A DNA stretch of 64,000 nt. It comes from Gammaproteobacteria bacterium. GTDB taxonomy: Bacteria; Pseudomonadota; Gammaproteobacteria; Pseudomonadales; Azotimanducaceae. The stretch spans positions 1-64,000 of the forward strand of contig VXNM01000007.1 in assembly GCA_009840545.1 (NCBI GenBank), given 5' to 3'. Of the stretch, positions 1 to 64,000 are shown piece by piece. Under the pieces are notes generated by a model, which was not told where the DNA came from, did not search any database, and saw only the letters and a program-made list of their open reading frames with translations. Both the position numbers and the translations under genes were made by a program. Positions within the stretch are counted from its first letter, which is position 1. Every line of letters starts with the position of its first letter.

Positions 1-1
1 T

Positions 2-78
2 TGGCGCCCCGAGAAGGACTCGAACCTTCGACCTGCCGCTTAGGAGGCGGCCGCGCTATCCAACTGTGCCATCGGGGC
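2..78 (-). tRNA. tRNA-Arg (anticodon CCT), CCA encoded
   Basis: Reading the reverse strand, the sequence folds as a full cloverleaf. The acceptor arm GCCCCGA pairs with TCGGGGC. The anticodon stem GCCGC/GCGGC encloses the loop CTCCTAA, which gives anticodon CCT (arginine AGG codon). The TTCGAGT T-loop is present, and discriminator G is followed by an encoded CCA at positions 2-4. It lies just downstream of the CBS-domain gene on the same strand. Confidence 0.95.
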
Positions 79-111
79 TGGATGCATCACGATTATGCAA
101 GGTGCTATCCA

Positions 112-513
112 CTAATCGTCCAAACAGGCAAAAATCAGGTCCCTTCGATTCGCAATCCCAATTGGGTCGCGTGATTCATTCGTAACTACTGCTTGTGATA
201 GATCTAGACTTGCCAGTAGCCGTGTTGCATAAGCCACTTTCATACGCGCTGGTAGTGTGACTATGGGTTTGGACATGATTTCGAACACGTAAGTCCTGTC
301 TGGAGGCTTGTGCTTTCCAATGACCTCTCGTGCAACGTCGGCAACCGTTACCAATCCGATTTCGTCGTCTTCGTCGTTGCGATCCACAATCAAAGAGTTA
401 ACGTCGTGCTGCTTCAAGAGCGAAATGGCTTCATGTACGGTCGCATCTCGGTGGATTGAGTAAAAAGTCTTAGACATGTAGTCCTCGACTCTAGGCACGG
501 TGTCGTCAGTCAT
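112..513 (-). CDS. CBS-domain pair protein
   Basis: A small soluble protein of 133 residues made of two CBS motifs (about residues 8-65 and 75-130). The first holds a VxDYMSKTFYSI start and GLVTVADV; the second holds EIMSKPIVTLP and IGIANRRDL. CBS pairs usually bind adenine nucleotides and regulate a partner protein. It is the last gene of a four-gene operon after two DUF1538 membrane proteins and a PII-like protein, and its ATG overlaps the PII stop in an ATGA. I infer that it senses adenylates and adjusts the same membrane system that the PII-like protein controls. The family call is firm; the ligand and partner are not known from sequence. Confidence 0.85.
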   Translation of the reverse strand: MTDDTVPRVEDYMSKTFYSIHRDATVHEAISLLKQHDVNSLIVDRNDEDDEIGLVTVADVAREVIGKHKPPDRTYVFEIMSKPIVTLPARMKVAYATRLLASLDLSQAVVTNESRDPIGIANRRDLIFACLDD

Positions 514-857
514 GTGTCGTCGTCCATGGATTCAAGAATGTAGGGCAACTGAGACTGTAACCCGACAGCGTCCTCAATGGCAAGTTGGATGGCAATTCCC
601 GATCCAGGCTCGTCGTCAAAATCACAGATTTCGCTTATGCAATTCAAAATATTCCGAGAACAGCTCTCTGATGCAACGAACAGTAGAGCGGTTCGAACAA
701 GTGTGAGGTCCAGTCCAAAGAAGGTCTTGGTAGCCTTCAATCCTTCGCCTCGAACGTCATTGAGAACGGTTGCTCCAGTTGCACCTGCCTTGCGTGCCGC
801 CTCAATGATTTCGTCGGATTTGTCAATCGACACGAAGGCAATGATTAGCTTGAGCAT
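510..857 (-). CDS. PII-like signalling protein
   Basis: A protein of 115 residues with the PII ferredoxin-like fold pattern: an MLKLIIAFVSIDKSDEIIEAARKAG-type first strand-helix unit (quoted in part), then GATGATVLNDVRGEG where classical PII proteins have the strand leading to the T-loop. The T-loop region is unlike GlnB/GlnK and lacks their uridylylated Tyr context, so this is a PII-like rather than a canonical nitrogen PII. Such proteins are trimeric regulators that bind small molecules and dock on membrane transporters. An AGAGGA ribosome site sits upstream of the ATG. It is encoded 4 bases after the second DUF1538 gene and overlaps the CBS gene. The target is inferred to be the DUF1538 proteins. 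Confidence 0.8.
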   Translation of the reverse strand: MLKLIIAFVSIDKSDEIIEAARKAGATGATVLNDVRGEGLKATKTFFGLDLTLVRTALLFVASESCSRNILNCISEICDFDDEPGSGIAIQLAIEDAVGLQSQLPYILESMDDDT

Positions 858-861
858 GAAA

Positions 862-1638
862 TCATTCCTCTAATCCAGGTTGGTCGTTCTTTTTCTTACC
901 TAGTCTTGAGACGATCAATGAGTATCCCAGCACAGTCATAATGGGAAAAGCACATGTGAATGCGATTAGTCCAAATCCATCAACTAGTGGACTTCGACCG
1001 GGTACATTGCTCGCCAGTCCCAATCCCAATGCGGCGACTACAGGAACCGTTACAGTCGATGTGGTAACCCCGCCGCTGTCGTAGGCTAGCGGCATAATCG
1101 TGCGGTTGGAAAAGATCGTCAGAATCATTACGACAATATAGATTCCCATGATATACCACTGTAGTGGCGTACCTGTTACGATTCGAAAGCAGCCCAACGA
1201 AACTCCGATTGCCGCTCCAAAGGCCACCGCGATTCTCAATCCCCACGCATCAATCGTGCCGCCAGATGCGGTCTGAGCCTTCATCGACACTGCGATGAGA
1301 GCAGGTTCTGCTACTGCCGTGGCGAAACCGATCGCTGCCGCGAATGCGTAGACCATCATGTAATCCATCCATCGGACCTGATCGACGTTGGTGGCACCAC
1401 TCGATGAAGTCAATTGCGCCGCCATAGTCTCGCCAATGGGGAAGAGCGCGTCGTTCAATCCGACTAGGAAGAGCGAAAGACCTAAGACGACCAAAACGAA
1501 ACCAGTAATGATTTGTTTAAGTCGTGGTAGTCGTTGCCGGAGAACAAGAACTTGGAATACGACAAGTATCACCACGATCGGAACAACATCCCTCAGCGTG
1601 GAACCCAACGAATTGGCCAGATCCAGTAGAAGGCTCAT
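862..1638 (-). CDS. DUF1538 integral membrane protein (second copy)
   Basis: A 258-residue polytopic membrane protein with about six to seven hydrophobic helices. The C-terminal half holds the two motifs it shares with its neighbour: [10 protein letters not shown] followed by TVPVVAALG, and [14 protein letters not shown]. These mark the DUF1538 family, whose function I do not know to be established. It starts 1 base after the stop of the upstream DUF1538 gene and ends just before the PII-like gene. Buried Gly-, Ser- and Thr-rich motifs and an adjacent PII regulator suggest a transporter made of two different but related subunits. That is inference. Confidence 0.85.
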   Translation of the reverse strand: MSLLLDLANSLGSTLRDVVPIVVILVVFQVLVLRQRLPRLKQIITGFVLVVLGLSLFLVGLNDALFPIGETMAAQLTSSSGATNVDQVRWMDYMMVYAFAAAIGFATAVAEPALIAVSMKAQTASGGTIDAWGLRIAVAFGAAIGVSLGCFRIVTGTPLQWYIMGIYIVVMILTIFSNRTIMPLAYDSGGVTTSTVTVPVVAALGLGLASNVPGRSPLVDGFGLIAFTCAFPIMTVLGYSLIVSRLGKKKNDQPGLEE

Positions 1639-1639
1639 G

Positions 1640-2374
1640 TCAGCTGACCATCCCGTACACCAGAACGAAGATCATCGGTGTAATGCTTGCGAACGCAATG
1701 AGTCCAAATCCATCAACCATGGGGTTGCGCCCTCTGATGCTGGATGCCAGGCCAACACCGAGCGCTGTGAGCAAAGGCACGGTAATAGTGCTTGTCGTTA
1801 CGCCTCCTGAGTCGTATGCGATTCCGATGATTTCACGAGGCGCTAAGAACGTAAGGCAAGTCACGATTGCGTACCCTGAAATGATCATTACATGAATAGG
1901 CCATCCTTTAAGTATTCGAAAGACACCAATGACTACTGCTGTTCCAACGGAAAGTGCCACAACGATTCGAAGACTGAAAGCATAGGATGCGCGTACGTTC
2001 TCGTTATCAGCAATATGACCAGATTGGGCAACGACACTAGCAGCTTCAGTTGCTACAGCCATGAGTGCCGGTTCGGCAACGGTAGTACCGAATCCAAGGC
2101 AGAACGCAAAGCTCAGTAGAGCCACAACACTACTCTTCTTAGCAAATGCCTGTGCGATTGCCTCTCCAAGGGGAAATAAGCCGCTTTCGAGACCGTGGAT
2201 GAAGAGAGCAAGTCCCAATACGACGCAAACTAGACCTACAAGTGTGTCTGCCAGATTCGGAAAGGGTTGCTGTAGAACCACGATCTGGAAAAACGCGATG
2301 ACAACGATGATGGGGGCTAGGTCGCGAAACGCATTGAGTATGCGCCTTGCAAGTGCCTTGAAGACTATTGTCAC
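1640..2374 (-). CDS. DUF1538 integral membrane protein (first copy)
   Basis: A 244-residue polytopic membrane protein and paralogue of the following gene. It carries [14 protein letters not shown] near residue 175 and [14 protein letters not shown] near residue 210. The start is GTG. It is the first gene of the operon; a candidate promoter would lie in 2375-2578 but I see no clear -35/-10 pair. Some DUF1538 proteins are about 500 residues long with two repeats; here the two halves appear as separate genes. The role is inferred to be transport of an unknown solute or ion under PII/CBS control. Confidence 0.85.
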
Positions 2375-2578
2375 GAAACTGTACTTTGGGGCTGTTGCGC
2401 CAATCTATAGGAGCGGCACTAGGTGGTTTGGTGTGAGACAATCCAAAGAGGAGTGCCGGCGCCCCATTGAGCGATTCTAACAGGTCGCATACTTTCGTGG
2501 AGCTGAATTTGCGCGCTGCGTCTTAGTCTTGCACGCACAAGAAAGCATTCGCAGGTGTGCGGGAAGGAAGAATTTCCG

Positions 2579-3040
2579 TCAAGAGTTCGTTCGTCTTCTG
2601 AACTGTACGATGTTGTCTGCCTTGACCTCGACATGTTGCGGTTTGATCGCAATTTCAAAGGTGTACATCTCCATTCCATGTCGCAGAAATCCTCTTACAC
2701 CGAGAACTTCTGGCATGGTGAAGAGAGTCGCAGCGACTTGGGTGGTACTGTCTCGGTCACCCAAGAGTGCTAAGTGAGGAATGCTGTCTAGTTTGGCCGT
2801 ACCGATAAAGTCTATCTGAGATCCCATGATGGTCATGTCATAGAGACCCGTTTCGTTGCGAGCTAGCCAAACACCAAACTCGTACCGAGCCGAAGTCTCG
2901 GTCTTGGCGTCAATATCCAATGCGTATCGATCTTCCTGTTGATCACTGACGATGCACTCGCCCGTGAAATGAACCAAATTCGAGTCGGTTGTAGCGCGCC
3001 AAGAACCGCTAATTGACCATACGCCCGGATTGAGTATCAC
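2579..3040 (-). CDS. Hypothetical protein
   Basis: An open frame of 153 residues starting at GTG, downstream of the DUF5916 gene on the same strand. I do not recognise the family. The sequence alternates hydrophobic and polar residues (WSISGSWRAT, TGLYDMTIMGSQIDF, MYTFEIAIKP), which suggests an all-beta soluble domain, with no signal peptide or membrane helix. It could be a small beta-barrel working with the neighbouring outer-membrane protein, but this rests only on adjacency. No overlapping better candidate exists in this stretch. Confidence 0.5.
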   Translation of the reverse strand: MILNPGVWSISGSWRATTDSNLVHFTGECIVSDQQEDRYALDIDAKTETSARYEFGVWLARNETGLYDMTIMGSQIDFIGTAKLDSIPHLALLGDRDSTTQVAATLFTMPEVLGVRGFLRHGMEMYTFEIAIKPQHVEVKADNIVQFRRRTNS

Positions 3041-3100
3041 TTCTTCGAATTAGCTTGAGATAGATGGGAAGACTGTAGCAGGTCTCAAATTCTAGATTAC

Positions 3101-5584
3101 TCAGTTGACTCCGAGATGGTGTCGAATCTTGAATGCGACTTGCTCGGAGTTAGGTCTACTGAAAGTGTCCTGAAAGATCTCTGCGAAACTTTGATCAATA
3201 GGATTTGGCAGCGAGGCGTTACGTGTATATACCAAGAATAGGTCAGACATCGGAGCCAAGGACCAGTGGTAGCGAAACTGTAAATTGAGGCGAGAAATTG
3301 CAAAATCGTCAGACTTGCTAACAGTTGTACCAATGTCTCTAAGCTTCGTGCCCGTTTCTGGCAAGTGCAAGGAGGTGTGAGCGTATGCTTTCACTGCACT
3401 CCATTGCATGTCAAAGCGAAGATATTGCTTTGCGCTGAGGAAGAAGTTAACAACCAGTTGTGGTGTCCAGAAATCGGATGAGTAGACAACGAACCTGCGA
3501 TTCCCACGAAATAGCAACCATCCATCGCGCGAATTGAAACTTAGGTTTAGGTAGGACGAAAACCTATCAGATGGTCGGAAGATGATCGATCCACTCGCCG
3601 AGTATCGGTTTCCGTCGGCGTAATCTGTCTGCCATGCTGAGCGAAGGCTGTAGTAAAACGGTTTCGATGAATCCGATTGATAGCGAATACCAATGTCTTT
3701 TCGAGAGCTGATCGTGAACGAACCATTGCCGTAGCTATTCCGGTCGTCGATGGTTTCCGGACGGTATTCTGCTTGAATACGGAATTCTGTGAGGTTGTGA
3801 AATTCCAGCTCCCAGGAGACGTTTACGCCGCGACTCGTAGTCTCACCTCTCGAATTCCAACCCGTACCCATGGAGACTCGTGTCGAAACCTCTCGAAATA
3901 GGTCCCACTCCTGCTGCCGCATGCGGAATCGGTAGCGCAAGGCATTTTGGTCGTTGCGACCTAGGTAGCCCATGTCGTTGAGATTCAAAGAGCGGTCAAA
4001 ACTCTCAACCACAAACTCATGGGAAATTCGACGGTCCTGATAGTAGTTAATGTCCACAAACCCGCCAGCGCCGATCCCGCTTTCCGTGTCGGATCGAAGT
4101 AGCTGTCCGTCTACTCTCAGTTTTCCGGATTCGTTACCGTAATGGAAGTCCATTCCTTGGGTGTATGACTCGAGATCGGAGTGGTTTAAAGCTGTAGCCA
4201 GAAGCCCAATTGCTCGATAGTCTCCGTTAGATCGCTCGAAAAGCACTCTGCTAACGGCAAAATTCCTGCCGGATTGACCAACAGAAATCTCGTTGCCGTA
4301 GTCGTCTTCGCCAAAAAATCGAGTATCTCTCTCCGAAGCGGTCAATACTCCGTAGCGTAATGAACCAGCGTGGCCTGTAAGTTTCGCCGCTCCTATTAAT
4401 TCGGACGGCTGTTGAAACTGAAAGTGATCAAATGTGGCTTCGCTGGGCAATTGTGGAAAGATCGGTCGTTGACCGATTCGCCGGGTATGAAGCAGCATGA
4501 CGGACGGATTGGATGACCAGGAGCTTGCTCTTGCTGTGGGGACAAAGATCTCCTGACCCTCTAAAAAGAACAATCTCTTCTCGGGAAAGAACGTTTCGAC
4601 TGCTGTCAGATTGATAACTACATCATCAGGCTCGACAGTGCCGAAGTCAGGATTTAGCGAGGCAGTCACTTGAAAATTTGTCGAGGGACGCCAGAATACG
4701 TCCGCTCCGACGTTATAGTTGTTCTGCATTCCAGGTGTGTCCACAAAGTGCCTATGCGCAGAAGCCGCATACGGGAAGAAACTCAACTGCTGCCTAGGAT
4801 TAACCCGTTCGAGGACAATGGGCTGGAAACTAGAAAGGAACTTCGAACTCGAGCTTGTCAGTCCAGGCCAGGCAAACCGCCCATCCATGTAAGCCACCCT
4901 TCGTGATGCGTAGATTCCCATTCTTCGAATTCCGTCGGTCTGGGGCATGCTAACGATGGACCAGGGTATGAAGAACTCGGCTGACCATCCGTACTCGGTT
5001 CTTGCAGTGGCTCCTCGCCACGCACCATCCCAATTTGAACTGAACTGTCTCTCTGGTTGAACAGTTCCATCTGCTCGACTCCCGCCTAGGTTGAGTTGGA
5101 ACCAATTCCCGTATCTCCCTTCGCCAGACGTGTCAAGACCAAGCATGATGTAGTCACGAGTGAGAAAGCCCTGGTCGGGAGCAGAAAGTCGTTGAATCAA
5201 CGAATCCGGATCTTGGTGCATGTTTGCCGAAACATAGAGTCCGCGATTGTCACAGAACATGCGCACTTCTGTCACTAGTGGTGCAGGTTCGAGAGTCTCT
5301 GGGTTAGTTACGACAAAATCGTCATGGACTTCGACCAATTCCCATATTGGTTCGTTGAGAATTCCATCGATAACGATGTCTGGGTTGCCTTCCACTCGAT
5401 GCACCAGAATTCCGGGATCGGAATCGGACATCGCGGTTACGGGAGATTCGGCGAGTGTCGCATCGGACGTTAGGAGGAGCATTGCAGCGCAACGCACGAC
5501 CCAGACGTGCAAGAGTCTCACAAAGCAAACAAATCGGGAGGCAGAAGGCAGTTTACATTGATTTGAATGCAATTGCAAACTCAA
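3101..5584 (-). CDS. DUF5916 protein with N-terminal CBM9-like domain, outer membrane
   Basis: An 827-residue exported protein. Residues about 20-46 form a hydrophobic signal region ending near TLAES. Residues about 60-240 match the carbohydrate-binding family 9-like fold (IDGILNEPIWELV, DNRGLYVSANMHQDPDS, WSAEFFIPWS). The rest is the DUF5916 region, rich in alternating aromatic strands (ETFFPEKRLFFLEGQEIF, then many beta-hairpins to FKIRHHLGVN), which looks like an outer-membrane barrel. The start is uncertain: a TTG at the listed end is used, but a later start inside the signal region is possible. Family members are common in marine bacteria; the substrate is unknown. A -35/-10 pair lies 53-82 bases upstream. 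Confidence 0.8.
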   Translation of the reverse strand: MSLQLHSNQCKLPSASRFVCFVRLLHVWVVRCAAMLLLTSDATLAESPVTAMSDSDPGILVHRVEGNPDIVIDGILNEPIWELVEVHDDFVVTNPETLEPAPLVTEVRMFCDNRGLYVSANMHQDPDSLIQRLSAPDQGFLTRDYIMLGLDTSGEGRYGNWFQLNLGGSRADGTVQPERQFSSNWDGAWRGATARTEYGWSAEFFIPWSIVSMPQTDGIRRMGIYASRRVAYMDGRFAWPGLTSSSSKFLSSFQPIVLERVNPRQQLSFFPYAASAHRHFVDTPGMQNNYNVGADVFWRPSTNFQVTASLNPDFGTVEPDDVVINLTAVETFFPEKRLFFLEGQEIFVPTARASSWSSNPSVMLLHTRRIGQRPIFPQLPSEATFDHFQFQQPSELIGAAKLTGHAGSLRYGVLTASERDTRFFGEDDYGNEISVGQSGRNFAVSRVLFERSNGDYRAIGLLATALNHSDLESYTQGMDFHYGNESGKLRVDGQLLRSDTESGIGAGGFVDINYYQDRRISHEFVVESFDRSLNLNDMGYLGRNDQNALRYRFRMRQQEWDLFREVSTRVSMGTGWNSRGETTSRGVNVSWELEFHNLTEFRIQAEYRPETIDDRNSYGNGSFTISSRKDIGIRYQSDSSKPFYYSLRSAWQTDYADGNRYSASGSIIFRPSDRFSSYLNLSFNSRDGWLLFRGNRRFVVYSSDFWTPQLVVNFFLSAKQYLRFDMQWSAVKAYAHTSLHLPETGTKLRDIGTTVSKSDDFAISRLNLQFRYHWSLAPMSDLFLVYTRNASLPNPIDQSFAEIFQDTFSRPNSEQVAFKIRHHLGVN

Positions 5585-5636
5585 GGGTACGATCTAATAC
5601 CTTGACAAACCCAGTTGTCGTCGTCATGATGAATCA

Positions 5637-5666
5637 ATAATACTGATAAAAACCTAAGTAATTCAA
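5637..5666 (-). promoter_or_regulatory. Candidate sigma-70 promoter for the DUF5916 gene
   Basis: On the reverse strand TTGAAT (5666-5661) and TATTAT (5642-5637) are separated by 18 bases. Transcription would begin near 5630, giving a leader of about 46 bases before the DUF5916 start. Confidence 0.45.
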
Positions 5667-6113
5667 CGACTAACAGAGCTTTCTAACTTTCTATGCCTCT
5701 GACAGCATTGGTTTGACCGGCATTTGTTTGTTGCAGGTCAACAAGGCGTCAATCAAGTGTCCACACCTGCCGTAACGGCCGAGAACCTCCGACTTCATAG
5801 GAATCGAAACGTCACTCTTGCTTTGTGTCTCGGTGGAGTCTCTCAATTCTCACTTCCAGACTCTTTCCGGTTTGAAGTAAATTCGTACTACAAATTCAGG
5901 TTTCAATCAACGAGATTGGGGGAATGCCTGAGCTCGAACCAAGGTGTTTTGAAAAGGTGGAATAGAGGTGGAATGACTTGAAGCCATTACAATCTACTGG
6001 TTCAAAACGACCTTTCTAGAGGGTGTCAGATTGCGTCTATTCGCTCTAAACAACCGCAAGCCCGCAAGTCCAAACTCGCTTATTGTGGATTGGAAGTTGA
6101 GGAGAGATAACTG
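5667..6113. other. Intergenic region between divergent DUF5916 and sqdB genes
   Basis: With the promoter stretch just before it, about 530 bases separate two divergently transcribed genes. An 85-residue open frame at 5724-5981 has no recognisable domain and is judged spurious. The region holds a tandem 9-base repeat (separate entry) and, just before sqdB, the ribosome site GAGGAGAG. I see no RNA gene or convincing sqdB promoter. Confidence 0.6.
5955..5974 (+). repeat. Tandem AGGTGGAAT repeat upstream of sqdB
   Basis: AGGTGGAAT occurs at 5955-5963 and again at 5966-5974, an 11-base offset that would place both copies on one face of the helix. A partial AGGTG occurs at 5942. It is 140 bases upstream of sqdB and could be an operator; no regulator is identified. 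Confidence 0.4.
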
Positions 6114-7334
6114 ATGCGCATCGCTGTTTTTGGAGGAGATGGGTTCATTGGATGGCCCACATGCGTGCATCTATCGAGTCTCGGACACGACATTTCGATC
6201 GTTGACAACCTTAGCAGGAGGCGCATCGACGTAGAGTTAGGAGTCCAATCCCTGACTCCCATGGACTCCATTCAGGAACGTCTTCGAATCTGGAAACAGG
6301 TTACTGGACGCACGATTCGATTTGAACTGCTGGACATTGCGGATGACTACTTTCGTACTCGGCATTGGTTAGACGGTTACCGACCAGATGCCATCATTCA
6401 TCTAGCACAGCAACGTGCTGCTCCCTATTCGATGAAAAGTGATTGGCATAAGACCTATACGGTCAACAACAATGTCAATGCGACTCACAATCTGCTGAAC
6501 GCTCTGGTTGACCTCAAGATGGATGCGCATTTTGTCCACATGGGAACTATGGGAGTCTACGGGTATAGCGACATAGGAGCCACCATTCCCGAGGGCTACC
6601 TAGATGTGGGTATTCAGGACGATCTCGGTAATCTGATTTCGAAAGAAATCCTCTACCCAGCAAACCCCGGTAGCGTCTATCACATGACAAAGTGTCTGGA
6701 TCAGCTGATGTTTGCGTTCTATGCGAAAAACGACTCACTTCGAATTACTGACCTGCATCAAGGAGTGGTGTGGGGTACGCACACAAGCCAAACCCGACTC
6801 CACGACCAGTTGGTCAATCGGTTCGACTACGATGGTGACTACGGAACGGTCTTGAACCGTTTTTTGATTGAGGCGGCGATTGGACATCCTCTAACTGTTC
6901 ACGGTACTGGTGGTCAGACGAGAGCTTTCATTCACATTCAAGATTCAGTACGATGCATAGAGATCGCTTTAAACAATCCTCCTGAACGCGGGGAGCGACC
7001 CAAGATCTTCAATCAAATGACTGAAACGTTTCGTATTCGGGACTTGGCGAAGCTTGTTGCTGAGATGAGTGGCGCAGAGATTCTCCATGTGCCGAATCCC
7101 CGCAAAGAAGCAGCTGAAAACGATCTCAAGGTGTCCAATGAACAATTTTTGGAATTGGGACTGAAACCAACAACGTTGAAAGTCGGAATGTTAGAGGAAC
7201 TTGTGGATGTGGCTCGGAAATTTGCACATCGCATCGATCAATCCAAAATACCGGCACAATCGGCTTGGACTCCGGAGCTCCAGAGTCAGATCTCCTCGAT
7301 CGTTGACCTAGGTAAAGCATCTCGCAAGGCGTGA
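6114..7334 (+). CDS. sqdB: UDP-sulfoquinovose synthase
   Basis: Converts UDP-glucose and sulfite to UDP-sulfoquinovose, the head-group donor for the sulfolipid SQDG. It is 406 residues, the family length. GGDGFIGWP (7-15) is the NAD-binding loop. The family signatures RAAPYS (101-106), GTMGVYG (144-150), YHMTK (189-193), LHQGVVWG (214-221) and GHPLTVHGTGGQTR (257-270) are all present, giving a catalytic Thr145-Tyr189-Lys193 set like that of plant SQD1. The ATG follows GAGGAGAG at good spacing. It is the first gene of a three-gene operon with a GT8 glycosyltransferase and an extended SDR, the order I recall for Rhodobacter sphaeroides sqdBDC. Confidence 0.93.
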   Translation: MRIAVFGGDGFIGWPTCVHLSSLGHDISIVDNLSRRRIDVELGVQSLTPMDSIQERLRIWKQVTGRTIRFELLDIADDYFRTRHWLDGYRPDAIIHLAQQRAAPYSMKSDWHKTYTVNNNVNATHNLLNALVDLKMDAHFVHMGTMGVYGYSDIGATIPEGYLDVGIQDDLGNLISKEILYPANPGSVYHMTKCLDQLMFAFYAKNDSLRITDLHQGVVWGTHTSQTRLHDQLVNRFDYDGDYGTVLNRFLIEAAIGHPLTVHGTGGQTRAFIHIQDSVRCIEIALNNPPERGERPKIFNQMTETFRIRDLAKLVAEMSGAEILHVPNPRKEAAENDLKVSNEQFLELGLKPTTLKVGMLEELVDVARKFAHRIDQSKIPAQSAWTPELQSQISSIVDLGKASRKA

Positions 7335-7337
7335 ACC

Positions 7338-8138
7338 ATGTCTGAAGCGTTCGTGACACTAGTTACGAACGAAGACTACGTCCTCGGTGCGTTAGCACTC
7401 GCTCGTTCAATACGGTTGTCAAATCCAGATCAACGACTTGTCGTGATGGCCACTAGGACCGACGTCGACCTCGAATCCTTAGAACGCGTCGGTTGTGATG
7501 TACGTCTTGTGCAACGCATCCCGGTGTCAGACGAGTTTGAACAGCGGCACGCTCGCTCCGCATTGCATGCAGCAGCACCGTATACCAAAGGGCTGAAACC
7601 CAAATTTCACGATCCACTCGATAACTTCTGCAAGCTTCGACTGTGGGAGTACGAGGAATTCGAGCGAATTGTCTTCTTGGATGCCGACATCATCGTTGTC
7701 AAGGACATTACCAAATTGTTTGGCTATCCCGAGTTCGCGGCTGCTCCCAATCTGTATGAGACATTGAACGATATGCATAGGTTGAATTCCGGAGTATTTG
7801 TCGCAGAGCCATCAAAGCGCACGTTTGCAACGATGGTGGAGAGTCTAGACATACCAGGAAAGTTTTGGCGGCGAACGGATCAGACGTTTCTTGAGGCGTA
7901 TTTTCCCGATTGGCACGGCCTACCTTATGTATTCAATGCTCTTCAATATATTTACTTCAATCTGCCTGAACTCTGGCGGTGGGAGTCAATTCGCGTAGTT
8001 CACTATCAGTACGAGAAACCTTGGGAAAAGGACCATCCAAGAACTCGCGAACTGAAACCTCTAATCGATCTTTGGTACTCCATTTTGGAAGGAGGCCCAA
8101 TACCCGAAAAACTTGACCCCAGCTTCAGTCCCAAATGA
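7338..8138 (+). CDS. sqdD: GT8-family glycosyltransferase, SqdD-like
   Basis: A 266-residue glycogenin-like family 8 glycosyltransferase. Visible features are the N-terminal VTNEDYVLGALALARS nucleotide-binding start, the metal-binding FLDADIIVV with Asp115-x-Asp117, LNSGVFVAEPS, and a C-terminal VVHYQYEKPW that fits the HxxGxxKPW motif of the family. It begins 3 bases after sqdB. In R. sphaeroides, SqdD is a GT8 protein proposed to transfer sulfoquinovose onto the lipid acceptor, unlike cyanobacterial SqdX (GT4). The same role is inferred here from family plus position. A sugar-polymer primer role is the main alternative but is less likely in this operon. Confidence 0.8.
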   Translation: MSEAFVTLVTNEDYVLGALALARSIRLSNPDQRLVVMATRTDVDLESLERVGCDVRLVQRIPVSDEFEQRHARSALHAAAPYTKGLKPKFHDPLDNFCKLRLWEYEEFERIVFLDADIIVVKDITKLFGYPEFAAAPNLYETLNDMHRLNSGVFVAEPSKRTFATMVESLDIPGKFWRRTDQTFLEAYFPDWHGLPYVFNALQYIYFNLPELWRWESIRVVHYQYEKPWEKDHPRTRELKPLIDLWYSILEGGPIPEKLDPSFSPK

Positions 8139-9064
8139 GGGTAGCTGTAACGGGTGGTACAGGTTTGGTGGGTCGATTCGTTGTAGACGATCTGCTGCTC
8201 AACGGTCACGATGTCCGTGTACTTGCTCGATCTCTTGCTGGAAAAGAGAGTTTTGCAGCACGAAAGAACCTAATTGACTTTTGCGTTGGCGACATGAACG
8301 ACACCGAGTCGATTGACTCGTTGGTTTTCGATCGTGATGCGGTAGTTCACACAGCTTTTTCGCATTTGCCAGGTCGTTTTCGAGGTGGAGAAGGCGACGA
8401 TCCAGTTGGTTTTTGGAGATCAAACTTTATTGGAACCGTAAGTCTCATCGAACGTGCGATGCGGGCAGGAGTCCATCGGGTTGTACTGCTCTCTTCTCGG
8501 GCGGTTTTTGATGGCCTGAAGTATCAGTCAGAAGAAATCTACGATCACGAGTTGCCGCGTCCAACGACTCACTATGGCTTAGTTAAAGCGTCAAGTGAAC
8601 AACTGGCTCAACTCTATGAGGGCATCGCTATTTGTTCACTTCGACCGACTGGAATCTACGGATTGACGGTTCCCATTTCGAATACAAAGTGGTGGAAGTT
8701 GTTGACCAATCACATCAACGGTTCGGGTGACGTAGCCGTTGACCGGTCAAGCCGAACCGAGGTTCATGGATCAGATGTCGCTAGTGCGGTTTCGCTTCTT
8801 CTAAGTTCGCACGACACAGACATTCGGGGTAAGTCTTTCAATTGCTCGGACATAGTTACAAGCGAGCATCGCGTATTGGAACTTGCTCAAAGAATTGTGA
8901 ATGAAGGTCCGAATCCACCGACAGATGATTTGCCGCCAGTGGAGAAACCAAGAAACACAATGAACTCAAGTGGTTTGAAGTCCTTGGGATGGCGGCCCGG
9001 TGGACCCCCGAAGCTACTGGAAACGTTGTCTGAAATTGTCGAGCTCGCTGGATTGCAGCGCTAG
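8135..9064 (+). CDS. sqdC: NAD-dependent epimerase/dehydratase, SqdC-like
   Basis: A 309-residue extended short-chain dehydrogenase. GGTGLVG (7-13) is the cofactor loop; VVLLSSRAVFDG and THYGLVKAS supply the Ser and YxxxK active-site pieces. The ATG overlaps the stop of the GT8 gene in ATGA, so the two are translationally coupled. R. sphaeroides SqdC is a reductase-like protein needed for correct transfer of sulfoquinovose to diacylglycerol rather than to dihydroxyacetone; I infer an equivalent role from operon position. The stop codon shares a CTAG with the stop of the opposing HAD gene. Confidence 0.72.
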   Translation: MRVAVTGGTGLVGRFVVDDLLLNGHDVRVLARSLAGKESFAARKNLIDFCVGDMNDTESIDSLVFDRDAVVHTAFSHLPGRFRGGEGDDPVGFWRSNFIGTVSLIERAMRAGVHRVVLLSSRAVFDGLKYQSEEIYDHELPRPTTHYGLVKASSEQLAQLYEGIAICSLRPTGIYGLTVPISNTKWWKLLTNHINGSGDVAVDRSSRTEVHGSDVASAVSLLLSSHDTDIRGKSFNCSDIVTSEHRVLELAQRIVNEGPNPPTDDLPPVEKPRNTMNSSGLKSLGWRPGGPPKLLETLSEIVELAGLQR

Positions 9065-9813
9065 TTGTCGCTAAATCTCATTTCTCGACGGATTGCTTCC
9101 GGGGCAATGATATCTTCGAGTTCGCTCAGTTCGGTGATAGATGGAGTCGATTCGTGACCGGGTTTTGTTCCACCTGCATCGAACCAAATCGGGTTCATAC
9201 CAACGTTGCGTGAACCGGCTACATCGTTGACCGCGGAGTCCCCAACAAATATCACTTGTTGTGGATGCACATCAATCATGCGACAAGCCTGAAAGAAGAT
9301 TGAAGAATCGGGTTTGCAGGACCTAGCTTCCTCCGAACTCAAAACCCCATCGACGAATCGGTCGAGATTCCAATGCTCTTTAATGGGTTCGAGCCACTCG
9401 TCGTCGATGTTGGAGACAATCGCCAGCTTGTAGCCAAGAGCTCGGAAGCGCTCTAGTGTTGTCACACAATCCTTTCGGGGACGTAGGTTGGCAATAACGG
9501 CGTCACGTTGTGCATCGCAAAACTGCTCAACGACCTTGACTTCGATAGAGTAGCCAAAGGACTCGAACATTGAGACCAGAACTTTGCCAATGAATTCGCG
9601 GTGGAGGTAGAAGGTCAAATTGGATGCAGATAACTCATGCTCGATTCGATTTCGTGTGATACGAAACTCTGACAGTAATTCGAGCGTTCCATTGTTGAAA
9701 TTGACAGTATGGGCGACATCTTCGAGGTTCTTCTTGATGAATTTGGAATTCAAAGGCTCAAACAGCGTATCGCCCAGATCGAACATCACAGTTGAGATTT
9801 CAAGTGACGGCAT
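9061..9813 (-). CDS. HAD-superfamily hydrolase, subfamily IA
   Basis: A 250-residue haloacid-dehalogenase-like phosphatase. Motif I is MFDLGDTLF (nucleophile Asp followed by GDT, a variant of DxD with Gly between), motif II is IVSNID, motif III is the Lys in SCKPDSSIF, and motif IV is FVGDSAVNDV. A helical cap lies between motifs I and II. The substrate cannot be read from sequence. It converges on sqdC with a 4-base overlap at CTAG. It might act in carbohydrate-phosphate metabolism linked to the neighbouring sugar genes, but that is only context. Confidence 0.85.
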   Translation of the reverse strand: MPSLEISTVMFDLGDTLFEPLNSKFIKKNLEDVAHTVNFNNGTLELLSEFRITRNRIEHELSASNLTFYLHREFIGKVLVSMFESFGYSIEVKVVEQFCDAQRDAVIANLRPRKDCVTTLERFRALGYKLAIVSNIDDEWLEPIKEHWNLDRFVDGVLSSEEARSCKPDSSIFFQACRMIDVHPQQVIFVGDSAVNDVAGSRNVGMNPIWFDAGGTKPGHESTPSITELSELEDIIAPEAIRREMRFSDN

Positions 9814-9988
9814 AGTGCTCTTGTCTCAGATACGGAAGTATTCAGAGGGTTTCACAGAGTCATTTGGGATGACTAGTAACATTGTGCATTCGAATTCGAT
9901 GGGAAGTCGAGAGTAAGCTTCGCTAGCAAGCAATTTGGCTTCGCATGCAAAATCACGTGACGCGAATAATGACCAACTAGGGGGAAAC

Positions 9989-11023
9989 TTGAAAGTCGCA
10001 CTAATGCCCAACTCACACAATCGGGTGGATTTGTTTGAAGATGCAGGACTGGAGGTTCTCGAAGGTCAAGTACGGTCTACCCAGGATATGATCGACCTGC
10101 TACGAGATGCAGACGGAGCGTTGGTCAACATTCAGCCGTTGACCAGCCGCGAAGTCCTGGAATCCTGCCCCAAGCTAAAGGTCGTCAGTCGAATGGGGGT
10201 TGGTGTCGACTCGATCGATCTCGATGCTGCCACAGAATTGGGCATTCTCGCCTGCAACGTCCCTGGAGTTAACACGGTCGAAGTTGCTGACCATGCACTC
10301 AGTTTGCTACTCGCGCTTACACGTAGAGTTGTGGATTGCGCAAACTCGACTAAAGAAGGAGTGTGGGGTCGCGGCTTGCGTCTCGGTGCACCTAGATGTA
10401 TAGCTGGTCACACAGTGGGAATCGTTGGATTTGGAAACATTGGTCGAGCGTTTGCCCAACGAATTCGAGGATTTGGTCCTGCACAAACCATTGCATACGA
10501 CCCGTACGTGGACCAGCTGACAGGTGACCTCTATGGCGTACGGATGGTTGAATTCGATGAGCTACTGGCCTCTTCGGACTTCATAACAATTCATTGTTCC
10601 GCTACCAAAGCTAATCGACACATGATCAATGCGGAGTCCTTAGCAAAGATGAAGAGCAATGCACTGCTCGTAAACACAGCACGGGGGTCCATCGTGGATG
10701 GAGCAGCATTGGCTGATGCTCTTAGTGCTGGTCAGCTTGAAGCCGCAGCGCTGGATGTGACGGAGATAGAACCAATTCCAACCGATGATCCTCTACTAAA
10801 ACTACCGAACATAATTCTCACGCCGCACATTGCCGGAATCTCGCCACGTTTTCTCACAGAGTGTCCTATACGACAAGCGGAAAACGTGATCCGAGTGTTA
10901 CAGGGGAAGCCACCTCATGGACTAGCGAATCCCGAAGTGCTTCGAACTATCGTGAAGATGCGCAACTCAAACCCTGGTCGTTGGGAAGGAATAACGGATT
11001 TTTCCATTGCGTTGGAACTGTAG
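9989..11023 (+). CDS. D-2-hydroxyacid dehydrogenase (SerA-like)
   Basis: NAD-dependent 2-hydroxyacid dehydrogenase, about 344 residues. SRMGVGVDSIDLDAA and the Rossmann loop GIVGFGNIGRAF are clear. The catalytic set is the Arg in LVNTARGSIVD, the Glu in the LDVTEIEP region, and the His in TPHIAG. It lacks the C-terminal ACT domain of classical phosphoglycerate dehydrogenase. I chose the TTG at 9989, preceded by GGGGGA at 4 bases, over the TTG at 9935, which has no ribosome site and adds an unconserved leader. It is followed 78 bases later by an SDR on the same strand. The substrate is unknown. Confidence 0.85.
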   Translation: MKVALMPNSHNRVDLFEDAGLEVLEGQVRSTQDMIDLLRDADGALVNIQPLTSREVLESCPKLKVVSRMGVGVDSIDLDAATELGILACNVPGVNTVEVADHALSLLLALTRRVVDCANSTKEGVWGRGLRLGAPRCIAGHTVGIVGFGNIGRAFAQRIRGFGPAQTIAYDPYVDQLTGDLYGVRMVEFDELLASSDFITIHCSATKANRHMINAESLAKMKSNALLVNTARGSIVDGAALADALSAGQLEAAALDVTEIEPIPTDDPLLKLPNIILTPHIAGISPRFLTECPIRQAENVIRVLQGKPPHGLANPEVLRTIVKMRNSNPGRWEGITDFSIALEL

Positions 11024-11101
11024 TCCAGCTTCCCAGAGGACTGAAGAACTGGTGCCGACTCACGGACAAGTTTTCTCGACTTTAAGCAGAAGGAGTTAAG
11101 A

Positions 11102-11848
11102 ATGGAGAAGATTGCTGTCGTAACTGGTGCGGGAACCGGAATTGGAAAGCACACAACATTGGCACTGCTTGGTTCTGGATATTCCGTCGTCGCCACGGGA
11201 CGACGCACAGCAAAGCTCGAGACACTTGAACAGGAGGCCGATGCGGGAAATCGATTGCTGACCATCCGTACGGACGTCGGCAACGAGAATGATGTCATCC
11301 GACTTTTCGATGTCACTCTATCGGCGTTTGGACGGGTCGATTTGCTTTTTAACAATGCCGGCACGGGCGCAGCTCCCGTACCCATGGAAGAGCTCACATT
11401 GTCTCAGTGGGATCGTGTCGTTGCAACGAATCTCACAGGGGCGTTTCTCTGTACTCGGGCAGCCATGAAAATAATGAAATATCAGACGCCGAAGGGAGGC
11501 CGAATCATCAACAATGGTTCGATTTCAGCTCAAGTTCCTCGGCCACTTTCTGCGCCGTACACGGCGACAAAGCATGCACTTACTGGACTAACCAAGTCCA
11601 CTTCGTTGGACGGCAGGGAATTCGATATCGTCTGCGGTCAAATAGACATTGGAAACGCTGGTACTGAAATGACTTCAAAGATGGGAGATGGCGCTCTGCA
11701 GCCTGACGGTGCGCGTAGACCCGAGCCAACGTTTGATGTAGATGGTGTTGCTCGCGCAGTTCTCTATATGGACAGTTTGCCGCTCGATGCCAACGTGCAG
11801 TTTTTAACTGTCATCGCATCCAAAATGCCTTATTCAGGGAGGGGTTAA
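11102..11848 (+). CDS. SDR-family oxidoreductase
   Basis: A 248-residue classical short-chain dehydrogenase. TGAGTGIG (8-15) binds the cofactor; FNNAGTG is the NNAG motif; NNGSIS supplies the catalytic Ser; YTATKHA supplies Tyr and Lys. GRR after the second strand suggests NADP preference. An AGAAGGAG ribosome site precedes the ATG. It shares strand and spacing with the preceding hydroxyacid dehydrogenase and the two may form one unit, possibly in oxidation of a hydroxy-acid or sulfonate. Substrate not determinable. Confidence 0.85.
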
Positions 11849-11861
11849 TCACCACTCGAGA

Positions 11862-12329
11862 TTAGGACTCTCTAGCCTCGCGATCTTTCTCACGCTGGAG
11901 ATCGCGTTCACGCATTGCAGCACGCTTATCGTATTTCTTGCGCCCTACGGCCAATCCAATCTCGCACTTTACATTTTTACCGCTCCAATACAACGAGAGT
12001 GCGACGCACGTTCGACCGCGCGTCTGGATTCCAGCATAGATATGGGCCAATTCGCGAGCATGAAGTAGCAGCTTCTTGTCCCGCGTTGCGTCGGCGACAA
12101 CGTGACTTGACGCACTGAGTAGAGGCTGGATTCTCAAACCCGATATAAATGCCTCTCCATCTCTCATCGTTACGTAAGAATCAGCAATGCTGGCGTTGCC
12201 TGCGCGAATGCTTTTCACTTCCCATCCCTCCAGCACCAGCCCCGCTTCAAACAAGCGTTCAATAGTAAAGTCGAAGCGCGCGCGACGATTTCGAGCGATC
12301 ATTCGAACTTGGGATGTGGACGATGCCAT
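11862..12329 (-). CDS. smpB: SsrA-binding protein SmpB
   Basis: Binds tmRNA and brings it to stalled ribosomes for trans-translation. About 155 residues, the usual length. The signatures are IARNRRARFDFTIE, VLEGWEVKSIRAGNA, and the basic C-terminal tail after GRKKYDKRA that enters the mRNA channel. A TTG six bases upstream (12335) is an alternative start; I prefer the ATG. It faces the SDR gene convergently. In related genomes smpB abuts ratA; here about 4.3 kb of other genes separate them. No tmRNA gene is seen in the window. Confidence 0.95.
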   Translation of the reverse strand: MASSTSQVRMIARNRRARFDFTIERLFEAGLVLEGWEVKSIRAGNASIADSYVTMRDGEAFISGLRIQPLLSASSHVVADATRDKKLLLHARELAHIYAGIQTRGRTCVALSLYWSGKNVKCEIGLAVGRKKYDKRAAMRERDLQREKDREARES

Positions 12330-12449
12330 TGTCAATTCGACCTTCTATTGAGAGTTGAATTATTGCAGTGTGTTGAGATTAGACGTTAACCGATGATCAA
12401 GCACATCATTCCATCATTTAGAAGTAGGTGGACCAAGATCACTCGAACG

Positions 12450-13787
12450 TTATTGAGATCCTTTACCGAATGTGTGACCTTTACGATCTGCGCCTTGAGT
12501 TGCTTTGTCTAGATGACTCGTCTTGCTATCAGACGAAAAGCTCTCTTTACTATCCTTGCTCGACTGAACGTCACGTAGAACGGAAATCCAATATTCAAGC
12601 GCTTTCTTCTGTTCAGCTGCCTCTTCGGACGAAATCGAACCATCTCTCAAGGCTTGTTCAGTTTTCTCAAGTTCCGATTCCAAATCACGAAGTTTGCCTG
12701 CAACTTGCAAGTCTTCATTTACCATCTCACTAGCCAATCTTGGCGTGTTGAAATTGGCCTTGAACGGATAGTCTTCGCCGACTATTTGTCCCGGTGTGGA
12801 GGCTCCAGGTGGAATGATCCAGTGACAATCGGGAGTTTTCTCAGGCGAATTTGTCCAACAATCCATTAACTCCTCGAAGTCGTGCTGGTACTTTCCAGGC
12901 CGACCGGGTGGCATCTCTTCATGTGGATTCCAACCGGCCTGCATGAACAGGTTGAGTGTCCCCATGCCGATTCGATGGCAACCAACGCAGCGATTTCCCT
13001 CAATGTAAATCGTGCGCATGTCCCAGTCTTCGCCTCCAATCACGTAGTAGGGCAACTCGGTCTCGAATTCCATGTCTCGAGTGCGTACCACAGGAACCAC
13101 AGGTCGCCCTGTCTCTGGCATCCTTGCTGCATCGATGAAGGAGTTATGGATGAATGGATCGTTTTGGTGGCAACTGACACACTGTACCGTTCTCGGTGTC
13201 TTGTACGCTTGGTTGAATTCCTCCGGATCGTCAATCCAGGGCATTTTCCCTTTGAGACGTTGGGTTTCTTCATCCAAATATGCCCATGGTTCAATCCTAT
13301 CGCTGCTCTCAAAAAAAGCAGTGGCACCGGTGACTGTGTGATAGCCAATCATTTGCACGGATCCGAGTATGCCTATGTTGAATCCCGATGCGTTACGTCC
13401 AAAGGCGACCCACACGACATCTGGCAATGGAGTGCCGTCTGCCGTTTGTCCTTCATATCGCTGTACAACAGATCCTGACATGCAATTCTTGCGGCCAAGC
13501 CTGCTCGGGTTGTCGCAATCTTCAAATAAACCGTGAACCTGTTCTCCGTCGATGAAAGTTGGCATCTCGATCGCTTCGCCAAGATCAACCTTGGGCGGGA
13601 CACCTAGGATGGGTTCTACCAGTTGCGCGTAGTCCCACGCTGTTGGAGGAAAATTGTGGTCCTTTTTCTCGGTAGGCACCTTTGCGGGGTCGTCCTTACC
13701 GCTAGCGACGCTGACGACTGTGACCAAGCCCAAACCAACTAGGACCGAGACTACAAGCGGGACAGCTCTTTGATTCCAGTGGAGCAT
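12450..13787 (-). CDS. Membrane-anchored dihaem cytochrome c-like protein
   Basis: A 445-residue protein from the ATG at 13787, chosen because a hydrophobic anchor (residues about 10-28) follows directly; the longer open frame adds an unlikely 48-residue leader. Two haem-binding motifs, CVSCH (203-207) and CVGCH (267-271), sit in a periplasmic domain. The C-terminal 80 residues are a charged coiled coil (KLRDLESELEKTEQAL) ending in a Ser/Lys-rich tail. I do not recognise a named family. It stands alone between smpB and a pseudogene, so its redox partner is not evident; electron transfer in the periplasm is inferred from the haem motifs. Confidence 0.8.
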   Translation of the reverse strand: MLHWNQRAVPLVVSVLVGLGLVTVVSVASGKDDPAKVPTEKKDHNFPPTAWDYAQLVEPILGVPPKVDLGEAIEMPTFIDGEQVHGLFEDCDNPSRLGRKNCMSGSVVQRYEGQTADGTPLPDVVWVAFGRNASGFNIGILGSVQMIGYHTVTGATAFFESSDRIEPWAYLDEETQRLKGKMPWIDDPEEFNQAYKTPRTVQCVSCHQNDPFIHNSFIDAARMPETGRPVVPVVRTRDMEFETELPYYVIGGEDWDMRTIYIEGNRCVGCHRIGMGTLNLFMQAGWNPHEEMPPGRPGKYQHDFEELMDCWTNSPEKTPDCHWIIPPGASTPGQIVGEDYPFKANFNTPRLASEMVNEDLQVAGKLRDLESELEKTEQALRDGSISSEEAAEQKKALEYWISVLRDVQSSKDSKESFSSDSKTSHLDKATQGADRKGHTFGKGSQ

Positions 13788-13934
13788 AGGTTCGATTGAC
13801 TTGCTCGAAATAACGGTTAAGGAGTTTCTGCTGTTGGATGCCGTTAACTGCACTTGAACACACTTAGAAGTGCAGCTATCCTGCTGTATGGTACTTACTT
13901 CGTTGAAATGGCGCGAAGGAAACTGGTTCAACGG

Positions 13935-14851
13935 CTAGCCATGATGCAAGCTTGGCACGAATTCCCGAACATACTCTGCGCACTTTCTGGGCTGTTTAAT
14001 TTGTATGTAGAGTGAAGTTTTTGGAATGAAGTCAAAGGCGACACTAAACATGTCGGAAAAATCCACAGTAGGCAAGTATGTGGTTGGCAGTAGCGGGTCC
14101 GCACCTATGATTCTGGTTGGGCACGGAAGAGCATCAAAGTCCATTTGACCTGCATACGCACGTACAGACTCGATGACCCTCGCCGTATAGTCGGGTGGGC
14201 ACTGTAGTTCATGTCCACCACCAGACGATTTCCGCAATGTCGTCTGAGCCATGAGTCCCTTCGCCCCGGAACAAGCCTGGAGTACGCAGAAAAGAAATCC
14301 TGCAACTCTAGGTAATCCTCATGCAAATTGAAATACTTGGTTCGCTTTCGTGTCATGCGAGCAGTTTTGGCAACACTCTCGTCAAAATCCGCATGGCTCT
14401 CTCCGGGCCTACGAAAAGGTGGGTCGAACAGCACAAGTCCTTCAAACCCACTGCCCCTTCTATCGAACGACTTGACCACGAGCTGCGAAGACGATAGCAA
14501 GGAAGTCAAAGCGGAAAGAAAGTGGTATATACCTACCGTGGGCTTGGGTCCATAGTGCTCTTCGATTTCGTGCGATATGTGGGCGAGATCTGTCACAAGC
14601 GAAATGAGATTGTGGTCCGCTTCGTCCGAAACCTCGATCCAACCATGGATGCGTTAGTCGTAGACAAAGCGCTCACAATCAGGATCCAGCAATAACCAAA
14701 AGGGGTAGTAGAGATCAGTTGCCAGACCACTTCCGTGGCAGAGAACCAACCGTGGTCCGTGTGGATTCCGATGCTGTCGAACATAGGAACGTTTCTTGAG
14801 ATCAAGGGATATCTCGCAAACCGAGAGTGGTTCAGGGAGTTGCTAGTGCAT
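13935..14851 (-). pseudogene. Decayed alpha/beta hydrolase
   Basis: Joined across frames the reverse strand reads as an alpha/beta hydrolase of about 300 residues: LVLCHGSGLATD (HGxG oxyanion loop), VYD-x-RIHGW, LVLFDPPF, then TRIIGADPLLP and a C-terminal lid. Damage: a TAG at codon 3 (14845-14843), an in-frame TAA at codon 66 (14656-14654) inside the VYDxRxHGW motif, and a single-base frameshift near 14250-14262 after RLVPG. The nucleophile position, expected as HSxSA, reads HFLSA, and the expected catalytic His near the C-terminus is not seen. Fragments at 14105-14596 and 13935-14252 are remnants, not genes. Confidence 0.85.
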
Positions 14852-15188
14852 TTCCTGAGTTATTCCTCAAACTACAACCCAGCTACTAGCTGACAATCTA
14901 CGGTTAGCGAGAGGAACTCACCTGCCTCACTGAGTCTTGTCGTAACCTCGTTCTCCAAAGCTTGTCTCCCGCAACCTGAAACTTCCATTTATTGACAGAT
15001 TCTTAAAGCGACAACGGTTCGAAAGAACCGCATTCGAACGGAATGTGGACCACAGGCTGGATCGTTGAAAATCTGGGTACAAAGGACGACTAACAACTCC
15101 TTTGTGTCGAGTTCAAATCTCGAATTTCGCTGATAGAATCGTAGTCGTTGGGACGGACTAGTCCACGTCGATGTCTTGAAGGGAGGAC
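14852..15188. other. Intergenic region upstream of the sodium symporter
   Basis: About 340 bases between a divergent pseudogene and the symporter gene. It contains a perfect 6-base hairpin with a GAAA loop at 15015-15030, and a candidate promoter (separate entry). I see no open frame or RNA gene. Confidence 0.6.
15112..15139 (+). promoter_or_regulatory. Candidate promoter for the symporter gene
   Basis: TTCAAA (15112-15117) and TAGAAT (15134-15139) are 16 bases apart, with TG one base before the -10. The leader to the ATG would be about 43 bases and includes the ribosome site GGGAGG. Confidence 0.4.
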
Positions 15189-16574
15189 ATGAGCGGAATG
15201 GCGGAAAATCAGAATCGATCGCAACACGGAATGTGGTCCAGCGGAACGCTTTTCGTTCTCGCCGCTGTGGGATCGGCCGTTGGTCTAGGAAATATCTGGA
15301 AGTTTCCATACATCACAGGTGACAATGGAGGTGGAGCATTCCTGCTCGTCTACCTCATTTGCATTTGTCTAATTGGATTTCCCGTAATGATGGCGGAAAT
15401 CATGCTCGGACGCGAAGGTCGAATGAGTCCCATAAATTCACTGCTGAAGCTGGCCAGAGAAAGCAATCGTTCATCGAAGTGGTCGTGGATAGGATGGGCG
15501 GGAACCGTCGGAGGGATCATTATCCTTTCGTTCTATGCCGTCGTTGCAGGTTGGATCACTTACTACATCTTTCGACTTTTTTCTGGTGAGTTTGTCAACA
15601 CAGATGCCGAAGTGGTTAGTAGTGCATTTGATTTATTTCTTAAGGATCCATGGCAGGTATTCCTATGGTTCACAATCTTCATGGCCGTAACCGTTTTCGT
15701 CGTCGCACGGGGGGTGAACAAGGGTCTCGAGCTAGCAATCCGGATATGCATGCCCCTGATCTTCGTGCTCCTTATCGTTCTGCTCGTGTACGGAGTTGCA
15801 CAGGGAGGATTCTGGGAAGGGTTCAAGTTCATGTTTCAAGTTGACTTCAGCAAACTCAAACTCAATGGTTTGTTGGTAGCGATGGGACACGCATTCTTCA
15901 CGTTGTCGATTGGAATGGGTGCGATCATGGCGTATGGCGCTTACATGCCACAAGGCGAGTCATTGAAGTCAGCGGTGTGGATTATTGTCGTTGTAGACAC
16001 CGTAGTAGCACTTGTTGCCGGACTAGCGATATTCTCGATTGTCTTTGCAGATGGTCTTTCTCCGGCTCAGGGTCCTGGTCTCTTGTTTGTAACCGTCCCC
16101 TTAGCGTTTGGAGACCTACCCTTGGGATCCATTTTTGGAGGTCTCTTCTTTCTGTTCGTAGCATTTGCTGCCTTCACATCAGCAATTTCTCTGACCGAAC
16201 CTGCACTTGCCTATTTCGTTGAGAAGTACAACGTTAGCCGGGTAGTGGTCGCAATCACCATTGGTTTCATCACGTGGGTTCTTGGAATAGGATCGGTTTT
16301 CTCATTCAACTTGCTGAGCGGGTTCACTCCCGTGTTTGGGTGGACCATTTTTGATTTCTTCGACAAGATCACGCAATGGTTCTTTCTGCCATTGGGCGGA
16401 CTCGCCATAGCAATACTTGTGGGCTATTTCTTGCCTAAGGACAGGGTTTGGAGTGCACTCGAAATCAATTCCTCGTGGGCTCAAATCATCTGGAAGGCAC
16501 TGATATGCGTTATTGCTCCAGTCTCAATTGCCGTGGTGTTTGTTCTCACCATAGTTCAGCACTTTGTTTCGTGA
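15189..16574 (+). CDS. Sodium-dependent symporter, NSS family
   Basis: A 461-residue inner-membrane transporter of the neurotransmitter:sodium symporter family (LeuT/MhsT type). The hallmark first helix, VGSAVGLGNIWKFPY (27-41), contains the unwound substrate and sodium site. Eleven to twelve hydrophobic segments follow, including MAEIMLGR, GAIMAYGAYMP in the sixth-helix region and FAAFTSAISLTEP in the eighth. Bacterial members usually import amino acids with sodium. The substrate cannot be chosen from sequence. A strong GGGAGG precedes the ATG. It lies just upstream of ratA. Confidence 0.92.
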   Translation: MSGMAENQNRSQHGMWSSGTLFVLAAVGSAVGLGNIWKFPYITGDNGGGAFLLVYLICICLIGFPVMMAEIMLGREGRMSPINSLLKLARESNRSSKWSWIGWAGTVGGIIILSFYAVVAGWITYYIFRLFSGEFVNTDAEVVSSAFDLFLKDPWQVFLWFTIFMAVTVFVVARGVNKGLELAIRICMPLIFVLLIVLLVYGVAQGGFWEGFKFMFQVDFSKLKLNGLLVAMGHAFFTLSIGMGAIMAYGAYMPQGESLKSAVWIIVVVDTVVALVAGLAIFSIVFADGLSPAQGPGLLFVTVPLAFGDLPLGSIFGGLFFLFVAFAAFTSAISLTEPALAYFVEKYNVSRVVVAITIGFITWVLGIGSVFSFNLLSGFTPVFGWTIFDFFDKITQWFFLPLGGLAIAILVGYFLPKDRVWSALEINSSWAQIIWKALICVIAPVSIAVVFVLTIVQHFVS

Positions 16575-16595
16575 GACCGTTGTCCCGGTGATCGG

Positions 16596-17039
16596 TTGAA
16601 GTTACACCACATTGCGCGAAGCGTACTTCTACCTTTCGCACTTGAGGAAGTCTTCAAATTAGTAGAGGACATCGAGAGCTATCCGGAATTCTTGCCGTGG
16701 TGTCGCACAGCTGACGTTCTCGAAAGGGATAGAAACGACGTAGTTGCGAAGTTGAGAGTTGTCACGGCGGGGCACCATTCCGAAATTGTTACGCGAAACG
16801 AACATGATCCATTCACGAGAATCGGGTTGCACCTGATTCGTGGTCCGTTCGCAAGTTTCGACGGCGAGTGGAAATTCGTTGACTTGCATATTGGATGCAA
16901 AGCGACGTTGAGTCTTAGCTTCGAATTTGAAGGAGCTTTGCTGCGAATTGTCGGTCCACGCGCAATTGACATGGCAATCGATCGTGTTATGTCAGCCTTT
17001 ACCTTGCGAGCCCGCCAGACGTGTACACCATGCGAATAG
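16596..17039 (+). CDS. ratA: RatA/COQ10-like START-domain protein
   Basis: A 147-residue single START-like domain of the polyketide cyclase/COQ10 family. VEDIESYPEFLPWCRTADVLE at the start (quoted in part: YPEFLPWC) and LIRGPFASFDGEW in the middle are diagnostic. In E. coli the homologue is called ribosome association toxin RatA; the mitochondrial homologue binds ubiquinone, so a role in quinone handling is a reasonable alternative. The start is TTG. It overlaps ratB, the usual partner. Confidence 0.88.
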   Translation: MKLHHIARSVLLPFALEEVFKLVEDIESYPEFLPWCRTADVLERDRNDVVAKLRVVTAGHHSEIVTRNEHDPFTRIGLHLIRGPFASFDGEWKFVDLHIGCKATLSLSFEFEGALLRIVGPRAIDMAIDRVMSAFTLRARQTCTPCE

Positions 17040-17299
17040 AAGTCGTTTACGCGGTTTCGTCACGCTCATGGAGTGCATTTGTTGATTGCGAGGACGAGTG
17101 CACGGTCGCACAAGCAATTGAGATGGCGTCTGAACTTGATGAATTCAGGAATACATCAATAAACCGTGCGGATGGTTATTCAGTTTGGGGAAAAGTGGTT
17201 GACGAAAGTCACCTGTTGTCCGACGGTGACAGATTAGAGGTACTAAGGAAGCTAACGCACGATCCGATGCAACTGCGTCGGCTCAATGCTAAACGTTGA
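17030..17299 (+). CDS. rnfH: RnfH/RatB family protein
   Basis: A ubiquitin-fold protein of about 89 residues: MRIEVVYAVSSRSW, then CTVAQAIEMAS, VWGKVVDESHLLSDGDRLEVLRKL (quoted in part) and the C-terminal RPL-like end. The ATG at 17030 is used because family members begin MRIEVVYA; a GTG nine bases upstream is possible. It overlaps the end of ratA by 10 bases. The biochemical role of this family is not well established. Confidence 0.88.
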   Translation: MRIEVVYAVSSRSWSAFVDCEDECTVAQAIEMASELDEFRNTSINRADGYSVWGKVVDESHLLSDGDRLEVLRKLTHDPMQLRRLNAKR

Positions 17300-17307
17300 G
17301 AATCAAA

Positions 17308-17769
17308 TTATTCAGCTTCGTAATCCCCTTGGGTCGGAGACTGAAAGGGGTCCTCATCGATAGACTCGATTTGTTCCGATTCAATATCCAAACTCGGTTC
17401 TTCGTCTTTGGATTCTTCGCTCGGTTTGTAGTCTCCTCCGATTTCGATAAGCACATCATCTTCAAACTTGACTGACAAGTGTCTGCGGGTCTTATTCCCT
17501 CGTCGGTCTTCAAGCGTATAGACATAGTCCCAGTGGTCCACATTGAAGGTATTGAGATGGACTGGTCGTCCTAGGACGAATTCGACCTGTTCTTTGGTCA
17601 TTCCTGGTTCGAGCTCGTCAACCATGTCCTGAGTCAGTAAGTTTCCCTGCTGAAGCGATGGCCGATGCATCCCTGGAACAGAACACGAACTGGCAAGAAT
17701 CAAGGTGGATGCAATCAAGACCACCACGAGGCAAAGTTTTGGATTGATCTTCAAGAGAATTGATCTCAT
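17308..17769 (-). CDS. bamE: Outer-membrane assembly lipoprotein BamE
   Basis: Small lipoprotein of the BAM complex that helps insert beta-barrel proteins. About 153 residues. A signal peptide with a hydrophobic core (VVVLIASTLILASSC) ends at a Cys in a slightly weak lipobox (LASSC). The SmpA/OmlA domain follows: GNLLTQDMVDELEPGMTKEQV, FVLGRPV, WDYVYTLEDR, LSVKFEDD. The acidic C-terminal tail of about 40 residues is longer than in E. coli. Start at 17769 is chosen because the signal peptide begins there. It follows recN on the same strand. Confidence 0.92.
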   Translation of the reverse strand: MRSILLKINPKLCLVVVLIASTLILASSCSVPGMHRPSLQQGNLLTQDMVDELEPGMTKEQVEFVLGRPVHLNTFNVDHWDYVYTLEDRRGNKTRRHLSVKFEDDVLIEIGGDYKPSEESKDEEPSLDIESEQIESIDEDPFQSPTQGDYEAE

Positions 17770-17820
17770 GGCAAACTCAGTGTGCAAGCCGACGCCTGCA
17801 AAAGCATTTCTCAACATCTA

Positions 17821-19470
17821 CTAGGACTGTGCATTTGCAATAAGAGTTCTCGCATATTTTCTACTTTCTTCGTCGACTGCTCTACTAGCGACCATTCGTG
17901 CAATTTCGTCCACCCGATCATCTTGGTCCAGTGCTGCTACTTGAATCTCCTGGCCCTCGGTCTTGTGGACGTACATATGTGACCCGCCTAATGCAGCAAC
18001 TTGAGGCGCATGTGTAACGCAAAGCACTTGGTTGTTTCGAGCGAGCGTTCGGAGCATTCTACCCACCATATCTGCAGTGACTCCCCCAATCCCAACATCA
18101 GCCTCATCCAAGACTAGGCATGGAAGATTGGATCGATTGGCGACCACTACCAAAATTGCCAACGCAATTCTTGACAACTCTCCACCGGAGGCGATGCGAC
18201 CCAAAGGCATGGGGTCATATTTTGAGTTCGTCGAAACGAGATACTCGAGGGAGTCGATTCCGCGGGAATTCTCAGCGTTTTCAAACGCTGTTTCGAATTT
18301 CACGTTTTCCAATGCCAAATGAGCAAGTACTTGGACCACTTCACGGCAAAACTTTGGAGAGCATTCTTGTCGTTGTATGCTGAGCTTTTTGCTGGCGGTC
18401 AAGAATTCAGCATGTCGATTCTCAGAGGACTGGCGGAGTGCTTCAATTTGCTTCTCTGCAGCACTTAGCGTCGCAAGACTGTTGCGTACGCTGTTTGCCT
18501 GTTCATAAAGCTGGTTCGGCGTGACTTTGTGCTTGCGTGCTATGTCATAGATCAAGTTCAAGCGAGCCTCTACACTCTCAAAGTCTTCTTCGTTGCTCTC
18601 CACGTGGTCGGCGTATTGATTTAGATAAAGCTCACATTCTTCGATTTGGATCTTTGTCGATTCAAGCAGTTTCTTCGCTTGACTGAGTGAGTCATTTTCA
18701 TCATCAATGCGACTTAGCGTCCTGGAAATAGCTGAGAAATCCGAATGAATGCCAGATCTGAGCAACTCCAGTGACTCGTGCAACAATTGTCGAATCTCCT
18801 GGGAGCTGGTAATGCGCTTGTGCAATTGACGAAGTCGCTCGAACTCACCCTCCTGAAGATCCAACGCGTCTAGTTCTTCCACTTGATACCGTAGAAGGTC
18901 CATTTGATTGAATTGACCGCCAGTTTTGGCATTTGCCGTTTCAAAGTCCTGCATTGCACGACGCCATGACGTGTATTTCTGGCTCACGCTCACGCGAAGG
19001 CTTGAGTCAATCGAGAAGTCGTCGAACCAATCAAGTTGGACTAATGGATCGACCAGTTGGGTTTGTTCGAACTGGCCGTGTAAGGCTACGAGTGGAGTAC
19101 ATAGAGTTCTCAATGTGTCGACGTTTACTTGGGTTCCATTGATCCAAGCTCGAGAGCGACCATCGACGCGAGCGATTCGACGAACGAGGCACCGGGACGC
19201 ATCTGAGGAATCGACCAGATCATGTTCTTCAAGAAAAGTCAGCGCGCGTGGAGATGTATCGACTTTGAATTCTGCGGTGACCTCACATTGTTGTTCACCA
19301 GGTCGCGTTTGTTCGCGCCGTGCTCGGCTTCCCAGCACTAATGAGAGCGCTTCGAGTAGGATTGACTTTCCCGCGCCGGATTCCCCAGTAATTACTGTCA
19401 GTCCGGGGTCGAAGGAAAGGTCAAGTTCTCTTACCAATGCGAAATTTCGCACTGACAAATTGACGAGCAT
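17821..19470 (-). CDS. recN: DNA repair protein RecN
   Basis: SMC-like ATPase that acts at double-strand breaks. It is 549 residues, the family length. Walker A is GESGAGKS (29-36); the ABC signature is ASGGELSRIALAI; Walker B is CLVLDEADVGIGG; the D-loop region VLCVTHAPQVAALG follows. The middle, about residues 150-380, is coiled coil. In Pseudomonas, fur lies between bamE and recN; here it is absent and recN is directly upstream of bamE. It is divergent from hrcA. Confidence 0.96.
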   Translation of the reverse strand: MLVNLSVRNFALVRELDLSFDPGLTVITGESGAGKSILLEALSLVLGSRARREQTRPGEQQCEVTAEFKVDTSPRALTFLEEHDLVDSSDASRCLVRRIARVDGRSRAWINGTQVNVDTLRTLCTPLVALHGQFEQTQLVDPLVQLDWFDDFSIDSSLRVSVSQKYTSWRRAMQDFETANAKTGGQFNQMDLLRYQVEELDALDLQEGEFERLRQLHKRITSSQEIRQLLHESLELLRSGIHSDFSAISRTLSRIDDENDSLSQAKKLLESTKIQIEECELYLNQYADHVESNEEDFESVEARLNLIYDIARKHKVTPNQLYEQANSVRNSLATLSAAEKQIEALRQSSENRHAEFLTASKKLSIQRQECSPKFCREVVQVLAHLALENVKFETAFENAENSRGIDSLEYLVSTNSKYDPMPLGRIASGGELSRIALAILVVVANRSNLPCLVLDEADVGIGGVTADMVGRMLRTLARNNQVLCVTHAPQVAALGGSHMYVHKTEGQEIQVAALDQDDRVDEIARMVASRAVDEESRKYARTLIANAQS

Positions 19471-19536
19471 GGAATGAAATACGCCTTCCGCTGTGTTAGC
19501 TTATTGCTTCGTGCCTAGAAGTATTCTCTATACATT

Positions 19537-20613
19537 ATGAGGGACTCAAGCAGTACTACCATAGTTCATTCGTCGATTGTCTCGGCATTCGACGAACGCG
19601 CACTTGAGCTGTTCAGGCTTCTTGTGGAAGAGTACCTTCAGATGGGAACGCCGATTGGGTCTCGGCACATTGCCGATAGAGCAAGGGTTCGAGTCAGTTC
19701 GGCAACGGTTCGAAATGTGATGGTTGACTTGGAAGGGAAGGGTCTCGTCTCGTCTCCTCACACTTCAGCAGGAAAGGTGCCCACTAATCGGGGCCTGCGT
19801 TTCTTTGTGGATCACTTAATCTCACTTGAACCATTGAATCAATCTGATGATTCCCGACTTAAAACTTCGTTGCAGCAAGGTCTATCCCCGAATGAGCTTG
19901 TAGAAAGCGCTTCGCAACTGCTGGCCGAATCGTCCAGCCTTGTAGGTTTAGTTACAACGCCGCGTCCCGAACAAACTCAACTGAGGCAAATTCACTTTCT
20001 GACCTTATCGGGACAGCGTGTACTGGCAGTCTTGGTGGTGAATGAACGTGAAGTGCAAAATCGCGTCGTCGAGACTGAACGGCAATACACGGACACCGAA
20101 TTACTTCAAGCTGCCAATTACATTAACCACGAATTTGGCGGCCACACTTTGTCGGAGATTCGAAGCAAGATTCTCGAGAGCATGCGTGAAGACCAATCAA
20201 AAATGAACAATCTCATGCAAACAGCTCTCGATGTTGCATCCAAGACTTTTGAACAAAACGACGAAGAGGACCACGACTATGTCGTGACTGGGGAAACCAA
20301 TCTGGTTGGGTTGCTGTCATCGTCAGAAGAAGCTCAGGAGCTATTGGATGCTCTCAAGAGCAAGAGCAGTATTGTTCACTTGCTGGATCAGTGCATCACT
20401 TCGGATGGTGTCCAGCTGCATATAGGAGGCGAACCAGGATTTGCCCCACTTGACGACTACAGCCTTATCACAGCCAAGTACGAGATTGAAGGGACGTTTG
20501 CTGGAGTTGTTGGTATTGTGGGTCCGACTCGCATGCACTACAAGATGGTTATTCCACTTGTGGACGCAACAGCACGCCATTTAGGCAACGCATTGGAACA
20601 CTCCGATTCTTGA
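19537..20613 (+). CDS. hrcA: Heat-inducible transcription repressor HrcA
   Basis: Repressor of chaperone genes that binds CIRCE operators. 358 residues. The N-terminal winged helix shows LFRLLVEEYLQMGTPIGSRHIA and SSATVRNVMVDLEGKGLV; the effector domain carries FVDHLISLEP, REVQNRVVE, NLVGL and GVVGIVGPTRMHYKMVIPLVD (quoted in part). I see no ribosome site before the ATG, whose upstream stretch is TATACATT. I found no CIRCE inverted repeat near hrcA, grpE or dnaK. Its target may be groESL elsewhere. HrcA is uncommon in gammaproteobacteria. Confidence 0.95.
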   Translation: MRDSSSTTIVHSSIVSAFDERALELFRLLVEEYLQMGTPIGSRHIADRARVRVSSATVRNVMVDLEGKGLVSSPHTSAGKVPTNRGLRFFVDHLISLEPLNQSDDSRLKTSLQQGLSPNELVESASQLLAESSSLVGLVTTPRPEQTQLRQIHFLTLSGQRVLAVLVVNEREVQNRVVETERQYTDTELLQAANYINHEFGGHTLSEIRSKILESMREDQSKMNNLMQTALDVASKTFEQNDEEDHDYVVTGETNLVGLLSSSEEAQELLDALKSKSSIVHLLDQCITSDGVQLHIGGEPGFAPLDDYSLITAKYEIEGTFAGVVGIVGPTRMHYKMVIPLVDATARHLGNALEHSDS

Positions 20614-20636
20614 AATTCACAGTTTAGGCCCTATAT
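20609..20636 (+). promoter_or_regulatory. Sigma-32-like heat-shock promoter before grpE
   Basis: CTTGAAA (20609-20615) and CCCTATAT (20629-20636) are 13 bases apart, matching the RpoH consensus CTTGAAA / CCCCATNT with one mismatch. The -35 overlaps the hrcA stop codon. A 6-base inverted repeat TAGGCC/GGCCTA (20625-20630, 20646-20651) overlaps the -10 and start region. Confidence 0.7.
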
Positions 20637-20670
20637 GGCATTGGAGGCCTAGTTTGAACAAGGAGTATCG

Positions 20671-21357
20671 ATGTTGCCCGATTCACCCGAAGACCGTGTA
20701 GAAACATCTTCCGAGCAAGTTGAGGAGTCTGAACAAGCTTCAGCTAAGGAAAGCAAAGGCCGTAATGACTCAACGAATACAAGTGAGGTTTCGGAAGAGC
20801 AAACCTCCGGCGGATGTGAAGAGCTAGCCAGCGATTCGAATGATCAAGCTTCGGCGATGCAAGAACTTGAACTGCGAATTGAACAGTTGAAGGCAGCCGC
20901 CGACGACGCAAAAGATCGAGAACTGCGCGCACGTGCTGAAGCTGAGAATGTTCGGCGAAGAAGTGCGAGGGAGTACGAGCAGGTAAGAAAGTTCGCCTTG
21001 GAGAGTTTTGCGAAGGAATTGCTTCCTGCATTGGACAATTTTTCTACAGCGATCGCAACTGCGAGAGAGCAGGAGATTGCAGAAAGTGTGCTTCAGGGTA
21101 TCGAACTTTCGGTCAAGACTCTCGTCGACGCTATGTCGAAGAATGGAATATCCGAATTCGATCCTATTGGAGAGGTTTTCGACCCGGAACGTCACATGGC
21201 AATGACATCGATAGAACATCCTGATGCAGAACCTGGCACCGTCGTAGAGGTGTTCCGCAAAGGCTACTTCATTCATGACAGATTGCTGCGTGAAGCCGAG
21301 GTAATCGTTGCCAAAGCTCCAACTTCTGAGGAGGGTGGAGAGTCTACGAACAGCTGA
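20671..21357 (+). CDS. grpE: Nucleotide exchange factor GrpE
   Basis: Releases ADP from DnaK. 228 residues. An acidic, disordered leader of about 65 residues is followed by a long coiled coil (ELELRIEQLKAAADDAKDRELRARAEAEN region) and the C-terminal beta domain: FAKELLPALDNF, DPIGEVFDPERHMAM and GYFIHDRLLREAEVIVAK (quoted in part). AAGGAG precedes the ATG. It sits between hrcA and dnaK, each with its own heat-shock-type promoter. Confidence 0.96.
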   Translation: MLPDSPEDRVETSSEQVEESEQASAKESKGRNDSTNTSEVSEEQTSGGCEELASDSNDQASAMQELELRIEQLKAAADDAKDRELRARAEAENVRRRSAREYEQVRKFALESFAKELLPALDNFSTAIATAREQEIAESVLQGIELSVKTLVDAMSKNGISEFDPIGEVFDPERHMAMTSIEHPDAEPGTVVEVFRKGYFIHDRLLREAEVIVAKAPTSEEGGESTNS

Positions 21358-21368
21358 ACCACGCCCTG

Positions 21369-21397
21369 CTTGAAATAGAGCTCATTCATCCCCATTT
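21369..21397 (+). promoter_or_regulatory. Consensus sigma-32 heat-shock promoter before dnaK
   Basis: CTTGAAA (21369-21375), a 14-base spacer, and CCCCATTT (21390-21397) match the RpoH consensus at every defined position. The leader to the dnaK ATG is about 60 bases. Confidence 0.85.
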
Positions 21398-21464
21398 CTC
21401 TTTCTAGACCATGTACTGCAAGAAACAAGCTCACTTACGGTGTTCTTGAAGCAAAGGAATACAA

Positions 21465-23405
21465 ATGGCAAAAATTATTGGAATTGACCTAGGCACCACA
21501 AACTCGTGCGTTGCCCTGATTGAAGGATCGGAACCTCGGGTTATCGAGAACTCGGAGGGCGATCGTACAACTCCGTCAGTTGTTGCATTTACCGACAAAG
21601 GCGAGACCCTTGTGGGTCAAAGTGCAAAACGTCAAGCTGTCACAAACCCGGACAACACACTGTTTGCCGTGAAACGACTTATAGGTCGCAGATTCAAGGA
21701 TGATGTGGTGCAGCGAGACACCAAGATGGTTCCTTACAAGATTGTCGAGGCAAACAACGGAGATGCGTGGGTTGAGGCGAACGGCGAAGCCAAAGCTCCA
21801 CCCCAAGTTTCGGCTGAAGTGCTCAAAAAAATGAAGAAGACGGCTGAGGACTATCTTGGCGAACCAGCTACTGAAGCTGTAATTACAGTTCCCGCTTACT
21901 TCAACGATTCACAACGTCAAGCGACCAAGGATGCAGGAAAAATTGCAGGTCTCGAGGTCAAGCGGATTATCAACGAGCCAACTGCGGCAGCTTTGGCATA
22001 TGGATTGGATCGGGGACGGGGCGATGCAAAGATTGCCGTCTATGACTTAGGCGGAGGTACATTCGACATTTCCATTATTGAAATTGCAGATGTGGATGGT
22101 TCTCATCAGTTCGAAGTGCTCTCCACGAATGGAGACACGTTCTTGGGAGGCGAAGACTTCGATCTACGAGTCATCGACTACTTGGCGGACGAGTTCAAGA
22201 ACCAGAACGGAATCGACCTTCACAACGATCCACTAGCTCTTCAGCGTCTAAAAGAGGCGGCAGAGAAGGCGAAGGTAGAACTTTCGTCCAGTCAGGAAAC
22301 GGATGTCAATTTGCCGTACATTACGGCCGATAACACTGGGCCTAAACACTTGGTCGTGAAAGTAACACGAGCCAAGCTGGAATCGCTTGTTGAAGACTTG
22401 GTCGACCGTACGATCGATCCATGTCGCACTGCGATACAAGATGCTGGAATCCCCGTCAACGAAATCGACGATGTCATTTTGGTGGGCGGTCAGACGCGAA
22501 TGCCACTAGTTCAGGAACGAGTTCGCTTGTTCTTCGGACGCGAACCACGCAAAGACGTTAATCCCGATGAAGCAGTCGCTATGGGTGCAGCCATACAAGG
22601 TGCAGTCTTGTCCCGGGACATTCACGATGTACTACTACTCGACGTAACTCCGCTATCGCTTGGGATCGAGACGCTCGGTGGCGTCATGAGTCCCTTGATT
22701 GAGAAGAACACGACAATTCCCGTGCGAAAGCAGCAAGTCTTCTCTACTGCGGAAAACAATCAGACTCGCGTGACAATTCATGTCCTTCAAGGCGAGCGCA
22801 AACAGGCTGGACAGAACAAGTCATTAGGTCAATTCGACCTTTCTGACATTCCGCCCGCCCCGCGAGGTGTACCTCAAATCGAAGTGAGTTTCGACATTGA
22901 CTCGAACGGAATTTTGAACGTAGCGGCCAAGGACAAGGCTACCAACAAAGAGCAATCGATCGTAATTAAGGCTTCAAGCGGACTTTCCGACGAAGAAATT
23001 GACCGTATGGTCAAGGATGCGGAATCTCACTCCGAGGAAGACGCAAAGTTTGAAGAGTTGGTGACCTTGCGCAATCAAGCAGATTCCATGGTGCACTCGA
23101 CTAGAAAAATGGTCGAGGACTTGGGAGACAAAGTTTCGGAAAGTGAAAAGTCTTCCATCGAAGCTGCGGTCACCGACTTGGAAGAAGCCACCAAATCGGA
23201 CGACAAGGATCAAATTCAAGCGAAACTTGACGCACTGAGCAAAGTTGCAGAACCGGTAGTTCAGAGAATGTATCAGGACGCGTCTGCACAAGGACCTGAA
23301 GCTCCAGGTCCCGATCCGTCTTCTGACGGCGGCCCATCTGAGAGGCAAGAGGATGCCATGGACGCTGAATTCGAAGAAGTCAAGGACGACGATAAGGAAA
23401 AGTAA
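21465..23405 (+). CDS. dnaK: Chaperone DnaK (Hsp70)
   Basis: ATP-dependent chaperone, 646 residues. The nucleotide-binding domain shows [12 protein letters not shown] (6-17), the [12 protein letters not shown] phosphate loop and [10 protein letters not shown]; the substrate domain begins near [18 protein letters not shown] (quoted in part). The C-terminus ends with the acidic EEVKDDD motif that recruits cochaperones. It is preceded by a perfect sigma-32 promoter and followed by dnaJ 82 bases later. Confidence 0.99.
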
Positions 23406-23487
23406 ACTCTCTACCTCCAGCACGCGGAACTTTGGCTGCACAGTCTTGGTGCGGGTTGGTAGACACTCTTGACTTAGAAAAGGCTTA

Positions 23488-24639
23488 ATGGCAAAACGCG
23501 ACTACTACGAAGTATTGGGTGTTTCTCGCTCAGCGGACAACGATGAGCTGAAGCGTGCGTTTCGTCGATTGGCGATGAAGTATCACCCCGATCGGAATCC
23601 CGACCAGCCTGATGCTGAAGAACGGTTCAAAGAAGCAACAGAAGCCTTCGAAGTACTGTCCGATCAGGAAAAGAGGAGTGCGTATGATCGCTTCGGACAT
23701 CAGGGCGTTGAGGGAATGGCGGGTGGTGGGTTTAGCAACTTTGCCAATGGAGCGGGTCTCGACGACATTTTCAGCAATCTCGAGAATGTATTCGGTGACA
23801 TGTTCATGGGATCGCACCGTGGTCGGACACGGACAGGGCAACAGCGGGGTTCAGACTTAAGCTACGAACTGACAATTGACCTAGAACAAGCTGTTTCCGG
23901 CGACAAAATGGAAGTTCGAATTCCTGCATTGCGCACCTGCGACGAGTGCAATGGATCAGGTGCCGAACGAGGAACATCTCCAACGAACTGTCCTGATTGC
24001 GATGGAACCGGTCGCATATCCATTCGTCAGCAAATGTTTTTCATGCAACAGACTTGTCCACGATGTCGAGGAGCTGGTAAGACTATTCAGAATCCTTGTC
24101 GAAGTTGTCACGGTCAAGGTCGAGTATCGCGTGAAAAGACACTTTCCATCACGGTTCCTCCTGGTGTAGACCGTGGTACCAGACTTCGAGTTTCGGGAGA
24201 AGGTGAGAGTGGAGTTCGAGGTGGTCCCCAAGGAGATCTTTACATTGTTTTTGACGTGCGTCCGCATCCAGTTTTTGAACGACAGAATCAAAACCTGATG
24301 TGCGAGGTCCCTGTCACATTTACACAAGCGGCTTTGGGAGCTGAGATCGATATTCCCACGTTAGAAGGAAGTGTAAAACTACGCATTCCGTCTGAGACTC
24401 AGACCGGCAAACTCTTCCGATTGAGAGGTCGAGGCGTACCGTCGCTGAGGGAACGAAACAAAGGCGATCTACTGTGTAAAGTAGTTGTCGAAACGCCGAT
24501 TAATCTGTCTTCGAAGCAACGTGACTTACTTGAAGAGCTGGAAACGACGTTGGAGGGAACCGACAGCAGACATACCCCCCACGGCAAATCATTCGGCGCG
24601 AAAGTCCGCGACTTTATCGACAGTCTGACTTCGAACTAG
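23488..24639 (+). CDS. dnaJ: Cochaperone DnaJ (Hsp40)
   Basis: Stimulates DnaK ATPase activity and delivers substrates. 383 residues. The J domain has HPD at 33-35. A Gly/Phe-rich linker follows. Four CxxCxGxG zinc repeats are present: CDECNGSG, CPDCDGTG, CPRCRGAG, CRSCHGQG. The C-terminal beta domains end near FIDSLTSN. It is followed by dapB after 11 bases. Confidence 0.99.
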   Translation: MAKRDYYEVLGVSRSADNDELKRAFRRLAMKYHPDRNPDQPDAEERFKEATEAFEVLSDQEKRSAYDRFGHQGVEGMAGGGFSNFANGAGLDDIFSNLENVFGDMFMGSHRGRTRTGQQRGSDLSYELTIDLEQAVSGDKMEVRIPALRTCDECNGSGAERGTSPTNCPDCDGTGRISIRQQMFFMQQTCPRCRGAGKTIQNPCRSCHGQGRVSREKTLSITVPPGVDRGTRLRVSGEGESGVRGGPQGDLYIVFDVRPHPVFERQNQNLMCEVPVTFTQAALGAEIDIPTLEGSVKLRIPSETQTGKLFRLRGRGVPSLRERNKGDLLCKVVVETPINLSSKQRDLLEELETTLEGTDSRHTPHGKSFGAKVRDFIDSLTSN

Positions 24640-24650
24640 ACAGCCTCTCA

Positions 24651-25466
24651 ATGATCCCAGTTGCAATTTGCGGCGCAACCGGAAAGATGGGTCGCATGTT
24701 GATTGCTGCAGTACACAATCATCCTGACCTCTCTTTGGTGGGTTTACTGGCATCAAGAGAGTCCAGTTTTCTTGAGTCTGATGCCGGTGCTTTGGCAGAC
24801 TGTGGCGAAATAGGAATTTCCGTCTCGAGCGAGATGGACGCGGCAATCGGCGATTGCAGAGTCCTGATTGATTTCAGTGTTCCCGATGTAATTCAAGACT
24901 TGACTGATTCGTGCGTTGATCGGGGAATTGGAATGGTCATCGGTACAACAGGGTACAGCGCGAAACAACGATCTAGTGTCGAAGAAGCTGCAGAAAGCAT
25001 TCCCATCGTCCTGTCGCCGAACATGAGTGTTGGAGTAAATGTGACGTTGAAGATGGTGGAGCTTGCAACCCAAGCTATGGACTCAGAAATTGACGTCGAG
25101 ATTTTCGAGTCCCACCATCAGTACAAAATAGACGCTCCTTCAGGTACCGCTGTGCGTCTTGGAGAGCTAATAGCCGAAACGAGAAAAGTGGATTTAGCCG
25201 ATGTTGCAGTTTACGGTCGGGAAGGGATGACGGGTCAAAGAAATCGAGGATCTATCGGATTCCATTCAGCTAGAGGAGGCGACGTGGTCGGCGAACATAC
25301 TGTGTTCTTTCTTGGGGAAGGCGAACGAGTGGAGGTCAGTCACAGGGCAACCGATCGATCGATCTTTGCAAACGGCGCGGCTAAAGCAAGTGTGTTTGTA
25401 GCAGAGAAATTGCAGCTAGGATCCTGCGGTCTATATGACATGAGCGATGTGTTAGGTTTGTCGTAG
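24651..25466 (+). CDS. dapB: 4-hydroxy-tetrahydrodipicolinate reductase
   Basis: NAD(P)H-dependent step of lysine and diaminopimelate synthesis. 271 residues. The Rossmann loop is GATGKMGR (8-15); GTTGYS and SPNMSVGVN are family motifs; the active-site signature is ESHHQYKIDAPSGTA with the catalytic His pair and Lys. FHSARGGDVVGEHTV lies near the C-terminal interface. It follows dnaJ closely, as in many gammaproteobacteria, and is followed by carA. Confidence 0.97.
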   Translation: MIPVAICGATGKMGRMLIAAVHNHPDLSLVGLLASRESSFLESDAGALADCGEIGISVSSEMDAAIGDCRVLIDFSVPDVIQDLTDSCVDRGIGMVIGTTGYSAKQRSSVEEAAESIPIVLSPNMSVGVNVTLKMVELATQAMDSEIDVEIFESHHQYKIDAPSGTAVRLGELIAETRKVDLADVAVYGREGMTGQRNRGSIGFHSARGGDVVGEHTVFFLGEGERVEVSHRATDRSIFANGAAKASVFVAEKLQLGSCGLYDMSDVLGLS

Positions 25467-25547
25467 CGGTAAACTAGGCAGGATTTTGACTGCCACGCGC
25501 ACTTGATTTCAATATTTGTTGACTACTCCTGATGTGATGCTCAACTC

Positions 25548-26681
25548 GTGACCCAACCAATCCCCGCATTGCTCGCGCTGGCAGATGGCACTGTCTTTCG
25601 CGGCATTTCTATCGGGGCGTTTGGGACCGCAACGGGCGAGGTTGTGTTTAACACTTCAATGACGGGCTATCAAGAGATTTTGACGGATCCTTCCTATGCC
25701 AGTCAAATAGTTACCTTGACCTATCCCCACATCGGGAACACAGGTACTAATTCCGAAGATTACGAGTCCGATTCTGTTTGGGCACATGGTCTTGTTGTTC
25801 GAAACGTTCCGCAAGTTCTTAGTAACTTTCGATCGCAACATTCGGTGTCGGATTTTCTCCGGAGTGAGAATGTAGTTGCTATTGCGGACATCGACACCCG
25901 TCGACTTACAAGCTTGCTGCGCGAAAAAGGTGCAATGTCGGGCTGCATCGTTGCTGGGACGAGTCATCGCGAAGAGCATGCCATTCAGTTTGCCCAGGAT
26001 TTTCCAGGGCTGGAAGGGATGGACTTGGCCAAAAAAGTTACTCGTCACACAGAGGACGGGTGGTCGGAAGGAGGCTGGCAACTTGGGAGGGGTTATAGAA
26101 AAGGAACAATCCAAAGTCATCGAGTGGTTGCGTACGACTTTGGAGTCAAACGAAACATTTTGCGGTTGCTTGTGGATCGCAAATGTGAAGTTGTGGTAGT
26201 ACCAGCCCATACGAGCGCCGCCCAAGCTCTTTCGCACAAGCCAGATGGGATCTTCCTTTCAAACGGTCCAGGTGATCCGGACCCCTGCACCTATGCCATT
26301 GAAGCAATCCGAAGCTTTCTGGACGCTCGAATCCCTTTGTTTGGGATCTGCCTAGGAATGCAGCTGCTGGCACTGTCAGTCGGAGCAAAAACCAAAAAGA
26401 TGAAGCACGGCCACCATGGTGCGAACCATCCTGTGAAGGATCTGATCTCTGGTCAAGTGATCATTACCAGTCAGAATCACGGGTTCTGTGTAGATGAATC
26501 GACGATTCCCCCTTCCGTGGAATTGACCCACAAGTCGCTTTTCGACGGTACTCCGCAGGGGCTGGCTCACAAAGATCTTCCCGCATTTGGATTTCAAGGA
26601 CATCCTGAAGCTAGCCCAGGTCCACAGGATTGTCGCTATCTATTTGATCGCTTCGTCGACTTAATGGAAAGCTCGAGATAG
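25548..26681 (+). CDS. carA: Carbamoyl-phosphate synthase, small (glutaminase) subunit
   Basis: Hydrolyses glutamine and passes ammonia to CarB for arginine and pyrimidine synthesis. 377 residues, GTG start. The N-terminal domain has [17 protein letters not shown]; the class I amidotransferase domain has the nucleophile Cys in FGICLGMQ, and the His and Glu in GHPEASPGP. The 80 bases upstream show no strong ribosome site. carB begins 6 bases after its stop. Confidence 0.98.
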
Positions 26682-26687
26682 TTAGGG

Positions 26688-29600
26688 ATGCCGAAGCGCA
26701 CAGACATCGATTCGGTGCTCATTCTTGGCGCAGGTCCAATCGTGATTGGACAAGCATGCGAGTTTGACTATTCAGGCGCCCAGGCGTGTAAAGCACTGAT
26801 GGAAGAAGGTCTACGCGTGATCTTGGTCAATTCCAATCCAGCGACGATTATGACCGACCCCTCCATGGCGAGTGCTACCTATATAGAACCTGTCGAGTGG
26901 CAAACGGTATCGCAAATCATTCAACGGGAGAGACCTGACGCTTTGCTCTCAACAATGGGTGGTCAAACAGGATTGAACTGTGCATTGGACCTCGTCCGTG
27001 AGGGTGTACTAGCCGAGAACGAAGTTGAACTGATTGGCGCAAGTCGCGAATCCATAGACAAAGCGGAAGATCGTGAACTCTTTGACAAATCAATGCGCAA
27101 CATTGGTTTGGAAACGGCTCGATCTGGGATTGCACACACCCTTGAAGACGCGTTGCGTGTGCAGGAAGACTTGGGTTATCCATGTATCGTTCGTCCCTCC
27201 TTCACACTCGGTGGTTCTGGTGGAGGCATCGCCTACAACCGTGAAGAATTCGTCGAAATCTGCAATCGAGGTTTGCAACTGTCGCCGACAAACGAATTGC
27301 TCATTGACGAGTCTCTGCTTGGCTGGAAAGAGTACGAAATGGAGGTGGTGCGCGATCAACAAGACAACTGCATCATCATCTGCTCGATCGAAAACGTCGA
27401 TCCGATGGGAATTCACACAGGGGACTCCATAACTGTTGCACCAGCTCAAACTCTAACGGACAAGGAGTATCAGTTAATGCGGGATGCTTCGATTGCCGTA
27501 TTGCGCGAAATCGGAGTGGAGACTGGAGGATCGAATGTTCAGTTTGCAGTCGATCCCAACTCAGGTCGAATGATCGTTGTAGAAATGAATCCGAGAGTGT
27601 CGCGGTCCTCGGCACTAGCTTCGAAAGCAACCGGATTTCCAATCGCCAAAGTCGCTGCAAAACTTGCATTGGGCTACACATTGGACGAGTTGATCAACGA
27701 CATCACCGGAATCACTCCGGCATCTTTCGAACCGACGCTCGACTATGTTGTAACCAAGATTCCCCGTTTCACTTTCGAGAAATTCTCGCAAGCGGAGAAT
27801 CGGTTGACGACACAGATGAAGTCCGTTGGTGAAGCGATGTCGATCGGCCGTACTTTCAAGGAGTCATTCCAAAAGGCACTGCGAAGTTTGGAAACGGGAA
27901 TATGTGGGCTGAACTCGAAGTTGGAAGTTCAAAACGGCGACTACAGACGAGACTTGTTCGCTGAGCTGCGACAGCCAGGAGCGGACCGAATTCTTTATGT
28001 AGCCGATGGTTTTCGCCACAACGTGTCTTTGGAAGAGATGTACGAAGCTACGCGGATAGATCTGTGGTTTCTTGCCCAGATCTATGAACTAGTGGAATCC
28101 GAGCAGTCCTTGAAAGGAAGAACGATTAGGGACGTTCAACCTGAGGAAATGCGTAAGTTAAAACGAGACGGTTTTTCCGACTTGAGACTAGCCGAACTGT
28201 TGAATTGTCACGAAGACAACGTCCGTGTTCAGAGAAAGTCTTGGGGCATCCGACCTGTCTACAAACGAGTAGATACATGCGCGGCAGAGTTTCCTGCAAG
28301 CACCGCATACCTCTACTCCACCTACGAGGACTTCTGCGAGGCAGACCCTAGCGACGAGAAAAAAGTTATGGTTCTCGGCGGTGGACCGAATCGCATTGGT
28401 CAAGGTATCGAGTTTGACTACTGCTGCGTGCATGCCGCACTGGCGATGCGCGAAGATGGCTACGAGACGATCATGGTCAATTGCAACCCTGAGACAGTCT
28501 CGACCGATTACGACACTTCGGATCGCCTCTATTTCGAACCTGTCACTTTGGAAGACGTTCTCGCAATTATTGACGTGGAGAATCCAGCGGGGGTGATCGT
28601 CCAGTTTGGCGGACAGACACCATTGAAGCTGGTTGACAAACTCACAGAGCTTGGAGTACCAATAATTGGTACAAGTGCCGATGCGATCGATCGTGCGGAA
28701 GACCGAGAGAGGTTTCAGAATGTGATCCACCAAGCGGGATTGCATCAGCCCATGAATCGCACCGTGGACTCTATACAACAGGGAATTGAGGCCGCTAGAC
28801 AGATCGGATTCCCCCTAATTGTTCGTCCTTCATACGTTCTTGGCGGACGAGCCATGGAGGTCGTCTTCAACGAGACTGAACTCTCACGATATCTTGCGAC
28901 CGCGATTCCCGAATCTAACACCGCTCCGGTCTTGCTTGACCAATTCTTAGATCAAGCTGTTGAGGTCGATGTCGATTTGGTTTCTGATGGTCACGACGTC
29001 TTGATCGGCGCCATCATGGAACACATCGAGCAAGCGGGCATTCACTCTGGAGACTCGGCATGTTCGCTTCCTCCCCACAGTCTCAGCACGGCTATTCAAG
29101 ATGAGATCAGAAAGCAAGTTCGTGCACTTGCGTACGAACTCAATGTGATTGGGTTGATGAACGTGCAGATGGCTGTGCAAGCAGGCAACATTTTTGTGCT
29201 CGAAGTGAACCCTAGAGCTTCACGTACAGTACCGTTTGTGTCCAAGTGCATCGGGTTCTCTTTGGCGAAGGTTGCAGCTCGATGTATGGCGGGTGTGTCG
29301 TTGGAGTCTCAAGGATTTACCGAAGAGGTCAGGCCTGCACATATATTTGTCAAGGAGTCGGTATTTCCATTCGCCAAGTTTCCGGGCGTGGATCCCATCT
29401 TGGGACCCGAGATGAAGTCCACTGGCGAAGTCATGGGGATTGGGGACTCCTTCGCTGAAGCGTTTTCGAAAGCTACGCTAGCGTCTGGCACCACGCTTCC
29501 CACCGAGGGACTGGCATTTATCAGCGTCAAGGAATCGGACCGACCACACGTAGCTGAAGTTGCCCAGGAACTCGTCGATCTGGGATTTGAACTCGTGGCT

Positions 29601-29888
29601 ACAAGAGGCACGTCGGCGGTGCTTAGAAATCATGGCATCTCATCTGAGGTTGTAAACAAAGTCACGGAAGGACGGCCTGATGTAACAGATTTGATGAAGA
29701 ATCGCGATGTGAAACTCATTGTGAATTCCACAGAAGGACGGCAGTCAATCGCGGACTCCGCCGTGATCAGACGTCTCGGATTACAGAATAGCGTGACATA
29801 CACAACGACGCTCGCTGGGGGAGCTGCCATCTGCCATGCAATACCATACGGTCGATCCAACATTGTTAGACGATTGCAAGAACTGTAA
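26688..29888 (+). CDS. carB: Carbamoyl-phosphate synthase, large subunit
   Basis: Makes carbamoyl phosphate from bicarbonate, ammonia and two ATP. 1066 residues, the full family length, with two homologous ATP-grasp halves. Each starts with a VLGxGPxxIGQ-type motif ([20 protein letters not shown] near residue 12 and [19 protein letters not shown] near 563, each quoted as the signature). The N-half has [10 protein letters not shown]; the C-half has GGRAMEVVF; the C-terminal MGS-like allosteric domain covers about the last 140 residues. It forms an operon with carA and greA. Confidence 0.99.
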
Positions 29889-29902
29889 AGGGATGAAAAC
29901 TC

Positions 29903-30373
29903 GTGCCTAATCCAATGACGGTCGAGGGAGAACGTCAGCTACGCCAGGAATTGAGTCAACTTAAGAATGGTCGGGCGGAAGCTTCTCGAGCTATCGGAGA
30001 AGCTCGCAAATTGGGCGATCTAAGAGAAAACGCTGACTATCACGCCGCAAAGGAACGCCAAGGCATGATGGAAGCTCGAATTCGCTATCTCGAAACGCAA
30101 CTTTCGAGCGCTCGCATCATTGATGTCACCAAGATTTCAAATACAGGCACTGTGATTTTCGGGTCAACCGTTACGCTTCAGGACACGGAGACGGGTACGG
30201 ATGTCAGATATCGCATCGTAGGAGAAGATGAAGCCGACATTAAGTCGGGAACAATTTCGAATACAGCTCCATTGGCTAGGGCAATGATCGGAATGAAACA
30301 AGACGACAGCTTTTCTGTCGGAGAGGAATCGATGCGAAAGGAATACACAATCAAACGCGTCGAACATATTTGA
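29903..30373 (+). CDS. greA: Transcription elongation factor GreA
   Basis: Reactivates backtracked RNA polymerase by stimulating transcript cleavage. 156 residues from a GTG. The N-terminal coiled coil carries ARKLGDLRENADYHAAKE with the acidic tip residues; the C-terminal FKBP-like domain ends SPLARAMIGMK-like (here APLARAMIGMKQDD) and KRVEHI. It is 14 bases after carB, so it is likely cotranscribed with carAB, as in Pseudomonas. Confidence 0.97.
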   Translation: MPNPMTVEGERQLRQELSQLKNGRAEASRAIGEARKLGDLRENADYHAAKERQGMMEARIRYLETQLSSARIIDVTKISNTGTVIFGSTVTLQDTETGTDVRYRIVGEDEADIKSGTISNTAPLARAMIGMKQDDSFSVGEESMRKEYTIKRVEHI

Positions 30374-30729
30374 AGCCGACTCGAAAAGCTCGGATCAGCC
30401 TCTTTTGAGCTGTAACGAGAGTACGAATTCGTGACCAGATGCGCTCCCAGTGCATCTTGATTGAAGTTCAGGTAGTTTGTTAGTAGGTTTTCTCGGTTTT
30501 CGGTCCTAACCTGGTAGTTTGATCGACCAACAGCCCTGTTGAAATTTTCGGTGTATGAATCTGTCTAAATCGATAAGGTTGCAGGTTGAGTTCTTGCCGA
30601 CAGACTTGAAAACACTGGATGCGACACTACATCTTGAATACAGACATAGATCGAAAAGTGTGAAGTAAATATGCGGACATTTGTATACTGTGTTAGATTC
30701 GTCGCATCGGCGGCGAGAGGGATTGTGAT
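30374..30729. other. Intergenic region between greA and ftsH
   Basis: About 356 bases. In Pseudomonas and E. coli this interval holds yhbY and rlmE; neither is here. It contains the ftsH promoter candidate and, just before ftsH, GAGAGGGA as ribosome site. A TATACT at 30684-30689 could be a sigma-70 -10 with a poor -35. I see no other gene or RNA. Confidence 0.6.
30605..30634 (+). promoter_or_regulatory. Possible sigma-32 promoter before ftsH
   Basis: A perfect CTTGAAA (30605-30611) is followed after 15 bases by CTACATCT (30627-30634), which matches five of seven defined positions of CCCCATNT. ftsH is a heat-shock gene in E. coli, so the site is plausible, but the -10 is imperfect. Confidence 0.4.
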
Positions 30730-32664
30730 TTGAGCACGATGGCGAAGAACCTGTTGCTATGGGTGATCGTAGCCTTGGTTCTCCTCACACTATTCAACAA
30801 TTTTGTAGGTCGAGCCGAGCCGGAGGAGCTGAGCTATTCAGCTTTTCGGACGGAGATTGCGCAAGATAATGTTGCAAGAGTGACATTCAAGCAAGATGTC
30901 ATCATTGGCGAACGTCGCAACAACACCAAGTTCAAGGTTGTACAACTCCCCATTTCCGATCCAAAGCTCCTTGAGCTGTTGGAGGAAAACACTATTGAGG
31001 TTCGTGGAACCCAGGACTCCGGCAACAGCTTCTGGATGCAGCTGTTTTTTGCTGTCTTACCGATCCTAATCATTGTCGCCGTTTTCATGTTGCTCATGCG
31101 CCAAGTTCAAGGCGTTGGAGGACGAGGCGGACCATTGGCATTTGGCAAGAGCAAAGCCAAAATGCTGACAGACGAGAATGTGAAGACAACGTTTGCCGAC
31201 GTAGCGGGAGTTGAAGAAGCGAAGGAAGATGTGCAGGAACTGGTCGAATTTCTGAGAGATCCAGGAAAGTACCAGAAGCTCGGAGGGCGAATTCCCCGCG
31301 GTACGCTCATGGTGGGTCCGCCGGGAACAGGCAAGACGTTGTTGGCAAAAGCCATTGCTGGTGAAGCAAAGGTACCGTTCTTTTCGATTTCTGGTTCCGA
31401 CTTTGTAGAAATGTTCGTTGGTGTGGGCGCATCTCGAGTTCGCGACATGTTTGAGCAAGCCAAGAAACACGCACCTTGCATTGTGTTCATTGACGAAATC
31501 GACGCAGTAGGCCGACATCGCGGTGCGGGATTGGGGAACGGACACGACGAGCGGGAACAAACCCTAAATCAGCTGTTGGTGGAAATGGGCGGATTTGAAC
31601 CCAATGACGGTGTCATCGTGATTGCCGCAACCAATCGACCCGATGTCCTGGATCCTGCACTGACTAGACCCGGTCGCTTCGACCGACAGATTGTTGTGCC
31701 ACTACCCGACATACGCGGACGAGAACAGATTCTTAAGGTACACATGCGTCGCGTTCCTCTCGCTGAGGATGTCGAGTCTCTAACAATTGCCCGGGGCACT
31801 CCCGGATTTTCCGGTGCGGATCTTGAAAACATCGTCAATGAAGCTGCGTTGTTTGCGGCTCGAGCAGGACGCCGTTTGGTCGGTATGGATGAGTTCGAGA
31901 AAGCCAAAGACAAGATCATGATGGGTGCCGAACGGAAGTCCATGGTCATGTCTGACAAAGAAAAGCGTGTGACGGCCTATCACGAAGCGGGCCACGCAAT
32001 TGTTGGGTACTGCATGCCGGAACATGACATGCTGTACAAAATCACGGTTGTTCCCCGTGGACGTGCGCTCGGTGTAACGATGTTCCTTCCAGAGGAAGAC
32101 AAATACAGCTTGAGTCGCACCGCCGTTGAGTCACAGATTTGCACTCTCTACGGCGGACGCATCGCAGAAGAACTGGTCAATGGCATTGAAGGAATAACCA
32201 CTGGGGCCGCAAACGACTTGGAACGCGCAACGCAACTTGCTAGAAATATGGTCACAAAGTGGGGTTTCTCCGAAGCACTCGGGCCATTGCAATACGACGA
32301 CCCGGAAGGCGAGGTATTTTTGGGAATGTCGGCTGGTACACCAAATCCTACGCTTTCCGACAATACGGCTCGCAAGATCGACGAGGAAATACGCGATATC
32401 GTTCATCGAATGTACGATCGAGCAAAAGGAATCCTTGAAGACAACATGGAAAAACTCCATGTCATGGCCAATGCATTGATTGAGTATGAGACGCTCTCGC
32501 CCGATCAGGTTGGAGACATCATGGCGGGGGGAAAACCTCGTGCGCCCGAGCCTCCGAAAGAGCCAGCCACAACCCAAGAGAGCACTGCCACAGAAGGAGC
32601 GACTGACGCGGCCACCGAAGATCGCGATCCGCCACCGTTTGCTTCACCAGCCGAAGATTCGTAG
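30730..32664 (+). CDS. ftsH: ATP-dependent zinc metalloprotease FtsH
   Basis: Membrane-bound AAA+ protease that degrades unstable and misfolded proteins. 644 residues. Two membrane helices (about 5-25 and 103-124) flank a periplasmic domain. Walker A GPPGTGKT lies near 196, Walker [10 protein letters not shown], the second region of homology ends in RPGRFDRQ, and the zinc site HEAGH is at about 418-422. The C-terminal tail is Pro/Glu/Thr-rich. The TTG at 30730 is 9 bases from the ribosome site; the ATG at 30739, matching E. coli MAKNL, is the alternative. glmM follows after 11 bases; the usual folP is missing. Confidence 0.98.
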
Positions 32665-32675
32665 CGACCTCTGCG

Positions 32676-34049
32676 GTGACATCCGCGCCTCCGTCCTCTG
32701 AGCGTTCAGATTCTGAATACTGCAATCTTTTCGGAACGGACGGCATTCGAGGACGCGTAGGGCAATATCCGGTTACTCCTGAGACATGCCTCCAGATTGC
32801 CTGGTTGGTAGGTCAATTCATAAAGGAACAAGGTGGTCGACGAGTCTTAATCGGAAAAGACACGAGGATTTCGGGTTACCTGCTGGAGTCGGTTCTTGAA
32901 GCAGGATTCATTTCCGCTGGAATTGATGTAGGTCTCTTGGGAGTTATGCCGACACCGGGCGTAGCTTTTCTTACGCGATCGATGGATGCGGATCTTGGTG
33001 TCGCAATCAGTGCTTCTCACAACCCGTATCAAGACAATGGGTTTAAGTTCTTCGACCACGAGGGGTTGAAACTATCTGACAGCACTGAAGCCCAAATTGA
33101 ACGAATGATGGGCAGAGAACTAGAGACTGTAGATGCAAGCGAACTGGGCAAGGCATCACGCCCCCGGACCGCTCGCGACGAATACATCAGTTTCTGCATT
33201 GAGTCGGTACGTGGGAGACTAGACATCAATGGGGTTCAAATCGTTTTAGATTGTGCACACGGAGCTATGTATTCGATTGCTCCCGAAGTATTTGGAGAGC
33301 TTGGCGCAAAGGTCGAAACTATCGGTACCGAACCCGACGGACTAAACATTAACCACAATTGCGGTTCAACACATGCGGAGAGATTGCGGAAAGAGGTCGT
33401 TAGCCGTGGTGCTGCTTTGGGGATTGCATTTGATGGAGACGGGGACCGAGTAGTACTGGTCGACGAAACAGGTGAACTCTTGGACGGGGATCACATTTTG
33501 TACTGTCTAGCCAAAGCAAGGCAACTCGCCAAGTCCGACTTCGGCGGTGTCGTGGGAACCGTCATGACAAATCTTGGACTCGAGATTGCATTGGATGAGC
33601 TAGGAATTCCGTTTTATCGTGCCGATGTTGGTGATCGAAATGTTCACAACAAAATGTCTGAACTTGGATGGAGATTGGGAGGTGAAAATTCCGGCCACAT
33701 TGTGTGCCAACAAGAAACTACCACCGGAGACGGTATTGTTTCGGCGCTACAGGTATTGTTGGCATGCCAAAAAAACGGGTGGTCACTTAGGGACATTGTT
33801 CACGACCTGAAACTGTTTCCACAAAAGCTGGTAAATGTGAGTGTAGTGGATTCGTTGAAAGCAGCCGCGTGTTCCGCAGTCAATAGAGCTCTTGCGCTCT
33901 TAGCACCTTCGGATCTCGATCGGCACCGCATCGTTGTCCGACCTTCCGGTACAGAGTCTGTGGTTCGCGTTCTAGTCGAGGGAGAGAATCCAGGTTCGGT
34001 GGACAGAATTGCGCAACACTGCGCCCGAGCGATTTCCAGTGTCGTTTGA
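32676..34049 (+). CDS. glmM: Phosphoglucosamine mutase
   Basis: Interconverts glucosamine 6- and 1-phosphate for peptidoglycan and lipopolysaccharide precursors. 457 residues with a GTG start and a short extra leader before FGTDGIRGRVG. The phosphoserine loop ISASHNP holds Ser114; the metal loop is DGDGDR; the phosphate-binding loop RPSGTES is near the C-terminus. No clear ribosome site is seen, and it may be coupled to ftsH 11 bases upstream. Confidence 0.97.
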   Translation: MTSAPPSSERSDSEYCNLFGTDGIRGRVGQYPVTPETCLQIAWLVGQFIKEQGGRRVLIGKDTRISGYLLESVLEAGFISAGIDVGLLGVMPTPGVAFLTRSMDADLGVAISASHNPYQDNGFKFFDHEGLKLSDSTEAQIERMMGRELETVDASELGKASRPRTARDEYISFCIESVRGRLDINGVQIVLDCAHGAMYSIAPEVFGELGAKVETIGTEPDGLNINHNCGSTHAERLRKEVVSRGAALGIAFDGDGDRVVLVDETGELLDGDHILYCLAKARQLAKSDFGGVVGTVMTNLGLEIALDELGIPFYRADVGDRNVHNKMSELGWRLGGENSGHIVCQQETTTGDGIVSALQVLLACQKNGWSLRDIVHDLKLFPQKLVNVSVVDSLKAAACSAVNRALALLAPSDLDRHRIVVRPSGTESVVRVLVEGENPGSVDRIAQHCARAISSVV

Positions 34050-34158
34050 TTGTCCAGACGCCTAGTTGATCACGAGTTGCTTGAACCTTTGGGATCGATG
34101 CCAATGGAGAACTAGGCTCAAAGTGAAACGACTCTTCTTCACTATCCGCTCTGAGCTG

Positions 34159-34175
34159 CCAAATATACTATTTGG
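34159..34175. repeat. Perfect palindrome before tpiA
   Basis: CCAAATA-TAC-TATTTGG, 7-base arms around a 3-base centre, lies 25 bases before tpiA. It contains TATACT (34164-34169), which could be a -10, so it may be an operator. No T-run follows, so it is not a standard terminator. Confidence 0.45.
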
Positions 34176-34200
34176 GATCCCATGCTAGCTGGTCCGTCGC

Positions 34201-34944
34201 TTGCGAAAACCTCTTGTTGTTGCAAACTGGAAAATGCACGGTTCCTTGGAACTGTGCCAAGATTACGCCCTCAAACTGAATGCGCCTCCTGACGTCGATG
34301 TGTGGGTAGCTCCTCCAGCTCTCTACACTCAACGATTGATCGACTCGGTTCGAGTGCCCATCAAGGTTGGTGTACAAGACATACATTGGGAACAGAAGGG
34401 AGCATGTACCGGTGAATTGGCTCCGAGTATGCTCTCGGATATAGGAGCGAGCTTTGCTATCGTTGGACATTCCGAACGACGTGCGCAATTCGCTGAGACC
34501 GACCAGATTGTGGCGCAAAAGTGCAGGGCATGTGTCGTTGCAGGAGTCATTCCTGTAGTTTGTGTGGGCGAGTCTTTGAAGGAGAGAGAAAGTGGAGTTG
34601 CAGAAAGCGTAGTTTGGGATCAAGTGAATTCAGTCTTGTCTAAGTGCGACTCGTTCATGCCCCAGCAGGTCGTGTTTGCATACGAGCCGATCTGGGCGAT
34701 TGGAACCGGTGTGGTGGCAAATCCCGAGGACGCAGAAGGCATGCAAAACCATGTTCGTAGTATGATTTCAAGTATGACGGACTTGGATGCGGAGCAAATT
34801 CGCATCCTATATGGGGGCAGTGTCAAGATTGAGAATGCTCCCGCTCTTGTCGCACAACAAAATGTCGATGGTTTTTTGGTGGGTGGCGCATCGCTCGAAG
34901 TGGACGACTTTCAGCGTATTTGTCAGATTGCTTCAGGTGACTAG
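34201..34944 (+). CDS. tpiA: Triosephosphate isomerase
   Basis: Interconverts dihydroxyacetone phosphate and glyceraldehyde 3-phosphate. 247 residues from a TTG. Active-site pieces: ANWKMHGS (Asn, Lys), GHSERR (catalytic His) and AYEPIWAIGTG (catalytic Glu); the phosphate-binding loops ILYGGSVK and GFLVGGASL close the barrel. No strong ribosome site is visible. secG starts 3 bases after the stop. Confidence 0.97.
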   Translation: MRKPLVVANWKMHGSLELCQDYALKLNAPPDVDVWVAPPALYTQRLIDSVRVPIKVGVQDIHWEQKGACTGELAPSMLSDIGASFAIVGHSERRAQFAETDQIVAQKCRACVVAGVIPVVCVGESLKERESGVAESVVWDQVNSVLSKCDSFMPQQVVFAYEPIWAIGTGVVANPEDAEGMQNHVRSMISSMTDLDAEQIRILYGGSVKIENAPALVAQQNVDGFLVGGASLEVDDFQRICQIASGD

Positions 34945-34947
34945 GTT

Positions 34948-35430
34948 ATGGAATTATTTGAAACAGTTCTTCTTATATTGCTAGTAGTAGTTTCGGTGTC
35001 TCTCGGCGGATTGGTATTGATCCAACAGAGCAAGGGCGCAGATATTGGTGCCGCGTTTGGCAGTGGTGCAGCAAACACCCTTTTTGGTTCGTCAGGAGCC
35101 ACCTCTTTCATTGTCAAGTTCACCGCTGCGCTTGCTATAGGTTATTTCTTGATTGCGTTTGGATTGGCTTACACAGCAAAGGAACGAGCCGACAGTTTGA
35201 AGTCGTACGAGATTGAAAGTTTGCCTGCAATGGTCGAGGACGGAGACGCAATTCCGTCGGACGAAGGTGCTGTCACGACCACGGACGAACAGGATACCCA
35301 AGACGTTCAACTTCCTCTGGAAGGTGACGACATGCCCGATTTGCAGACACCGTCGATGGAAGGTGCTCAGGGCAGTGAAGATTCGTCGAACACCAGCGAC
35401 GAAGATACCGAAGAATTGCCGGATTTCTAG
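34948..35430 (+). CDS. secG: Preprotein translocase subunit SecG
   Basis: Accessory subunit of the SecYEG channel. 160 residues, longer than the usual 110 or so because of an acidic C-terminal tail. The conserved core holds two membrane helices, LVLIQQSKGADIGAAFGSG and TLFGSSGA between them. The tail (about residues 75-160) is rich in Asp, Glu and Thr and probably disordered. It precedes tRNA-Leu exactly as in E. coli. Confidence 0.95.
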   Translation: MELFETVLLILLVVVSVSLGGLVLIQQSKGADIGAAFGSGAANTLFGSSGATSFIVKFTAALAIGYFLIAFGLAYTAKERADSLKSYEIESLPAMVEDGDAIPSDEGAVTTTDEQDTQDVQLPLEGDDMPDLQTPSMEGAQGSEDSSNTSDEDTEELPDF

Positions 35431-35475
35431 TGATCATGTAAACGCATAATCTGGATTCTCCAATTACAGATTGCC

Positions 35476-35562
35476 GCCGAAGTGGTGGAATTGGTAGACA
35501 CGCTACCTTGAGGGGGTAGTGGGTTCATGCCCGTGGAGGTTCGAGTCCTCTCTTCGGCACCA
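35476..35562 (+). tRNA. leuU: tRNA-Leu (anticodon GAG), CCA encoded
   Basis: Class II tRNA of 87 bases with a long variable arm. Acceptor GCCGAAG pairs with CTTCGGC; the anticodon stem CTACC/GGTAG encloses TTGAGGG, giving GAG; GTTCGAGTC is the T-loop; CCA is encoded. Located after secG, the same place as E. coli leuU. Confidence 0.97.
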
Positions 35563-35570
35563 CATTTTCC

Positions 35571-35606
35571 TGTACAGGTGAGGAAATTTCGACCCTCACC
35601 TGTACA
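35571..35606 (+). repeat. 13-base perfect hairpin between the two tRNA genes
   Basis: TGTACAGGTGAGG (35571-35583) pairs perfectly with 35594-35606 around a 10-base loop. No T-run follows. It could be a Rho-assisted terminator, a processing site for the tRNA-Leu 3' end, or an operator for the tRNA-fMet promoter 24 bases downstream. Confidence 0.6.
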
Positions 35607-35629
35607 CAGGAGTTCTATTGCCCTTTGAC

Positions 35630-35658
35630 TTGCTTAACGGGTTGTACACCCCTATAAT
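35630..35658 (+). promoter_or_regulatory. Promoter of tRNA-fMet and the rimP-nusA-infB operon
   Basis: TTGCTT (35630-35635) and a perfect TATAAT (35653-35658) are 17 bases apart. The start would be near 35665, about 9 bases before the tRNA. The GC-rich TGCGACC after the -10 fits a stringently controlled stable-RNA promoter. Confidence 0.75.
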
Positions 35659-35673
35659 TGCGACCGTTGCTGA

Positions 35674-35749
35674 TGCGGGGTGGAGCAGTTGGTAGCTCGA
35701 TGGGCTCATAACCCATAGGTCGGAGGTTCGAATCCTTCCCCCGCTACCA
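35674..35749 (+). tRNA. metY: Initiator tRNA-fMet (anticodon CAT), CCA encoded
   Basis: 76 bases. The initiator features are present: three consecutive GC pairs in the anticodon stem (ATGGG/CCCAT around CTCATAA) and an unpaired first position. Here the mismatch is T1 opposite T72 instead of the C1-A72 of E. coli. The other six acceptor pairs (GCGGGG/CCCCGC) are perfect. It lies just upstream of rimP-nusA-infB, as E. coli metY does. Confidence 0.96.
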
Positions 35750-35765
35750 CGATAGTAGAGTAATC

Positions 35766-35795
35766 GCTACCGCTGAAGCGCGGGTAGCTTTGCTT
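35766..35795 (+). terminator. Possible weak terminator after tRNA-fMet
   Basis: GCTACC (35766-35771) pairs with GGTAGC (35783-35788), followed by TTTGCTTG. The stem is short and the T-run is broken, so partial readthrough into rimP-nusA is likely if it works at all. Confidence 0.35.
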
Positions 35796-35980
35796 GTTGA
35801 CTATCTTGTGTTTGTCGCTCGCATCGGACGATGGGAGACGCAAGCACTTGTGGCTTCTGACGGTTGTTGGGTGTTGGTACGACTCGAACCAAGACCTCAA
35901 TGAACTGTGGTCTCCCGAATAGGACGCGGCTTTCGCTTCGTGTTGAAGCGAGGGTCGTATTGTGCTGCGTGAGCATAGGA

Positions 35981-36439
35981 ATGAACGGAAGCTCGACCAG
36001 ACTTGAAGGCTTGCTGGCTCCTACTGTGGAAGCCATGGGTTTCAGTCTGTGGGGCATCGAATATTCGCAACGCAATAGACGAGGAAACCTTTGGGTCTTC
36101 ATTGACTCAAAGAAAGGCGTGACTGTTGATGACTGTGCGAGGGTCAGCGACCAGATTGAAGCAGTTTTGGATATTGAGAAAATTCTCCCGGAAGACCTGC
36201 GAATACAGGTATCTTCGCCTGGAATGGACAGAGTCTTGTTCAAACCAGAGCAATTTGAAGCCTACGTTGGCGAAGTGATCGACGTGCGTCTCTTGTGGCC
36301 AAAAATGGGCCGCTCGCACATTCGTGGGCGGTTGTGTGCGAGTGGCACTGAGCGGTTTAGCGTCGATATGGACGAAGGACAGCTCGAGCTCGAATTCGAC
36401 CAAGTGCGCCGTGCGCGAATTGTGCCCACATTTAACTAG
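35981..36439 (+). CDS. rimP: Ribosome maturation factor RimP
   Basis: Needed for 30S subunit maturation. 152 residues from the ATG at 35981; the upstream extension of the frame is unconserved and runs into the tRNA region. LEGLLAPTVEAMGFSLWGIEY opens the N-terminal domain (quoted in part), followed by WVFIDSKKGVTVDDCARVS and VSSPGMDRVL, and the C-terminal SH3-like domain. First protein gene of the nusA-infB operon. Confidence 0.95.
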   Translation: MNGSSTRLEGLLAPTVEAMGFSLWGIEYSQRNRRGNLWVFIDSKKGVTVDDCARVSDQIEAVLDIEKILPEDLRIQVSSPGMDRVLFKPEQFEAYVGEVIDVRLLWPKMGRSHIRGRLCASGTERFSVDMDEGQLELEFDQVRRARIVPTFN

Positions 36440-36452
36440 AAATCGAAGAAAA

Positions 36453-38033
36453 ATGAACTTCAAAGAAATCAGCAATGCAGTGGAATCGGTTTCCAACGAG
36501 AAGGGCATCTCTCAGGAAATCGTATTTGGAGCGATTGAAGCCGCTTTGGCGACGGCAACCAAACGTCGAATGCGCGAAAACGCTGAGTTTCGCGTGTCCA
36601 TAGACTGGATTGAGGATACATGCAACACCTATCGGGTTTGGACGGTAGTCGATCGTGACAAGATGCTTGACGACCCGGAGCCCTCACAGACGTGGCAGCT
36701 GAATGCAGATGAAGAAGAGAAAGTCAGCTGGGAACTCCAAGCATTTAATCCCGATGCCCACCTGACACTCGACCAAGCAAAAGAGAAGGATCCCGATCTG
36801 GTAGTTGGAGACACTTGGGAAGAGCCGTGGCCAAATGTGGACTTCGGCCGAATCATGGCTCAAATTGCTCGCCAAGTCATTTTTCAAAAAGTGCGAGAGG
36901 CTGAACGCGAGCGAGTCGCTTCGGAATATCGAACCAAGGTTGGACAATTGATTAGCGGTACAGTCAAGAGATCCAGCAGAGACTCTGCAGTGATTCTTGA
37001 TCTCGGCAACAATGTGGAAGGTGCACTGTATCGAGAGCACATCATTCCAAGAGAACAGCTCCGTGTTGAGGATCGAGTAAGAGCGTACTTGCTAAGAATC
37101 GACTCCGAGAACAAGGGTCCACAGCTCATTCTGTCTCGTACATGCACTGAAATGCTCATCGAGCTTTTTCGAGTTGAAGTACCTGAAATTGCCGAGGAAG
37201 TTATCGAGATCCGAGGAGCGGCTCGCATTCCTGGTCAGCGGGCAAAAGTCGCCGTTACGACAAACGACCGCCGCATCGATGCAGTGGGCGCGTGTGTGGG
37301 GATGAGAGGTTCTCGCGTACAAGCAGTGTCTGGAGCATTGGACAACGAGCGAATTGATGTTGTCCAGTGGGATGCCGATCCCGTGCAATTGGTTATTAAT
37401 GCAATGAGCCCAGTGACTATTGAACAAATAGTCCGGGACGATGACTTGCATTCGATGGACATTCTGGTCCGACAGGAACAACATGCCATTGCAATTGGTT
37501 CAAACGGAGAGAACGTTCGACTAGCAAGCGAACTCTGCGGATGGAAACTCAACATTCGTCGTTACGACGATGCGATTCGAGAACAAGAGGAGAAGGAGCA
37601 ACGTCTGATAGAAATGTTCATGAACCGTCTCGAAGTGGATGAGGACCTTGCCCAAGTGCTCGTCGAGGAGAGCTTCACTTCTCTGGAAGAGGTCGCTTAC
37701 GTGGACATCAACGAAATGTTGGACATTGAGGGATTCACAGAGGAAATCGTTCAGGCATTGCGTGAGCGAGCCGAACTTGCGCTTCAAGAAAATGACGATA
37801 GCGACGAAGACACGACTCAGTCTGAGTCTCCATCTGTTGAGTTGCTCAACATGGATGGTATGACGGATATGGTGGCATGGAGATTGGCATCCCAAGGGAT
37901 CCGTACCGTACCGGACCTCGCGGACTTAGCGATACCGGACATTTTGGACATGGAGATTGGGATCGATGCGGAGACTGCCGGAAAACTCATAATGGCCGCG
38001 CGTCAACCAATGTTTGAGTCTTCAGACAGCTAG
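36453..38033 (+). CDS. nusA: Transcription termination/antitermination factor NusA
   Basis: RNA polymerase pausing and antitermination factor of about 526 residues. The ATG at 36453 is used because the protein family begins with the helix MNFKEISNAVESV; the longer frame overlaps rimP. Domains in order: N-terminal polymerase-binding region, S1 (about residues 135-200, ISGTVKRSSRDSAVILDLG), two KH domains (VGACVGMRGSRVQAV and IAIGSNGENVRLASEL), and two acidic C-terminal repeats ending IMAARQP. Confidence 0.97.
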   Translation: MNFKEISNAVESVSNEKGISQEIVFGAIEAALATATKRRMRENAEFRVSIDWIEDTCNTYRVWTVVDRDKMLDDPEPSQTWQLNADEEEKVSWELQAFNPDAHLTLDQAKEKDPDLVVGDTWEEPWPNVDFGRIMAQIARQVIFQKVREAERERVASEYRTKVGQLISGTVKRSSRDSAVILDLGNNVEGALYREHIIPREQLRVEDRVRAYLLRIDSENKGPQLILSRTCTEMLIELFRVEVPEIAEEVIEIRGAARIPGQRAKVAVTTNDRRIDAVGACVGMRGSRVQAVSGALDNERIDVVQWDADPVQLVINAMSPVTIEQIVRDDDLHSMDILVRQEQHAIAIGSNGENVRLASELCGWKLNIRRYDDAIREQEEKEQRLIEMFMNRLEVDEDLAQVLVEESFTSLEEVAYVDINEMLDIEGFTEEIVQALRERAELALQENDDSDEDTTQSESPSVELLNMDGMTDMVAWRLASQGIRTVPDLADLAIPDILDMEIGIDAETAGKLIMAARQPMFESSDS

Positions 38034-38080
38034 CACTGGATGCCAAAGCAAATTAATCACGAGGAAGGAAACCCAACTTA

Positions 38081-40843
38081 ATGAGCTCGGTTGTCAACGA
38101 TACGGTCGCTGATATTGCAGAACGTCAGAATATCGACGTTCAAAAGTTGCTGGACAATATCGCGCTGGCGGGGTTGCCTCAAAAAGAGTCGACAGACTCA
38201 ATTTCCAGTCAGGATGTTGTAGTGCTTGTTGACTACATGAGAAAGCAGCAGTCAGTTGCAGCAGGTACCGAGGATTCTCGCCAGATCGATAGACAATCCA
38301 CGTCAGGCACCACTGCACGTCGTGACACCGCCGGTGGCGTGGGTACGCTCACACGATCTCGACCGACGACATTGGGATTGCAGAGATCTGCAAGCACTGT
38401 TCGCGTGGCAAAGGTTCGACGGCGTCGAATTGTTCGAAAAGACGCACCAGCTCCGGAGACCTCGACTCCAACTTCTATTGAGCCAACACCAACAGCGGTC
38501 GAGTCTGAAGCTACCGAAGGCACAACCGCAATAGGTGATTCCGGAGCCAAAGCCACCGAGGAGCAGCTCCAGGCCAAAGCTACTCCAGATGCGACTCAAC
38601 CAGCGACGACACCTTCAGGAGAAGAACTTTCTCAGCTGGAGTTGGAAAAGGAACGGATTCGCCAGGAAGAAGCGAAACGGGTTGCAGCGGAAGAGGAAAT
38701 CAGACGCAAGCAACAGGAGCGATCGGAAGAGTCTCGCCAACGCCAAGAAGCTGAGCGACTCCGAACCGAGGAACTGGAACGAGCAAGGATCGATCGTGAG
38801 AAAGCGCTGGAACAAGCTCGTGAGGAAGAAATGCGGAAGCAGCGCGAGGCTGCGGATGCGGCTGCACGGGCTGAAGCGGCAGCCATCACTGTTGAACGTG
38901 GCGGAAAGCGCAGGGACGAACGGAAGCAACGGGGCGGACGAGCCGGTATTGGCGAACCGTTGGATTTGCGTGGTACGGGCGCGAAACGAGTAGCCTCAAG
39001 TCGCAGGCGAACGCTACGCGAACGCAACAAGAAACGATCGTTCGAAGTAACTAAGACGGGAGGGGAGTTCTCCAGACCCGTTGAGAAGGTCGTTCACGAC
39101 GTTGAGATATCTGAAGCAATCACGGTAGGTGAACTTGCGCGCAAGATGTCGGTGAAATCTGCGGAAGTCATCACGACTCTCATGAAATTGGGTGAAATGG
39201 TCACGATTAACCAGACCATCGACACCGACACCGCTTCGCTTGTAGTCGAAGAAATGGGGCATAAAGCGCACATTGTTTCGAGAGATCCCATGGAGGAAGA
39301 ACTTGTCTCAGCGCAACAAACAGAAGGGTCAGCGGAAGGTCGTTCGCCTGTTATCGTCGTCATGGGACACGTCGACCATGGCAAGACCTCCTTGCTCGAC
39401 TACATCAGAAAGTCTCGGGTGGTAAATGAAGAACAAGGTGGAATCACGCAACATATCGGTGCATACCACATAGCTACTCCTCACGGCTCAATGACATTTT
39501 TGGACACCCCGGGTCATGCTGCATTTTCTGCAATGAGAGCACGGGGAGCGAGCGCGACGGACATCGTAGTATTAGTTTGTGCGGCAGACGATGGTGTCAT
39601 GCCGCAAACAGAAGAAGCGGTGCAACATGCATTGGCAGCCAAAGTGCCAATGATCGTTGCGGTCAACAAGATTGATCTGCCTGGCGTAGACCCAGCTCGC
39701 GTCAGAAATGAATTAAATGCCATTGGCGTGACGCCCGACGAATGGGGCGGAGAAACTCAATTCGTAGATGTCTCTGCTGAAACGGGCGAGGGAATCGAGG
39801 ATCTTCTTACCGCAATCTCGCTCTTGGCGGAAGTGCACGAGTTCAAGGCGTATCCCGAGTCAATCGCCAAAGGTGTGGTCATCGAATCTAAATTGGACCG
39901 CGGACGCGGTCCCGTTGCCACGCTGCTTGTTCAAAACGGAACTCTAAGAAAAGGCGACATTGTGCTCGCTGGCGAGTGCTATGGAAGGGTTAGATCCCTC
40001 GTCGACGATCAAGGAAAAGTGGTTGACGAAGCCGCACCTTCGATACCGGTGGAGGTGTTGGGGCTGAATGGCGCACCGTCTGCAGGCGACGACTTCAATG
40101 TAACGTTGGATGAGCGCCAAGCTCGCCAACTGGCGAGTTCTCGCTTGGCGAAGAATCAGCAAAAGCAAACTGTCCTTCGGCAGACATCTCGCTTGGAATC
40201 CATGTTCGCAAACTTGGGACGAGGAGAGAAACGAATTCTCAATATCGTTCTCAAGACCGATGTGCGTGGTTCTCTAGAAGCAATTACTCAAGCCTGTGCG
40301 GACATCGGAAACGACGAAGTCGCAGTTCAAGTGCTTGGGTCCGGCGTGGGAGGAATCACCGAGTCCGATGTGAATATGTCGCTTGCCTACGATGCAATGG
40401 TCTTTGGGTTCAATGTTCGACTGGACAATGCCGCCAAGCGCTTAGTCGAACAGAATTCGTTGGAAGTCCGTTACTACAGCATCATTTACGAACTGTTGGA
40501 CGATATTAAGAGAATCCTTGAGGACATGTTGGTGCCCGAGGTTCGCGAGGAGATACTTGGCACGGCGGAAGTTCGAGATGTTTTTCATTCTCCTCGGTTT
40601 GGCAACATTGCCGGATGCATGGTTGTAGAAGGTTTGGTTTCCCGAAATAAGAAGATTCGTGTGTTGCGTGATAGCACGGTGATATACGAGGGAGAGCTTG
40701 AGTCTCTTCGACGATTCAAAGATGATGTGGTTGAAGTTCGAAACGGATTTGAATGCGGAATTGGAGTTCGCAACTACAACGATGTAAGAGAGGGTGATCG
40801 CATTGAAGTCTTTGAGTCGCGCGAAGTTGCGCGTGCGTTGTAA
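38081..40843 (+). CDS. infB: Translation initiation factor IF-2
   Basis: GTPase that brings initiator tRNA to the 30S subunit. 920 residues. The N-terminal third is charged, with long Arg/Glu-rich stretches and helical repeats (about residues 185-270). The second IF2_N domain ([16 protein letters not shown]) precedes the G domain with [16 protein letters not shown] and NKIDLPG. Domains II-IV follow, ending [18 protein letters not shown] lies upstream of the ATG. Its stop overlaps the rbfA start by one base. Confidence 0.98.
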
Positions 40844-41259
40844 TGCCTCGTGTACGCGTGCTTCACCGATCGGATTCGTTCGGTCGGGAGCTTCGAGTAG
40901 CCGAGCATATTCGAAAGGAACTCATCGATGTCATCCGAAGGAAGATGCGCGATCCACGCGTTTCTTCGGCCGAAATTTCCATTACTGAAGTGCTAGTCAC
41001 GAGGGACATTTCAATTGCGGATGTCTTTGTTCGACACGCAGACTTGAGTGAATCCACCGAGAAGGAAAAGCTTATCGAGGTTTTTGAAAGGGCGGCAGGA
41101 TTTTTGCGTTCGGAGTTGGCGCAACGCCTTGCGATGCGTAATACACCGCAATTGCGTTTTCACTATGACGACATGGAGGAGGTCGGACATCGAATGGACA
41201 CCTTGATTGACAAGGCGATGGCTCGAGAATCTTTGTCCGAACGAGTACCTCTTGAATAG
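40843..41259 (+). CDS. rbfA: Ribosome-binding factor A
   Basis: 30S assembly factor of 138 residues. RVAEHIRKELIDVIRRKMRDPRV is the family start (quoted in part), with TEVLVTRDISIADVFV and LRFHYDDMEEVGHRMDTLID further on, forming a KH-like fold. It starts in the TAATG overlap with infB, and truB begins within its last codons. Confidence 0.96.
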   Translation: MPRVRVLHRSDSFGRELRVAEHIRKELIDVIRRKMRDPRVSSAEISITEVLVTRDISIADVFVRHADLSESTEKEKLIEVFERAAGFLRSELAQRLAMRNTPQLRFHYDDMEEVGHRMDTLIDKAMARESLSERVPLE

Positions 41260-42169
41260 ACGCAAATCACGTGGACGCGATGTTCACGGAATCCTGGTTC
41301 TCGACAAGCCTGCAGGAATCACTTCCAACGCAGCGTTGCAACAGGTCAAACGACTATTTTGTGCCAAGAAGGTTGGGCACACCGGAAGTCTAGATCCGTT
41401 GGCGACTGGGGCCTTGCCACTTTGCTTTGGGGAGGCCACCAAGTTCTCTCAGTTCCTCTTGAATGCGGATAAGCACTATCAAGTGGAAGCGGTCCTTGGA
41501 GTTTCGACGGACAGTGGGGATGCGGAAGGCAAGGTTTGCAGCGAGCGTAACTGGGAGCATGTTGGGCAAAGCGATTTGGAAAACCTGCTACCTCGTTATC
41601 GAGGTGAAATTGAACAGGTCCCATCGATGTTTTCGGCTGTTAAGAGTAATGGCCAGCCGTTGTATCGGCTAGCACGTCAAGGACTGGATGTGCCTAGAGA
41701 TCCCCGTACCATCACAATATTCACGAATGAACTGAGTGCGTTTTGTCCGCCTAAGTTTAGGTTGGACGTCCATTGCAGCAAGGGCACCTATGTCCGCACA
41801 CTTGTATCTGACATTGGAGAAGACTTGAACTGTGGGGCGCATGTCACGGGATTGCGAAGAACTCGCGTAGGTTCCTTCGACGAGAGTCGCCTGCTGACGA
41901 TGGACCAAATAGAAACTGCCTGCCAAGAAAACCGCGCAGACGAACTGCTGCTACCCACATGGAGCGCAGTTCGAGAATGGCCTGCAGTGTATGTTGCAGG
42001 ATCAAACGCATATAGTGTGAAACATGGTCAACCAGTGCGAGTAAGGGAAGCACCACTCGAGGGTTGGGTTAGATTGTGCGAGACAGTTGGTGGCTCCGAA
42101 GAGAGATTTCTTGGAGTTGGAGAGGTGCTTTTGGACGGAAGGGTTGCACCGCGCCGAATGATTGCATGA
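41252..42169 (+). CDS. truB: tRNA pseudouridine-55 synthase
   Basis: Makes the universal pseudouridine 55 in the tRNA T-loop. About 305 residues from the TTG at 41252, which overlaps the rbfA stop by 8 bases; it begins LNRRKSRGRDVHGILVLDKPAG, like E. coli TruB. The catalytic Asp lies in GHTGSLDPLATG; SMFSAVKSNGQPLYRLARQG and CSKGTYVRTL are family motifs; the PUA domain covers the C-terminus, ending GRVAPRRM. Confidence 0.96.
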   Translation: MNRRKSRGRDVHGILVLDKPAGITSNAALQQVKRLFCAKKVGHTGSLDPLATGALPLCFGEATKFSQFLLNADKHYQVEAVLGVSTDSGDAEGKVCSERNWEHVGQSDLENLLPRYRGEIEQVPSMFSAVKSNGQPLYRLARQGLDVPRDPRTITIFTNELSAFCPPKFRLDVHCSKGTYVRTLVSDIGEDLNCGAHVTGLRRTRVGSFDESRLLTMDQIETACQENRADELLLPTWSAVREWPAVYVAGSNAYSVKHGQPVRVREAPLEGWVRLCETVGGSEERFLGVGEVLLDGRVAPRRMIA

Positions 42170-42214
42170 AGCGTTTTACAACTGAAAGTGAAGACAGAAT
42201 CTAGGAGGCTAGAT

Positions 42215-42484
42215 ATGGCATTAAGTGCCGAGACAAAGTATGAAGTGCTCAAGGAGTTTGGACGCGGAGAGGGCGATACAGGATCGCCAGAAGTCCAAGT
42301 AGCACTACTGACCAAAAACATTAACTCTGTGCAGGAGCACTTGCAGCAACACAAAGGGGACAACCACTCGCGACGTGGTTTGCAGATCATGGTTGCCCGC
42401 CGCCGCAAGCTCTTGGACTACTTAAGGTCGAAAGATGTAGATCGATACAGGTTCCTCATTTCGCGACTTGACATTAGACGCTAG
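42215..42484 (+). CDS. rpsO: Ribosomal protein S15
   Basis: 30S protein that binds 16S rRNA early in assembly. 89 residues, the usual length, starting at the ATG preceded by [32 protein letters not shown], and RRRKLLDYL are diagnostic. It is followed by pnp after 21 bases, a pair whose mRNA is processed together in E. coli. Confidence 0.98.
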
Positions 42485-42505
42485 ACGCGAAAAAAGGGGA
42501 ATGGT

Positions 42506-44599
42506 TTGAAACCAAGAAAAGTTGAATTTGAACTAGGCGACCATCGGATACGCCTCGAAACGGGTAGGATCGCACGACAAGCGACCGGCGCAGTCATGGC
42601 GCACATGGACGACACGTCTGTGCTCTGTACGGTGACGGCCGCTACGGAAGCCATGCCCGAACAGGCGTTCTTTCCATTAACGGTGGACTATCAAGAACGA
42701 ATGTACGCTGCCGGACGAATACCAGGAGGATTCTTTCGACGTGAAGGTCGTCCGAGTGAAAAGGAAACGCTGACCTGTCGACTCATTGACAGACCGATAC
42801 GACCTTTGTTTCCAAAGGAATTTCGTAATGAGGTGCATGTCATTGCTACGGTAATGTCTGTAGATCGCGACGTTGATCCCGATATTGTTTCAATGATTGG
42901 GACCTCGGCAGCACTGGCCATATCAGGCGTACCTTTCGCAGGTCCAATCGGTGCAAATCGAGTCGGTTTCCAAAACAACACCTACCTGCTGAATCCTCGA
43001 TTATCGACACTCGAGGACTCAGACCTGAATATGGTCGTTGCGGGGACCGAATCAGCAGTTTTGATGGTCGAGAGCGAAGCCAAGGAATTGTCCGAAGATC
43101 AAATGCTTGGAGCGGTGTTGTTTGCTCACCAAAAAATGCAAGTTCAGATACAGGCGATCACACAGTTGGCCGAAGTGGCTGGCAATGAACAGTGGAACTA
43201 TTCGCCACCGGAGACCAATAGCGAGCTACAAGCGAAAGTCGAACAGTCTGTCGGACAGGAATTGGGGGACGCCTATCTCGAAACGAGCAAACTCGACAGG
43301 CTCGGAAAAGTTCGACAGCTAAGAGAGAAAGTAGTTGAAGACCTCTCGCCGAACGATGAACCCATCGCGAACGAGGCGGAGGTTCTTGAGTACTTTTCTT
43401 CCTTGGAAAAGAACATCGTCCGAGAGCGTATCTTGAACGGCGAAGCCAGAATAGATGGCCGACGGAAGGACGAGGTTCGGGACTTGGACATCGAGGTAGG
43501 ACTGCTCCCTCGAACTCACGGGTCTGCACTGTTCCAAAGAGGCGAGACTCAGGCAATCGTTGCTGCCACGTTAGGCGTTTCTCGCGATGCAGCGATGATT
43601 GACGCACTTAGTGGAAATACTCGCGACTACTTTCTGCTTCATTACAACTTCCCTCCATATAGCGTTGGAGAGGCTGGGAGACTTCGAGGGCCCGCTAGGC
43701 GAGAAATCGGACATGGTCGGTTGGCGCGTAGAGCTGTAGAAGCCGTCTTGCCTAACCAGGACGATTTTCCCTATACGATTCGTGTGGTTTCAGAAATCAC
43801 GGAGAGCAACGGCTCAAGTTCGATGGCAAGTGTGTGCGGCACGTCGCTCGCGCTGATGGATGGCGGAGTTCCTATCAAGTCGGCTGTGGCGGGCGTTGCG
43901 ATGGGGCTTGTCAAAGAGGACGATCGATTTGCGGTTCTTACAGACATTTTGGGAGATGAAGATCATCTTGGTGACATGGATTTCAAGGTGGCAGGATCCG
44001 CAAAGGGGGTTACTGCTCTTCAAATGGACATCAAGATCGAAGGGATTACGGAGGAAATCATGGATGTGGCACTTGCGCAAGCGAAGGAAGCCCGAATGCA
44101 CATTCTCCAGGCAATGCAAAAGGTCATCGATCAGCCGCGATCTGAGATTTCGCAGTTTGCTCCCGCAATTGAAACCGTCAAAGTGCATCCGACCAAAGTT
44201 CGCGATGTGATAGGAAAAGGTGGTGCCACGATCCGTTCCATCCAGGAAGAGTCCGGTGCAGAGATCGAGATCGACGACGATGGCGTCGTTAAGATTTATG
44301 CAGAATCGGCGGAGTCGGCCACAATTGCAAAACAGATGATTGCCTCACTCACCGAAGAACCTGAAGTAGGAAAGGTCTATCGCGGAGAGGTGAAGACCAT
44401 CAAGGACTTCGGAGCTTTCGTAAACATTCTTCCTGGCAAAGACGGGCTTGTTCACATTTCCAAGATTGCACAGGGTCGTGTCGAGAGAGTGTCGGACTAC
44501 CTCAAGGAAGGGCAGGAAGTGGATGTTGTTGTGTTGGAGATCCAGCAAGGCGGACGCGTGTCTCTTTCGATGAAGGACGTTAACGACGCCGCAAACTGA
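42506..44599 (+). CDS. pnp: Polyribonucleotide nucleotidyltransferase (PNPase)
   Basis: Phosphorolytic 3'-5' exoribonuclease of the RNA degradosome. 697 residues. Two RNase PH domains ([14 protein letters not shown] and [12 protein letters not shown]) flank a helical domain; the KH domain has [13 protein letters not shown]; the S1 domain has [17 protein letters not shown]. The start is TTG, with AGGGGA 5 bases upstream. An out-of-frame ATG at 42501 opens only a two-codon reading frame (ATG GTT TGA) across this start. It is shorter than E. coli PNPase at the C-terminus. Confidence 0.98.
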
Positions 44600-44906
44600 T
44601 AAGGTCCTCCAATCTGTGAAGAGTTTGGAGGAGCATTGTGTTGAGGCAAGAGATTCTTTAACGAAGCAGACTTCTTGAGGAAACAGGCTGTCTCACTGTT
44701 ATTGCTTTGAAGTGCGTGTGACTTGAAGCTTCTCGCTTACTCATTTGCGACTGTTTCGCTACTTGGTGACTACTGCTCCTTCCGAGTGAAGGTCTTGCTG
44801 GAGTTTGGAGTTGGTTCTTTGTGTGGATACAAGGAAAGGGGCTTGTTGGCGTGGATCATCAGTCAGTTGCAGAAGAGAGTCGAAGTGTGAAGCGCAGATC
44901 CCTTTC
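44600..44906. other. Intergenic region between convergent pnp and acs
   Basis: About 307 bases between convergent stops. At 44605-44632 TCCTCCAA pairs with TTGGAGGA around a 12-base loop, just after the pnp stop; no T-run follows on either strand, so termination may need Rho. An 81-residue frame at 44821-45066 overlaps acs and is spurious. Nothing else is seen. Confidence 0.55.
44605..44632 (+). terminator. Hairpin after pnp, possible terminator or mRNA stabiliser
   Basis: A perfect 8-base stem directly after the pnp stop codon, without a poly-T tail. Confidence 0.4.
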
Positions 44907-46841
44907 TCACGTGGACATTCGGTTGCTCACAAGGTCGTCGACAACCGACGGGTCTGCGAGAGTTGACGTGTCGCCCAAGTCCTCGACGTCGTTAGCAGCG
45001 ATCTTGCGCAAAATTCTGCGCATGATCTTCCCCGAACGAGTTTTGGGCAATCCTGGAGCCCATTGAATCGCATCAGGTCTTGCAATGGGACCGATCTCAC
45101 TTCTTACGAGTTGGAGAAGCTCTTGCCTTAGTTCCTCGGTCGGCTGAACGCTTGTCATGGTTGTTACAAACGCATAGATCGACTCACCTTTAATGTCGTG
45201 TGGCGATCCAACCACTGCGGCTTCAGCAACACATTCGTGCAGGACTAGCGCGCTTTCGATTTCTGCTGTGCCAAGCCGGTGGCCGGAGACATTGATGACA
45301 TCATCGACACGACCCGTTATCCACAAGTAACCATCTTTGTCGCGACGGGCCCCATCTCCGGTGAAATAGACACCGGGAAACCGAGAGTAGTAAGTGTCGA
45401 TTACACGCTGGTGGTCTCCGTAAACGGATCGAATTTGACCCGGCCAGGGTTGGGTTATGACCAAATTTCCAGTTGCTTCGGTATCTCGGATGACGGTTCC
45501 GTTGTCGTCCATGAGTTCCGGCTTCACACCAAAGAAGGGTCGAGTAACGGATCCGGGCTTGAGATCGGTGGCCCCAGGTAGGGGCGAAATCATGATTCCA
45601 CCGGTCTCTGTTTGCCACCATGTGTCCACGATCGGACATCGGCGATCGCCGACTATGCCGTGATACCACTCCCATGCCTCAGGATTGATTGGTTCGCCAA
45701 CTGTTCCAAGTAGCCGAAGCGAACTCCTAGAGGTTTTTTGGACGTAGTCGTCTCCAAGTGCCATGAGTTGGCGGATAGCAGTGGGAGCAGTGTAAAAGAT
45801 GTTTACCGAATACTTGTCCACAACTTGCCAGAACCGAGACGCATCTGGGAAGGTCGGAACGCCTTCGAACATCAATGTGGTGGCGCAATTTGCCAGAGGG
45901 CCATAAACGATGTAGGAGTGCCCTGTAATCCAGCCCACATCGGCGGTGCACCAATAGATGTCTTCTTCGTGGTAGTCGAAAATGAACTTGTGGGTCAGCA
46001 TTGCATGAAGCATGTACCCAGCAGTTCCGTGTTGCACGCCTTTGGGTTTACCGGTGCTTCCCGAGGTGTAGAGAATGAAGAGCGGACTCTCCGAGTCCAT
46101 GGGTTCTGGTTCGCAATCATCGCTCTGGCGATCTACGATTTCGTGATACCAAAGATCTCGGTCGGGCGCCATTTCAACTTCTGCACCAGTTCGTCGAACC
46201 GTAAGAACGGTGTGGACATTTGGGCACTCTTCTAGCGCAACGTCGGTGTTAGTCTTTAGCGGAACTGTTCTTCCACCACGAAGGCCCTCGTCGGCCGTAA
46301 TTACTGTTCGACAGTCGGAATCCTGGACGCGGTCGCGAAGTGAGTTCGAAGAGAAACCGCCGAAAACAACACTATGTATTGCGCCGATTCGTGCGCATGC
46401 CAGCATCGCATACGCAGCTTCAGGAATCATTGGCATGTAGATGCAAACGCGGTCTCCGCGTCGCACATTGCGCTCTTTTAGTGCGTTGGCAAGTCGGCAG
46501 ACTTGCCTGTGAAGCTCGTTGTAGGAGATGTGTTTTTGTAGGGAGCTATCGTCTCCCTCCCAGATGATGGCCGTGCGATCTCCGTGAGCTTCAAGGTGAC
46601 GATCGATGCATTGATAAGAAGCGTTAAGCTTGCCATTCTTGAACCAGTCGAACCTACCTTCTTCGAACGATGCTTCGTACACCTGATCGAAAGAGTGCAC
46701 CCACGAGAGGTTTTCCCGCGCTTGGTCGCCCCAGAATCTTTGAGGATTGTCCAAGGATTGCCGATAGAGCAATTCGTACTGTTCGCGGTCGATGTGGCAC
46801 TTCTCGGCAAAGTCAACCGGCACGGGATATACATCCGACAT
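44907..46841 (-). CDS. acs: Acetyl-CoA synthetase
   Basis: Activates acetate to acetyl-CoA through acetyl-AMP. 644 residues from the ATG at 46841, which is preceded by GGAGG at 8 bases; the longer open frame runs back into pgi. Motifs: [11 protein letters not shown] (AMP-binding loop), [33 protein letters not shown] (quoted in part) and [11 protein letters not shown] with the Lys that is commonly acetylated to switch the enzyme off. Last gene of the pcnB-panB-panC-pgi-acs run. Confidence 0.97.
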
Positions 46842-46860
46842 TGGCGCAACCTCCGTTAGA

Positions 46861-48450
46861 CTAGCGAGTTCCGAGCCTCTCTCGTATTGTACGAACCAGT
46901 TCAGCTGTGGAGTCATCGATTTCTCGGTCGTTTGTGCCCTGCAAAGCTGCACTGAGAAGTCCGGCAATTCGCTTGCCTTCTTCCACTCCCCACTGGTCGA
47001 ACGAATTTACTCCCCAGAGATGTCCTAGGTATGCAACCTTGTGTTCGTACATCGCAAGCAGCACTCCCAATGTTCGGGCGTCAAGCTTCTCGAGGAGGAA
47101 CAATGTAGATCCGTGATTCCCTTCGATTGACTTGTAGAGTTCGGTAGTGCTCGGTCCACTACCCTTCTGCATGACAGAGCCTTGGCCAATCGCATTGGCC
47201 AGGATCCATTGGTGAATTTCCTGATCAAGGGTGGAAGGAAGAGAGTCCAACGTGGCAATGATGTCAGCACTGTAGTTCTGAGTGCCTTGATGAAGAAACT
47301 GATGCCATGCATGCTGACCGTCTGTTTCCAATCCGCCCCAAACGACGGGCGACGTGCTCTGAAGAGCGGGCTTATTATCAATTCCAACGCTCTTTCCGTT
47401 GCTCTCCATTTCTAACTGTTGGCAGTATGCAGGAAGCAATCTGAGCCGCGAATCGTAGGGAAGAACGAGGTGTGTTGTTGCCCCAAAATAGTTTGCATTC
47501 CACAATGCGAGCAACGCAGTACGAGCCGCCACATTTTGAGGCAATTGGGAGTCAAGAACGTGGCAATCCATTTCGTAAGCGCCTTTGAGCAGATCCAAGA
47601 AATTCGCCGAGCCGATTGCAAGTGCAACGGGCAACCCCATCGCAGACCAGAGGCTGAATCTGCCTCCCACTGTCTCTGGGATGAGAAAGACCCTCTCGTT
47701 TCCTACATCCAGACTTACTTTGCTTGTAATGTGAACGAAGTGTTGCGTGATATCCGTTGATGGCTTGATCCGCTCGTACATCCAGCTTCTTACACTTCTT
47801 GCATTCTCTAGAGTCTCGTGTGTCGAGTATGACTTGGAGGCAACAATGAAAATGGTTCGATTGGGAGAAACCTTTTGAAGTAGCTCATGCAAGGCCCGGC
47901 GATCTGCGTTTGAGCAAAAGTGTGCCCGCATTCGATAGTCACCAGTTAGTGCCTCGCACACTAAGGCAGGTCCCAAGTGAGAGCCACCAATCCCGATGTG
48001 CACAAAGTCGGTGAAGACATCACCACTGAATCCTCTGATCGTTCCGTCTCGCACCGAATCTGCAAAGTTCAAGAATTCCCTTCGAATCGAGGCGAAGTGC
48101 AGCGCGGCTTGAGATGAATTGGCTGTATGTGGTTCGCGAAGTGCCATGTGCTGTGCACTTCGGTTCTCGGTGCTATTTACGATATCGCCGTTGGCAACTG
48201 ACATCAAAAACTTGTCAAGTTCCCATGTCTCGCCGAGGTGCTCCAACGCCACCAGGGCTCGGGAGTCGATACGTTGTTTGGACCAATCGAAAAGGATTCC
48301 CAGAGTGTGCCGGCGAAACGCATCAGATTGATCGCGACCTCGAGCAAATTCGGCTGCGGCAATCTTGCTGATGCGAATGGCCTCTCGTTCAATCCTCTGC
48401 TTAGCCAGCTTTTGGAGGTTAGCACTTGCTGGCGTGCGACTCTTCGTCAT
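46861..48450 (-). CDS. pgi: Glucose-6-phosphate isomerase
   Basis: Interconverts glucose and fructose 6-phosphate. 529 residues, a little short of the 549 of E. coli. [31 protein letters not shown] (substrate phosphate loop), [13 protein letters not shown] with the catalytic Arg and Glu region, and the C-terminal [17 protein letters not shown] with the catalytic Lys are present. Its start overlaps the panC stop in ATGA. Confidence 0.97.
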
Positions 48451-49292
48451 GGATCTATCGCAAGGTTGTCGATCAGGCGCGTTTCACCTAGACGGGCGGC
48501 ACCAAACACACGACGGTCACTGCTTTGAGAATTCGCGACTCGCAAAGATCGGCCTTCCCGAACCGATATGTACTCCGGAGTGAATCCGGCATCGGCCAAA
48601 GATTGAATGGCATCGGCTTCCAGTTGTGAGTAGTTGTTCTCTCCCCTCAGAACTAGGTCTCGTACTCGAACCAGTGCCGAATAGAGCAAGGGTGCTTTTG
48701 CAGCCTGTTCCTGGTCCAAGTAACTATTTCGGCTTGACAGAGCCAGTCCTCGATTGTTGCGAAACGTGGGGACTACTTCGATGTCGATCGGAAAGTCAAG
48801 GTCACACACCATTGCTCGGATGAGTGTTACTTGCTGCCAGTCCTTTTCTCCGAAATACGAGACATGTGGTTGGACTAGATGGAAGAGTTTGCTTACGACG
48901 GTCGCCACTCCGTCAAAGTGCCCCGGTCTGCTCGTTCCGCAAAGAACGTTTGTCAGGTGAGGCAGCGCAATGACCGTATGATCGTCTCTTCCATTCGGAT
49001 ACATTTCATGTACGGAAGGCGCGAATAGCAGGTCCACGCCTTTTTTCTTGAGTAATTCCGAGTCTCTCTCCAATACTCGTGGATAACTCTCAAAGTCCTC
49101 GTTGGGTCCGAATTGCAAAGGATTTACGAAGATCGTTGCAATGACCTGCGAACACCGGGAACGAGCGGTATCGATAAGAGCCAGGTGCCCGTCGTGAAGA
49201 CCCCCCATGGTCGGGACTAAGCCTACCTTGCTCGTAGAATCGACTGCGTTTCTTGCTTTCCGCAATTGGGCTTTCGTGGTGACTAATTCCAC
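48447..49292 (-). CDS. panC: Pantothenate synthetase
   Basis: Joins pantoate and beta-alanine to give pantothenate. 281 residues, GTG start. The nucleotidyltransferase HIGH-like motif is GGLHDGHLALI; FVNPLQFGPNEDFESYPR, GHFDGVATVVSKLFHLV and YFGEKDWQQ are diagnostic. VPTFRNNRGLALSSRNSYL holds the ATP-closing loop. It starts 6 bases after panB. panD, which follows panC in Pseudomonas, is absent here. Confidence 0.97.
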   Translation of the reverse strand: MELVTTKAQLRKARNAVDSTSKVGLVPTMGGLHDGHLALIDTARSRCSQVIATIFVNPLQFGPNEDFESYPRVLERDSELLKKKGVDLLFAPSVHEMYPNGRDDHTVIALPHLTNVLCGTSRPGHFDGVATVVSKLFHLVQPHVSYFGEKDWQQVTLIRAMVCDLDFPIDIEVVPTFRNNRGLALSSRNSYLDQEQAAKAPLLYSALVRVRDLVLRGENNYSQLEADAIQSLADAGFTPEYISVREGRSLRVANSQSSDRRVFGAARLGETRLIDNLAIDP

Positions 49293-49298
49293 GTTGTC

Positions 49299-50120
49299 TC
49301 AATTGAAGCAGTGTTCCGGTGCTGGAAAGGTCCCATCTCGCACAGACTCAGCGTATGCCTGGAGTGCGCCGCGAATGCCCTCCTTGCTTTCTGGTAGAAA
49401 GTTCTTGACAAACTTTGGCGTTCTTATGGAAGACGGGGTAATTCCAAGCATGTCGTGCAAAACCATAATTTGGCCATCAGTGTGGGGGCCAGCTCCAATT
49501 CCAATCACTGGAACCTGCAATCGTTCTGTGATCGTTCGACCTAGCTCTGTTGGAACGCACTCCAGTAGGAGCACCGATGCTCCTGAGTCTTCGAGGATAA
49601 GCGCTTCGTCCAGCATTAACGACGCTTGTTCAGGATTTCGGCCTTGAACTCGAAAGCCCCCAAACCTGTTTATTGATTGAGGAGTGAGACCCATGTGTGC
49701 ACAGACTGGGATCCCTCTTTCGTGAAGTAGACGGGTACTTTCCGCCAACCATGCACCCCCTTCGAGTTTCACCATGTGTGCACCGCATCGCATGAGTGCT
49801 GCGGCACTTTCCAGAGATTGACTCGCGGACGCATAGCTCATGAACGGTAGATCTGCCATGATCAAGCTTCCCTGATTACCTCGCCGCACACAATTCATGT
49901 GATAAACCATGTCGTCCAGCGTCACCGGTAGAGTGCTGTCGTGACCCTGCAACACCATTCCCAATGAGTCCCCCACTAGCATGACTTCGATACCCGCAGA
50001 ACTGATTAATTCCGAAAACAGAGCATCGTAGGAAGTCAGGCACGCGAATTTCTGTCCATCGCGCTTGCGATTTGCCAGAGTATTTATCGAGATAGGTGAA
50101 CTTTGTGATTGACTGCTCAT
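49299..50120 (-). CDS. panB: 3-methyl-2-oxobutanoate hydroxymethyltransferase
   Basis: First committed step of pantothenate synthesis, using methylene-tetrahydrofolate. 273 residues. LTSYDALFSELISSAGIEVMLVGDSLGMV (quoted in part) and VKLEGGAW, GLTPQSINRFGGFRVQG and GIGAGPHTDGQIMVLHDMLG (quoted in part) are the family motifs. In related genomes folK lies between pcnB and panB; here only 47 bases separate them. Confidence 0.97.
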   Translation of the reverse strand: MSSQSQSSPISINTLANRKRDGQKFACLTSYDALFSELISSAGIEVMLVGDSLGMVLQGHDSTLPVTLDDMVYHMNCVRRGNQGSLIMADLPFMSYASASQSLESAAALMRCGAHMVKLEGGAWLAESTRLLHERGIPVCAHMGLTPQSINRFGGFRVQGRNPEQASLMLDEALILEDSGASVLLLECVPTELGRTITERLQVPVIGIGAGPHTDGQIMVLHDMLGITPSSIRTPKFVKNFLPESKEGIRGALQAYAESVRDGTFPAPEHCFN

Positions 50121-50167
50121 GTTGTCTTAGTCGTCAAGTTGAATTGAACTGGGATTCACTGCTTGCG

Positions 50168-51418
50168 TCAGGTAGTTGAAGTTGCAACCGCTTCAACTGC
50201 CTGCTTTCGTTTGCGACGCTTTTTCCGTTGTTTAGGCTGCAACTGCTGAATAGCAATAGATTGTTCTTCTTCATCCATGTCTTGCAAGTCGGTCCACCAT
50301 TGTGCCATGCGAGTACTAGCTTCTCCAACTGCCTCTCGGAGCACTAGCAGGTCGTATGCAGCCCGGAAACGATTGTGCAACAGTACGTCCCTGACTCGTG
50401 TGGGATGTTCACGTTCCAGCCGTGTTTGCAAAGTCCATGCCTCAACAATGAAGTCTCTTGCTTGTTTCGTTACTCTAAGAATTTCCCGTTGGCGTTTGAG
50501 TATCGATTCGGCAGCAGCGATTGATTTGGCGATGGACATTCGACCAGTTGGATCGTAGTTCCCGAGAGCTTTGAACTGGTCCCAATGTATTGCTGCCAGC
50601 AGAAAAGCCAAGGTTACGTTCTTGTCGTTAGCAACTCGCTCATCGGTATTTTGCATGGCTCGAAGAGCGAGTGAGTTGTCACTTTCTACGGAAGGAAAAA
50701 GGATCTCTAGCAAGTCAAAGCGTTCCAAGTTTAGGTACGCATTCGCCGCCGCTCCATTCAAGAACATTTTCTGGAGCTCGTTTTCTAGTCTTGCTGGTTT
50801 TACGCTCTTCAACGATTCAGCATGTTTCCGCATGGATTTCCGTAGTCGGGACTCGAGCTTTAATGGCAGTTTAGAGATGAATCTCACAGCTCTAAGGACG
50901 CGACACGGGTCTTCGGTAATTCTTCGATTGGGATCTCCGATGCAACGCAATTGACGCTTGTAAACGTCCTGTAGCCCGCCGCAATAGTCGATGATCTCTT
51001 CGGATTCCATGTCGAAGTAGAGTGCATTAATCGTGAAATCGCGCAGATAATGGTCGTCTTCGATAGAACCGAAGAGGTTGAGCTGATTCTTGCTCCGTGA
51101 CGATTTTCTTTTTGCCAACCGGCGAAAAGTCGAAACTTCAGTGATCTCTTTCCCGTGTTGGACGTGAACGAGCTTGAATCTTCGTCCGATCACGAACGCA
51201 CGTGGAAACAAGGCCTTGATTTCATGGGGTTTGGCATCGGTTACTACATCAAAGTCTTTAGGTTGTATACCCAATAACAAATCGCGGATGCAGCCGCCGA
51301 CTACTTTTGCATTGTAACCGTTTTCGAAGAGAGTTGCTACGATATTTCGAATGGGGTGTGGAATCTGGTCGGGGGAAAGCAGATTCTTGTGTCGTTGGGG
51401 GCGTGGCAAACCGTGCAA
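50168..51418 (-). CDS. pcnB: Poly(A) polymerase I
   Basis: Adds 3' poly(A) tails that promote mRNA decay. 416 residues. The nucleotidyltransferase core shows AKVVGGCIRDLLLG, KDFDVVTDAKP with the metal-binding Asp pair, and the PAP-specific GRRFKLVHV; DFTINALYFD and RITEDPCRVLRAVRF follow. The C-terminal tail is strongly basic (KQRKKRRKRKQ). The apparent start is TTG with no clear ribosome site, so the true start is uncertain. The distinction from CCA-adding enzyme rests on GRRFKL and gene position. Confidence 0.93.
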   Translation of the reverse strand: MHGLPRPQRHKNLLSPDQIPHPIRNIVATLFENGYNAKVVGGCIRDLLLGIQPKDFDVVTDAKPHEIKALFPRAFVIGRRFKLVHVQHGKEITEVSTFRRLAKRKSSRSKNQLNLFGSIEDDHYLRDFTINALYFDMESEEIIDYCGGLQDVYKRQLRCIGDPNRRITEDPCRVLRAVRFISKLPLKLESRLRKSMRKHAESLKSVKPARLENELQKMFLNGAAANAYLNLERFDLLEILFPSVESDNSLALRAMQNTDERVANDKNVTLAFLLAAIHWDQFKALGNYDPTGRMSIAKSIAAAESILKRQREILRVTKQARDFIVEAWTLQTRLEREHPTRVRDVLLHNRFRAAYDLLVLREAVGEASTRMAQWWTDLQDMDEEEQSIAIQQLQPKQRKKRRKRKQAVEAVATSTT

Positions 51419-51464
51419 AGATGCATTTGACGGGATTTAAGCCAATTTTATTGCAAGTAGCAAT

Positions 51465-52007
51465 TTGCGACTTGGATTTGCAGAAAGCGCTCGCGCACTT
51501 CGGAGAGCTAGTTTGGGTGTACTGATTCCAAAAGACTGGGCTCCACAACATCGCGCAACCCTTATTTATGTACTTAGAAATCAATCGGTTTTGTTGATCA
51601 ATAAACTCAGAGGACATGGCCGGGGAAAGGTAAATGCACCCGGAGGAAAGCTAGAGGCAGGAGAGTCAGCAGAGGCTTGCGCGATTCGGGAATTGCGAGA
51701 AGAAGTGGGGCTCCGAGTATCGGCTGCACGACATTGCGCACAGCTTAAGTTTCTCGACTTGAAGACCGAGTTCTCTCTTGAAGGTTACGTATTTCTCGTG
51801 GACGATTTCGAAGGGAGTCCATGCGGTACTGCCGAAGCGGATCCGTTTTGGTGTTCAAGAGACTCGGTGCCGTATGAGAGCATGTGGGAGGATGATCGAT
51901 ATTGGCTTCCTTACGTATTGGCAGGTGACCAAGTGTCCGGAGAGTTCGTCTTCGAGAACGACAGACTCAAACATTGGTTCGTAGAACGCAGTTTGCGTGT
52001 CCTCTAG
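51465..52007 (+). CDS. Nudix hydrolase, MTH1-like
   Basis: About 165-180 residues. A complete Nudix box GKLEAG-E-x7-RELREEVGL (GX5EX7REUXEEXGU) follows HGRGKVNAPGG, an arrangement seen in MTH1-type 8-oxo-dGTP or oxidised-purine diphosphatases. LEGYVFLVDDFEG and WCSRDSVPYESMWEDDRYWLPYV fit that group. The start is uncertain: TTG at 51465 or 51513. It is divergent from pcnB and convergent with the next regulator, an unusual insertion in this block. Confidence 0.8.
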   Translation: MRLGFAESARALRRASLGVLIPKDWAPQHRATLIYVLRNQSVLLINKLRGHGRGKVNAPGGKLEAGESAEACAIRELREEVGLRVSAARHCAQLKFLDLKTEFSLEGYVFLVDDFEGSPCGTAEADPFWCSRDSVPYESMWEDDRYWLPYVLAGDQVSGEFVFENDRLKHWFVERSLRVL

Positions 52008-52129
52008 AGAGGTTCAAGATCAAACTTTTTGGATTCAAACCTGATCATAACGCGTCAATTAGAGGACGAACGTCACCTGACATCATCAAAGACGAGACTG
52101 GCATGACGTGAGAGAGCTTGATGGTTTTG

Positions 52130-53443
52130 CTACGTATGCAGCCGTTTGACCTTGGCTCGTCGCCTTGGGATGCCAAGCTTATTGCGTCGTTCCCATAGGC
52201 TTTTTCTGGATATCCCTAATTTTTCGGCAAGTTCCGTCTCAGTGTAGCGTTCTTCGTTGGCGCGGACAAACTCGATGAAGTAATCTTCTAAAGTTGTGAA
52301 CTCACCGCTGGATTGTTCCACTGGATGCTGGGGAGGCGGAATCGTATCGATTCCGAGATCTTCCGGCAGTATCGAGTTTGACTCGCTTACTAGAACGGCT
52401 CTCTCGACAGCTTGGTCGAGTTCTCGAATGTTGCCGGGCCAGTCATATTGCAACATTCGGGTCACAGTTGATACATGAAACTCCATTCCGGATTTCCCTA
52501 AAGCGGAGCTGTGCTTTCTCAACTTGTCCTCCGCCAATAAGGCTACATCGTCTCCCCGTTCAGTTAGTGGCGGCAGTATCAGTCTAAATTGGCTCAGTCG
52601 TGTGCATAGACCTCTCCCGATTCTGCCCAGATCCGCCAAGGTGTCGAGAGGAAATACGCTGGCAACGATGATTCGTATGTCAACAGCAATGGGTTGATCC
52701 TGCCCGAATTGCTGAATTTCGTTGTAATCAAGTAGATGCAAGAGCGCTGCTTGTGCCTCGCTCGGTAGACTTCCAACTTCGTTCAGAAACAAGGTTCCGC
52801 CGTTAGAGGCGAGGACGCGCCCAGAATATGTCTCGCCTTGGCCACCCCCAAACAGTTCGTCCATCACTCTATCTGGTGGAACTCGATCACAGTCCAACTT
52901 TACAAAAGGACCTTCTGACCTATTGCTTGTGGAATGAATGCATTTGGCAACCAAGTTCTTGCCGGTTCCCGTGGCACCGTGCAGCAAAACGGATCCGTCG
53001 GTGGGGGCGACTTTCCGTACCAAGTTTCTTAATTCTCTAATTTCGTCGCAGTTACCTAGAATTTCTCGTTCTAGGTTGAACAAGCCACTTGCCATATCGG
53101 AGTCAAGGACTGAACTGAGAATTGCATCAGTCAGTTCTTGCTGTGTACCGACGGGAATGTAGTCATAAGCTCCGTTACGTATTGCACTCACCGCTTTGCC
53201 AATTGTCGGATCGTCGTCGACGATGATCACTGGAGCGTAGGTTGAGAGTTGTCTCAAAGTCGCCGCCTGATCGACGAGTCTCGATGGAGCTAATATCGCA
53301 TGAAATGTGTTCTGGGGTGTTCCATTAGCCAAATCGTCGGCGGAGTGATCCAATACTTGGTAATCGCTCTCGGCCATGCACTCGTGAACCAAGGAGCTCA
53401 CTGGTCCGTCGTCGAGTACGCTACAGAGAATCACGTTTAGCAC
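52130..53443 (-). CDS. Degenerate NtrC/CbrB-like transcriptional regulator
   Basis: 437 residues, GTG start. Layout: receiver-like domain (1-115), AAA+ domain (about 127-352), Fis-type helix-turn-helix (403-425, TELAEKLGISRKSLWERR). The receiver has lost the phosphoacceptor Asp (ILAPS at 50-54) and the conserved Lys (YIPVGT at 95-100). Walker A is GATGTGKN (156-163). The stretch between ELFG and GGTLFL is 15 residues instead of the 21 in NtrC, and GAFTGA is absent; Walker B reads LFLNE with Asn221 for Asp. Position between gluQ and pcnB is that of CbrB, but cbrA is absent. It probably does not activate sigma-54 polymerase. Confidence 0.8.
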   Translation of the reverse strand: MLNVILCSVLDDGPVSSLVHECMAESDYQVLDHSADDLANGTPQNTFHAILAPSRLVDQAATLRQLSTYAPVIIVDDDPTIGKAVSAIRNGAYDYIPVGTQQELTDAILSSVLDSDMASGLFNLEREILGNCDEIRELRNLVRKVAPTDGSVLLHGATGTGKNLVAKCIHSTSNRSEGPFVKLDCDRVPPDRVMDELFGGGQGETYSGRVLASNGGTLFLNEVGSLPSEAQAALLHLLDYNEIQQFGQDQPIAVDIRIIVASVFPLDTLADLGRIGRGLCTRLSQFRLILPPLTERGDDVALLAEDKLRKHSSALGKSGMEFHVSTVTRMLQYDWPGNIRELDQAVERAVLVSESNSILPEDLGIDTIPPPQHPVEQSSGEFTTLEDYFIEFVRANEERYTETELAEKLGISRKSLWERRNKLGIPRRRAKVKRLHT

Positions 53444-53494
53444 GTACCCTAACTAGAGCTGGTTTGAAATGTGCATAAGATTCAAGAATTTACT

Positions 53495-54373
53495 CTAGAT
53501 ACTCACTACACTTGAAAGGCTCGGTTCGGAGGGAATGTTTTCTAGGGACCAGTGTTCAATGCCCCAATCCAACAATTCTTCAAGAGCCAAGCCTTGAGGT
53601 GGATCCATTCCTAGTAGCTGCATTGACCACATTACATTTTGTATTGGATGCCGATTGTCAATAGTCGTGGCTTCGTCTCTTTTCGACAACTTCTCGCCAT
53701 TTCGATCATTGACCACAGGGATATGTGCGTACCAGGGGCGTTTAAATCCTAACTTCTCCAAAAGGAAAACTTGCAGCACGGTATTGTCGGCAAGGTCGGA
53801 CCCGCGTATGATGTGAGACACTCCCATGATACTGTCATCGACTACGACGGAAAGCGGGTAGCTCGGAATTCCATCTCGCCTCCATACGGCGACGTTCTTC
53901 GCACCACTACAAACACCTTCATGCAATTGACCTTGAATTTCGTCGCGAACATCTGTGTCGACTAGTGACACTCGCATCCTAATCGAATATGGTTCTTGTT
54001 TTTTGGCCTTGGATGCACCACAACCCTGTACGCAGCCTGCATAGCGGTCAATGTCCTTGCGACTGCACGTGCACGGAAATGTGTGTCCTTGGTCGGCAAG
54101 ATTCTTTAAGGCTCTCTGGTAGTGATGGATATGTTCCTGTTGATGGATAGGTTTTCCATCCCAGTGCAACCCGTGGCGCTCGAGAGACGTCAAGATGTCT
54201 CGTTCGGCCTCTTTGCTTACGCGCGGTGTATCGAGGTCATCAATCCGTAAGAGCCATCGACCTCCACGAGAACGTGCGTCGAGAAAACTAGCAACGGCAA
54301 CAAGCAAAGATCCCAGATGCAGTGCTCCGGAGTTTGTCGGCGCAAAGCGTCCTACGTAATCTTGTGAGTGAAT
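53495..54373 (-). CDS. gluQ: Glutamyl-Q tRNA(Asp) synthetase
   Basis: Attaches glutamate to the queuosine base of tRNA-Asp. About 292 residues. YVGRFAPTNSGALHLGSL holds the HIGH-type ATP motif (HLGS); LLRIDDLDTPR, the zinc-binding CTCSRKDI and CVQGC cysteines, and the KMSKS-like GEKLSKRD are all present, and the anticodon domain of GluRS is absent, as expected. No ATG, GTG or TTG precedes the HIGH motif: the frame is closed by the dksA stop (54385-54383). The best start is ATT at 54373-54371; the first standard start (TTG 54307) would remove the ATP site. Confidence 0.88.
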   Translation of the reverse strand: MHSQDYVGRFAPTNSGALHLGSLLVAVASFLDARSRGGRWLLRIDDLDTPRVSKEAERDILTSLERHGLHWDGKPIHQQEHIHHYQRALKNLADQGHTFPCTCSRKDIDRYAGCVQGCGASKAKKQEPYSIRMRVSLVDTDVRDEIQGQLHEGVCSGAKNVAVWRRDGIPSYPLSVVVDDSIMGVSHIIRGSDLADNTVLQVFLLEKLGFKRPWYAHIPVVNDRNGEKLSKRDEATTIDNRHPIQNVMWSMQLLGMDPPQGLALEELLDWGIEHWSLENIPSEPSLSSVVSI

Positions 54374-54382
54374 CGTTTCGAC

Positions 54383-56161
54383 TTAGCTGCCACGTTGCTG
54401 CTTTTCGCGAACCTCATCGCGTTCCTTGCAGTCTACGCACTTTGTGGCGATAGGTCTGGCTTCCAGTCGACGCAAACCGATTTCAATGCCGCAGTCGTCA
54501 CAGTAGCCATAGTCCTCAGTTTCCAATTTCTCTAGTGCTTGTGCGATTTTGTTAATTAGCTGACGTTCTCGATCCCTCGTACGCAGTTCGCCTTCAAAGA
54601 TTCCCTCATTTGTTCCTTGGTCTACGGGATCGGGCAAGTTTGAGACTTCACCCTGCATATTGTTGACCGTCCGGTCTACGTCTTCCATGAGTTTGTCTCG
54701 CCAGCGAACGAGTATTTCGTGAAAGTGCCCGTGTTGATTCTTGGCCATATAAGGCTCATTGACTCGAGGCTTGTACGGTTCAATTCCAAGATTCCTAAGG
54801 AATCCAGTATTCGCGGCCTCAGGGCTGATGCTAGGTTCTCGATCCGTCCTTGGCGTCCGTGGTCTTGTCGCAGCACCAGCTTTGCGCGCACTGGCGGAAG
54901 AAATGGCCGCCAGCTTGCTGATTTTTTCTGACTGGCCTACTTTGGGAGCCGACCTAGTCGGCTCCCTAGAACTGGGATCTTCGGCCGATTTTGCCGAAGC
55001 GCGGGACTTCGACTTGGATTTACCCGAGGAAGTTGTCTTGGCTTTGTTGGCTTTCTTTGGACTAGCTTTCGCTGCAGAGGCTTTGGTTTTAGATGTACGC
55101 TTAGGGCTTGCCTTTGACGTGCCAGCTTTGGACTTCTTGACCGCTCCTACTTTCGGAGACTTGTCAGCCGATTTTGCGGGTGCCTTCTTTACTGGAGATT
55201 TTGTTGCGGGCTTTTTGGCAGAGGATTTCCTTGCGGAAGTCTTTGCAGCGGTCTTCTTTGCCGGCGCGCTCTGTACCGCGGACTTTCTTGTAGTCTTTGA
55301 AGCTAGCGTTTTCCTCGAGGGCGTTTTCGTTGCGCGACTTGACTTTGTCGAATCTGAAGGTTTCTTTCTAGAAGACGTAGCTTGGGTCGACGCTACCGAT
55401 TTCTTTGCCTTACTTTTCGCGGCGGGTTTCTTTGTAGCAGCCTTTGCTGCGGCTTTTGGAGCGCTTGGTTTGGTGGCTCGTGCCGAAGTCCTTGCTCGGG
55501 AAGGAGTCTTTCTTGCCGCCGTTTTCTTCGACGACGCCACTGGCACAGTCTTCGCCACTTTAGCTTCCTCCTCGGAAGCTAACACATAGCCTTTGAGCAT
55601 TTCCAAAGCTTTAGAGGCTCGATCGATCGCAGTCACAACTGAACGTGCTGTAGGTCGCCGTTTGGTTATTGCCTTTCGCCCTTCTGATCTCGCCTTGGCG
55701 GCTACCTTCTTGGTCACGGTTTTCCGCGGAGTGGCACTTGTTGCAGACTTGGTAGTAGCCAATTTCTTTGCTTTTGTGGATTTGGCGGCAGATTCCTTCT
55801 TGTTGGCTGCCTTGCTCTTTGTGGCTCTGGATGTCGCCCTTGCTTTTTTCTTGTCGGCGGTAGCTTTTTTGGCCGCCGATTTTGCTGTTGCCCGTGGCTT
55901 CTTGGAACTCACGGCCTTAGCTGGGGTCTTTGTCGCTTTCGCAGCAGTCTTCGCGGACTTAGGTTTCTTGGATACCTTCTTCGTCGACTTTGACGTAGGT
56001 TTGGAGGCTTTCGCTCTAGAAGGATTCTTGACCTTCGTGTTAGCAGCCTTGGATTTCTTTTTTTGGCTCTTCGATCGTTTTTTTGAACCGCCTACCGCTG
56101 AGACATCGGGCTTTGTCTCTGGTTCGCTGGATGCATTTTGTGATTCTGCTTGCAGTGTCAT
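54383..56161 (-). CDS. dksA: DksA with a long histone-H1-like N-terminal extension
   Basis: DksA binds the RNA polymerase secondary channel and with ppGpp reshapes transcription. The C-terminal 141 residues (452-592) are a full DksA: GFLRNLGIEPYKPR, coiled coil with MQGEVSNLPDPVD at the tip, and zinc finger CDDC (554-557) and CVDC (575-578) with E. coli spacing. Residues about 27-390 are an extreme Lys/Ala/Ser/Thr/Pro sequence with KKPAAK-, KKTAAK- and AKSPVKKAP-type repeats, broken by one non-basic segment (168-206, VVTAIDRASKALEMLKGYV). E. coli DksA is 151 residues in all. The ATG at 56161 is used; a GTG at 56212 adds 17 residues. Divergent from sfsA, followed by gluQ. Confidence 0.93.
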   Translation of the reverse strand: MTLQAESQNASSEPETKPDVSAVGGSKKRSKSQKKKSKAANTKVKNPSRAKASKPTSKSTKKVSKKPKSAKTAAKATKTPAKAVSSKKPRATAKSAAKKATADKKKARATSRATKSKAANKKESAAKSTKAKKLATTKSATSATPRKTVTKKVAAKARSEGRKAITKRRPTARSVVTAIDRASKALEMLKGYVLASEEEAKVAKTVPVASSKKTAARKTPSRARTSARATKPSAPKAAAKAATKKPAAKSKAKKSVASTQATSSRKKPSDSTKSSRATKTPSRKTLASKTTRKSAVQSAPAKKTAAKTSARKSSAKKPATKSPVKKAPAKSADKSPKVGAVKKSKAGTSKASPKRTSKTKASAAKASPKKANKAKTTSSGKSKSKSRASAKSAEDPSSREPTRSAPKVGQSEKISKLAAISSASARKAGAATRPRTPRTDREPSISPEAANTGFLRNLGIEPYKPRVNEPYMAKNQHGHFHEILVRWRDKLMEDVDRTVNNMQGEVSNLPDPVDQGTNEGIFEGELRTRDRERQLINKIAQALEKLETEDYGYCDDCGIEIGLRRLEARPIATKCVDCKERDEVREKQQRGS

Positions 56162-56265
56162 ATGAGAAAATGAGAGTAAAGCTCGTGTCTGAGAATCGTG
56201 CAAACATACCAAAAAACTCCCCCGATTGCTAGATTAGATGCAGAATTTCTTGACTGTAGTTTGCT

Positions 56266-56958
56266 GTGAGGTTTGACCCAGCTTTACGCGAAGGAATTCT
56301 TCTACGCCGGTATAAGCGGTTTTTAGCAGATGTCAAGGTTGGAAAGCATGTATTGACGATGCACTGTGCCAATACGGGTGCGATGCACGGCTGTGCGGAA
56401 GAAGGATCTAGAGTTTGGTATTCTACCAGTAAAAATCCTAATAGGAAGCTTTCAAGTTCGCTTGAGTTCGTTCAGACGCTTCAGGGATACGAAGTTTGCG
56501 TCAATACGGCGAGGGCCAATCAGCTTGTTCATGAGGCATTGCTGTCCAAGCAGATCCGACAAGTTGCGAATCACTCGGATTGGTCGCGAGAAGTTTCCAT
56601 TCCAGGCGAACGAGGTCGTTTCGATTTCGGTTCAGACAACGTCATGTTGGAAGTCAAGATGGTTTCATGGCTGCGAAAGGGCATCGGCGTGTTTCCGGAT
56701 GCGGAGAGCGTCAGGGCAACAAGGCACGTGCAAGCACTCGAGCAATGTGCCAAGCGAGGACTTCGAGCGATACTGTTTTTTTGTGTCCCGCATTCGGGAA
56801 TTGATTACTTGACTATTGCGAAGGACATCGATCCCAGCTATGAGGTTGCCGTTCGGGAAGCCATGAGCTCCGGGGTCGAAGTGCTCGCTTTTCGATGGAA
56901 CATATCGCCAAGAGATTGGAAACTGGATTCGGAGATTCCATTTCAGCTCCCAAACTAG
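56266..56958 (+). CDS. sfsA: Sugar fermentation stimulation protein SfsA
   Basis: 230 residues, GTG start. Family motifs are RRYKRFLADVKV, CANTGAMHGC, VWYSTSKNPNRKL, the EVKMVSW segment with conserved catalytic-type residues, and FPDAESVRATRHVQAL. The family is a restriction-endonuclease-like fold with an OB domain, reported to bind or cut nucleic acid; the biological role is unclear. Divergent from dksA as in E. coli and Pseudomonas. Its stop shares a CTAG with the stop of the opposing kinase gene. Confidence 0.94.
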   Translation: MRFDPALREGILLRRYKRFLADVKVGKHVLTMHCANTGAMHGCAEEGSRVWYSTSKNPNRKLSSSLEFVQTLQGYEVCVNTARANQLVHEALLSKQIRQVANHSDWSREVSIPGERGRFDFGSDNVMLEVKMVSWLRKGIGVFPDAESVRATRHVQALEQCAKRGLRAILFFCVPHSGIDYLTIAKDIDPSYEVAVREAMSSGVEVLAFRWNISPRDWKLDSEIPFQLPN

Positions 56959-57947
56959 CCAAACGATTTCGAAATTGACGCGTACTTCTCGATGGATTCC
57001 AGACGTGGTCCGTACCTGCGTACGATATGAGAAGCCGCAAAATTCGCGAACCTAGCAGCCTCCTCAAAACTCGACGCTTGCTGGATAGAAGCCAGGAACG
57101 CTCCCGCAAACATGTCGCCGGCACCGTTGCTGTCAACAGGTTGACACGGAAATCCTTCTACATGTACAAGTCCGTTGGGTCCTGTCAAGTAGCACCCGTT
57201 CTCTGAAACTGTTATGACCGCGTGACCCGCGATGTCGAGTATGCCCTTCGCGGCAGTCTCCAATCGATCTGTCTCACACCATTCCAAAGCTTCCTCGATG
57301 TTGCAAAAGACCAAATCAAGCTTTTCACCGATAACTTCTTTCAAAGATTCTCTGAACGATCTAACTATAGAAACATCAGCTAGCGTAAGACTGGTATGAA
57401 CACCGTGACGGACGGCCACCTCGCGGGTTTTCTTTGCCGCCGCACTTCCAGTACTCGAACTTGCCAAGTAGCCTTCGATGTAAGCCCACCTGGATCGAGC
57501 AACGATATGCTCCTCGACGTGATGTTCATCTAGTGTCTCGGATATTCCAAGAAATGAGTTCATACTTCTTTGCCCATCTTCTGTCACGAAAATGAGGCAC
57601 TGGCCCGAGTGAGAATCTGTGTCGTCGATTGCGTCGAGGGAGTCGATACCCGCTCGAGAGAGTTCGTTTAGAAATGAAAGCCCGACCTGGTCGTTGCGAA
57701 CGACACCAGCAAAATAATTTTGACAACCAAATCCTTGCGCCGCAAAAACTGTATTCGCCGCAGATCCGCCAGCGCCAACACTGTTGGGAGATCTTGAGGT
57801 TGCATCCAATAACTTGGCTCTACGTTCACTGTCGATAAGGGTCATTCTTCCCTTTTCGATGCTGTGTTTGGTCAGAAATGCCTCAGTTGCGGCGTATTCT
57901 GAATCCAGCAATGCATTGCCGATGCCGTAGATGTCGTATGGCGTCAT
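56955..57947 (-). CDS. PfkB-family adenosine kinase-like protein
   Basis: 330 residues. GAGGSAANTVFAAQGFG is the first PfkB signature, and DSNGAGDMFAGAFL is the second, with the catalytic base Asp and the anion hole GAGD. The N-terminal IGNALLDSEY and the lid are typical of the adenosine/inosine kinase branch common in proteobacteria. It overlaps hemL by 4 bases (ATGA) and is the last gene of the clc-hemJ-hemL unit. Substrate likely a nucleoside, but not proven from sequence. Confidence 0.85.
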   Translation of the reverse strand: MTPYDIYGIGNALLDSEYAATEAFLTKHSIEKGRMTLIDSERRAKLLDATSRSPNSVGAGGSAANTVFAAQGFGCQNYFAGVVRNDQVGLSFLNELSRAGIDSLDAIDDTDSHSGQCLIFVTEDGQRSMNSFLGISETLDEHHVEEHIVARSRWAYIEGYLASSSTGSAAAKKTREVAVRHGVHTSLTLADVSIVRSFRESLKEVIGEKLDLVFCNIEEALEWCETDRLETAAKGILDIAGHAVITVSENGCYLTGPNGLVHVEGFPCQPVDSNGAGDMFAGAFLASIQQASSFEEAARFANFAASHIVRRYGPRLESIEKYASISKSFG

Positions 57948-59230
57948 ACGAGACTTTGCAGTGCTCGACTTGCGTGTTCGATAGTCCGGGAAATTTCCAT
58001 ACTTGTGTGGCTGCCTCCCACGAATGCAGATTCATAAGGAGATGGTGCGAAATAAACTCCGTTGTTGAGCATCTCGCGAAAGAACTTTCGGTAACGTTCA
58101 GCGTCACATTGCATTACGTGCTCGTACGACAGTACATCCTGTTGTGTTGTAAAAAATAGACTGAACATTCCGCAGACAGAATTGATCTGAAGATCAATAC
58201 CTGTTGCTTGCGCCTCTCTTAGCAAGCCTTCAACCAGAGTCGTGGTGCACTCTTCGAGATTGCTATAGAACTCGTCGTCAAGTGTCTTTAGCAACGCCAA
58301 GCCAGCAGACATTGCAAGTGGGTTACCCGAAAGTGTTCCAGATTGATAAATGGGCCCCATGGGTGCTAATTGATCCATGATTTCGGCCGTTCCCCCGAAA
58401 GCGCCAACCGGTAGCCCCCCTCCTATGACTTTTCCCAAGGTCGTAATGTCGGGTGTGACACCGTATAGCTCCTGGGCACCACCAGGAGCTACACGAAATC
58501 CAGTCATGACTTCGTCGAAGATCAATAGTGATCCATGTTTCTGCGTAACTTTGCGCAACGATTCCAGGAATCCATCTATGGGAGGAACAACGCCCATGTT
58601 TCCGGCAATGGGTTCGACGATCACGCACGCGATGTCATCTCCCATGCTTGCGAAGGTTTCTTCAATTGCTTGACAATCATTGAATGGAAGCGTCAAGGTG
58701 TGCTTAGCGAGGTCTGCGGGAACTCCAGGAGAGTCAGGCAAACCTAGGGTCATGACTCCTGATCCAGCTTTTACAAGTAGCGAGTCTCCATGCCCATGGA
58801 AGCAACCTTCGAATTTCACAATTCGATCTCGACCCGTAAATCCTCGGGCGAGGCGAATTGCCGACATCGTCGCCTCAGTTCCGGAATTGACCATTCGCAC
58901 CTTTTCAATCGAAGCTACACGGTCAACAACCAACTCTGCCATTTCAATCTCTTGAAGAGTGGGAGCTCCGAAGCTTGTGGCTCGAATAGACTGATCTCGC
59001 AGTGCATGCACGACAGGCTCACAGCTATAGCCACGCAGCATTGGGCCCCACGAGGCGACGTAGTCTATGTAGTGGTTACCGTCCACATCTGCAAGGTAGG
59101 GACCGATTCCGGACAAGAAGAAGATTGGAGTTCCGCCCACGTTTTTGAATGCACGTACAGGCGAATTAACTCCGCCAGGTATTACGTCTTGTGCACGCTT
59201 GAAGAGTTGTTGCGAGAGATCTTGGTCCAT
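57944..59230 (-). CDS. hemL: Glutamate-1-semialdehyde 2,1-aminomutase
   Basis: PLP enzyme that makes 5-aminolevulinate in the C5 haem pathway. 428 residues from the ATG at 59230. GGVNSPVRAF, MVNSGTEATMSAIRLARG, FEGCFHGHGD, LIFDEVMTGFR and TTLGKVIGGGLPVGAFGG (the PLP Lys) are diagnostic. A longer frame starts at 59260 but adds an unconserved leader. It lies between hemJ and the adenosine-kinase-like gene on the same strand. Confidence 0.97.
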   Translation of the reverse strand: MDQDLSQQLFKRAQDVIPGGVNSPVRAFKNVGGTPIFFLSGIGPYLADVDGNHYIDYVASWGPMLRGYSCEPVVHALRDQSIRATSFGAPTLQEIEMAELVVDRVASIEKVRMVNSGTEATMSAIRLARGFTGRDRIVKFEGCFHGHGDSLLVKAGSGVMTLGLPDSPGVPADLAKHTLTLPFNDCQAIEETFASMGDDIACVIVEPIAGNMGVVPPIDGFLESLRKVTQKHGSLLIFDEVMTGFRVAPGGAQELYGVTPDITTLGKVIGGGLPVGAFGGTAEIMDQLAPMGPIYQSGTLSGNPLAMSAGLALLKTLDDEFYSNLEECTTTLVEGLLREAQATGIDLQINSVCGMFSLFFTTQQDVLSYEHVMQCDAERYRKFFREMLNNGVYFAPSPYESAFVGGSHTSMEISRTIEHASRALQSLV

Positions 59231-59266
59231 GGTTGTTGCTTGCTGGCAAAAAATCGACAATATCGA

Positions 59267-59692
59267 CTAGAACGGCTTGACGATAACCAGCGTCAAAATT
59301 ATCAGAAGAAACACGATCGGAACTTCGTTGAAGACCCGGTAGAACTTATGGGTGCGTGTATTTTGGTCGTTGGAAAACGTTCTGACCATACGTCCACAAA
59401 ATCCGTGATATCCAAAAAGAAAGAGTACACAACCCACCTTACACCAAAACCAAGTACTCGCCACGTAATCGACCCACGAGAGAGCTGTAATCCACAATCC
59501 AAAGACTAGCGTCAACAGTGCAGACGGCGTCATGATTCCGCGGTAGAGCTTGCGCTCCATGGTTTTGAATCTCGAAATGCTAAGTGCGTCTTCGGACTGT
59601 GAGTGATATACAAAAAGTCGCGGGAGATAAAAAAGAGCAGCGAACCATGTGAACGCAAACGTTAGATGCAAGACTTTGAGGTACAGAATCAA
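59267..59692 (-). CDS. hemJ: Protoporphyrinogen IX oxidase HemJ
   Basis: Membrane enzyme that oxidises protoporphyrinogen IX in haem synthesis. 141 residues from a TTG, four membrane helices. LKVLHLTFAFTWFA with the conserved His, MERKLYRGIMTPSALLTL, and the C-terminal KFYRVFNEVP...VIVKPF are diagnostic. AGAAGGA precedes the start within the end of clc. Pairing with hemL on one transcript links two haem steps. Confidence 0.92.
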   Translation of the reverse strand: MILYLKVLHLTFAFTWFAALFYLPRLFVYHSQSEDALSISRFKTMERKLYRGIMTPSALLTLVFGLWITALSWVDYVASTWFWCKVGCVLFLFGYHGFCGRMVRTFSNDQNTRTHKFYRVFNEVPIVFLLIILTLVIVKPF

Positions 59693-59696
59693 ACCG

Positions 59697-61397
59697 TCAT
59701 TCCTTCTGGTGTTGCTTGTCGTCCACTAGCTTCGTCTGCATTCTTTGAATGTACTCACGCGTAAGGACGCCAATTATCTTATGAGACGATCTGGATTGCG
59801 TCGCGCAGACAACATCTACCTTCTTTGTGTCCATTTCTGTAAGCGCTTCTTCCAGCGAGCTCTGAGAGCTCAGGAGAGAAGCTCTCGCCGACGCGAATTG
59901 GCTATTCGATTCTCGAGTTCCGTGAACTAGAAACTGATTGTCGGATTGAGGATGAATTAGCCACGCGATATCTTTGTCTCTTGAGGACTCCTTTCGATCT
60001 GTGGCGGATGGAGATTGATCCATCAATTTGATTCGAGAGTCCATACAAGCTCTCACGCTACTACGACGCAAGTACAGGACTGAAGGATGGGGCGGATACG
60101 GGATCCCCAACGAGTGCATTCGTGAAACGAATATGGATCGTCGACCAAACAGACCGTAGGTTGTGAGGTTGGCTGCGACGATTACCAGCAGTCCAGGTAG
60201 TACAAGATCCAATTCACCACTAAGTTCTACAACCGTCAGCAATGCCGCAAGCGGAGCGTTCAACGTTGCGCCGAGCATTGCCACAGCGCCAAGCAATCCG
60301 TATACAACTGTCGGTGTGTTCGATCCAGACCCCAACACGGAGCTTTCAACCATTCCGCAAAGCGTTCCAATCATCACCCCCAGGACAATGGATGGACCGA
60401 TCATTCCAACTGGAAGTCCCGATCCGATACACGCGCTTGTCGCAAGCAGCTTTGCCAAGATTAGAGTCAGTAGAAAGGCAATCGTGAAGTTGGCTTCACT
60501 CTCACCGGCAACTAGAGCAACCGCCGTATCCCAACCCATTCCTAAGACCTGAGGAAGAATCAGAGCTATTGCTCCTGTGAGTAATCCCGCCGCAAGCATG
60601 CGTTGCCAAACTCGTCCGATTTTGAGATCGGAAAAGAACTCGATCTCATACTTGAACAACGACGCAAAGATTCCGACCGCGATTCCTGTACCCACAACCA
60701 TCAGAGCGTTCCAGTCGTGAAGTGCCATTCCAGGTGAAAGCTCGAAAACTGGGCTGGTCGGATAGATCAGACTGACCAATGCTGCAGCGGCAAAGGCCGC
60801 CAACATTAGTGGGAGAAAGGTGGCAATGGTGAATTCCAACATTACGACCTCCATCGTAAACACAACAGCGGCAATGGGGATGTTGAACGACGCGGCTATT
60901 CCTGCGGTGATTCCACAAGCGACTATCACGCGAACCGAGTTGTGTGTCAATCGGAATTGGTGAGCGACGAAGCTGCTTGTCCATGCGCCGAGGTGAATCG
61001 CGGGACCCTCACGGCCACCGGAAACGCCGAAAATTAGCGCCAGTGCTCCTCCAATAAATTGATACGCAGCATTTCGTATCGGCATCTTTACATCAGCCGA
61101 ATTGAATCGTTCCAATACGTGAACGATTCCCACAATGCGACTTTCGCGCCTCAACACAAAGAACAAGGCGACCGCAACGAGGGAACCTGCGATTGGTAGT
61201 AGAAAGTGCCATAGAGGCTCCAATCTCTCGAATTGATCCGACTCAACTCGTAGCAGGAACTTGGTGCCAAATTCAATGCATGCTCGAAAACCGATTACAA
61301 CGAATCCCACTAAAAGACCTACGAAGGCGGCAATAACGGCTAACAACGGTAGGTTTTCAATGCCGTCGAATGAGAAGTCTTGACGCTTTGCGAACAC
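59697..61397 (-). CDS. ClC-family chloride channel/transporter
   Basis: 566 residues with about a dozen membrane segments. GVSGGREGPAIHLGAW includes the gating Glu; GSGLPVGMIGPSIVLG is the later anion-site loop. The first selectivity motif, normally GSGIP, reads IVGIVHV here, so the Ser that coordinates chloride in E. coli ClC is missing. The C-terminal 120 residues include a partial CBS-like segment (VDVVCATQ, KIIGVLTREYIQRM). GTG start. First gene of a run with hemJ, hemL and a kinase; the link to haem is unexplained. Confidence 0.9.
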   Translation of the reverse strand: MFAKRQDFSFDGIENLPLLAVIAAFVGLLVGFVVIGFRACIEFGTKFLLRVESDQFERLEPLWHFLLPIAGSLVAVALFFVLRRESRIVGIVHVLERFNSADVKMPIRNAAYQFIGGALALIFGVSGGREGPAIHLGAWTSSFVAHQFRLTHNSVRVIVACGITAGIAASFNIPIAAVVFTMEVVMLEFTIATFLPLMLAAFAAAALVSLIYPTSPVFELSPGMALHDWNALMVVGTGIAVGIFASLFKYEIEFFSDLKIGRVWQRMLAAGLLTGAIALILPQVLGMGWDTAVALVAGESEANFTIAFLLTLILAKLLATSACIGSGLPVGMIGPSIVLGVMIGTLCGMVESSVLGSGSNTPTVVYGLLGAVAMLGATLNAPLAALLTVVELSGELDLVLPGLLVIVAANLTTYGLFGRRSIFVSRMHSLGIPYPPHPSVLYLRRSSVRACMDSRIKLMDQSPSATDRKESSRDKDIAWLIHPQSDNQFLVHGTRESNSQFASARASLLSSQSSLEEALTEMDTKKVDVVCATQSRSSHKIIGVLTREYIQRMQTKLVDDKQHQKE

Positions 61398-61575
61398 GTG
61401 AATTCAATAACTAACGCTGTGGTTCAGAATACAGAATCGTTTTGGGCTTGCCTTCACTGGCGACTAATCTCGTATTGCGATTAGATGAGTGAATGCTCCA
61501 AGAGTCCGTGTTTTTCTGAGTCACATGTACCAATCAGAGGTGGCTTACGTACCAAACGCCTATAATTCTGGTGTT

Positions 61576-61911
61576 ATGTTGGATGCAGAAATTAGCTTTT
61601 CGAGCCGAGCCGCCGCGAAGGTTGCGTCTCTTGTGCAAGAGGAAGGAATATCCGATCTAAAACTTCGCGTGTTCGTTACAGGAGGAGGATGTAGCGGCTT
61701 TTCGTATGGGTTCACCTTTGATGAGAGTGTCGCCGAAGACGATGCGGTGATTGAACGCGACGGCGTCACAATGCTCGTTGATTCATTGAGCTACCCTTAC
61801 TTGGTCGGTTCTGAAATCGACTACAAGGAAGACCTTCAAGGAGCACAATTTTTGGTTACAAATCCGAACGCTTCAAGCACCTGTGGCTGCGGAAACTCTT
61901 TCGCAATCTAA
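61576..61911 (+). CDS. erpA: Iron-sulfur cluster insertion protein ErpA
   Basis: A-type carrier that delivers Fe-S clusters to apoproteins. 111 residues from the ATG at 61576, near the 114 of E. coli; upstream in-frame starts at 61489 and 61525 would add unconserved leaders. The three cluster Cys are in [11 protein letters not shown] and [25 protein letters not shown] is typical of ErpA. No ribosome site is visible, and a perfect TATAAT (61561-61566) lies 9 bases before the ATG. Confidence 0.95.
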
Positions 61912-62035
61912 TAGATTCGCGGGTGGGCACTAGTTGGTCGTTGAAACTATTTTGTGGCGTGTCGAGGTTTTTGCTGCTTGCGTCTTGAGACACGTTAGCT
62001 GCTCCTCTATCTCCCAATCACATCCAACAATACGA

Positions 62036-63142
62036 TTAGGCAGGATATAGACAACCTAAGACTCTCGACCCTGAAGCTCCGGTTGCCTGGGGATCGTTGC
62101 CGTGGAGCCGATTCACAAAGAGGTGGGCCATGTATGCGAAAGTTGCTGCCTCGACAAAGTCTCCATCGATTCCAAGTGAATCGCTAGTAAAGACATTGAA
62201 ATCTGAGAGATAGTCTCTTAGTCGCTGCATTACATGCGAATTCAAGCGCCCTCCACCACAAACAATTAGCTCCCCAGAGTTGCAGCACCACTGAAGAATT
62301 GCGTCGGCGATCGTCCTAGCCGTAAATTCTGTAAGTGTGGCGACTACATCAGATGGATTCGGTTCCAGTTCTAATGACTGAATTGCTTTTGCTACATATT
62401 CGAAATTGAAGTGTTCTTTTCCTGTACTCTTGGGTGGGAAACGTCTCAACCATGGGTCTGAGTAAAGTCTGTCAAACAGTTCGGCGACTACAACACCGGA
62501 TGCAGCAATCGCACCATCATCGTCGTAGCGGCAGTTCAACACCCTTAGTACATATGCATCAATCAATGCGTTTCCAGGACCCGTGTCAAATCCCCTTTGG
62601 CCGATACTTGCTCCCCTTGGTAAATACGTGACGTTGGCAATTCCTCCAATATTCAACACGACTCGATCGGACTTATTAGACTGAAACAGTCTCTGGTGGA
62701 ATAGCGGCACTAGAGGAGCACCTTCTCCACTTGCTGCAATATCTCGAGAGCGAAAGTCCACTACCGTGTCAATGCCGGAAATTTCTGCAATTCTTGCTCC
62801 ATCTCCGATCTGCATTGAGAACGCTTCCGCCGTTCGCGGGAAGTGATGTATGGTTTGTCCGTGACTTCCAATTGCTCGGATGTTTCGTGGATTGACATTC
62901 GAATTCTTGAGGAACTGATTGATTGCTTTTCCGATGAATGATCCCAGTGCCGAGCTTGTCCGACCAATATCAACAACGTCGCCTTGTGCACCTGCAAGTT
63001 CTGTCAATCGGCTCTTGAGTTGCATAGGGAAATCTACGGTCTCTGCGTTTACAAGCTGGCTTTGATCATCGTCGATTTCGACTAGTGCTAAGTCGAGACC
63101 ATCAATGCTTGTACCGGAGATAGCGCCGACGAAAAGAGGCAT
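62036..63142 (-). CDS. anmK: Anhydro-N-acetylmuramic acid kinase
   Basis: Phosphorylates and opens 1,6-anhydro-MurNAc in peptidoglycan recycling. 368 residues, the family length. GAISGTSIDGLDLALV, AIGSHGQTIHHFP, FRSRDIAASGEGAPLVP, NIGGIANVTYL and GFDTGPGNALIDAY are diagnostic, with VCGGGRLN near the end. It lies 25 bases after the M23 peptidase gene, so cell-wall cutting and recycling genes are together. Confidence 0.97.
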   Translation of the reverse strand: MPLFVGAISGTSIDGLDLALVEIDDDQSQLVNAETVDFPMQLKSRLTELAGAQGDVVDIGRTSSALGSFIGKAINQFLKNSNVNPRNIRAIGSHGQTIHHFPRTAEAFSMQIGDGARIAEISGIDTVVDFRSRDIAASGEGAPLVPLFHQRLFQSNKSDRVVLNIGGIANVTYLPRGASIGQRGFDTGPGNALIDAYVLRVLNCRYDDDGAIAASGVVVAELFDRLYSDPWLRRFPPKSTGKEHFNFEYVAKAIQSLELEPNPSDVVATLTEFTARTIADAILQWCCNSGELIVCGGGRLNSHVMQRLRDYLSDFNVFTSDSLGIDGDFVEAATFAYMAHLFVNRLHGNDPQATGASGSRVLGCLYPA

Positions 63143-63167
63143 CCGTCAGTTCGCCTGTATGAACAAA

Positions 63168-64000
63168 CTAACGATTGACGAGAGAGGGCCTCGCCTCGGG
63201 ATACTCGGACCTGAGCGCATTCATTCGATCGAAGAGCTCATCGGCGTGTGCTTGGAATCGTTCGATTTCGTCCTCCGACAGAGGCTTCCCTTCTGGCAGA
63301 TGAATTGTCGCGGGGTCTTGATGCTCTCCGTTAACCAGAAACTCATAGTGCAAGTGTGGACCAGTTGCATGACCGGTCATGCCTACGCTGCCGATACGTT
63401 GACCTTGTTTTACCGTGGCCCCCTTCTTGATGGCGGGATCGATCTTGAAGAGGTGCAAGTACTTCGTCTTATAGACTCGGTCGTGTTCAAGGAAAACATA
63501 GTTCCCATTTGCGCTGGTGTAGCCAAATTTTGATACAACTCCGTCACCGGTGGCGTAGACAGGCGTACCTGTGGGGGCTGCATAGTCAATTCCAAGATGC
63601 GGCTTCACGACTTTATGTATGGGATGCAAACGCTTAAGATTGAAACCGTCCGAGATCCGCGTGTATTCAACGGGTGTACGTAAGAATCTCTTCCTTGCCG
63701 CGTATCCTTCTCGAGTGAAGTACCCCTTGAATATTCCCTCGTCTTCATATCGAACCAAGTTGTATGGCCGATTGCCGCTCGTAAACTGCAATGCGATGAT
63801 CTCGCCGTCTTCGTAGTATTCACCGTCTACAAATCTTTCGTAGTAGAGAATCTGGAATGAGTCACCGGGATGGATATCGTGATAGAAGTCGATGTCCCAT
63901 TGCAGCAGTTTGGGGATTCTCCAAAGAGTCTTTTCCTGTCGTATTCCTGCTGCAAGTCCGGCACTAATTACAGAGTCGCCACGTTGGATCGTGACCCAGC
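63168..64000 (-). CDS. M23 peptidoglycan endopeptidase (partial, 5' end outside window)
   Basis: The frame is open to the window end; the last 277 residues are visible. A LysM/OapA-like region (VTIQRGDSVISAGLAAGI, WDIDFYHDIHPGDSFQILYYE quoted in part) leads to the LytM domain: HLGIDYAAPTGTPVYATGDGVV with the zinc His and Asp, and ATGPHLHYEF with the HxH. The domain order matches MepM/YebA-type DD-endopeptidases that cleave cross-links during growth. The short tail after the domain ends EARPSLVNR. Adjacent to anmK. Confidence 0.93.
   Translation of the reverse strand, partial: WVTIQRGDSVISAGLAAGIRQEKTLWRIPKLLQWDIDFYHDIHPGDSFQILYYERFVDGEYYEDGEIIALQFTSGNRPYNLVRYEDEGIFKGYFTREGYAARKRFLRTPVEYTRISDGFNLKRLHPIHKVVKPHLGIDYAAPTGTPVYATGDGVVSKFGYTSANGNYVFLEHDRVYKTKYLHLFKIDPAIKKGATVKQGQRIGSVGMTGHATGPHLHYEFLVNGEHQDPATIHLPEGKPLSEDEIERFQAHADELFDRMNALRSEYPEARPSLVNR

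Follow-up and report, generated by a model that had tools for sequence, protein, structure and literature searches.

A DksA protein whose core is preceded by an N-terminal basic tail of about 450 residues is encoded in the window, i.e., the whole stretch of 64,000 nucleotides analyzed here (contig VXNM01000007.1, Azotimanducaceae). Tailed DksA proteins are common, and the one in the window is an extreme example, not a singular one. Additionally, the coiled-coil tip of the core is, judging by aligned sequences, remodelled throughout the genus and is a rarer feature here than the tail. DksA retunes RNA polymerase in starvation and has been studied as a small protein acting via the polymerase, not by binding of promoter DNA. 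If the tails bind DNA or polyphosphate, ppGpp control could respond directly to the state of the nucleoid or to polyphosphate.

The gene reads from ATG at 56161 to TAA at 54383-54385 on the minus strand as 592 unbroken codons (Table 1). Only one match to PF01258 (zf-dskA_traR) was found in the whole 3.39 Mb genome, that of the tailed DksA. A second DksA copy was thus rejected, and the statement of the preliminary description that this is the only dksA holds for the genome. The conserved sfsA-dksA-gluQ position proposed there was also found, with sfsA head-to-head on the plus strand and gluQ immediately downstream. A promoter consensus scan of 53400-56500 gave 2 sites vs. 1.8 expected, both on the plus strand. 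Two antisense open frames on the plus strand, 54759-55589 (276 codons) and 55593-56165 (190 codons), mirror the Lys-rich tail; these frames are probably spurious, and gene finders may call them.

Table 1. Features of the tailed dksA gene and of its neighbours, in coordinates of the window.
Feature	Coordinates	Strand	Evidence
Whole gene, DksA with N-terminal basic tail, 592 aa + stop	54383..56161	-	Frame, Pfam, NCBIfam
Residues 1-26, short non-basic N-terminal leader	56084..56161	-	ATG co-located in sister genomes; net charge
Residues 27-167, first basic disordered block	55661..56083	-	Composition; pLDDT about 42-57
Residues 172-203, predicted helix, low net charge	55553..55648	-	AlphaFold2, G003 identity, G014 pattern
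Residues 207-390, second basic disordered block	54992..55543	-	Composition, pLDDT
Residues 391-430, conserved island adjoining core	54872..54991	-	Identity 0.65-0.95 with G003
Residues 453-592, DksA core (coiled coil, C4 zinc finger, C-terminal helix)	54386..54805	-	Pfam, NCBIfam, 1TJL, AlphaFold2
Residues 511-524, coiled-coil tip DPVDQGTNEGIFEG (E. coli 71-84)	54590..54631	-	Alignment, census
Residues 554-578, four zinc cysteines (E. coli C114, C117, C135, C138)	54428..54502	-	
gluQ (GluQRS)	53495..54373	-	Same frame, directly after dksA stop
dksA/sfsA intergenic region	56162..56265	.	Promoter consensus scan: none on dksA strand
sfsA, divergent neighbour	56266..56958	+	TIGR00230, 165 bits above cut-off

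The downstream gene has an unusual start in the window clade. In the three genomes of this clade (the window itself and loci L022, L024, and L070), gluQ is in frame with dksA, with one TAA between them, and no ATG, GTG, or TTG is present ahead of its conserved N-terminal motif; the equivalent start position is occupied by ATT (54371-54373 in the window), ATC, and ATC. The start is GTG or ATG in the 7 other genus loci where it is readable, and the order loci L007 and L012 are likewise without a canonical one. From these sequences, a non-canonical start or coupled readthrough is possible for gluQ of the window clade.

Fusion of DksA to a basic tail, the central claim of the preliminary description, was confirmed by Pfam, TIGR02420, and 1TJL, all of which place DksA in the last 140 residues. 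The Pfam search at E<=1 found only DksA_N (residues 476-545) and the zinc finger zf-dskA_traR (residues 550-583). The scores were 137.8 bits for TIGR02420 (DksA), above the curated cut-off of 115.5, and 38.3 bits vs. 24.9 for the zinc finger PF01258; for the narrower model NF008045, the score of 168.6 is below the cut-off of 289. E. coli DksA (1TJL), which is without the tail of about 450 residues, aligns ungapped with the core over 136 residues (E=3.7e-47). The core keeps the four zinc cysteines as well as D71, D74, L95, K98, R129, and K139, of which the last four are, as we assume, ppGpp site 2 contacts. Two RelA/SpoT (RelA_SpoT) matches were found in the genome. In an AlphaFold2 model run on an 18-row alignment (whole-model mean pLDDT 57), ten-residue means for the core are mostly 80-91, falling to 68-69 at residues 501-520, around the coiled-coil tip. 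The core described earlier as a complete DksA is complete in its fold, but conserved residues of its tip are changed, with R75Q, A76G, S83E, and L84G among the differences from E. coli.

Residues 1-453 contain 22% Lys, 7% Arg, 21% Ala, 27% Ser and Thr together, and 7% Pro, with a net charge of +109. The preliminary description had assigned H1- or AlgP-like repeats to residues 27-390. The H1-like basic composition was found, and residues 1-26 are indeed not basic; the basic sequence, however, runs past residue 390, and no repeat array is present. Tandem Repeats Finder returned 0 arrays in the tail, by which tandem-repeat expansion was rejected and regular KPAA-type repeats are absent. AT-hooks were also absent, neither GRP nor RGR being found in the tail. 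A tail query against the genome at E<=10 matched only itself, a search in which low-complexity correction may hide other tail-bearing proteins.

The non-basic helix-like segment said to split the tail at residues 168-206 was recovered by AlphaFold2 as a helix at 172-203, with ten-residue mean pLDDT of 91, 93, and 84 over 171-200; the remaining blocks of residues 1-450 are at 39-57. The 20-residue windows over 161-200 are 0.70-0.75 identical to the sister genome G003, and the others up to residue 390 are 0.00-0.65 identical. The island adjoining the core was also detected in G014 and in L022. With G014, the helix segment shares a co-linear RRPTxRS pattern. By local alignment this similarity did not reach significance, as 103 of 1000 shuffles did equally well, and by a global test limited to the picked segment it did (0 of 1000 shuffles); homology of the helix with G014 therefore rests on the chosen segment; in the clades other than that of the window, no homologue of the helix was found. 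Docking or dimerisation through this helix is a guess.

The closest parallels to this architecture are found in three known systems. The Myxococcus xanthus CarD protein likewise combines an RNA polymerase-binding module with a disordered basic tail that binds DNA (PMC4374960), the latter activity being only proposed here. CarD differs in having another polymerase-binding domain, a C-terminal position of the tail, and AT-hooks, which the window tail lacks (PMC4374960); the CarD/CdnL polymerase-binding domain is absent from the window protein (Pfam, E<=1). Pseudomonas AlgP and PhaF likewise have a disordered, Lys/Ala/Pro-rich, H1-like basic tail, disorder being a prediction for the window protein, but with other partner domains, a C-terminal position, and KPAA repeats (PMC9239181). 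Unlike these, the window tail has no tandem repeat and much Ser/Thr. The third system, DksA of Xanthomonas euvesicatoria, likewise has a long N-terminal extension, which is experimentally supported (PMC5559785). That extension is about 109 residues long vs. about 450 here, and the two are likened by length, not by composition. In a study of TraR/DksA proteins, homologues longer than DksA are noted, and the section concerned does not describe their tails (PMC9239242). In searches of the open-access literature, no paper was listed that treats basic DksA tails as a class.

We favour with moderate confidence a general DksA whose core acts in the secondary channel and whose tail binds a polyanion. 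The C-terminal core would enter the secondary channel of RNA polymerase, as DksA does. The flexible and strongly positive tail of about 450 residues would bind the polyanion regardless of its sequence, DNA being the likeliest target. DksA would thereby stay at the nucleoid and be locally more concentrated near the polymerase, in a manner akin to the HMGA-like tail supporting Myxococcus CarD. Both DNA as the target and the effect on the polymerase are what we infer for the tail. Four HU/IHF-type matches were found in the genome, so the tail does not just replace absent nucleoid proteins. Since the part of the core facing the polymerase active site, the tip, is rebuilt in the genus, classical DksA output is not to be assumed.

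Exactly one DksA match was found in each of the 18 genus genomes, and all 18 proteins have basic tails, with lengths of 194-499 residues. In the family, a DksA match was found in 194 of 206 genomes. Outside the genus, a basic tail (at least 60 residues, K+R at least 20%, K+R more than 2x D+E) was found in 38 of the 92 family loci read and in 16 of 32 genera; these loci were partly picked for long frames, so the fractions are not random frequencies. In the order, 12 of the 13 members read have no tail passing the test. Thus, the tail is dispensable for DksA as such, being absent by this test from half of the family genera read and from these 12 order members. Tail starts were set at the first ATG, which over-extends a few tails and cuts L022; L070, which wholly contains L022, was used in its place. 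The tail counts leave out L022 and L152, and L100 and L102-L113 were unused.

In the class sample, 142 of 149 genomes have a DksA match, the window's own included. About a third of the other dksA-bearing genomes (47 of 141) carry a basic tail of at least 60 residues, a working count in which a pair of frames of 200-201 and any weak matches not listed do not figure. It covers every other genome for which a frame of at least 205 was listed (64 in all), of which 47 passed a stricter test (K+R at least 20%, K+R more than 4x D+E), in which the start codon was picked to favour a basic tail. In other Gammaproteobacteria, the tailed proteins likewise join a DksA core to a basic N-terminal extension of 60 to about 350 residues; outside the genus, they differ from the window protein in having Ala at position 76 and tails that are often purer Lys/Ala. 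The same architecture thus recurs through family and class, and the tailed DksA cannot be viewed as a singular event. In the genera g37 and g6, the loci L128, L129, and L018 have basic tails on DksA cores of another type, which cluster in the core tree; in L018, two of the four zinc cysteines are missing.

The main rival to DNA as the target of the tail is inorganic polyphosphate; the sequence would allow polyphosphate or RNA equally. By this reading, which we consider unlikely, polyphosphate formed in starvation would store or steer DksA and so tie the stringent response to its own regulator. AlgP, with its Lys/Ala/Pro tail, localises to polyphosphate granules (PMC9239181), and the two tested polyphosphate binders of Pseudomonas aeruginosa have nine Lys in 20 residues, four of them consecutive (PMC12077175). 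The window tail reaches nine Lys in 20 at residues 26-46, three of them consecutive, but only two overlapping windows of the tail do so. The genome also has a polyphosphate kinase beside the two RelA/SpoT matches.

Less likely again than storage on polyphosphate is a tail that is tolerated low-complexity growth of little function, or that is removed by proteolysis, so that the core does all the work. Such growth would fit the range of tail lengths within the genus (194-499 residues) and the fast drift of the tail, for which dN was 0.15-0.67 in all of 26 close-relative pairs but the nearest. Against it, dN/dS of the tail was below 0.6 wherever computable, at 0.16-0.55 in 23 of the 26 pairs, with the window's own pair not computable because of saturated dS. 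The core values in these pairs were 0.00-0.06. The wide recurrence of the tails and the two islands of the window tail conserved with G003 are also against it.

A neutral simulation, run to the same identity with 200 runs for each of 9 pairs, likewise disfavours tolerated growth. The K+R fraction of the partner tails was 0.25-0.31 vs. simulated means of 0.19-0.23, and in 7 of the 9 pairs none of the 200 simulations was as high. For hydrophobic residues, the fraction was under the simulated mean in all 9 pairs and lower than in any run in 7 of them. The Lys/Arg positions themselves were retained better than the simulated average for the window pair and for five pairs from a single clade, and better than in any run for 5 of these 6. 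In the acidic-tail clade (L032-L039), they were retained no better than simulated, with observed and simulated fractions of 0.856/0.884, 0.799/0.802, and 0.922/0.918, and the K+R content was inside the simulated range in 2 of 3 pairs. The Lys/Arg content of the tail is held above neutral expectation by this simulation; alignment of such tails is uncertain.

A further alternative, which we consider improbable, is that RNA or ribosomes are what the tail binds, or that it promotes condensates close to the polymerase, acting on transcripts and not on DNA. A chain of this composition could bind RNA, but the only Pfam domains matched in the protein at E<=1 are the two DksA domains.

The full-length tail is probably translated in this organism. 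All 18 genus genomes have a long frame at this locus (334-661 codons), which puts a chance frame out of question. The preliminary description called the reading frame continuous, and the in-frame fusion was found in three different genomes of the same clade, i.e., the window, G003, and G014, the sister genomes having tails of 375 and 499 residues; the stretches of G003 and G014 are contained letter-for-letter in the MAG records L069 (COS3_bin_7) and L070 (COS2_bin_1). Checks for the two flaws named there, a frame error between tail and core and an internal start near residue 440, were both negative. Between residues 209 and 471 there is no in-frame ATG, GTG, or TTG, so a normal-length DksA cannot begin inside the tail, and M472 as a start would remove the front of the core. 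The best internal start is GTG at residue 202, with a perfect AGGAGG 8 bases upstream (55556-55572), which would give a 391-residue form. This codon is GTT in G003, so the site may be there by chance. An artefact, in which a frame error or mis-assembly fused dksA with an AlgP-like gene or the long frame conceals the start of a normal DksA, can be dismissed as extremely improbable with the frame kept in both sister genomes, no start codon at 209-471, and the second basic block still present in the GTG-202 form.

No clear Shine-Dalgarno sequence was found before the window's own ATG; six other genus members (L025-L029 and L037) have a GGGAG-type ribosome site immediately before the ATG of the tail. 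A comparable extended protein is made in Xanthomonas euvesicatoria, where DksA is translated from an upstream GTG and its length was corrected from 147 to 256 residues via peptides and start-codon mutagenesis (PMC5559785). A processed form was also seen there (PMC5559785), and by analogy the tail could be cleaved off in DksA of the window type too, as the removal alternative would have it.

The coiled-coil tip motif of DksA is described as DxxDxA (PMC9239242). The window protein has DPVDQG instead, with both Asp kept and Ala replaced by Gly; it is therefore regarded as a DksA homologue by descent and score, not as a proven functional DksA. Residue 75 is Gln in all 18 genus genomes. Outside the genus, 91 of 92 family loci have Arg (the remaining one cannot be read), as do 12 of 13 order loci (Lys in the last) and 61 of 64 class loci, picked for long frames, among which Gln, Ile, and Lys occur once each. 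At position 76, 10 of 18 genus genomes have Gly, and 169 of 169 outside loci (92 family, 13 order, and 64 class), tailed or not, have Ala. Residue 84, counted outside the genus in family and order only, is Ile or Leu in 105 of 105 loci there; in the genus, 16 of 18 genomes have Gly, Asn, or Thr at this position and the other 2 have Ile. Locus L152 was dropped from these counts. In the core tree, which is poorly resolved and for which the tool warns of long branches in the genus, nine Gly-76 rows form one clade (support 100/99).

In E. coli, growth on minimal medium was restored by neither D74N nor L84A, both variants are given in a table as failing to repress rrnB P1, and L84 is crosslinkable to beta-prime 744-747 (PMC7461557). 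L84A was inactive in these tests (PMC7461557), yet 16 of 18 genus genomes are without an aliphatic residue at this position. The remodelled tip is a natural experiment on which tip residues are required for DksA activity.

The polymerase was compared as well. RpoC was read in 14 of 18 genus genomes (loci L244-L252 and L254-L258 against L229-L243 and L253). Across the genus, 68 of 854 beta-prime positions conserved outside it are changed. Of the 13 conserved positions that fall in the rim-helix tip (665-682), 5 are changed vs. 63 of 841 elsewhere (p=0.002), in a post hoc test of one of six regions tried, with bounds set after seeing the list; for the 55-residue rim region, p=0.019. No excess of changes was found in the trigger loop, the bridge helix, 738-760, or the pooled secondary channel. 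The changes in the tip and the rim helix would fit co-evolution of DksA and the polymerase. In a broader reading, which is possible but rather doubtful, tailed DksA proteins would be widespread secondary-channel regulators on a polyanion tether, with DNA or polyphosphate availability gating the stringent response, and in the genus the tip and rim helices would have changed together to give a new active-site output.

Sequence divergence within the genus is uneven. DksA cores of clade B (G001, 6, 9, 15, 16, and 17) have 53-56 of 140 residues identical to the window; outside the genus, the numbers are 66-83 in most loci and 38-54 in g33, g35, g40, and one order member. The same pattern was found for RpoC, with 62-63% identity to the window in clade B and 65-70% outside. 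For the control HemL, identity is 66-69% in most of the genus (G003, 83; G014, 76; G012, 59) and 54-63% in 18 of 20 outside genomes, the other two having only distant matches. RpoC is thus fast-evolving in part of the genus, clade B being less window-like than other families, which is not so for HemL. At beta-prime 746-747, clade B has CL in place of LM. In another genus member, G012 (locus L021), both Asp of the DksA tip motif are replaced, giving ExxExA.
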